32,183 bases of DNA. Source: a virus. The position numbers were made by a program, and so were the translations under genes. Location: the IMG/VR virus record IMGVR_UViG_3300030390_000803, positions 1 to 32,183 of that record; one strand, given 5' to 3'. Shown here one piece after another: positions 1 through 32,183 of the stretch (positions within the stretch are counted from its first letter, which is position 1; every line of letters starts with the position of its first letter). The notes beneath the pieces are model-generated. The model made no database searches. It was not told the DNA's origin and was given only the letters and a program-made list of their open reading frames with translations.

Positions 1-1
1 A

Positions 2-1282
2 GGTGGGGACTACTTTGTGTATACTAGAATTAATGAGTTTGCAGAATTTGATGAGAACGGTAAACAAACTAAACGAGCTAAAGTAGAAGTTAAAGGATTT
101 AAAGATAAAAAAACAGCAGATAAGTTTATTGCTGATCAATATGAAAAAGTAAAAAAACGAGCAGCAGAAATAATTGCTACAGCACAAGAATCAAAAACTG
201 CTAAAAAAGTTACTACAAAAATAGCAGGAGTAGTTGCTAATAATTATAACAATGCTGTTTTATCAGAAGCAACAAGTACTAGGTATTTTTCTAACATACA
301 AGATGTAATAGGTAATGGTAAAACTGAAAATGTATTGCTAGCATTTACCGCAGGAGGAACTACTAACACTACAGATATTGTACAATGGCAAATAGCAACT
401 GTTAGTGATGAAAAAAATCAAGCAGATTTACCTCAAATAAAAAGAGAAGCGCAGCGTGAACAAGCAGTAGGAAGAATGGATCAAGTTGCTGTAGTTGTAA
501 GGCCTGAAAATATACCAGGAGGTAAAGCAAGAATATATATATTAAGCACAGCTAATTTATCTGACTCTGCAAAACTTAAAGTACTAGATTTAATAAAGAA
601 TAAAGATTATGATAAAGCTAGAGAAATTGTAGCAACTAGTATAATAAAAAGCAACAATAATCCTAATCATTTAGATTTTGATTCTTTTGAAAATGGAGAT
701 AAATATTTAGTGTACTACAGTCCTAAACTTAGAAAGCTTATACGAGTTAATGAAAATGAAATGTTAAAAGCTTTAAATAACAATAAAGCATTTTTTGATA
801 TTGTAGAAGTAGTAGAAGCAGACAGCAATACAAGTAGTTTTAGTAGGTATGACAGTAGAGGTAAAAGAGATACAGAAAGTTTAAAATTTAATTTACAAGA
901 AGATTTTGCATTATTTTTAAATACTAAAAAATATCACGTAGATAAAGGGCTTGCTAATACTACTGAACCTTATCAAAGTCCGGTAGATCCAGAAAGAAAA
1001 TATGATACTTACCAAGATTATCTATTTAGTCAAAATGAAGTAGGAGATAGACTAGAAGGAGATGGGTATTTTTCTATACTTACTATTGATGCTGTTAAAA
1101 TAGGTGAAAGTATATTTAATAATCCTAAAGTTACATTTGAAAGAGGAGATATAATAGGAGAAACAAAAGAAGAAATTGTAAGTAAAGAGCAATTAAAACC
1201 TACAATAATTCCAGAAGTTTCAGAAGCTTCAAAAGCACCAAAGGGGTTTAAAGATAAATTTAATAAAAAGAACTGTAAATAA
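2..1282 (+). CDS. unidentified phage protein, 5' end outside the window
   Basis: The frame is open from the left edge: the codons before the first possible GTG (position 17) read GGDYFV with no stop, so this is most likely the C-terminal part of a longer protein. About 426 residues are visible. I recognise no catalytic motif. The visible N-terminal part is Lys/Ala-rich and probably helical (roughly the first 60 residues), followed by mixed alpha/beta sequence. The C-terminus is a Pro/Lys-rich tail ending KFNKKNCK. The stop overlaps the next start as TAATG, which implies translational coupling to the RNA polymerase gene. In crAss-like phages the genes next to the virion RNA polymerase encode virion or cargo proteins, so a virion role is likely by position only. 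Confidence 0.75.
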   Translation, partial: GGDYFVYTRINEFAEFDENGKQTKRAKVEVKGFKDKKTADKFIADQYEKVKKRAAEIIATAQESKTAKKVTTKIAGVVANNYNNAVLSEATSTRYFSNIQDVIGNGKTENVLLAFTAGGTTNTTDIVQWQIATVSDEKNQADLPQIKREAQREQAVGRMDQVAVVVRPENIPGGKARIYILSTANLSDSAKLKVLDLIKNKDYDKAREIVATSIIKSNNNPNHLDFDSFENGDKYLVYYSPKLRKLIRVNENEMLKALNNNKAFFDIVEVVEADSNTSSFSRYDSRGKRDTESLKFNLQEDFALFLNTKKYHVDKGLANTTEPYQSPVDPERKYDTYQDYLFSQNEVGDRLEGDGYFSILTIDAVKIGESIFNNPKVTFERGDIIGETKEEIVSKEQLKPTIIPEVSEASKAPKGFKDKFNKKNCK

Positions 1283-4200
1283 TGAGTTGTAGAATAGAAA
1301 ATGGCAGAGCCATATTGCCTAATGGTAAAGATTCAAAACTTTTAGAAAAGTTAAGAGAAACTACAAGTTCTAATGTACAAGCAGAACAAATATATGAATC
1401 TGTATATGGAGAAGAATTTAAAAAATTCTATGGGTTTGATTTTGAAAAAGAGAATATAACTCAATTAGAACAAAGATTATTTTTCTTAGATGAAAACAAT
1501 GAGCCTATGTTATTTAGTGGTTTAGGTACATATATGTTTATAAATGAAAAAAGTGAAGAATTTCCTGTAGCATTATCAAATAAACAAAAAAATAAAACAT
1601 TAGATTTTAATAGAACTGAAGCAGAGAATGCAGAATTACAATCAGAACTTATAAATACTCTTATAGGATTTACAAATAATTTAAAAATAAAAGCAGGAAT
1701 TAATAATGCTGATATTATATTTAATACTTTAAAAGACAAAACTTTATTAGCAGCTTTTAATAATACTGTAAACATAGAAAAAGCTAAAGACTTGTTTAAT
1801 GTTCTTGTTACAGGTGAAAATGGATATGATCGGTTTATAAAACAAATAGAAAAAGATAACATAGAACTAGTTCCTATGTTTGATGTGTTTATAAGTTCAT
1901 ACGAGCAATGGGAGTCTACTCAAGACAAATTAGGTAATATAAAAACTGTAGGTGTTAGAGACATATTAAAAGATAGTTTTTCTAGATATAATATGAGGTT
2001 ACGAAATGGAGAGTCTATATTAGAAGAGCTAGATGATGAATTTGTAAAAATCTATAATAACTCGAGACTAGAAGACAATCCACAAAACAAACTATCTTCA
2101 AAAGCAAAATCTATTTTAAGCAATATTCCAGTAGGTATAAACAGTTTAGGGTATCCTGAAACATTGCCTACAGATAGAGTCTATGCTATCATAGCAGAAG
2201 CAGCAGTAGGTCAGCCAAACTTTGACGAAGTAATTTCTAAATTAGATTATCTTTCTGTTTATAAACCAGAAGTAAAAGCAGTTGTAGATAAATTATTATC
2301 ATTAAAACCTGGAGAGAAAGCATCTATATTTTCTGCTTTTAAAAATACATATAAAAAATTCTTATTATTTAAACAAGAGGCAACTTCTAAAGGGTTTATA
2401 AATAAAATTATAAATTCTAATCAAAGTAATGTAGCTATAAAAGCTAAAAGAGACTTTAGAGACAATGCTATACAATACACAATAGATAATCCTAGAGCTA
2501 TTTATATATCACAACAAGAAAAATTATCTGTAAAACCTGACAAAGTAAGAAAAATTAGAAAAGCTTGGGACATTGTAAAACAAGCTGAAGGTAATGCAGT
2601 ATGGACTAATCAACAATTAGATGCACTAGGTACATATTTATGGGAATTAGGAATGAATTATGGACCTACATTAGAAAGCACACAAGAAAGTATAAAATTG
2701 TATTATACAAATGGTAATGAGACTAGAATAAAACAAGGAGACTTATTTGCAGACTTTGTATTTGAACCTAACAAAAGTTTTGAAAAATTAATACGTACAT
2801 TAGAACAAACTCCTGAAAGTAATTTTCATGATATAGAAGGAAGTATAATAGCAAAAATAGCAAATCTTTCTATTTTATTTGACAGTAGACCTTTTGGTAC
2901 TTTTATTAGTGGTACAAATAAACAGTATTACCCTATAAATTTACCAACAGCTTTAGATGAGTTAACAGAACTATTTAATGATCCTAAACAAATAGCTGAA
3001 AGAAATAAATTTATAAAAAGTTTAAGAGAAGATCCTTTTTTTAATCCTGGACAAGAAAAATATAAATCTGTATTGTTAAGAGCATTAACTAGTCCTACAA
3101 ATGACGCAAGAGAAAATTTTATATCTTTTATATTAGATTCTTATAAATCTACTACAAGAGATGCAGTAGATTACAATTCTCAAAATGATAAAACATCTTT
3201 AAAAGAAAGATTAATAGGTTATATAAATAGAGACAGTATATATTCTTTAGTAGCAAATCATATACAGGCAGACCGTAGACAGATGGGATTTTTACAAGTA
3301 CCTAAAGTATCAGAGTTATCAGCATTTATGAAGTCTGCACCTAAAAGAACAGAAATAATAGAAGCTTTAATAATACAAGATTTATCTCGAATAAACCAAG
3401 CTAGAAAGCTTATAAGAAGTAAAGACACATCTAAATTTATAGAAGGTTATCATTATAAAGACGAATCTAATAAATATGCACAAGACGGATCAGTATTTAC
3501 TATGACTCAAATATATGGACTTGAAGATACAGAAATAGAAGGACAATATATGTCTGATTTAGTAACAGAATTTGTAGCAGGTGTTCCAAATGATCTGTTT
3601 GATAAACTGTTAGGAGAAAAAGTAACTCAAGTAGAAAATATGATAAGTGTATTTGAAGAAGAATTAAAAACTAGTTTAGAAGAATTTAAAATGACACTAG
3701 TTAAAGATGTAAGTCCTAATTTAAATACAGATGAAAAAGTTGAAAAATTTATTAAAGAGTTTGTATTTAATGAATTTGTAATGAGAATAGAAACAACAAA
3801 ATTACTAAGAAGTGGATATTCGTTTTCAAAAGATTCTGCAGATTTTTATAAGCGTATGGGTCTTTTAAATACTCCAGGAACTAAACTAGCGATACAAGGA
3901 TTTGATCAAAACGATACACAGTATGGTATGATGCCTCAATATAATGCATTAGTAATTAGAGATTTTGATTTTTCAGACACACAAAGATCAGACGAAGTTG
4001 TAAAAAATTTAATAGCTAATGGTTTATCACCAGAAATAGCTGGATTATATTTAACTACAAATAAATCAGATGCGCAATCTTTTATTAGTGTAGACATGTA
4101 CCGCGGGATCATGCAAGGTATGGGTAACTGGACACAAGAAGATGAAAATGCATATAAAATATATTTACAAGGAGGTGGCTATAATAGACAGGTTGTTCCT

Positions 4201-7200
4201 TTAAAGCCGTATCATGAGCAAACTAATGTAAAAGATGGTCTTAGTACTATGTATATGGATAAAAACTCTTATACTGTAGTTACACCAGAACTAGCTGCAA
4301 ACTTTCCGTATTTACAAAATATGCTTAAGGTAATGCGTAATGATAGTATACATGTAGTACACACAGAAAGTGCTACTAAAGGGGCAAGAAATAATGTACA
4401 AGATTTTCAAGCAACATCTAATCTAGATGCTAGTAACCCAACAATAATGGACTCTAATAAACTTAGATTTCCACAAATGATACCTGTAGATAAAAAAGAC
4501 ACGGTAACATTTAACAGACAGATAAGAAAAAATATAATTACTAACGTTGTAAGAAATGGTATATATAATATTGAAGGTAAACAAATGTCTGGAGCAGATG
4601 TTCAAAGAATTTTTGGAGAAGCAATTGCGGCTAATATAAAACAAGACACACAAAGAGTAGAAAGAGAGTTAGGAATAACTAAATTAAATAAAATAAAAAA
4701 CAAAGAAAGTTTAGAGTATAAAGAAGCTAAATTAGCACACCTTAAAGCTGTTAGATCTAAAATAGAACAAGAGATTGCTGAAAGAGATTTACCACAAACT
4801 TACTTAGACGGTTTAGACATAGTGCCTAGCGGGCCATTTGATTATAAATTTAGAATAGGTTTAGGTTTTCCAACTCTTGCAGCTAAATTTGAAAGTATTA
4901 TAGCAGGTGTCTTTAACAAAGAAATATATAAACAAAAACTAAAAGGACAAGAGGTAGTACAAATAGCAGAATTAGGAGGGGCTTTAACTAGTGGAGAGTT
5001 AAGAATGTATGATGGGCAAAATGGAGGAGCAGAAGTTAGAATAAAAGCTAGTATTCTTGGATTTACAAAAAAAGAACTAGAAGGTTTTACAGATGAAGAA
5101 GGCAACCCTAGAGAAGCAACACGTAGAGACTTTGAAGGAGATCCTAGATTAGAGTTTATAGGGTATCGTATACCGCAACAAGGTAAAAGTTCTGCAATGG
5201 TATTTAAAACTGTTGACTTTTTACCTGATTCTCATGAAAAGGCAATAATGGTACCTGGGGCTTTAACAATACAAATGGGTAGTGATTTTGATATAGATAA
5301 ATTAAACCTTATATTTAAAGAAATTGGTAAGCTTAGTGAAAGACAAAAAAGAAACAATACTATCTATGAAGTATTTAAAGGTATTTTATTAGACCCAAAA
5401 CATTTAGAAGAGGTTATGAATCCTGTTGCTAATGAAGAACTAAAAACTTTAGCTAAAATTGTTGGTAATGTAGATACTAGTATAAACTATAACAACCCAC
5501 TGTCTGAACTTAAGATGGAAAATAGACAAAAAATGGGTATAGCAGGTAGAGGACTACACTCTAATATTATTGCAGGTAGAAATGTAGCTGAAACATTAGG
5601 TATTTTAGCAATAGATTCTAAATTTGCCCCTATAATAGAAGGCCAGCCTTTAACAGTTGTAACTACAAAAGATTTAAAAGGTAATTTTACAGACGCTAAT
5701 ATATCTCAATACTTATCAGCTGCAGTAGATGCTGCAAAAGCGCCTATACAAATAGATATAAATGATAATAAATACACTATACCTGTAACTGGGCTTTTAT
5801 TAAGTGTAGGTGTACCAATAGAAACTATAGTACATTTTTTAGCACAACCTAGTATTAAAACTTTAATAAAAAATGCGGAATTAAATGATATAGGAGAAAA
5901 TAAACTAGTATCTAATATCGATACTATGTCATATGATACTAGTATAGCTAGTTTAAGACAGATTGTTGAACCTATGACTCTTGCAGAATTAAAAGAAAAA
6001 AGTATACCTCAAACAGATATATTAAGAAACTTTGCTATATTTCATAAAGCAGGTAAACAAATACAAAGAGTGTTTAAAATAATTACACCAGATAATTTAG
6101 ATAATTTAAATGAAATATCTTCTATAAATGCATGGATAGATGAAGAATCTTTCTTTTTATATAATCAAAACAGTGTAATAGAAGGAGCTATAGACTATAT
6201 AACACATCAGCAAGGTAGTACTGCGCCTTTAAATAATATAGGTATAGCTTATAGAGGTATATTAGATACTATTATAGAAAACACTCAGTTTTTAGGATTT
6301 ATACAAAATACTAATGCATTTAAAGCACAAAAAGAAAATATAAAACAAGCTTTAGGTATAAATATTCTTAGTGCAGCACAACATAAATTTATAGATAGAG
6401 CTTTATATGGATCATTAATGGCGCAACCTCATAGCCCTTTAATGATAAACATAGGAGATAAAGCAGGACTATTATCTAAAACAGTAATTAAAGGTTTATA
6501 TAATCCTAAAAGTTTAAATAATTTAGTAATTAAAACTAGAGAAATAGCAATTAAATATCCTAAATTAAATAATAATGCATTTTATAGATTACTAAGAGAA
6601 GATTCTAGTAATAAAGAAACCGGACTAGCTAAAATACAATTTGATACTGGTATAAATTTATCTGTAGCAGATAAAAATGATTTAAGTAATGCCTTGTTAT
6701 CTATAATAAAAGACCCAAACCCAGAAATAAGTGCCTTTGGTAAATACTTAGTAGCAAATCAATTTTTAACTACTGGTTTTTCTCCTACATATGGTAGTTA
6801 TATAGATTTAATACCTTCAGAAGTATTTACAACAGACATACTAAATCCGGGTAACGGAAGCCCTGTAGAGTTTTTTGAACAAGAAATAACACAATTAGTT
6901 AATCCTAATTACTTAGGTTTTAGTAATTTTACACACGAGTTTGTAAGAAACTATGGTACAAGAAGACCAGGAGGACAAAACTTATTAAGAGTTGTAAAAA
7001 TACCTAATGTAGAATATGGTCAAACTACTTTTTCTGATTTTAATCCTCAAGTATATGATGAACAAAATGGTTATATAGAGTACTTTAGATCTAAAGGAGG
7101 AGTACTGTATACTTACTTAGGAGGTTCTACATACCAACAACTAGAGGCTTTAGGAATAGAAAATAAAGTTTTAGAAATAGGAACCTCAAATATAGAAGCA

Positions 7201-7329
7201 GATAGTGTATTTTTACAAAATAGAAGTAAAGTAAAAACAACAGCTAAACCAATGAGTGGTTATGTCTCTATGCTTCCAGATACAAATGAAGATATAGATA
7301 CAGAAGATACAATAAAAGTTTGTCCTTAA
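1282..7329 (+). CDS. giant virion-type DNA-dependent RNA polymerase (crAss-like, double-psi beta-barrel)
   Basis: This is a 2015-residue protein. The key motif is SDFDIDK at residues 1334-1340; its three Asp (1335, 1337, 1339) match the DxDxD Mg2+-binding loop of two-barrel RNA polymerases. About 35 residues upstream is GYRIPQQGKSS (from residue 1294), similar to the RxPxQ segment before the catalytic loop in related enzymes. A Lys in SATKGAR (near residue 1030) could be the conserved barrel-1 lysine, but this is less certain. The length is close to that of the single-chain polymerases of crAss-like phages, which are packaged in the virion and injected to transcribe early genes (known for the family). 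The start forms TAATG with the previous stop, and the next gene follows after 11 bases. I expect the early minus-strand genes here to be its templates (inference). Confidence 0.85.
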   Translation: MSCRIENGRAILPNGKDSKLLEKLRETTSSNVQAEQIYESVYGEEFKKFYGFDFEKENITQLEQRLFFLDENNEPMLFSGLGTYMFINEKSEEFPVALSNKQKNKTLDFNRTEAENAELQSELINTLIGFTNNLKIKAGINNADIIFNTLKDKTLLAAFNNTVNIEKAKDLFNVLVTGENGYDRFIKQIEKDNIELVPMFDVFISSYEQWESTQDKLGNIKTVGVRDILKDSFSRYNMRLRNGESILEELDDEFVKIYNNSRLEDNPQNKLSSKAKSILSNIPVGINSLGYPETLPTDRVYAIIAEAAVGQPNFDEVISKLDYLSVYKPEVKAVVDKLLSLKPGEKASIFSAFKNTYKKFLLFKQEATSKGFINKIINSNQSNVAIKAKRDFRDNAIQYTIDNPRAIYISQQEKLSVKPDKVRKIRKAWDIVKQAEGNAVWTNQQLDALGTYLWELGMNYGPTLESTQESIKLYYTNGNETRIKQGDLFADFVFEPNKSFEKLIRTLEQTPESNFHDIEGSIIAKIANLSILFDSRPFGTFISGTNKQYYPINLPTALDELTELFNDPKQIAERNKFIKSLREDPFFNPGQEKYKSVLLRALTSPTNDARENFISFILDSYKSTTRDAVDYNSQNDKTSLKERLIGYINRDSIYSLVANHIQADRRQMGFLQVPKVSELSAFMKSAPKRTEIIEALIIQDLSRINQARKLIRSKDTSKFIEGYHYKDESNKYAQDGSVFTMTQIYGLEDTEIEGQYMSDLVTEFVAGVPNDLFDKLLGEKVTQVENMISVFEEELKTSLEEFKMTLVKDVSPNLNTDEKVEKFIKEFVFNEFVMRIETTKLLRSGYSFSKDSADFYKRMGLLNTPGTKLAIQGFDQNDTQYGMMPQYNALVIRDFDFSDTQRSDEVVKNLIANGLSPEIAGLYLTTNKSDAQSFISVDMYRGIMQGMGNWTQEDENAYKIYLQGGGYNRQVVPLKPYHEQTNVKDGLSTMYMDKNSYTVVTPELAANFPYLQNMLKVMRNDSIHVVHTESATKGARNNVQDFQATSNLDASNPTIMDSNKLRFPQMIPVDKKDTVTFNRQIRKNIITNVVRNGIYNIEGKQMSGADVQRIFGEAIAANIKQDTQRVERELGITKLNKIKNKESLEYKEAKLAHLKAVRSKIEQEIAERDLPQTYLDGLDIVPSGPFDYKFRIGLGFPTLAAKFESIIAGVFNKEIYKQKLKGQEVVQIAELGGALTSGELRMYDGQNGGAEVRIKASILGFTKKELEGFTDEEGNPREATRRDFEGDPRLEFIGYRIPQQGKSSAMVFKTVDFLPDSHEKAIMVPGALTIQMGSDFDIDKLNLIFKEIGKLSERQKRNNTIYEVFKGILLDPKHLEEVMNPVANEELKTLAKIVGNVDTSINYNNPLSELKMENRQKMGIAGRGLHSNIIAGRNVAETLGILAIDSKFAPIIEGQPLTVVTTKDLKGNFTDANISQYLSAAVDAAKAPIQIDINDNKYTIPVTGLLLSVGVPIETIVHFLAQPSIKTLIKNAELNDIGENKLVSNIDTMSYDTSIASLRQIVEPMTLAELKEKSIPQTDILRNFAIFHKAGKQIQRVFKIITPDNLDNLNEISSINAWIDEESFFLYNQNSVIEGAIDYITHQQGSTAPLNNIGIAYRGILDTIIENTQFLGFIQNTNAFKAQKENIKQALGINILSAAQHKFIDRALYGSLMAQPHSPLMINIGDKAGLLSKTVIKGLYNPKSLNNLVIKTREIAIKYPKLNNNAFYRLLREDSSNKETGLAKIQFDTGINLSVADKNDLSNALLSIIKDPNPEISAFGKYLVANQFLTTGFSPTYGSYIDLIPSEVFTTDILNPGNGSPVEFFEQEITQLVNPNYLGFSNFTHEFVRNYGTRRPGGQNLLRVVKIPNVEYGQTTFSDFNPQVYDEQNGYIEYFRSKGGVLYTYLGGSTYQQLEALGIENKVLEIGTSNIEADSVFLQNRSKVKTTAKPMSGYVSMLPDTNEDIDTEDTIKVCP

Positions 7330-7340
7330 AAAATAAATAA

Positions 7341-10300
7341 ATGGCGTGTAAATATTACGATAAAAAAACCGGATTAGTAAATGAACTGCTTACTGATGTA
7401 TTTGGTTATATGGATACAGTAGAAAATAAAAATGTAGACTCTGTATATAAAATATTAAAAGATCATAAAGTAGCTACAAAACGTAATGAAATTATATATT
7501 TAACTCTCCCTAATGTACATCGTAGTTTAAGACAACTAAAAAGAATAGAAAGAAAACACCCTGGACTTTTTATTACTGAGTATGTAAAAATGACTCCTAA
7601 AAGTATATGGTCTGAAGCAGCTCCTTTATACTCATTAACTATAAATAAAGATTTATTAAAAAATATACAAGCTGAAGGTACTGCTAATGCAGACCTTACC
7701 TCATCAAACAAAGTTGATATAGATCAGTATGTTAGATTTGTAGCAGGAGCTGATCCTAACACTAAAGATTATTATCAAGATGAATTAGCTAGAAGAGAAA
7801 ATACTAGTAATAGTAAGTTTTCTGCTATGAAGCGAGATGAAATGGAAAATGTTTATAGAATAAGTAACCATTTAAAAAACTCTTTTGCTAAAGCAGGAAT
7901 AAATGTTAACGTTGTATTTGATACAAGTATAGATAATATAGGGCAAGTACAATTAGAAAATGATGAAGTTGCTTTTGAAGATGACGGAAGGCCCGTTCAG
8001 ACTGGAACACCAACTATAAGAATTAATCCAGAAAAAGTTAGAAAAGATACAACATATCATGAGTTTGGGCATATATACATAGACTTACTAGGCGTTAATG
8101 ATCCTATTGTTGCACAAGCTATAGCAGAGTTAAAAGATACATCTTTATTTTATCAAGTACAAGAAGCGTATCCAGAGTTATCTGGTGAAATGCTAGACAA
8201 AGAAGTACTAGCTACAGCAATTGGACTAGAAGGAGCTAAGATTGTTAGTAAAAATCCCAATAAACTACAAAGAATACTTAATAGATTATTTAGAGCTATT
8301 AGTAAATTATTTGGTATTAAGCCAAGCGCTGCGGCACAGCTTGCAGAAGAAATGTTTGCTCAAGAATTAAGAGCTGATAGTATGGTAAATCCTCTTAGTT
8401 CTTATATACAAGCTAGTAGAGACGAAGAAAGATTACAAGATTTAATAGATAAAGCAAAAGTTAAAATAAATTCTGATTTATATGAGTTAAATCAATTGCC
8501 AGAAGATCAAATAGATAAAGACGAAAAAACTACATTAATAAGATTAGAAAATAGTCTAATAAGAGTAAAAAAAGTAGAAGATTTATTTGATCTTGTAAAC
8601 GCTATGGGGGGAGCACTATCTAGAGCTAAAAGCATTTACAAAAGTGTAATGGACTTACCAGAAGCAGAAAGAGGTACTACAGCTAATTTAAATAAAATGT
8701 GGACATTAAAGAAAACTTTAGATAGTTTAGAAATGCTACAAAGTATAAAAGGTTTAGTTCTTTCTAAAAAAGAAAAAACTAAAGATGCAATACCTTCAGA
8801 TGAAACATTAGAAAATAATATAAAATTTGACAAATTTGTTGATTCTCTAGAAAAATTTGATAAAATAGAAGAAAGAGTAAATGAAATTTTAGATCAAGCT
8901 ACAGTACTAGAAAACGATTTTCAAGATGATATTATACCAATATGGGCACAGTCTGTAATAGGATTATCTAACAAAAACCTACCAGGTGAAATACAAAAAA
9001 TAATAGATAACATAGAAACAAATAGAAGACTAGTAGGGGAGCGTAAAAAAGATCTTGAGTGGATACAGCTTACTGAAAGATTTACTAAAGGCCAAATTAC
9101 AAGCGAAGAGTTAAAAGAAAAAAGACTTAAGCTAAATGTAGAGCAGTGGAAACAAAGGCAGCTATTAAATTATGGTGATCTTGTAAAAGAATTAACAACT
9201 GCACATAAAGATAAAAGTGGATATTCTTTTTACTTTGATCCTATTGTTTATTCTAGTGATAGAGGTATACAACTATTAGTTAAAGTAGTACAAAAAGCTA
9301 ACTTAGAAAAGAATGATTTAACATTAGATCTTAAATCTAAACTAGCTCCTATTTATGAAGAGTTTGCAGCAGGTCAAAATGAGTCTAATGTAGCTGAACT
9401 TAATGAAGATATATTAGAAGAAGTAACTATAAATGGTATGAAAAGATTAGCACTTGTTAATCCAATTGACCAAGAAAGATATTATAGTGATCTTAAAAAA
9501 TATAAAGAAAAATTAGATGTAAAATTTAAAAAGCCTAAGCCTGCAGATTATAATAATGATATGGAAATGTTTAGATCAGCGTTTAGTAAGTGGACAAAAA
9601 CTAGTAAATATACAAACTATACTTTAGAAGTAAATAAATGGAATTCTAAAAACAGTTCTCCTATAGAAGGGTATGCACAAGAAATAAAAAGAGTAGAAGA
9701 AGAATTACAGATACAGATAAATATAAGAAAAAAATTAAAAGCAGAAGGAGAACAAAATACAGATGCTTATTTAAAAGCAGGAATAGATAGAGATCAATTA
9801 AACAATTGGTTAACAAGAAATAGGTTAAACGGAAAACCTTCTGGTGAAATGGTTCAGCCTAATCCTAAAATATATACTAATAAAAAGTATACAGATGTAC
9901 AAGATAATCCTAGATTAAAAAAATATTATGATTTTGTATTAGAAGAATTTCAAACTGCACAAAGAATGGTAGGTGTAAATCGTATGGATAAAAATAAATG
10001 GGATAAATATTCTTATTTAATGCCTTCATATAGAAAAGAAGATTACGATAGAGCAAAAGAAAATGGTACTTTTAATACTGTAGGAGATATGCTTAAAGAT
10101 GGATTTACTATACAAGAAACTAATCATGAGTATTATACCTATAATCAAAACAATAAAGATGCAGAAAGAAGAGTTCCTGTTTACGCCACTAATAGAGTTC
10201 CTTCTAAAGAAGTATCAAAAGATGTAGCTAGTAGTTTATATAGATTTAGACACATGGCACACAACTTTAAAACTAAGAGTGAAATATTAGGACAAGTTAG

Positions 10301-11825
10301 TATATTTCAAGAAATATTAGAAAATAGAGATACTTTAGAAACTAATTCAGCAGGTATACAGCTAATACAAAAAGCTGCAGAAAGTATGGGTATATTTATG
10401 CCTAAATTAAAAGAGGGTGAGACTTATAATTTTCAACATGTAAAAGAATGGTTAGATTCTATAATGTATGGACAAACTAATTTACAGCAAGATTTTACAA
10501 TACTAGGTAAAACATTTTCTGCCAATCAAGCAGTAGGTACAATAAATGCATTTACTGCAATGAGTACTTTATCGTTTAACTTACTACAAGGAGCTAACCA
10601 GTCTATATTAGATAATATGATGTTATTGCAAGAAGCATTTGCAGGACAATTTTTAAATAAATCTGATATGGCTTGGGGAAAAGCAAAATATTGGGGATCA
10701 GGTATGGCTGTTACAGATATAGGTAGATTTGATCCAAAAAGTAAAATTGCAAAAGCAGTAGAGTATTTTGATGCATTAACAGAATTTACAGATACTGAAG
10801 GAAATCAAATAGTAGGAGGAAAAACAAGAAAAGCAGCAAAAACTGGTAATTTATTGTTTTTACAACAAGCAGCTGAGCATGAATTATCTGCTACAAGAAT
10901 GCTAGCAGTAATGAAAAACCTTGAAGGTACATTAAAAGACAGTGATGGTAAGGTATTATTAAATGAAGACGGTAAACCGGCTAATCTATATGATTTACTT
11001 ATAGTAGATAAAAATGGTAAAATGTCTATAGATCCTAGAATTGATGAAAAAGAATCTAATTTTAATAGATTAGATTTTATTACAAAGCTACAAGGATTAA
11101 GTAGAAGAACTAATCAGATAAAAGGTAAGATGCATACTAATATGCTGCAAAGAAGATGGTGGGGTAAACTATTTATGCTATTTCGTAACTGGATGCCGCC
11201 CGGAATTAGAAGAAGATATGGTCATGGTGGAGAATCTACAGTACATGTAGACGAAGAACTAGGTGTTCTTACACAAGGTATGTATGTATCTTTTTGGAAT
11301 CTTATAGCAGAAAGCGTATCAGAAAAATCTTTAAGTGTGTATGGTAAGATGACTGAAATGGAACAGCAAAATATTAAAAGAACTTCTGTAGAACTATCAT
11401 CGCTATTAGGGGCTATGGCATTAGTAGCAGCTTTAGCAAACTTAGATGAAGAAGATGAATCATGGCTAAGTAACTTTGCATTATATCAAGCTAAAAGATA
11501 CCAAACAGAAATTAAACAATGGACTCCGCTACCTGGTGCAGGTTTATCAGAAGCATTTAGAATACTGCAATCTCCTACAGCAACTGCTAGACCAATATTA
11601 AAAGGTGGTGAATTAATAACACAAATGATACGTGAAACAAGATATATGTTAGGAGATCCATTTATAGATAAATCTGCTATTTTTTATCAAAGAAAAACTG
11701 GTAGATTTGGAAAAGGAGACCGTAAAATAAGAAAAGATTTTGAAGATTTATTACCAATATTTAGAGGGTTAAGAAAATCACAAACTCCAGAAGAAGCATA
11801 TAAGTGGTTTACTACACTAGAATAA
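7341..11825 (+). CDS. large polyvalent virion/cargo protein with zincin metallopeptidase domain
   Basis: This is a 1494-residue protein. TTYHEFGHIYIDLLG has the HExxH zinc motif at residues 240-244. A downstream KEVLATAIG segment resembles the third-ligand helix of gluzincin-like phage domains. The middle (about residues 360-900) is rich in Lys, Glu and Leu and looks like long helices or coiled coils. The C-terminal third has hydrophobic stretches around INAFTAMSTLSFNLLQG and LLGAMALVAALANL, and a very basic WMPPGIRRRYG segment, which could contact membrane or DNA. Proteins of this kind lie beside the RNA polymerase in crAss-like genomes and travel in the virion. The peptidase might process cargo or cut a host protein after injection (inference). 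This is the last gene of the + strand module and ends just before a convergent terminator. Confidence 0.75.
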   Translation: MACKYYDKKTGLVNELLTDVFGYMDTVENKNVDSVYKILKDHKVATKRNEIIYLTLPNVHRSLRQLKRIERKHPGLFITEYVKMTPKSIWSEAAPLYSLTINKDLLKNIQAEGTANADLTSSNKVDIDQYVRFVAGADPNTKDYYQDELARRENTSNSKFSAMKRDEMENVYRISNHLKNSFAKAGINVNVVFDTSIDNIGQVQLENDEVAFEDDGRPVQTGTPTIRINPEKVRKDTTYHEFGHIYIDLLGVNDPIVAQAIAELKDTSLFYQVQEAYPELSGEMLDKEVLATAIGLEGAKIVSKNPNKLQRILNRLFRAISKLFGIKPSAAAQLAEEMFAQELRADSMVNPLSSYIQASRDEERLQDLIDKAKVKINSDLYELNQLPEDQIDKDEKTTLIRLENSLIRVKKVEDLFDLVNAMGGALSRAKSIYKSVMDLPEAERGTTANLNKMWTLKKTLDSLEMLQSIKGLVLSKKEKTKDAIPSDETLENNIKFDKFVDSLEKFDKIEERVNEILDQATVLENDFQDDIIPIWAQSVIGLSNKNLPGEIQKIIDNIETNRRLVGERKKDLEWIQLTERFTKGQITSEELKEKRLKLNVEQWKQRQLLNYGDLVKELTTAHKDKSGYSFYFDPIVYSSDRGIQLLVKVVQKANLEKNDLTLDLKSKLAPIYEEFAAGQNESNVAELNEDILEEVTINGMKRLALVNPIDQERYYSDLKKYKEKLDVKFKKPKPADYNNDMEMFRSAFSKWTKTSKYTNYTLEVNKWNSKNSSPIEGYAQEIKRVEEELQIQINIRKKLKAEGEQNTDAYLKAGIDRDQLNNWLTRNRLNGKPSGEMVQPNPKIYTNKKYTDVQDNPRLKKYYDFVLEEFQTAQRMVGVNRMDKNKWDKYSYLMPSYRKEDYDRAKENGTFNTVGDMLKDGFTIQETNHEYYTYNQNNKDAERRVPVYATNRVPSKEVSKDVASSLYRFRHMAHNFKTKSEILGQVSIFQEILENRDTLETNSAGIQLIQKAAESMGIFMPKLKEGETYNFQHVKEWLDSIMYGQTNLQQDFTILGKTFSANQAVGTINAFTAMSTLSFNLLQGANQSILDNMMLLQEAFAGQFLNKSDMAWGKAKYWGSGMAVTDIGRFDPKSKIAKAVEYFDALTEFTDTEGNQIVGGKTRKAAKTGNLLFLQQAAEHELSATRMLAVMKNLEGTLKDSDGKVLLNEDGKPANLYDLLIVDKNGKMSIDPRIDEKESNFNRLDFITKLQGLSRRTNQIKGKMHTNMLQRRWWGKLFMLFRNWMPPGIRRRYGHGGESTVHVDEELGVLTQGMYVSFWNLIAESVSEKSLSVYGKMTEMEQQNIKRTSVELSSLLGAMALVAALANLDEEDESWLSNFALYQAKRYQTEIKQWTPLPGAGLSEAFRILQSPTATARPILKGGELITQMIRETRYMLGDPFIDKSAIFYQRKTGRFGKGDRKIRKDFEDLLPIFRGLRKSQTPEEAYKWFTTLE

Positions 11826-11839
11826 AGGGGCAACAAAAA

Positions 11840-11854
11840 GGGGGCAACGCCCCC
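11840..11854. terminator. bidirectional intrinsic terminator between convergent modules
   Basis: GGGGGC-AAC-GCCCCC is a perfect 6-bp GC stem with a 3-base loop. It is flanked on the left by AAAAA and on the right by TATCTTT. Read on the minus strand the stem is followed by TTTTTG, a good U-tract; read on the plus strand it is followed by TATCTTT, a weaker one. It lies between the stop of the + strand zincin gene (11825) and the stop of the last minus-strand gene (11860), exactly where a convergent terminator is expected. Confidence 0.85.
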
Positions 11855-11859
11855 TATCT

Positions 11860-12330
11860 TTACTGCATACTCATTTTTAACAATAATAAATAACCTATAA
11901 GGTCATCAACTGTATCCTCAGTTTGATCATTTATACCTTTGTTTTTTATACGCATGATTTTATCATCAATACGAGCACATATAGCCTCCGTAGCACCTAA
12001 CTTGCTAAATATTTGCACAGGATCTAGCGCTGTGTTACCATAAGCCTTGTTTTTACTCTTTAATAATGCTACAACTTTACTAGATACTTTGTCTAGTTTG
12101 TCTGCAAAATCATCAGAATTAGTACTTGTTTTTACCCAAGAAGGTATTGTGCATTGCACTAAAGGCTCTACATTTCCCGGGTTTGTGTAGAAACAAAGAT
12201 CTAATGTATCTTCAGAGCATAATTTAAGCTCTGTTTTCTTTATCTCTGTAACTACATACCTAGTACCTATAACTCCTCGATGATGTATCGTATCATGTTT
12301 TCTTAATATTACAATATCATTTATGTTCAT
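11860..12330 (-). CDS. MazG/DUF1599-like all-alpha protein
   Basis: 156 residues. The C-terminal half, KSKNKAYGNTALDPVQIFSK followed by a helix with IDDKIMRIKN and then EDTVDDLIGYLLLL, matches the layout of small all-alpha MazG/DUF1599-type domains associated with nucleotide handling. The conserved KxxxYGN, RxDDKxxRI and DTxxDLIGY pieces are visible. The N-terminal 60 residues look like a beta-rich SH3-like segment (NDIVILRKHDTIHHRGVIGTRY). It may hydrolyse or sense nucleotides, perhaps cleaning the dNTP pool during replication (inference from the family). Its ATG overlaps the stop of the upstream gene by four bases. It is the last gene of the minus-strand module. Confidence 0.65.
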   Translation of the reverse strand: MNINDIVILRKHDTIHHRGVIGTRYVVTEIKKTELKLCSEDTLDLCFYTNPGNVEPLVQCTIPSWVKTSTNSDDFADKLDKVSSKVVALLKSKNKAYGNTALDPVQIFSKLGATEAICARIDDKIMRIKNKGINDQTEDTVDDLIGYLLLLKMSMQ

Positions 12331-13091
12331 AGTAGTTTTTTTAGTTTATAAATTTCTGGATCATATGTTTCTGTTTCTATATTCATTATACTTAACAGCT
12401 CTGACTCTACTGGCAAGTCCGCGCTCAATCGTTTCTCTAACAACTTTCTACGCTTTTCACTTTTAAATATAATCTGACCTACCTCGTCTTCTATATCAGC
12501 ATGATGAAAATCTAAAATATCTAATTTATAGTCTCTACTAAACTTAGAATATTTACCTAGCATAAATGCTCTGTATTCTTTCTTATATCCTTTAGGAATA
12601 TTAAAAACAAACATTACATAATTAGGACTAGGATCATACCTGCGCTTAAAGAAGTCTACACTCTTCATAATTTTCTCAAACTTTATATATCTAGTATCAG
12701 AAGACCATCTATACAACAAAGCTATACAGTCATTATCTTCTGGAGTACTTATAAAACAATTTACAAAAAAAGTATTCCAAAAATATAATTTTTTACTACC
12801 AGGTAACATAGGCATCATAAATGTTGTTGACTTTGTTCTCTTGGCAATTGAAATATCATAAGCTAGTAACCGTGTGTCTTCACCGGCTACTGGCTCTATA
12901 ATATTAACCTTATATTTTGTTTTCTTTATTGGGACTGTATAACCTAGTTTTATATTAAGGTTATTAGGGCCCTCTAAAGCTACAATTTTATTGTCTTTTT
13001 TAATAGCTTTTAAGCAATTTACATTACCTGTAATTCTAAATGTTAATGCATTTAAAGGTTTGTATACTAAATTGTCACATTCTACTACCAT
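12327..13091 (-). CDS. unidentified conserved-looking phage protein (254 aa)
   Basis: I do not recognise this protein. It is 254 residues with a beta-rich N-terminal part (about residues 1-85), a central aromatic-rich part (KLYFWNTFFVNCF) and a basic helical C-terminal part (KSEKRRKLLEKRLSADLP). There are no transmembrane segments and no obvious catalytic motif. It overlaps the FEN-type exonuclease gene upstream by 7 bases and the MazG-like gene downstream by 4 bases, so all three are translationally coupled. Context suggests a role in DNA replication or nucleotide metabolism, but nothing in the sequence proves it. Confidence 0.75.
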   Translation of the reverse strand: MVVECDNLVYKPLNALTFRITGNVNCLKAIKKDNKIVALEGPNNLNIKLGYTVPIKKTKYKVNIIEPVAGEDTRLLAYDISIAKRTKSTTFMMPMLPGSKKLYFWNTFFVNCFISTPEDNDCIALLYRWSSDTRYIKFEKIMKSVDFFKRRYDPSPNYVMFVFNIPKGYKKEYRAFMLGKYSKFSRDYKLDILDFHHADIEDEVGQIIFKSEKRRKLLEKRLSADLPVESELLSIMNIETETYDPEIYKLKKLL

Positions 13092-13837
13092 AATTCTTCT
13101 TGATTTGTAAATTCAACTTTATGTGTTATTAGATCAGGTAACTCTATACCGGTTTCTCTTAGCACATCTTCTTTAGTCTTAAGTATGTATATTAACTTAA
13201 AGGTCTCTGTAAATCTATGAATTCCTTCAGAATTTCCAAACTTTTCTATATATTTATTTAAAACAAAAGTAGGCATTTCTGTAGGAATTACATTTTCTAA
13301 CCAGGTATCAGCTGTTTTAGGACCTACTTTAGGGAGGCCAGTAATACCATCTGTAGAGTCACCCATTAGCACTTGTTTCCATAAAAACGTTATTGCTTGA
13401 TTCTCATCGACAGTTACAAATTCACCTTTCCCATAGTTATAATTAGATACTTTGTTTTGGTATAGCACATCCTTGTCAGGACTACATATAATAGTCTTCA
13501 TAGGATCATGATACACAGACACTAAGTCATCCGCTTCTAGTTCTGTTATAAATGTAAATTTCCAATTTTGTTTTAAGTGCTCTTTAATTGCAGGAAATAT
13601 AATTGGTAATGCATCTCGTTTTCTGTTATGTTTGTAGGGTTTTGTAGTTGCTATATTATATCTAAAGCATTTACCCTGTGTTAGAAAACCGGCATAATGA
13701 TTACATCCTGTAATATTTAACATTTGATTAATTCTCATGTCAATACCTTCTATTGCTTCTTCTAGTGTGTCTTTTTTCATCTCATAATAGATTAAACTGT
13801 CACCATCTATCAGAGCTATTCTATCTTCTCTATTCAT
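13085..13837 (-). CDS. FEN-type 5'-3' exonuclease / flap endonuclease
   Basis: 250 residues. The N-terminus IALIDGDSLIYYE gives the first metal-binding Asp pair (D11, D13). ELEADDLVSVY and ICSPDKDVLY are the next acidic motifs of the PIN/FEN superfamily. MGDSTDGITGLPKVGPKTA is the last acidic site followed by the helix-hairpin-helix (GLPKVGPKTA) that binds the DNA backbone. Size and order fit phage 5'-3' exonucleases (T5 D15, T4 RNase H), which remove RNA primers and trim flaps. The polymerase in this window has no such domain of its own, so this protein would supply it. The gene begins 22 bases beyond a structured inverted-repeat element at 13859-13961. Confidence 0.88.
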   Translation of the reverse strand: MNREDRIALIDGDSLIYYEMKKDTLEEAIEGIDMRINQMLNITGCNHYAGFLTQGKCFRYNIATTKPYKHNRKRDALPIIFPAIKEHLKQNWKFTFITELEADDLVSVYHDPMKTIICSPDKDVLYQNKVSNYNYGKGEFVTVDENQAITFLWKQVLMGDSTDGITGLPKVGPKTADTWLENVIPTEMPTFVLNKYIEKFGNSEGIHRFTETFKLIYILKTKEDVLRETGIELPDLITHKVEFTNQEELW

Positions 13838-13858
13838 ATTTTAAAATTTAGGGTTATC

Positions 13859-13961
13859 GATATAAAGGGGGTGGATATAAAAATTTAATTAAAAACTGGA
13901 TGCTCTTAAACACCCGTTTAATGTTAAGTGGCAAAACGCCGTTCGTCCACCCCCTCATATC
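13859..13961 (-). ncRNA. long-stem structured RNA element E1 (putative)
   Basis: A perfect 10-bp inverted repeat (AGGGGGTGGA / TCCACCCCCT, at 13866-13875 and 13946-13955) closes a 90-base unit. An extra outer stem GATAT/ATATC is separated from it by a small internal loop. Read on the minus strand, the interior has a GGC-GTTTT-GCC hairpin. It also has GGGTGTTTAAGAGCATCC (13898-13915), which folds as GGGTG/CATCC with an AAGAG-containing loop; TTAAAC-GGGT-GTTTAA is an alternative. It fills the gap between the rIIB-like and FEN genes. The core recurs in E2 at 26753-26819. It does not match a tRNA, because T-arm and D-arm consensus are absent. Function unknown. Confidence 0.6.
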
Positions 13962-13979
13962 TTACCAATTAAACACTAG

Positions 13980-15149
13980 CTACAGAGCGTTTAGCTCAGC
14001 AACTTCCTTGTCACTTTGAGCTTTTTTATCAGCTCGCTCTTGGACAGCTTGGGATCTCATATCGTCCCATTCTGCATCTGTCATAGCTGCGTAACTAGAG
14101 CTATGGTAAATAGATCCATTCACACCTGCTAAGGAAGAATGAACAAAGTATTGCTTACATCTAATAGCGCCGTCTTCATCACAAGGCACAGCCCCGATAT
14201 GCATAGGATCTACAAAGATGTTGTGAATTTCTCCACTATAAAAAGCAATATACTTTAACCCACCGATGTGGAGCCCCTTAACGCATGACGTCGTATCATT
14301 TACGTTAACCTGGCTCCAATCAGCAAGTCTGTGAGTACAACCCACTTTGATAAAATGTTGTGGTTTTGTATAACCATTATCTCCTTCACAAAAGAATGCA
14401 TCACCTGCAGTACCCATAATAGCTGGTTCAAACAATCTATCTTCTACATGTTCTGGTAAACCATCACCTTCTATCTCACCAGTGTCAACATTGAACGTTC
14501 TTTTATAACGATCTTCTTGTTCACCGGTTTCTGAATTAAACTTGTGCAGCACTTCTCTAGAGACTTTATAACCATTGAGTAATCCCTCATGGGTGATTTT
14601 CATTTGGTACATTGTTGCTCTTTTGCTGGCTGCATCTTCGCTTAATCCATGATTTTCCATAAGATCTTCTTTATGTTTAGGATGCACATATTGCATATTA
14701 ACAAAATTAAAGAATCTATTACAGAAATCGTCTCCATGACCTTGCTTCATCTTTCTCCACAAGATTGGATTTCTCAACCAACGTGTCCACATCTTTACTA
14801 GGGGCATAAAGTCTAACTCTTTATCTAAAGAGTCAAAGATTCTATCTACAAGCGCTTGTGGCATAGGTATAGTAGATACTACACCCTCGTGCTTAAGAAA
14901 GAACTCTCCTGTTCCTTTGTTTACATGTACATACGGACATTTGGTTTCGATTGTCTTCGTATAATCTACTATAGTTAACGTTTCAAAGGCTTTTATTACT
15001 TCATTGTAGTTTTCTATAGATGTTACATTGTTTGCTTGCTGAGCAAGCTCTTGCATTTGATCATACAGCTCTTTGCTGTACTCTACTGTGAATGGTTGCT
15101 CTCCATAATTACCACAGATTTTATCTTCTATTACATTAATTGTTATCAT
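13980..15149 (-). CDS. rIIB: rIIB-like protein
   Basis: 389 residues, somewhat longer than T4 rIIB (about 312). It has the usual layout of phage rIIB-like proteins: an N-terminal segment that may bind nucleic acid, a helical middle (KMWTRWLRNPILW, FCNRFFNFVNMQYVHP), and a C-terminal domain containing CVKGLHIGGLKYIAFYSG and the NIFVDPMHIGAVPCDEDGAI segment. The C-terminal CxxGLHxG...Y and VDPxxxxAVPxD features are what I used for the assignment. It is in the same cassette as an rIIA-like gene, separated by a radical SAM gene. In T4 the rII pair acts at the membrane in lysis inhibition and protects against prophage exclusion; the role here is unknown. An AACCAATTAAA motif lies just upstream of the ATG. 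Confidence 0.75.
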   Translation of the reverse strand: MITINVIEDKICGNYGEQPFTVEYSKELYDQMQELAQQANNVTSIENYNEVIKAFETLTIVDYTKTIETKCPYVHVNKGTGEFFLKHEGVVSTIPMPQALVDRIFDSLDKELDFMPLVKMWTRWLRNPILWRKMKQGHGDDFCNRFFNFVNMQYVHPKHKEDLMENHGLSEDAASKRATMYQMKITHEGLLNGYKVSREVLHKFNSETGEQEDRYKRTFNVDTGEIEGDGLPEHVEDRLFEPAIMGTAGDAFFCEGDNGYTKPQHFIKVGCTHRLADWSQVNVNDTTSCVKGLHIGGLKYIAFYSGEIHNIFVDPMHIGAVPCDEDGAIRCKQYFVHSSLAGVNGSIYHSSSYAAMTDAEWDDMRSQAVQERADKKAQSDKEVAELNAL

Positions 15150-15166
15150 ATTATCTATTTAATTGG

Positions 15167-16030
15167 TTAAAAAATATACCTTATAGTATTCCAAGGTATT
15201 TTGGCTTCATGTATCTGTCTAAATTGTTTAATATATTCAGACTTCATTCCTAGTTTGTATCTTATATTTTCTCCACCATACTGAGAACGTTTAACTTCTT
15301 GCTTATCAGCAACCCATAGATCTACTTCTGTCTCTGGATGTCTTTCTAAGTTTACAACGTGCTTTTTAAAGTTATGTGTCAAGAATATACATTCTGATAA
15401 AACTTGGTCTTTGTAACTAACATAATCATTCATCATATCAAATATATACTCGTAGTCTTGTAACCAACCATCGTATACAATAATAGGACTATAATTTACA
15501 TGTACATCATACCCAGCATCTATAAATGCATCAATAGCTTTTATTCTATCAATGATCTTAGAGGTACCGCGCTCATGTAAATCTGATTTATGTTGAGGCA
15601 TTAGACTAAATCTAATACGTATTTTCCCTTCTGGGTTAAAATTAATTAGCATTGGGTTTACAAATTTAGTTGCAAAACTACCCATAGCTACAGGATGATC
15701 TCTAAAGAATTCAAATATTCTTTCCCAGTCATGATGTCTAGCGTGTAATGCAAAATCTTCATTACAACTAATATCATACGTGGTAAACTTTGGATGCGTC
15801 TGATTAGGTTTGTCTACTGGTGTAAAGTATGCATGATTATTAACTTCTGTTAATATATCACCTGTGTTTACAGCAACAGACAAACCTTTATCTTTATGAC
15901 GTTTCATATAACAGTAAGAACAATTATATAAACAACCATAACCAAAGCTAGGAGAAATAAAATCCGTCGACCTACCAGAGGGACGGATCTTAAAAGTCTT
16001 TCTAATGTCTTTAGTTATTAACTTTCCCAT
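15167..16030 (-). CDS. splB: spore photoproduct lyase-like radical SAM enzyme
   Basis: 287 residues. GYGCLYNCSYCYM provides the CxxxCxxC [4Fe-4S] motif of radical SAM enzymes (C33, C37, C40). The middle RIRFSL...GTSKIIDRIKAIDAF and the following AGYDVHVNYSPIIVYDGW strongly resemble the spore photoproduct lyase family. So does the C-terminal NIRYKLGMKS...IPWNTIRYIF. A Cys in TYDISCNEDF (C89) lies at about the spacing of the catalytic H-atom donor of the Bacillus enzyme (inference). It lacks most of the roughly 80-residue N-terminal region of the bacterial protein. The family reverts a thymine dimer photoproduct in DNA, so a DNA repair role is likely; the substrate here is unknown. The start overlaps the rIIA-like stop by 13 bases. 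Confidence 0.8.
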   Translation of the reverse strand: MGKLITKDIRKTFKIRPSGRSTDFISPSFGYGCLYNCSYCYMKRHKDKGLSVAVNTGDILTEVNNHAYFTPVDKPNQTHPKFTTYDISCNEDFALHARHHDWERIFEFFRDHPVAMGSFATKFVNPMLINFNPEGKIRIRFSLMPQHKSDLHERGTSKIIDRIKAIDAFIDAGYDVHVNYSPIIVYDGWLQDYEYIFDMMNDYVSYKDQVLSECIFLTHNFKKHVVNLERHPETEVDLWVADKQEVKRSQYGGENIRYKLGMKSEYIKQFRQIHEAKIPWNTIRYIF

Positions 16031-18771
16031 ATTTCTCTAGATTTAGCTCTTAAATAAACTCTAACTTCTTTCTCAAGAGCTGAAGACATATCACATTCTC
16101 TACTCTCAAGACAACTTAGTTCATCTAGCAGCGGTTTAACTTCTTCTGCAAATTCTAGTATATTATCATACTTAGCTAATATAGTCAAATCAGCAGCTTT
16201 AGCATTACTAATATCTGCCAAAACAAACAGTTCTTTAGACTTTTGCGCTATCAAATCTTCGTCATCACACTCTGTCATAAACTTTTGAAATTCAAATAAC
16301 TTATCCATATGTTCAAGTATAGCTGGTGCTATATCTTTTACTTTTCTGTAATCATATTCTGAATAATTATCATTCCTTAAATCCATAAGTTCACAATAAT
16401 CTTCTTGTAATGTAGGGTGTATGCATTTAAGCCCCTGCAGAAATTTAAAGTTATTTATCTTTTCTAGTTTATGTGCTGTATAATATTTAATAAGTGAATT
16501 GTCCATAGTATATGCGTTATTATCTGTTAGTTGTAAAAATAGTTCATCAATGTGTCTGACATTTGGGTTTTGTGTAATAAACTTAACCTTATCTTGACTA
16601 ACACGTATCAGCTGTGGTGTATCCCATCCTTGTACAGGATTAACCGCCCAATCATAATACTCACCTTTACTGCTACGAGTCATAAATCTAACAGGAGCAT
16701 GCTCGTACCAAAATATAGGGTAATTATGAGCTTCTCTTTGATGACCATTGTCAGACCATCCAGCATTTGGATAAACTTGTTTAAAATGTGGAACAACGTG
16801 TGTAAGTAATAAAGCAGCAGCTTTCATTTTACCCTCGTCTTCTTTAGTACAGTAGTAAATACGATTAGAACTAGACATAAGATCTTTAGCTCTAGGCTCT
16901 ATCTTTTCTAAAGTTAAATTATCATCTTTTAAATGATCAAACCTAAGAGTATATGCCACCATTCTTTTCTCTATCTCACGTCGTTCTACAGCTGAAAGAT
17001 TACTAAACTTAGATTTTTCTTCGTCTTCTGCTTCTATTTCTTTACAGTCTATAATAAACTCTTCTGGTACTTCTACAATATCATAGTTTTTATACCACTC
17101 AGATTTACTAATAAAGTTTAAGATGGCAGCTCTTTTAGCAGTTACCCTAGCTTTATCTTTTAAGAGTAGCATCTGCGCATCAGTTGTACTTGCTTTAAGT
17201 ATATCCTCACGATAAAATGCATCAAGATCTACTAAACTATACGTACAAACTTTATGTCTGTTGTGTTTATTGTCTTGATCTAGTTGTCTTAGATATACAT
17301 CTTTATACTTACTAAACTGCTCTTCTCTAGCATAAAAATGCTTAGCATCAAAACTATGCCAGTCTTTTACATTCTCACGCTCTATAGTATTATTAATTTC
17401 TTGAGGTGTCATAAGTTTTAAGCCTTCAAACAATTTAGTTATATGACTATATTTAATTCTAGGATCAGGTCCAAACTTAGGTTTAATCTCATTTTTATCA
17501 ATAATACGTGAAATTCTAGATAGTATTCTATCATCAGTATCTCCAGCTATAATAGATCTACATTTATCAATCCATTTTAGAAAGTCAGTTTCTTGTAGCT
17601 GTTTCTCTACCATTGCACTAGCTTCTTCTGCAGCTGCTTTAATTACACCTTTAATGTAATTTTTAGTTGACTCATTCCATATAACTTTCTCACGAGATGG
17701 CGTAACATCTACACCCTCTTGTAATATAGTTTCAGTTCCATCTTCATTAGTAACTACTTGTCTAGCTGGACATTTAAAAGCAATACAACCATACATTGTT
17801 TCCATTTCTAATTCTTTAAAATCAATATAGCCATAGTTAATACCTGTAGAAGCTTCTTTATCTTTTACAAGAACAATATGAGGCTTACTAAAATAATAAC
17901 TATCACCAACTATTATATTTTTAGAATTATAAAGTACATCAGTTTTAAAGTTAACCTTTCTCTCATATCCGTCATCTTCATTATCAATAATTTTAAAGTA
18001 AACATTATCAAAATACATTAGCTGCTCTTCAATAGCTTCTTCAAACTTATTACGATTATGCTTTTTAACACCAAATGATACAGTAGTTTGATTCTTACCA
18101 CCATATTGCTCATAATATACTTTAGTGCCATCACTAAAAGTAATAAATGGATTAGGCTTACCTTCTTTTACATTAAAAGCTGGTATAATAAAATCAGTCT
18201 TGTAATTATAACAGTTACATTTAAATCTCATACCATTATATATAGTTTCTATAGTATAGAAATCTACACCGGTTGATAGTGCAGCTTTTGCACCAAGACC
18301 AAAGGCACCAAAATTCTCACTGGTATTTCTTTTAGTAGAATAACCTAGTTCTAATATACCTTCTAGTCTTCTACTACCTATACCTACACCGTAGTCAGTA
18401 ACTTTAAATATATCACAGTAACCTACACCTGCATTTTGTTCATACACTAGATCTATATGATTAGTTTTACTATCTAAATATCCAATACTGTAATAAGCTT
18501 TATTAAAATTACTATCTTCATATTGATCACCGTGGCGCTCAATATAGTAGTCTGCAACTTTCTTTTGTCCTAATAGTATTTCTCTAGCCACTTCTTTCTC
18601 ACGCTGAGAGTCACATGCATTGGTAACAAGTTCTCTAATCGTAGATTGTATTGGCATAGAATACTGTGTAGACTGTAGAATGTCAAACACCATTTTCTCA
18701 GCGCCTTTGTTAATTTTCTTTGCTATGCCGGCGCTACCTTGCATAGGTTTATCAATTGTTTTAATACTCAT
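16018..18771 (-). CDS. rIIA: rIIA-like GHKL ATPase
   Basis: 917 residues, longer than T4 rIIA (about 725). The N-terminal part has Bergerat ATP-binding fold signatures: IRELVTNACDSQ (N box, E47 and N51), VTDYGVGIG (G1 box, DxGxG) and FGAFGLGAKAAL (G2 box with lid Gly residues). This order matches Hsp90/MutL/gyrase-type GHKL ATPases and phage rIIA proteins. The remaining roughly 650 residues are mixed and helical, with no motif I recognise and no clear transmembrane segment. The product probably works with the rIIB-like protein. AACCAATTAA lies 9 bases before the ATG (18781-18790). Confidence 0.85.
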   Translation of the reverse strand: MSIKTIDKPMQGSAGIAKKINKGAEKMVFDILQSTQYSMPIQSTIRELVTNACDSQREKEVAREILLGQKKVADYYIERHGDQYEDSNFNKAYYSIGYLDSKTNHIDLVYEQNAGVGYCDIFKVTDYGVGIGSRRLEGILELGYSTKRNTSENFGAFGLGAKAALSTGVDFYTIETIYNGMRFKCNCYNYKTDFIIPAFNVKEGKPNPFITFSDGTKVYYEQYGGKNQTTVSFGVKKHNRNKFEEAIEEQLMYFDNVYFKIIDNEDDGYERKVNFKTDVLYNSKNIIVGDSYYFSKPHIVLVKDKEASTGINYGYIDFKELEMETMYGCIAFKCPARQVVTNEDGTETILQEGVDVTPSREKVIWNESTKNYIKGVIKAAAEEASAMVEKQLQETDFLKWIDKCRSIIAGDTDDRILSRISRIIDKNEIKPKFGPDPRIKYSHITKLFEGLKLMTPQEINNTIERENVKDWHSFDAKHFYAREEQFSKYKDVYLRQLDQDNKHNRHKVCTYSLVDLDAFYREDILKASTTDAQMLLLKDKARVTAKRAAILNFISKSEWYKNYDIVEVPEEFIIDCKEIEAEDEEKSKFSNLSAVERREIEKRMVAYTLRFDHLKDDNLTLEKIEPRAKDLMSSSNRIYYCTKEDEGKMKAAALLLTHVVPHFKQVYPNAGWSDNGHQREAHNYPIFWYEHAPVRFMTRSSKGEYYDWAVNPVQGWDTPQLIRVSQDKVKFITQNPNVRHIDELFLQLTDNNAYTMDNSLIKYYTAHKLEKINNFKFLQGLKCIHPTLQEDYCELMDLRNDNYSEYDYRKVKDIAPAILEHMDKLFEFQKFMTECDDEDLIAQKSKELFVLADISNAKAADLTILAKYDNILEFAEEVKPLLDELSCLESRECDMSSALEKEVRVYLRAKSREIWES

Positions 18772-18799
18772 AATTTGTGTTTAATTGGTTTATACTTTA

Positions 18800-19054
18800 T
18801 TATCTTTCGTCTCTTTCTGCTTCCGCCCTATCTTCTGCTTTAGCATCAAGCATTTGATTTTTGTATTCATAATCTTCAATAGGGTCAGTAAAAAATTCTT
18901 CGCAGTTATCACACAAAAACCCTTCTTCAGGTTCTGCATGATCTAAGCATTTGTTACATATTCCATTTACTATAGTTGCATCACAACAATAGCTAGGACC
19001 ATTATCATTATCTGTGTAATTTTCCCCACAGCAGGGACTTACCATGTATCCCAT
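18800..19054 (-). CDS. small zinc-ribbon protein
   Basis: 84 residues with several Cys clusters: SPCCGENY, SYCCD, ICNKCLD and FLCDNCEEFF. The last two are CxxC knuckles typical of a zinc ribbon, and the earlier CC pairs could form a second site. The C-terminal third is highly acidic and charged (KAEDRAEAERDER). Such proteins often act as adaptors or DNA/RNA-binding factors; no specific function is visible. It is the first gene after the intrinsic terminator at 19076-19098 and lies 28 bases upstream of the rIIA-like gene, so it probably leads that transcription unit. Confidence 0.75.
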   Translation of the reverse strand: MGYMVSPCCGENYTDNDNGPSYCCDATIVNGICNKCLDHAEPEEGFLCDNCEEFFTDPIEDYEYKNQMLDAKAEDRAEAERDER

Positions 19055-19075
19055 AATTTAAAATGTTTAGTTAAT

Positions 19076-19098
19076 AAAAAAGAGCCCGTTAGGGCCCT
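19076..19098 (-). terminator. intrinsic terminator
   Basis: On the minus strand AGGGCCC-TAAC-GGGCTCT forms a 7-bp stem with one G-U pair and a 4-base loop, followed directly by TTTTT. It begins 3 bases after the stop of the PD-(D/E)XK nuclease gene and precedes the zinc-ribbon/rIIA cassette, so it probably ends the replication transcript. Confidence 0.85.
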
Positions 19099-19100
19099 TG

Positions 19101-19550
19101 TTATAATTGTTTGATTAGTTCTATAACTTCATCAACTTGTGCCTTATTTCTTGGCATAAATAATACATAGTGATGATTGTTATCTTTAAGATGTCTCTTA
19201 AATAGTTTCCATCTTAACGGAAAAGACTCATTAGCATAGCCTTTTGTTTCGATGATAAACTTACCATTAGGATCAACAAAATCTGGGGTATAAGTTATAG
19301 CCCGTATTTTACTGCCTTTGTTATAAAGTTTTTTAGAGGTACCTTCATAGCATGCTTGAGGGTATACTAAAGGATCAAAGATTGTAAATTTATGCTCTTC
19401 GTATTGGACTTCTATCTCAGCTTTTTGTAGACCTTTATAACAATAAAGTTCTAAATTAGACTGAAACGTTTTACCATCATAGTCACTTTTCTTAGCATTT
19501 CTTACTTTGCTACGTCCAGGTTTACTTCTAGCTTTTCTCTTCCAGGCCAT
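19101..19550 (-). CDS. PD-(D/E)XK phage endonuclease (DUF1064-like)
   Basis: 149 residues. TYTPDFVDPNGKFIIETKGY contains the catalytic D90 and E101-x-K103 of the PD-(D/E)XK fold, and FQSNLELYCY supplies the helix Glu (E34). The N-terminus is very basic (MAWKRKARSKPGRSKVRNAKK), suiting DNA contact. This set matches DUF1064-type phage nucleases thought to cut branched recombination or replication intermediates. The start overlaps the end of the metallophosphoesterase gene by 23 bases, so the two are coupled. An intrinsic terminator follows directly. Confidence 0.82.
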   Translation of the reverse strand: MAWKRKARSKPGRSKVRNAKKSDYDGKTFQSNLELYCYKGLQKAEIEVQYEEHKFTIFDPLVYPQACYEGTSKKLYNKGSKIRAITYTPDFVDPNGKFIIETKGYANESFPLRWKLFKRHLKDNNHHYVLFMPRNKAQVDEVIELIKQL

Positions 19551-20697
19551 AGCTCATCACATTTGTTTGGAGGTACCCTTCCAGTCCTCTATTCTTACTC
19601 CATATAAAAGCTTGCCCACATCTAAGTGTTCCTACATAACCCTGTGTTTTATGCCAAGCATCGTTAGCACAAATAGACGGTATAAATCTAACTTTAGTTC
19701 CCATGTATTCATTAAGCATTTCTTTATGCTTATGTCCACAATGTACTTCCCTAACTTTAGATCTACTCCACATAGCAGGTTGTTCTGTAGCAATTAAGAG
19801 TGGTAACTCTTGCGCTTTTTCCTTATCTCCGTGTGTAAACATGATCATATTTATACCATACTCATAATATTTACGTGAATCTAAACCATTGTCTATATTA
19901 ACGTTCTTATTATTATGATATAAAGCATCTAAAACTTCTCCTACATAGAACATACGCTCAAAATCATGATTACCTTGTATTACAACTACATCTACCGGAG
20001 CAAACTGTGTTAAATAATCAATTGCTTTTGTAACTAAATGCCAATACCCTCTAAAAGATTGACGCCATCGCATGCTATCTTGTTGAGGTGTGCCTTTAGT
20101 TGTAGCTCTACTCATACCTTCTGAATTTAAACCATCATTACCAACCGGTAATAAAAATCTTTCTATATTTAAACCATCTGCTTTTCTATGTAAATCTACA
20201 ATAGCTTTCATATAGTTTTTCTCGATAGTTTCTGAAGGTTCATCAGTAATTTTACCATAGTGTATATCCGGTAATGATATTTCATACAGCACAGGATCTT
20301 TTGGCTTTACATATTTAATTTTATTTACTTTAGTGGATCTATTTTTTATATAGTCTAGTAAATCATCTTTAACCTGAGGCTGTTCATGCCACTGATTATG
20401 TGTTACTATACTGTACCGTTGTTCACCCTTAAAGTTTTGCCAAAATTTAACAGACTTTACATCTTCCATTGTTAATCCGTTATCTAATAAATGTTTTGTA
20501 AAAGCCTGACTCTCGCCAAGCTCATGGCTATTATCATTGTTTATACGTTCTTGTACCCACTCTTCAGAGGTTACAAGTTTTTTACATTCTTTAATAATAG
20601 CTTTGTCTACTTTCCATTTATCAGCTAGGAACTGTACTCCTTTTTTTAAGTATCCTTTTTTAATCCTTAATTTTTCAATAATCTCATCTTTTGTCAT
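19528..20697 (-). CDS. calcineurin-like metallophosphoesterase
   Basis: 389 residues. The phosphoesterase domain (from about residue 135) shows the ordered metal-binding motifs: SLPDIHYGK (DxH), LPVGNDGLNS (GND), VVIQGNHDFERM (GNHD), MFTHGDKEK (HGD) and HCGHKHKE (GHxH). The N-terminal roughly 130 residues carry a helical, possibly DNA-binding part (MTKDEIIEKLRIKKGYLKKG). The domain is shared by nucleases such as SbcD/Mre11 and by phosphatases. The position between primase and a resolvase-type nuclease favours DNA processing, but the substrate is not proven. It overlaps both neighbours. Confidence 0.85.
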   Translation of the reverse strand: MTKDEIIEKLRIKKGYLKKGVQFLADKWKVDKAIIKECKKLVTSEEWVQERINNDNSHELGESQAFTKHLLDNGLTMEDVKSVKFWQNFKGEQRYSIVTHNQWHEQPQVKDDLLDYIKNRSTKVNKIKYVKPKDPVLYEISLPDIHYGKITDEPSETIEKNYMKAIVDLHRKADGLNIERFLLPVGNDGLNSEGMSRATTKGTPQQDSMRWRQSFRGYWHLVTKAIDYLTQFAPVDVVVIQGNHDFERMFYVGEVLDALYHNNKNVNIDNGLDSRKYYEYGINMIMFTHGDKEKAQELPLLIATEQPAMWSRSKVREVHCGHKHKEMLNEYMGTKVRFIPSICANDAWHKTQGYVGTLRCGQAFIWSKNRGLEGYLQTNVMSYGLEEKS

Positions 20698-21685
20698 TTA
20701 GTATAGTTTTAAGTTCGGTAAATCCACATGTTTTGCTTACTAAGTCTGAAGGATCTTTAGACTCATAGTAATCAGGTATGCAGATATTGTTAAAACCATA
20801 TAAGTCACAAATCTTTGTAGCCATACTCTGACCAGGGTTTGTAACCTTGTCGAAATCATTGTCGTATAAAATATCTATTTGGCTAAATCTTTCTTTTAGC
20901 TCACTCACTAGTTTATCTGAAGGTATTTGCATCTCGCTTTGTAATGCAATTGCATGACTGCCTGCTGCATACAAACACATAACATCTTTAAGAGATGAAG
21001 TAATGATAAGTCTCTCACCTTTGTACGGGAGTTGGTTATAGCCTTGGACATCTGTCTTTTTTGTATTGCTTAACCACTTATTTGTGTCTTCATAAGGAGA
21101 ATAAATTTTATATCGATTCTTGAATCTAAAGGCATAAGTTACTGATTTACAAGTAAATCTAGTACTGTTTACCCAGAAATGACTTATAGGTTCGACACCA
21201 AACATAGTTAATATTTTTTTACTGACAAAATATTTGCTCCAAAACTTTGCGTCGTCTCTAGTCCACTGTCTACGCTTCTTTTTAAGTATAACTTCAGTCT
21301 TAGTATAAGCTGGTGTTTTATTTTGTCTATAAGCCATAAGACCCATAGTAAATTTTATACCATCTTTTTTAGAACTAAGGTTAAGATTAAAATCAGAATC
21401 GATAATGTTTAGCGCAGAGTAAAAATCACAGCTGTATTTAAATTTTACATAATTAAAACAGTCAAACGTGTGATCAGGAGAACCAAAATCCTTATATAGT
21501 AACTTACCATTATAAGGTATTATAGAAACTGTAGGTGATTTATCTTGACGAAGGTCACTAAGAAATTTCTTACCTAATATTTTAAAATTAGGACAATAAT
21601 ACCTAAAAATGTCATACTCAGTAATTTTACCAAGTATGACATCTGTATGTAGGTGATCGTTACTATCTCTACGATCTATAGCCAT
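20684..21685 (-). CDS. dnaG: DnaG-like primase with degenerate zinc domain
   Basis: 333 residues. The N-terminal part (FLSDLRQDKSPTVSIIPYNG then DFGSPDHTFDCFNYV) follows the layout of the DnaG CHC2 zinc domain, including the xDKSPT turn, but the zinc ligands are missing. The C-terminal half is a TOPRIM domain: LIITSSLKDVM (D234), then ILYDNDFDK (D275, D277), followed by PGQSMA. The usual TOPRIM Glu is replaced by Ser near residue 230. The product would make RNA primers for the family A polymerase with the DnaB-like helicase encoded upstream. It overlaps the metallophosphoesterase gene and its ATG touches the preceding stop. Confidence 0.75.
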   Translation of the reverse strand: MAIDRRDSNDHLHTDVILGKITEYDIFRYYCPNFKILGKKFLSDLRQDKSPTVSIIPYNGKLLYKDFGSPDHTFDCFNYVKFKYSCDFYSALNIIDSDFNLNLSSKKDGIKFTMGLMAYRQNKTPAYTKTEVILKKKRRQWTRDDAKFWSKYFVSKKILTMFGVEPISHFWVNSTRFTCKSVTYAFRFKNRYKIYSPYEDTNKWLSNTKKTDVQGYNQLPYKGERLIITSSLKDVMCLYAAGSHAIALQSEMQIPSDKLVSELKERFSQIDILYDNDFDKVTNPGQSMATKICDLYGFNNICIPDYYESKDPSDLVSKTCGFTELKTILNDKR

Positions 21686-22455
21686 TAGAATGGGCTAGCT
21701 TCTGCCGCAGCAGGTGTAGTCCAATCTTCAGTTTCCTGAATAGTATCTGGTGTAACCAGACTAGCTGTTGATACATGCTTACCCCATTTAAGGTCTGCAT
21801 TAAAATCATGGTTCTTGAACTGAGAATACTCATCATTAAGAGACTTAACAAATAAGTCATCTCTTTGAGGTTTAACTCTGCCAAAATAACCAGTGTAAAT
21901 ACCTTGATATTTATCGTCTTTTACACCAATCAATACTCTAAGCTGATTGCTTTTAAGTGCTGCAGCAAGAGTCTTAAGCTCTGTTACATTACCTGTTACA
22001 ATATCACTCATAGTATCATAGAACACAGATCCACCTGCAGCTACGTTAGCCCAAGCTTTTGTAAATTCAATTAGTTCTCTCTCGCCATCATAAGCTTTTC
22101 TTTCACCATCAGCTTTCCACCAGTCATAACTTGGTGCATCATTTGACCATGTAGATTGACCTACATTGTTTAGCCATAGAAACTTACCAGTTTGAGATTG
22201 TTTAGTGCTATTCTTTAAGAATAAATCTAATTTAAATTTACCATCTTCGTTTGCAAGCCAGAACGTTACTTTGTTCCACGCTTGATCGTTGCTAGTTCCT
22301 GAATATGCAGGTTCTTGTTTTACATTCACATCCATTGCATGTAATTCTGCCATAGTAGGGTTAACTGCTACAACAGTTACATTAGTTAAGCCGGAATAGA
22401 ATTCTCTACCTCCTCCTGATACTTCTTCAGTACTTGCATTACTTTGTATTGCCAT
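21685..22455 (-). CDS. putative single-stranded DNA-binding protein
   Basis: 256 residues. The central part is beta-rich (KVTFWLANEDGKFKLDLFLKN, QLRVLIGVKDDKYQGIYTGYFGRVKP) with many aromatic residues (several Trp and Tyr), as in OB-fold ssDNA-binding proteins. The C-terminus ends in a flexible Glu/Ala tail with aromatic tip (EDWTTPAAAEASPF); its final Pro-Phe recalls bacterial SSB tips that dock partner proteins. It lies between the primase and the 128-residue and Sak4-like genes, the place where many phages carry an SSB. Codon use looks richer in GC than its neighbours, which may reflect high expression. The assignment rests on composition, tail and context, not on a firm motif. Confidence 0.5.
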   Translation of the reverse strand: MAIQSNASTEEVSGGGREFYSGLTNVTVVAVNPTMAELHAMDVNVKQEPAYSGTSNDQAWNKVTFWLANEDGKFKLDLFLKNSTKQSQTGKFLWLNNVGQSTWSNDAPSYDWWKADGERKAYDGERELIEFTKAWANVAAGGSVFYDTMSDIVTGNVTELKTLAAALKSNQLRVLIGVKDDKYQGIYTGYFGRVKPQRDDLFVKSLNDEYSQFKNHDFNADLKWGKHVSTASLVTPDTIQETEDWTTPAAAEASPF

Positions 22456-22475
22456 ATTTAATTATTTATTGGTTA

Positions 22476-22862
22476 TTAAAATTGTGTTAATTCTCCTTTA
22501 AAATCTAGTCCTTCTTCTGATCTTGTTTGATCATCAAAACTTTCTTGTACGGGTACAGGAATACTAGTTTGATTAGGATCTATTGGTTCTGCTTGTTCTA
22601 CAGCAATGTCTCCACTATTTAGTGGTAATGTATCATCTACAAAACTAAAAGATAATTTTCTAACTTTCTTAGCTTTTTTACCTTTTAATGCAGGATGCAT
22701 AAACATTTGTTTTACTTCCCAAGCTTCTAAATTATATTTAGCCTGAATAGCAGATCTATCTATACCATTTTCTAGATCTTTTATAATCATAGTAGTAGTA
22801 ATTTGTGCTGGTGTTTCTTGTTTTACAACCTCAGCATTGGTTGGCTCATTTGCGTCTATCAT
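22476..22862 (-). CDS. small protein with putative helix-turn-helix
   Basis: 128 residues. Residues about 20-65 (MIIKDLENGIDRSAIQAKYN then LEAWEVKQMFMHP) look like a helix-turn-helix resembling short phage proteins of the type GxDRxxIAxKYxL. They are followed by a basic stretch (KGKKAKKVRK). The C-terminal half is acidic and disordered-looking. It lies between the Sak4-like ATPase and the putative SSB, so it may help recombination or SSB loading (inference). No firm family assignment. Confidence 0.7.
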   Translation of the reverse strand: MIDANEPTNAEVVKQETPAQITTTMIIKDLENGIDRSAIQAKYNLEAWEVKQMFMHPALKGKKAKKVRKLSFSFVDDTLPLNSGDIAVEQAEPIDPNQTSIPVPVQESFDDQTRSEEGLDFKGELTQF

Positions 22863-22877
22863 AGTTTTTGTATTTAA

Positions 22878-23585
22878 TTAGTCTATAAAAATTTGATCCC
22901 AAGCTAAAGGCATGGTTGCGCCTTTTAAATGTGCACATCTAGAACCTGCAGTTACATCATCCATAGAGTTAAAAGAAATCATTGTTTCTTCTCCTTCTCT
23001 ATATATATAACCAACAGCATCTGCATTAGCACATGTAATTTGTTTAATCTTACCCGTAAGGTCTAAGTCTTTTACTGCAACTTCCTTACCTTGTTTCTCT
23101 AGCATTTTATCTTTTAGATGACCTACTAGTATGACATGATCAGCTAGTTTATTAAGCTTATCCATCCATTCTTTGTACGCCATACGTAAGTATAAATAAC
23201 CAGCGCCATTAGGTAAAGACAACACAGACAGATTCTCATTTTTACTGTCAAAGTTTTTACCCATAGGTGTTTTCTTGTATATTGCTTTAGCATAGCCCTC
23301 ACACCATTCTTCTAGTTTAGATATAGTGTCAATTGCTACGTATTTATACGGTTTACCTGCTTTTATAATCTCAGAACCAATTTTTTGTAGTTCTGCAAGA
23401 CTATTAGCTTTAATTTTTAGTGCATCTACCATATCAGAACCGTCTTCTAGATCTATAATCAAACAGTTGTTTAGTAGAGATAACATTGTAGTCTTACCTA
23501 TCTTAGGTGGACCATATATTATCATATTCTTAGGCGATTTACGGCTCGCCTTAACCTTTTCTTTTGGTAATTCCATAGTTTTCAT
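22878..23585 (-). CDS. Sak4-like RecA-fold ATPase (AAA_24 type)
   Basis: 235 residues. NMIIYGPPKIGKTTMLS contains the Walker A motif GPPKIGKTT (residues 25-33), and KYVAIDTISKLEEW fits Walker B. CLIIDLEDGSDMVDA and VILVGHLKDKML match the Sak4-like phage single-strand annealing ATPases. Such proteins bind ssDNA, are stimulated by SSB and support recombination-dependent replication. The putative SSB gene nearby fits that partnership. A conserved-looking Arg/Lys-rich N-terminus precedes Walker A. An AACTAAATAAT leader lies before the ATG; the stop of a 53-residue gene is one base upstream. Confidence 0.82.
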   Translation of the reverse strand: MKTMELPKEKVKASRKSPKNMIIYGPPKIGKTTMLSLLNNCLIIDLEDGSDMVDALKIKANSLAELQKIGSEIIKAGKPYKYVAIDTISKLEEWCEGYAKAIYKKTPMGKNFDSKNENLSVLSLPNGAGYLYLRMAYKEWMDKLNKLADHVILVGHLKDKMLEKQGKEVAVKDLDLTGKIKQITCANADAVGYIYREGEETMISFNSMDDVTAGSRCAHLKGATMPLAWDQIFID

Positions 23586-23586
23586 A

Positions 23587-23748
23587 TTATTTAGTTTTTA
23601 ATTTAGTTCTTAATGTGTCTCTTTTAGACATAAGCATAACTGTTTTTTCTGTATCAGTATCTTTAAACTTTTTTATCTTTTTATCTATAAGATTTATCTC
23701 GTTTAACACTGCTACTTTTGCTTTGTTTCTTCCGTTTCTTTTACTCAT
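23587..23748 (-). CDS. small basic protein (53 aa)
   Basis: A short gene begins with ATG at 23748, overlapping the DnaB-like helicase stop as ATGA, and ends with TAA at 23587, one base before the Sak4-like ATG. The product starts MSKRNGRNKAKV and ends RDTLRTKLKTK; it is strongly basic and predicted helical. The tight packing on both sides and the Lys/Arg/Leu heptad-like spacing support a real gene. Its function is unknown; binding to DNA, RNA or a replication partner is possible. Confidence 0.7.
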   Translation of the reverse strand: MSKRNGRNKAKVAVLNEINLIDKKIKKFKDTDTEKTVMLMSKRDTLRTKLKTK

Positions 23749-24695
23749 AATCTTTCTTTTATTGTAAATGTTGACATTTCAGCTTCATAAGGTATCATAC
23801 CTAATAAGCCATCACGATTCTTTTCCATGTGCACTGCTAGTAAACCAACAGGATTCTCATTACAATAATTTTCTGTAATCCCATATAGATCATGTGGTCT
23901 TTGTAACATCATTACAACATGTGCATCTTGACCAATAGAGTCACCGCCAAACAAATCTGTTAGCAGTGGCTGATATTGCGCTTTAGCACGATGTTCTTGT
24001 TCTATGTTACGATTTAGTTGAGATAGTAATATGTTTATAGTTCCCATTTTAGCTTGCATCCACATACAACCTTTTGATACTTCATTAAGTTTTTGTAATT
24101 CTTGCTCTCTACTGCTTAATATAAGCCTAGAGTGATCGAACACATTAACAATAGTATAATCTGGTCTTTTATTCCCTATATCTATATTAGCTTCTTTAAT
24201 ATACTCCATATCTCTAGGAACACTATTAAAATATATAGGGTAGTTACTGTACTTTAAAACTTCTTCTTTAAACTTTACATACTCTTCTTGTTCTAGCTTC
24301 TTCTCTACAGATAGTAATTCACCTACCTGTTTATTTGTACCTTTTGAGCCTGCACGTAATATCTGTTGATAGCCGGGCATCTCGAAAGACCAATACAATA
24401 CAAGTAATTTCTTACCTATATTGTTATCCAATAAATCAAAGATCAATTGGTTACTAAACGCTGATTTACCTACACCTGGACGACCTGCAATTACATACAT
24501 CTTACCCGGTTGTAAACCACCTAGTAAGTTCTTGTTTAATCTTGCCCATTTGGTAGGATAGACCATACGTCTACCATTCATACCGTCAGTTACCTGGTGC
24601 AGTGATGCACTGATAGCTTTTCTTATGCTTTTAAATCCCCTATCTTTAAAGGGATCGTGTAATTCTGTTGGTTTCTTGTTTTGTGTCATTTTCAT
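23745..24695 (-). CDS. dnaB: DnaB-like replicative helicase
   Basis: 316 residues. IAGRPGVGKSAFSNQ is Walker A (residues 71-78). The LLVLYWSFEMPGYQ segment contains the Glu motif, ILLSQLNRNIEQ is the H3-like motif, and LFGGDSIGQDAHVVMMLQRP fits the SIxQDA motif of DnaB helicases. LAVHMEKNRDGLLG is the last motif, with an Arg finger region. The N-terminal primase-interaction domain of bacterial DnaB is missing, since only about 50 residues precede the RecA core. The start is either M1 or M3 (24695 or 24689); it overlaps the upstream 183-residue gene by about 50 bases and its stop overlaps the next ATG as ATGA. It unwinds the fork ahead of the family A polymerase. Confidence 0.9.
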   Translation of the reverse strand: MKMTQNKKPTELHDPFKDRGFKSIRKAISASLHQVTDGMNGRRMVYPTKWARLNKNLLGGLQPGKMYVIAGRPGVGKSAFSNQLIFDLLDNNIGKKLLVLYWSFEMPGYQQILRAGSKGTNKQVGELLSVEKKLEQEEYVKFKEEVLKYSNYPIYFNSVPRDMEYIKEANIDIGNKRPDYTIVNVFDHSRLILSSREQELQKLNEVSKGCMWMQAKMGTINILLSQLNRNIEQEHRAKAQYQPLLTDLFGGDSIGQDAHVVMMLQRPHDLYGITENYCNENPVGLLAVHMEKNRDGLLGMIPYEAEMSTFTIKERL

Positions 24696-25197
24696 CTAAG
24701 TTTTCATACTTTTCCCAAGTATGGTTATTAATCCATGTTTCTAAGTTTTGCATATAAGCAAGGTTAAATTTATTTATTACAAGCTCTGTATCTAAACATT
24801 TCATTATGTGCTTGTGTTTATATAGCTTATCCCCTACTATTTTTTTATATTTTGCTTTGCATTTTGCATTAGCCTTAGAATCTGGATCCTTAGCATGTAA
24901 CACTCTAACACCACGATCAGTAGTCATTACTTTCATAGGATACGTAGATATAAGCTCAGCAAACATCTGATCAAAATTTGAAGAGAAAAGATCTATGAAC
25001 TCTTGTCTTATAAAATGTTGATCAGGTGTTTCGCCTAGCTTAATATATCCATCTTCTTGTAACTTTTCTAAATTTGGTTTAAGATTAAGATTGTTTAAAT
25101 AGGTATAACTTTCCTTATGTATTATATAAAGATATAAATAATCGTCAGCAGACATACCTGTCTGTTCTAACACTTCAAAATCTATATCAACATTCAT
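24646..25197 (-). CDS. putative winged-helix protein, possible helicase loader
   Basis: 183 residues. Residues about 15-60 (YLYLYIIHKESYTYLNNLNL then LEKLQEDGYIKLGE) look like a winged helix: helices followed by a DGYI wing as in DnaD/replisome-organiser-type proteins. The C-terminal part (about residues 130-165, NKFNLAYMQNLETWINNHTW) is helical. It precedes and overlaps the DnaB-like helicase, the typical place for a helicase loader or replication initiator in phages. That role is inference from context. A Bacteroidota-like promoter lies directly upstream (25250-25281). Confidence 0.65.
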   Translation of the reverse strand: MNVDIDFEVLEQTGMSADDYLYLYIIHKESYTYLNNLNLKPNLEKLQEDGYIKLGETPDQHFIRQEFIDLFSSNFDQMFAELISTYPMKVMTTDRGVRVLHAKDPDSKANAKCKAKYKKIVGDKLYKHKHIMKCLDTELVINKFNLAYMQNLETWINNHTWEKYENLDENDTKQETNRITRSL

Positions 25198-25249
25198 ATG
25201 GCAGTAAAGGTTATAAAAAGTTCTGTTATACTAATTTTTAAATCTAAAG

Positions 25250-25281
25250 CAAATATAATAAATTCTGTTATCATCTACAAA
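25250..25281 (-). promoter_or_regulatory. Bacteroidota-type promoter
   Basis: In the 96-base gap after the SF2 helicase stop, the minus strand reads TTTG (25281-25278), 20 bases of spacer, then TATATTTG (25257-25250). This fits the Bacteroidota TTTG / TAnnTTTG consensus at about -33/-7. Transcription would start near 25243, leaving a short leader to the ATG at 25197. A 9-base direct repeat, ATAACAGAA on the minus strand, brackets the -7 box (25221-25229 and 25263-25271) and could be an operator. A 26-codon ORF with start at 25274 overlaps the promoter. Confidence 0.5.
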
Positions 25282-25293
25282 TTATTTGTATAA

Positions 25294-26463
25294 TTATTGC
25301 CAAACAATATTTTTTAGACCTTTTGTAGCTTTCTTGAGCCACTTTTCTTCCTGAGAATCAGCAACATAGATAATTACTATCTTACCAATTTTATCCTCCT
25401 GAAAACGTATCAATCGTCCTACACGCTGTATCATAGACAGAGATTTACTTGTGATACCACATAAAATACCCATATTTGCGTTAGGAACATCAAAGCCCTG
25501 ATTAAGAGCTTTTGTAGAAAACAACACATTTATATCATCATTCTTAAACGAATCTAATGCTAATTGTTTTTGTTTCTTAGTCTTTTTAGAGTGATAAGCC
25601 ATACCATTTGGTATAGATGCACATAATTTATCTGTAAAATCATTTGCACCACCAAATACTAGTATTTTTTTGTCTGTATTTGCTGCATATATCTGTTGAA
25701 ATTTATCTATTTTATTCTCTGCAAAATCTACAATCTGTTTACGTGCTCTAATGAGTCTATAAAACTGTACTGCTGCTTGCATTTGTACACCGGTTGCAGA
25801 TTTACTAGCTAAAATTCTCTTTGCTTCATTAAACGCATCAAAATTACCTAGCTGATATTTCCAATAAATAAATTTATTATTTATCTTTTTATATTCTTCT
25901 GCTTCTGTATCTGTAAGCTTAACAGGTACACATGTAATCTCATATGGACTCACAATACCTAGCTTTACACATTTATCTAGTGTAATCTTGTACGCTGTTG
26001 GCGCTATTTTATCTAGGAGCTCTCTGTACTCAAGCTCTTCAGGTAAAGTTGCAGTCATACACAATAACATATTAAACTTATTGTTTTCAAAGAACTTACG
26101 ATACTCTGGTGATAAACCTAAATGTATTTCGTCACATACAACTATATTATAATGTTTATTCTTTAGTTTATATGCACTTTGATAGCACATAATTTCTACA
26201 TTGTCATGTGATACACCCCATTTATCAAATTCTTCTATAAACTGATCTTGTAATTGTACAGTAGGGACAAGAATTAATGCATCACCACCATCTTTAAGTG
26301 CATATTTTACAGCAAGGACACCAACTCTAGACTTACCAAAGCCGGTACCTGCAATTACAGAGCCTATAAATCCTTGGCCTGCCCATTTGTTTAGAGCACT
26401 TTTTTGCTCAATATCTCTTATCTTATTTATTTCACTCACGACATCTTTATTTTTATTTACCAT
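25294..26463 (-). CDS. superfamily 2 DNA/RNA helicase
   Basis: 389 residues. Motif I is AGTGFGKSRV (G39-S45), motif Ia is LVPTVQLQDQF, motif II is CDEIH (D111-H114), motif III is MTATLP, and LNQGFDVPNANM, followed by IQRVGRLIRF, gives motifs V and VI. Both RecA-like domains are therefore complete. The short length and order resemble phage UvsW/DEAD-type helicases used in fork repair or origin handling. It lies between the family A polymerase and the winged-helix/DnaB pair. The start ATG overlaps the end of the upstream 90-residue gene by 7 bases. Confidence 0.9.
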   Translation of the reverse strand: MVNKNKDVVSEINKIRDIEQKSALNKWAGQGFIGSVIAGTGFGKSRVGVLAVKYALKDGGDALILVPTVQLQDQFIEEFDKWGVSHDNVEIMCYQSAYKLKNKHYNIVVCDEIHLGLSPEYRKFFENNKFNMLLCMTATLPEELEYRELLDKIAPTAYKITLDKCVKLGIVSPYEITCVPVKLTDTEAEEYKKINNKFIYWKYQLGNFDAFNEAKRILASKSATGVQMQAAVQFYRLIRARKQIVDFAENKIDKFQQIYAANTDKKILVFGGANDFTDKLCASIPNGMAYHSKKTKKQKQLALDSFKNDDINVLFSTKALNQGFDVPNANMGILCGITSKSLSMIQRVGRLIRFQEDKIGKIVIIYVADSQEEKWLKKATKGLKNIVWQ

Positions 26464-26729
26464 ACTTTTCTAGTATTTTTTAATTTATATTTAGTCATAT
26501 TATTTGCTTTCATAACAGCTCTATAGTTTAAAGGAGGGACATAATGAGTAGGTGCATCTATATATTTACTATAGTTTGTATCATTATATTTATATCTTTT
26601 AAATCTAACTTCTTGTTTACCACTGTATTTAAACCAATCATTCATATCAACAACCTTAGCTGCTTGTAACTCTTCTAGATACTTTTGTTGTTTAAGTTCT
26701 TCTATAAAATTTTTAGTTTCTTTTTTCAT
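26457..26729 (-). CDS. unidentified small protein (90 aa)
   Basis: I chose the ATG at 26729 (MKKETKNFIEELKQQKYL...) because it follows an AACTAAATAAA leader like other genes here. The upstream extension to 26795 would run through an inverted-repeat element (E2). The protein has an amphipathic N-terminal helix and a basic, aromatic C-terminal part (YNDTNYSKYIDAPTHYVPPL, then KYKLKNTRKVW). No family recognised. It sits between the polymerase and the SF2 helicase and overlaps the latter. Confidence 0.7.
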   Translation of the reverse strand: MKKETKNFIEELKQQKYLEELQAAKVVDMNDWFKYSGKQEVRFKRYKYNDTNYSKYIDAPTHYVPPLNYRAVMKANNMTKYKLKNTRKVW

Positions 26730-26752
26730 TTTATTTAGTTTTATAAATAAAC

Positions 26753-26819
26753 ATGAGTGAGGCAAACATTTAATATTAGGGACGCTCTTATACATCCATT
26801 AGATTAGGACCTCACTCAT
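26753..26819 (-). ncRNA. long-stem structured RNA element E2 (putative)
   Basis: Perfect 10-bp arms ATGAGTGAGG (26753-26762) and CCTCACTCAT (26810-26819) close a 67-base unit. On the minus strand the interior holds GGATGTATAAGAGCGTCC (26797-26780), a 5-bp hairpin with one G-U pair and loop TATAAGAG. Fifteen of these 18 bases are shared with E1. Both stem differences keep pairing, while the closing arms of E1 and E2 are unrelated yet perfectly paired. The element begins 2 bases after the polymerase stop and ends 23 bases before the next ATG. TTTG precedes the 3' arm, as in E3. Confidence 0.65.
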
Positions 26820-26821
26820 AC

Positions 26822-28720
26822 TTATTTTTCCCAGCAATTACTTACTGTTACTTCAGCCTTTAATAGGCCATTAGTTACTATCTCTAGTGCAGCTTGTTCC
26901 ATTAACTCTTTCATTTTTGCTGACCACCATTCTATATATTCATTTTTACATATAGTGTCAATTTGATCATGTACAGTCATTACTAATTTAATAGGCACAT
27001 CAAAGTCTTTTATATAACAACGCATTAATATCAATGCTTTCTTAGTCATATCTGCAGACGCACCTTGTATAGGTGTGTTTTTACTAGCCCGCTCTATACT
27101 ACCAAGCTCCATCATAGATGATTTATTGTTCCAAATCTTTGGATACCAATTACTAAACCATCGTTTACGATTATAAGGTGGGAACGTTTTTATGTACCCA
27201 AACCTTTTACCAAAGTTACCTAGCTTATCTAAGAACCCTTTGATTGAGGGGAACGCTTGGAAGTATTTTTCGATGAGGCTTTTAGCTGCCTCAATGCTGA
27301 TATTAAGAGTATCAGAAAGCTTATTAGGACCCATCCCATAAGCAAGACCGAAATTAATAGTTTTGACATTTGTTCTTAATTTTTTATGTGCTTTACAATT
27401 ACATTTCTGTTTCTTTGTCATGTAGACACAATTGTCTTCTGCACTGTTAATCCATTCATCGCCATACACAAGCTCTGCGCATGTGGAATGTAAATCTTCA
27501 TTATTTTCTAGTGCTTTTATCCATACAGGATCTTTAGATCCAAATGCAATAACATTTAATTCCTGTGAACTGTAGTCAGCACTAACAAAACTCCAGCCTT
27601 CTGGTGCCGTAAAGCAATTTCTATAAACATTATCTGCAGGTATTTGCTGCATGTTAGGTTTACTACTGCTTACACGTCCGGTATCTAGTATCTGATGAAA
27701 GTTTGTATGTATTTTATTATCAGCTGCTAAGTTTTTAAAGAATGCATCACCATAAGATGTACATAATTTCATAGCTTCTTTGTATTTTACATATTTATCT
27801 ATCAATGGATACTTAAATCTATACTTATACATCTGTTTACCGTTTACATTGTCTAATTCAGGGACAAGACATTGAAATACTTCTAGCACCTGTTTAGGTG
27901 ATGTCCATTTTATATCTATTTTCCTTAAATTTTCTACAGCTGTAAACATATCAGTCTGTACATATTTAACTATAAACTTTTCTAATCGTTCGTCAATAGC
28001 AATCATTAAATCCAAGCTAGTTTCTAATTCTTCAGCCTTGTCTGTGTTTACTTTCTCAATCTTTTGCCAACTCTCTACATCTAAGTCTAAACCATTATAC
28101 TCGATGTCTGCAAATGCTAACACAGCTTCATTCTCAAGATCAACCACATTACGTAGTTGATAATTATCTATAGTATCTTGCTGATGCGTGTGTATTTTTA
28201 TTAAATACTCTACATCTTTTGCACCATAAATAATTTGAGTATCTAAAAAAGCATTACTACCTAATCCTACAAATTGATTACGAACGTCTTTATTTAGATC
28301 TACATTTAAATATCTCTTGCATACATCCTTAAGACTATACCCATAATTAAGCTTACCACAATTTAATATGCGTTCAACAAGAAATGTGTCATACACACCT
28401 TCACATTCTATGTTACTCCATTGTTTAATAAACTTGTAGTCAAACTTTGCGTTATGAAATATCTTTACAATGTCTCTGCTCTCCAATATATTACGTAATG
28501 GTTCAATACTTACAAGCCTAGTATCAATTACAAACTGTTGATTTGCATCACCAATCTGAAACATAATCATTTTCTTACTAACAAAGTCAAAACCTTCAGT
28601 TTCTGTATCTACACCAAGTATTGTTTTGTCTTGACAATACCTTACCACATCACCAATCATTGCTGACTGATAATGCGGAGAAGGTACAGTTTTTGATGAA
28701 TTATCTACTAAATGTATCAT
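26822..28720 (-). CDS. polA: family A DNA polymerase with 3'-5' exonuclease
   Basis: 632 residues. The exonuclease domain has LGVDTETEGFDF (D38, E40), FHNAKFDYKF (ExoII) and a YGAKDVEYL segment (ExoIII). The polymerase domain has motif A FVSADYSSQEL (D382), motif B RTNVKTINFGLAYGMG (R-x3-K-x3-FG-x2-YG) and motif C MTVHDQID (D585). Phe in the O helix is the usual family state. Motif C reads HDQ where most family A enzymes have HDE. No 5'-3' exonuclease domain is present; the separate FEN gene fills that role. The start overlaps the 83-residue gene by 4 bases. This is the main replicative polymerase candidate. Confidence 0.95.
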   Translation of the reverse strand: MIHLVDNSSKTVPSPHYQSAMIGDVVRYCQDKTILGVDTETEGFDFVSKKMIMFQIGDANQQFVIDTRLVSIEPLRNILESRDIVKIFHNAKFDYKFIKQWSNIECEGVYDTFLVERILNCGKLNYGYSLKDVCKRYLNVDLNKDVRNQFVGLGSNAFLDTQIIYGAKDVEYLIKIHTHQQDTIDNYQLRNVVDLENEAVLAFADIEYNGLDLDVESWQKIEKVNTDKAEELETSLDLMIAIDERLEKFIVKYVQTDMFTAVENLRKIDIKWTSPKQVLEVFQCLVPELDNVNGKQMYKYRFKYPLIDKYVKYKEAMKLCTSYGDAFFKNLAADNKIHTNFHQILDTGRVSSSKPNMQQIPADNVYRNCFTAPEGWSFVSADYSSQELNVIAFGSKDPVWIKALENNEDLHSTCAELVYGDEWINSAEDNCVYMTKKQKCNCKAHKKLRTNVKTINFGLAYGMGPNKLSDTLNISIEAAKSLIEKYFQAFPSIKGFLDKLGNFGKRFGYIKTFPPYNRKRWFSNWYPKIWNNKSSMMELGSIERASKNTPIQGASADMTKKALILMRCYIKDFDVPIKLVMTVHDQIDTICKNEYIEWWSAKMKELMEQAALEIVTNGLLKAEVTVSNCWEK

Positions 28721-28968
28721 GAGTTTAGTTTATTTTCTACTTCAATCCAATATACTCTTTGCGCCATTTCTTCGTCTGCCATATTTTCTATGTGTCTATT
28801 ATGTTGGTTAATTATTTTAATTACAGCCTCTGCCTTAGCAAGGTCAACGTGCACATTATCAAACATAAAGGTAGTCAAATTCTTAAACAATGCAGTTTGA
28901 TATGCTAGCTTAAATTCTTGTTCTTGGTTACTATCTATTATAGATTGAACCCATTTCATTTGTCCCAT
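28717..28968 (-). CDS. unidentified small acidic-helical protein (83 aa)
   Basis: 83 residues. Helical composition, no Cys, no membrane segment; the middle (VDLAKAEAVIKIINQHNRHI) looks like an amphipathic helix. The start codon overlaps the stop of the upstream 40-residue gene (TAATG) and the end overlaps the polymerase ATG. This gene is therefore coupled to the polymerase and may be a polymerase-associated factor (inference). No homology recognised. Confidence 0.75.
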   Translation of the reverse strand: MGQMKWVQSIIDSNQEQEFKLAYQTALFKNLTTFMFDNVHVDLAKAEAVIKIINQHNRHIENMADEEMAQRVYWIEVENKLNS

Positions 28969-29090
28969 TATCTATTATTTTTTATCTCACATAGTATAAA
29001 TCCTAATATAGCACCAAGCATGCACCATAGTATTTTTATCTCTGCGATATTAATTATTACTTGTGTTGTCTCTTCCATTATATCTATCAT
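28968..29090 (-). CDS. small single-pass membrane protein (40 aa)
   Basis: A short frame starts at ATG 29090, 9 bases before which the leader reads AATAAATAAG, and stops with TAA overlapping the next ATG (TAATG). A second in-frame ATG is at 29078. The product has a short polar N-terminus and one hydrophobic segment (IKILWCMLGAILGFILCEI), then KNNR. The tight fit with the neighbouring genes supports it. It could alter the host membrane or anchor a replication protein; unproven. Confidence 0.65.
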   Translation of the reverse strand: MIDIMEETTQVIINIAEIKILWCMLGAILGFILCEIKNNR

Positions 29091-29101
29091 TTCTTATTTA
29101 T

Positions 29102-29332
29102 TTATTTATCAATAAAATGTTCTTTAATACCACTTGAGTTTGTATTCATAGATGCTATACCTGGATGAAATCCAAACTGCATCTGAAATGTTAAATCCTC
29201 ATTTATAATCTTAGGCATATTAAACTCTTTAATTATTTTCTCTCGTATTATTTTCTTTCCTTGAAAAATAATCTCTTCATTTACCGCTATACGTGTTACA
29301 ATACGCGGTATCGTTCTATCATATCGTTTCAT
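29102..29332 (-). CDS. unidentified small protein (76 aa)
   Basis: 76 residues, basic N-terminus (MKRYDRTIPRIVTRIAVNEE) with beta-like and helical stretches, then a more neutral C-terminus. No recognised motif. The start is about 28 bases beyond structured element E4, the same distance range seen for E1 and E2 and their downstream genes. The stop is 11 bases before the start of the 40-residue gene. Confidence 0.65.
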   Translation of the reverse strand: MKRYDRTIPRIVTRIAVNEEIIFQGKKIIREKIIKEFNMPKIINEDLTFQMQFGFHPGIASMNTNSSGIKEHFIDK

Positions 29333-29357
29333 AAAGTTTTTTTAAATTAAATACAAG

Positions 29358-29468
29358 ACAATGGGAAACAACTAGGCTCTCTTGCTCCGTTGTTACTAGG
29401 ACACCGCGCGCAGTATCTTTTGTTGATTGTTTATAATGCAACTTTATGTTGCAAATGTCTCCCATTAT
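29358..29468 (-). ncRNA. long-stem cloverleaf-like RNA element E4 (putative)
   Basis: The closing stem is AATGGGA/TCCCATT (7 bp), plus one outer pair past a mismatch. On the minus strand three internal hairpins follow. The first is TGCAAC-ATAAA-GTTGCA (perfect 6 bp). The second is GATAC-TGCGCGCG-GTGTC (5 bp with one wobble). The third is AACAAC...GTTGTT, enclosing GG-AGCAAGAGAG-CC. The third loop ends AAGAGAGC, like the loop ends of E1-E3. The fold resembles a cloverleaf but has no tRNA T-arm or acceptor consensus. It occupies a 172-base gap between the 197- and 76-residue genes. Confidence 0.6.
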
Positions 29469-29504
29469 CTTATATTAATACACAGATTGCGTTATCTGTT
29501 TATT

Positions 29505-30098
29505 TTACAACATCTCCATAGATGCTGTAGCTGTCATTGCTTCCTCTATCTTTACTTCAACTCTATCATGTTGAACATAAGTATGAGTAGGCTCACCTAA
29601 GACAAGCTTAGTATTTCTATAGATGTTCTTACCATCTTTAGTCAATACTTCACTGGTTGCAGGATTAACTTTATATCCTGTATCATTGTCTCTTTGCCAG
29701 TCAGTAGCTTCCGTTGTCTCTGTAATTTGGACACTAACTTTCTGACCATTGTACTCAGGATTAAGAATATTTAAGTATGTTACTTCTCTAACTTTACCTG
29801 TTTTACTAGTTATAGCAACAAACTCTGAATTCTCAATGTCAAGTCCTGGAACGTTAAGCAATGTTTCAAGATCTGTAATTGTAGATTTTGTCCAGTTATA
29901 AGTTTTGCTACCTCTCTTGAATCTTGGGTCACTAGCATTCATCATAGCTAATACATCATCTGTAGTGTCACCACCACGGTTAATATTCTGTACAAACTCA
30001 GCTCTAAAGCCACCATTTGCAGTCTTTTCTACATGTGTTAATAATACTTCGTCTACTTTTAAAGTGTCTAGACTACCACTATTTAATTGATTTGCCAT
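29505..30098 (-). CDS. unidentified early protein (197 aa)
   Basis: 197 residues, acidic and Thr/Asn-rich, beta-rich by pattern (KVREVTYLNILNPEYNGQKV, NIYRNTKLVLG); no Cys, no membrane segment. I do not recognise it. It has less A/T-biased codons than most genes here, which may mean high expression. AACCAATTAAA lies 4 bases before the ATG (30103-30113). It is flanked by structured elements E4 downstream and E5/E3 upstream. Possible roles include an abundant early DNA- or protein-binding factor, but nothing confirms this. Confidence 0.75.
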   Translation of the reverse strand: MANQLNSGSLDTLKVDEVLLTHVEKTANGGFRAEFVQNINRGGDTTDDVLAMMNASDPRFKRGSKTYNWTKSTITDLETLLNVPGLDIENSEFVAITSKTGKVREVTYLNILNPEYNGQKVSVQITETTEATDWQRDNDTGYKVNPATSEVLTKDGKNIYRNTKLVLGEPTHTYVQHDRVEVKIEEAMTATASMEML

Positions 30099-30169
30099 TT
30101 TATTTAATTGGTTTTTAAATGGGTTAATAATTGAGATAATTTGAGGTATTATCGTGACCTTTTGTAGTT

Positions 30170-30237
30170 AAAAGACTCTTATCATACTACTTAGCTCTGT
30201 CAAAGCAGGCATTGTCAGCAGAGTTTGTGAGTCTTTT
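30170..30237 (-). other. inverted-repeat element E5 (putative structured RNA)
   Basis: Perfect 9-bp arms AAAAGACTC (30170-30178) and GAGTCTTTT (30229-30237) close a 68-base unit. An inner hairpin pairs CTCTG with CAGAG on the minus strand. The inner right arm continues CAGAGC, like the loop motif of E1-E4, but the wider core is not clearly the same. It is directly followed by E3 in the same 231-base gap. Confidence 0.5.
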
Positions 30238-30244
30238 TATGTTG

Positions 30245-30329
30245 TAACTAAGGATAGGCAAACAAGTTAACTATTATGAAAACATCTACGCTCTCCAGCT
30301 TAGATATAAATAAAACCTATCCTTAGTTA
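30245..30329 (-). ncRNA. long-stem structured RNA element E3 (putative)
   Basis: Perfect 14-bp arms TAACTAAGGATAGG (30245-30258) and CCTATCCTTAGTTA (30316-30329) close an 85-base unit. On the minus strand the interior includes ATCTAAGC-TGGAGA-GCGTAGAT, an 8-pair hairpin with one mismatch whose loop region ends GAGAGC. TGTTTG precedes the 3' arm, as in E2. The element starts immediately after the stop of the 92-residue membrane protein gene. A 20-base part of its core recurs inside the zinc-ribbon gene at 31311-31330. Confidence 0.65.
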
Positions 30330-30608
30330 TTATGCTTTTTTACTTGCACTCCACCCATAACCTGCATCAGGCATAGAGAATGGTGCTTTAGATACATCAA
30401 CTTGCTTATCTGTAAGTTTTGGTTGCCAAGCTTCATCATTTGACACTTTATTCTTACGAGTCTTAGCTAATTGCTTAGCTTGTTTTGTCATTAGTTCTTC
30501 ATAGAACATTTTGCTGTTTCTATTTTTCTTCTTCATCATTATTACGCCTGACATTAGGCCAAATATATATGATGATAATATACCTGTTATAATTATTATT
30601 GTTTCCAT
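30330..30608 (-). CDS. small membrane protein (92 aa)
   Basis: 92 residues. Residues 2-25 (ETIIIITGILSSYIFGLMSG) form one clear N-terminal transmembrane helix followed by MMKKKNRN, so the basic side is probably cytoplasmic. The rest is a soluble, Lys-rich tail ending PDAGYGWSASKKA. No known family. Likely an early membrane-associated phage protein; a role in host takeover or anchoring replication is only a guess. A TTAATTAAACTAAACTAAG leader precedes the ATG. Confidence 0.7.
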   Translation of the reverse strand: METIIIITGILSSYIFGLMSGVIMMKKKNRNSKMFYEELMTKQAKQLAKTRKNKVSNDEAWQPKLTDKQVDVSKAPFSMPDAGYGWSASKKA

Positions 30609-30674
30609 AACTTAGTTTAGTTTAATTAATATTTAGTTAAAAACAGTTTATACACTTGTTTAGGTGTTTAGTTG

Positions 30675-30941
30675 TTAATAGTAGAATTCTTTAAACGTAG
30701 ATTGAGAAGGCATATTATTAATCTTTTCTTCTTGAAATCTTTTTTCAATGCTTGTTAATTTAGAACTCTTTAACATAGCACGTTCAGTATTTTGAAGTCT
30801 TTCTTTCTTTGCTTTATCATGTGCATCCTGATCTTTATATCCTAAATTAATTAGTAGCAATTGTTTTATTGCATTAAAATTATCTTGTGTAAAATCTAGT
30901 GATTTAACAAGCATTATTGTTTGAGTATTATCTTTTGACAT
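30675..30941 (-). CDS. unidentified small early protein (88 aa)
   Basis: 88 residues, mostly charged and helical, with a Lys/Glu-rich middle (KDQDAHDKAKKERLQNTERA). It ends SQSTFKEFYY. No motif recognised. It begins 17 bases beyond element E6 and stops 66 bases before the membrane protein gene; that small gap shows only A/T-rich leader sequence. Confidence 0.65.
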   Translation of the reverse strand: MSKDNTQTIMLVKSLDFTQDNFNAIKQLLLINLGYKDQDAHDKAKKERLQNTERAMLKSSKLTSIEKRFQEEKINNMPSQSTFKEFYY

Positions 30942-30958
30942 AGTATTATTTTAAAGTA

Positions 30959-31040
30959 AAAAGTGACTACTTCTAGCCTCTGACTTCACAATAGGTAAAG
31001 GTGTACCTAAATCCATCAGTATGTGCATGTAGTCACTTTT
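30959..31040 (-). other. inverted-repeat element E6 (putative structured RNA)
   Basis: Perfect 12-bp arms AAAAGTGACTAC (30959-30970) and GTAGTCACTTTT (31029-31040) close an 82-base unit. An inner TAGGT/ACCTA hairpin is possible on the minus strand. It lies just upstream of the 88-residue gene. A 79-codon GTG-initiated frame (30951-31190) crosses E6, E7 and part of E8 and is probably not a gene. Confidence 0.5.
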
Positions 31041-31042
31041 AA

Positions 31043-31110
31043 TAGTAGACACTCGTTGGTTATCTTTAAGCCTGATGTCCATTGAGTTTAGAGGCAAACT
31101 GTGTCTACTA
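31043..31110 (-). other. inverted-repeat element E7 (putative structured RNA)
   Basis: Perfect 10-bp arms TAGTAGACAC (31043-31052) and GTGTCTACTA (31101-31110) close a 68-base unit, 2 bases from E6. Inside, on the minus strand, GTTT-GCCTCT-AAAC or GCCT...AGGC could pair. With E6 and E8 it fills a 323-base gene-free stretch (30942-31264). Confidence 0.5.
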
Positions 31111-31145
31111 AGTGTTATATTATCATATCTCTTTGATTTGATAAT

Positions 31146-31200
31146 GTGTAAAATGTGTGCTAAATGATGTGTATGCGTGCTGGTTTGCACACACTTACAC
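31146..31200 (-). other. inverted-repeat element E8 (putative structured RNA)
   Basis: GTGTAAAATGTGTGC (31146-31160) pairs with GCACACACTTACAC (31187-31200) along almost its whole length with one bulge or mismatch, enclosing 26 bases. GTGC-TGGTTT-GCAC is an alternative smaller hairpin. A further ACACACT/AGTGTGT pair (31189-31195 with 31223-31229) overlaps it, so two folds may compete. Confidence 0.4.
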
Positions 31201-31264
31201 CGTAAGATAGCAAGAGTTTTTGAGTGTGTTTGTGATTGTTTTGATAGTTGCGCAAAAGAAGAGA

Positions 31265-31486
31265 TTAACTCTCCTCCTGCTCTTCCTTCTTTAAAGCACT
31301 AACATGAGCTGCTCTCCAGTTTAGATATAAAACACTAACATGAGCTAATGCTAAATCCTCTTCCTTCTGTCTCTTAACTTCCTCTTCAATATCTGTATCT
31401 AAATAATCATGGCAAAGAGAACATAAACCATAAGACAGTTTCTTAAGTGGGTATAAGTCCCCACACATCTGACATTTACACTCCAT
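31265..31486 (-). CDS. small zinc-ribbon protein with an in-frame insert
   Basis: 73 residues. MECKCQMCGDLYPLKKLSYG with LCSLCHDYL gives two CxxC knuckles (C5/C8 and C22/C25), a compact zinc ribbon. The C-terminal half is acidic and helical (DIEEEVKRQKEEDLALAHV). Near the end, AHVSVLYLNWRAAHVSALKK shows a peptide duplication (AHVS twice) produced by a 14-base direct repeat around a 22-base insert in the DNA. Likely an early regulatory adaptor; specific function unknown. It follows the 89-residue gene by 5 bases. Confidence 0.75.
   Translation of the reverse strand: MECKCQMCGDLYPLKKLSYGLCSLCHDYLDTDIEEEVKRQKEEDLALAHVSVLYLNWRAAHVSALKKEEQEES
31297..31346 (-). repeat. 14-base direct repeat flanking a copy of the E3 core
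   Basis: CACTAACATGAGCT occurs at 31297-31310 and 31333-31346. Between them lie 22 bases that match 30290-30311 (the core of E3) at 20 of 22 positions; the shared part reads GCTCTCCAGYTTAGATATAA. The insert plus one repeat is 36 bases, so the zinc-ribbon reading frame is kept. Confidence 0.8.
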
Positions 31487-31491
31487 AACAA

Positions 31492-31761
31492 TTAAGATTT
31501 ACAAGCTTTCCACACAAACTTCATGCGAACTTCTCCATTCTTAGTGGTAAATGGTACTCCGTCTTCATCAGTCATAGGTTCAAGACTAAAACCTGTTGGT
31601 ATTTTAAACTCAGAGCCTGGCTCTTGATTTAAAATAGTGGTTGTTCTTACATAACCAGCAACACTATCCATAGAGAATGGATTAGGCGAAGCAGTAATGA
31701 ATGCAGTCTTCTTAGACTTAGAGAAGTACTGGATAGTAGCTGTAATTAAATTAGTTTCCAT
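31492..31761 (-). CDS. unidentified first early gene (89 aa)
   Basis: I chose the ATG at 31761 (METNLITATIQYF); the longer frame would need a GTG at 31782 inside a hairpin. The 89 residues look beta-rich (FITASPNPFSM, VAGYVRTTTILNQ, EVRMKFVWKACKS) and could form a small barrel, but no family is recognised. It is the first gene of the minus-strand module next to the divergent regulatory region, so it is probably expressed very early. Confidence 0.65.
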   Translation of the reverse strand: METNLITATIQYFSKSKKTAFITASPNPFSMDSVAGYVRTTTILNQEPGSEFKIPTGFSLEPMTDEDGVPFTTKNGEVRMKFVWKACKS

Positions 31762-31815
31762 AACGCAAATATGTATTAACACTTTATCCCCAATACGGGG
31801 TGTTTTAAGTGCGTT
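31762..31815 (-). promoter_or_regulatory. 5' leader hairpin ending at the start codon
   Basis: On the minus strand AACGCA pairs with TGCGTT, AACAC with GTGTT, and CCCC-GTATT-GGGG forms the tip. Together they make an interrupted hairpin whose last base directly precedes the ATG at 31761. This would hide or shape the ribosome entry site of the first early gene; regulatory effect is inferred. Confidence 0.5.
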
Positions 31816-31865
31816 GCATAGCAGGGGTCATTGATTGTGTTGGTTCACACGTTCACAACTCTAGT

Positions 31866-31881
31866 AAAAAAAATTTTTTTT
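31866..31881. promoter_or_regulatory. A8T8 palindromic tract in divergent region
   Basis: AAAAAAAATTTTTTTT lies midway between the divergent minus-strand and plus-strand transcription units. Such A-tracts bend DNA and often lie upstream of strong promoters. An origin-related role is also possible but not supported by other signals here. Confidence 0.45.
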
Positions 31882-31894
31882 GGTAATTTTAATT

Positions 31895-31920
31895 TTTGAT
31901 AGAAAGTTTTTATATCTTTG
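31895..31920 (+). promoter_or_regulatory. putative Bacteroidota-type promoter for the + strand module
   Basis: TATCTTTG at 31913-31920 is a perfect TAnnTTTG box, and the sequence continues CAC as in strong flavobacterial promoters. The best -33 box, TTTG at 31895-31898, is only 14 bases away, shorter than usual, so the -33 part is uncertain. It would start a transcript near 31927 that runs into a 220-base structured leader and the gene at 32145. Confidence 0.5.
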
Positions 31921-31923
31921 CAC

Positions 31924-32094
31924 TGCAACATTATTCATCCCTCGGTAACCAAAAAAGGGAAAAGACATCGGATTGTAGTCTCAAATAGAGATAGAGTTTT
32001 CTCCGGTAGTTGCAAAAGAGTTAAAGTATAAGCTCTAGTTAGGATACAATGCACACAGGTAGGTGCGGTGAATTAACACCAGTTTTAGTATCCT
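31924..32094 (+). promoter_or_regulatory. structured 5' leader with two branched domains
   Basis: Domain A is closed by TGCAAC (31924-31929) and GTTGCA (32009-32014) and contains small hairpins such as AGAC...GTCT. Domain B is closed by a 7-bp stem AGGATAC/GTATCCT (32041-32047, 32088-32094) and contains two 4-bp hairpins, GCAC-ACAGGTAG-GTGC and GGTG-AATTAA-CACC. A TCTC-TTAAC-GAGA hairpin follows near 32100. No tRNA, tmRNA or RNase P signature is present. The gene-free stretch from 31762 to 32144 consists of this leader, the promoter-like sites and the hairpin before the first early gene. Confidence 0.5.
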
Positions 32095-32144
32095 TTGGTC
32101 TCTTAACGAGAAGCACTGCTAGAGTGAAATCACAACTTGAAAAA

Positions 32145-32183
32145 ATGCCTCAAGGGGGACAACTATATCTAATTTACAATGCC
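32145..32183 (+). CDS. start of a + strand gene, 3' end outside the window
   Basis: An ATG at 32145 follows an A-rich stretch (TTGAAAAA) and opens a frame MPQGGQLYLIYNA that runs to the window edge. The position after the leader and divergent to the early genes suggests it is the first gene of the + strand module. Too little is visible for any assignment. Confidence 0.45.
   Translation, partial: MPQGGQLYLIYNA

Follow-up and report, generated by a model that had tools for sequence, protein, structure and literature searches.

The gap between two genes of no known family in a phage genome raises the question of whether the structured segment within it is a functional RNA and, if so, of what kind. 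The window, meaning the whole stretch of DNA analysed, is a virus record of 32,183 nt (32 kb; IMG/VR IMGVR_UViG_3300030390_000803), and the segment, E4, sits in a gap of 172 nt (29333-29504), not of 107-111 bases as the initial annotation had it. Neither the 197-aa nor the 76-aa flanking gene has a PHROG match. The best named relatives of the family A DNA polymerase encoded in the window include the crAss-like phages cr108_1, cr111_1 and crAss001 (25-31% identity), and we class the window as crAss-like because its DNA polymerase is closest to these phages; capsid and portal genes lie outside the window. RIIA/RIIB-like proteins are encoded within it. Searches of named phage records returned no DNA relative of the E4 region and, for three element types, no match beyond chance.

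The proposed closing stem of E4 is real and far beyond chance. The minus-strand fold of 29340-29480 has a free energy of -43.1 kcal/mol (z -6.85, 0 of 200 shuffles), compared with z -3.07 for the plus strand, and its 21-bp closing helix (P1) is unequalled in 100 shuffles of the gap. Folded on the minus strand, the interval first proposed (29358-29468) reaches z -3.75; the element is there, with wider bounds and a longer stem (Table 1). Covariance model R2 matches the window at 29360-29466 (E 2.5e-13, the window being a training member). P1 of the window contains three G-U pairs on the minus strand and P1 of the family 25 among 219 pairs, which point to the minus strand, that of the flanking genes, as the probable sense strand. 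Elements of the family are ca. 83-127 nt long and share one order of parts: P1 (8-21 bp), an unpaired AACAAUC strand, a variable P2 and a small P3.

Table 1. Positions of E4, its parts, flanking genes and other closing-helix elements (window coordinates unless a locus is named).
Feature	Position	Strand	Evidence or remarks
Upstream gene	29505..30098	-	197 aa, no known family; orthologues in 66 loci
Downstream gene	29102..29332	-	76 aa, no known family
Whole structured RNA element, P1 to P1	29350..29476	-	Fold z -6.85; 21-bp helix exceeds 100/100 shuffles; R2 match
P1 5' arm AAUAUAAGAUAAUGGGAGACA	29456..29476	-	Inner 10 bp: 9/10 pairs covary across 16 sequences
Extra hairpin UGCAAC/GUUGCA, lineage-specific	29437..29453	-	Window and L011 only
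Unpaired strand AACAAUC, conserved	29425..29431	-	AAUC invariant in 16/16 of alignment A2
P2 hairpin GAUAC-UGCGCGCG-GUGUC, self-complementary apex GCGCGC	29400..29417	-	Pair changes in clades A, B, C
P3 core CGGAGCAAGAGAGCC (C-R-GA-GNWA-GA-G)	29375..29389	-	Sequence conservation
P1 3' arm UGUUUCCCAUUGUCUUGUAUU	29350..29370	-	Ends 17 nt before AUG of 76-aa gene
Small upstream hairpin ACAGAU..AUCUGU, same gap	29477..29504	-	Clade A only: L001-L006, L013
E1	30245-30329	-	15-bp closing helix kept in L004, L012, L013, L016; variable interior ends in conserved UGUUUUCAUAAUAACUUGUUU
Two tandem closing-helix elements	30959-31040, 31043-31110	-	Gap 30942-31264; AAAAGUGACUAC/GUAGUCACUUUU and UAGUAGACAC/GUGUCUACUA
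Closing helix GAGGGGGUGGA/UCCACCCCCUU with internal hairpins	13865-13956	-	Between RIIB-like and 250-aa genes; exceeds 100/100 shuffles; without E4 core
Replaced interior GAAAA...GUAAU...CAGUG in retained stem, 197-aa/76-aa gap	L012:5276-5355, L015:5274-5351, L016:5264-5342		

The initial annotation had described a cloverleaf-like element with three internal hairpins that is not a tRNA. A structured, non-tRNA element stands, and ARAGORN finds no tRNA or tmRNA gene in the window or in eight loci holding family members. The cloverleaf is not the conserved fold, because one of its hairpins is an insertion confined to a single lineage and another a wrong-strand alternative. Its second hairpin (GATAC/GTGTC) is P2. 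The first (TGCAAC/GTTGCA) is shared by the window with no relative other than L011. The third (AACAAC/GTTGTT) is a plus-strand fold that overlaps a P1 arm and is not kept in relatives; the structure conserved at its site is a different small hairpin, P3. Nor do the proposed links to other elements hold, since AAGAGAGC, the third-loop end said to connect E4 with elements E1-E3, occurs once in the whole window and TGCAAC/GTTGCA, said to tie it to a leader domain on what is the other strand, occurs 13 times. The sole sequence common to E4 and E1-E3 is the 6-mer GAGAGC (seven occurrences in the window), and the homologues of E1 in L004, L012 and L013 do not have it; E1-E3 share no common core with E4 and were rejected as its relatives.

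Relatives of E4 in IMG/VR fall into three clades and one further locus. Clade A includes six orthologous gaps beside the 197-aa gene (L001-L006), all of which keep P1, with G-U exchanges, P2 as GAUAC/GUGUC and the string ACAACGGAGCAAGAGAGCC, and lack the extra hairpin; L011, L013 and L017 are further members. Between the window and L011 the element has 102/107 ungapped identities and the upstream gene 406/541 aligned identities with many gaps and indels, so the element is better conserved than its neighbour. Clade B, found by an IMG/VR scan with a 16-base piece of the core, has the same core with a different P1 sequence and a longer P2. Its members lie on contigs that carry a cluster of genes for head and neck proteins, apart from L092, which lies beside DNA-metabolism genes. 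Covariance model R1, built on clades A and B only, gave weak matches (E 0.03-0.9) in four DNA-polymerase relatives (L021, L027, L028 and L065), in which inspection revealed a closing helix of new sequence around AACAAUC...C-A-GAGNWAGAG. This clade C, to which a descriptor scan added L026 (reversed-sequence control: three low-scoring matches, all with helix score <=18.5), occupies another position in the same early operon as clade A. The small hairpin upstream of E4 in clade A is absent from clades B and C.

A last, looser scan with two short core pieces, demanding no helix, reached at least 69 new loci, many of them chance matches; among the matches listed, L223 and L248 (= L021) passed, L223 being the one further true member. 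Its P1 of 17 bp is unrelated in sequence, and it scores E 1.6e-8 against R2, from whose training it was absent. L223 encodes a helicase, an HNH protein and tRNA-Arg, and its element lies in a 959-nt stretch (L223:8809-9766, minus strand) without an ORF of >=50 aa. Several further possible closing helices occur in this stretch, so that it might represent a small-RNA array; the helix count alone, 5 against 3.5 in shuffles, is not above chance. Whole-record searches found at most one convincing copy in each record examined, and many crAss-like relatives carry none. Several candidates were discarded: low-scoring R1/R2 matches in L074, L038, L107 and G025 (coding-like or without the core), extra strict-pattern matches in L136, L137 and L138 (no closing helix), two exact 18-mer matches in bacterial genomes (fold absent in both) and a possible second window copy at 13865-13956 (long closing helix, core missing). 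Neighbouring genes differ among clades A, B, C and L223. The family, with its shape and short sequence core, is thus represented in no fewer than three groups of uncultured phages that are otherwise unlike: crAss-like phages, where it takes two operon positions, phages with a head/neck gene cluster, and the phage of L223.

Comparative evidence for the fold is strongest in P1. The point on which the initial annotation had staked its proposal, conservation of the arms in relatives, held for P1 and P2. RNAalifold, given 17 sequences, predicted P1 unaided, with double changes at 8 of 14 P1 pairs. In a MAFFT alignment of 16 sequences that includes clade C, trimmed at P1, a procedure that somewhat favours P1, double changes occur at 9 of 10 pairs, 97.7% of P1 cells are paired (70.7% in shuffles, <=51.1% in every slid control) and 42 cells are double changes (12.7 in shuffles). 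P2 pairs also change, between U-G, C-G and U-A within clade A, from U-A to C-G within clade B and among several pair types in clade C. A coding origin was rejected: the window has one open sense frame, and lengths of 105, 106, 107 and 127 nt among relatives, differing by other than multiples of three, leave no conserved reading frame. That E4 could instead work purely as DNA, be it a mobile insertion or a set of inverted repeats to which a protein binds, might be read from the palindromes in P2 and from near-identical clade B elements in different gene neighbourhoods (L087 and L092). The P1 arms, however, change together across 60-85 intervening bases, G-U pairs are tolerated on one strand only (25/219) and the strand is always that of the genes, which makes this explanation scarcely credible. 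E4 is a genuine, previously uncatalogued, conserved structured RNA family of phages, and we are highly confident that it acts as RNA.

The interior of E4 contains its most constant sequences. AACAAUC is invariant across clades A and C and in L223. The closing C-G of P3 is invariant in 16/16 sequences and its loop is GCAA, GCUA or GAUA, so that the tip reads as a putative GNNA loop on two G-A pairs; the pairs of P3 are constant in clades A and B, so the evidence for this hairpin is its conserved sequence. Rfam 15, which includes GOLLD, ROOL, OLE, phage pRNA, ribozymes and riboswitches, gave no match at gathering thresholds, and scans at permissive thresholds with the elements of L106, L028 and the window yielded chance matches only, far below gathering scores. 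Literature searches on intergenic structured RNAs of crAss-like and other phages and on dimerising phage RNAs turned up no match to E4. In outline, a three-helix junction with a long closing helix and conserved unpaired strands recalls small ribozymes, and E4 might represent a self-cleaving ribozyme of an undescribed class; even at permissive thresholds no Rfam ribozyme matches, nothing in the arrangement of the invariant residues is reminiscent of a known active site and we consider this very unlikely.

The apex of P2 is a self-complementary 6-mer in every clade, L223 included. It reads GCGCGC in clade A, UGUACA, UGCGCA or UGCGUA (via G-U) in clade B, UCUAGA or ACUAGU in clade C and UACGUA in L223. 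The chance of a palindrome per loop is 0.03-0.16 for uniform letters and 0.13-0.34 for shuffled loop letters. This argument is post hoc, with L223 as the only out-of-sample case: met after the rule had been noticed, its apex has all four CUAG letters changed and the palindrome kept. The pattern is suggestive of a dimer formed through kissing P2 loops.

The placement of E4 among genes bears on whether it acts on its own message. Its strand is always that of the neighbouring genes. In clade B just 1-9 nt lie between the preceding stop codon and the element, too few for the gap to hold a separate promoter. E4 is most likely co-transcribed with its neighbours. The distance from the end of P1 to the following AUG is 14-19 nt throughout clades A and B, whichever gene comes next, and 31-35 nt in three clade C members. 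The spacing in clades A and B favours a cis role. E4 could accordingly be an intercistronic leader whose core, on binding a small ligand or a protein of phage or host, controls translation of the next gene or stability of its message, an explanation that we rank second and regard as quite possible. Against it, the genes that follow the element lack homology from clade to clade, the nearest downstream ORF of >=40 codons is 130-151 nt away in L021 and L026, no ORF of >=35 codons starts within 250 nt of the element in L223 and neither an anti-RBS arm nor a terminator alternative is seen. These distances and unrelated genes favour an autonomous RNA. The constant association with one gene or pathway expected of a riboswitch or gene-specific leader is not seen: the gene downstream differs among clades A, B and C and L092, and L223 has none nearby.

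E4 is not the only closing-helix element in these genomes. Of 84 co-directional gaps in crAss-like relatives, 12 have a closing helix better than that of any of 100 shuffles (0.8 expected), several of the 12 being homologous to each other. The E4-orthologous gaps of L012, L015 and L016 retain a similar P1 (GAUAUAAAAURAGGGAG/CUCCCUUGUUUURUAUU) around a different interior. These elements are separate classes, and the core described here is found only in E4. The two tandem elements of the window are spanned by a 79-codon, GTG-started ORF (30951-31190) that is probably no gene. At 31292-31346, the 73-aa gene holds a 21-nt partial copy of E1, GCTCTCCAGYTTAGATATAAA (30290 and 31311), flanked by two copies of the 19-nt direct repeat TAAARCACTAACATGAGCT, which looks like an insertion with duplication. 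On the plus strand (31915-32183), a leader lies behind the Bacteroidota-type promoter-like TATCTTTG; stretches of it such as GCACTGCTAGAGTGAAATC and CATCGGATTGTAGTCT...GAGATAGAGTTTTCTCCGG recur in L004, L026, L027, L050 and L061, indicating another conserved RNA. L066:3476-3574 and L048:3979-4101 share another class, with a closing helix around GUAAAGUGGAG...CCACAUYUAAAACAUAA...GUAGUAAA.

The abundance of near-perfect closing helices in other gaps would also fit a processing or stability signal, in which P1 is an RNase III-like cleavage site separating messages and the interior a spacer or decay block. P1 measures 19-21 bp in most clade A members, a size that RNase III likes. Phage T7 has RNase III sites between early genes, with long intercistronic double-stranded stems in its early operons, and E4 resembles these in its long intercistronic stem. 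It differs in its short clade B P1 (8-9 bp; most clade C members have 10-13 bp) and in an interior core that is its best conserved part, unexpected of a spacer. We rank this explanation third and think it unlikely.

The reading that we rank first, on balance and tentatively, is that E4 is a conserved, co-transcribed small phage RNA acting as a module, with binding of a partner and possibly loop-loop dimerisation. It would be transcribed in the direction of the neighbouring genes within a polycistronic RNA. P1, the variable P2, the small P3 and the core of AACAAUC and C-R-GAGNWAGAG are established by comparison; the core may offer a binding surface for a protein or RNA partner, or build a tertiary fold on the GNNA loop, and the P2 apex may pair two copies loop to loop. 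The module would be largely independent of the following gene, either as a processed small RNA or still within the transcript. We favour this reading because of P1 covariation, the pointers to clade C given by a model of clades A and B only, the match of L223 from outside the training set, the lack of promoter room in the clade B gaps, differing neighbour genes, a single copy per record, conservation exceeding that of neighbours, the ORF-poor setting in L223 and the P2 palindromes. The 14-19 nt AUG spacing counts against it, as it suits a cis role at least as well. A bolder version, which we put forward as doubtful, makes E4 the first recognised example of a class of small phage RNAs that fold separately, each with its own perfect closing helix, and are strung between genes like tRNAs. 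It would act in trans, with two copies joined loop to loop and a conserved core that binds the partner, and would have moved between unrelated phages. An RNA core common to otherwise unrelated phages and steadier than adjacent genes points to an undescribed RNA-based step of infection. The family is defined by a covariance model and 20+ distinct sequences, one copy per record, and can be searched for in transcriptomes and tested in vitro. With further closing-helix elements of other interiors in the same crAss-like operon, the repertoire of small RNAs in phages may be larger still.

Comparison with known systems places E4 near several of them. It shares a closing stem and internal hairpins with tRNAs and tRNA-like structures; tRNAs have a four-helix core whereas E4 has three helices and is without D-loop, T-loop, anticodon arm and CCA. 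GOLLD, ROOL and OLE are structured bacterial or phage noncoding RNAs of unclear function that oligomerise via kissing loops and A-minor contacts (PMC12286853). They are several times larger than E4 and have no sequence or Rfam match to it, and a dimer of E4 is only inferred. The phi29 pRNA (Rfam Phage_pRNA), an RNA of ca. 120 nt, has a closing helix and loop-loop contacts between copies. E4 is similar in size and closing helix, and possibly in loop-loop contact; it differs in having no Rfam match, in its phages and in lying among early or head/neck genes, with no evident link to packaging. The retroviral dimer initiation hairpin carries a 6-nt self-complementary loop, and its likeness to P2 is an analogy of principle, with no claim of kinship.
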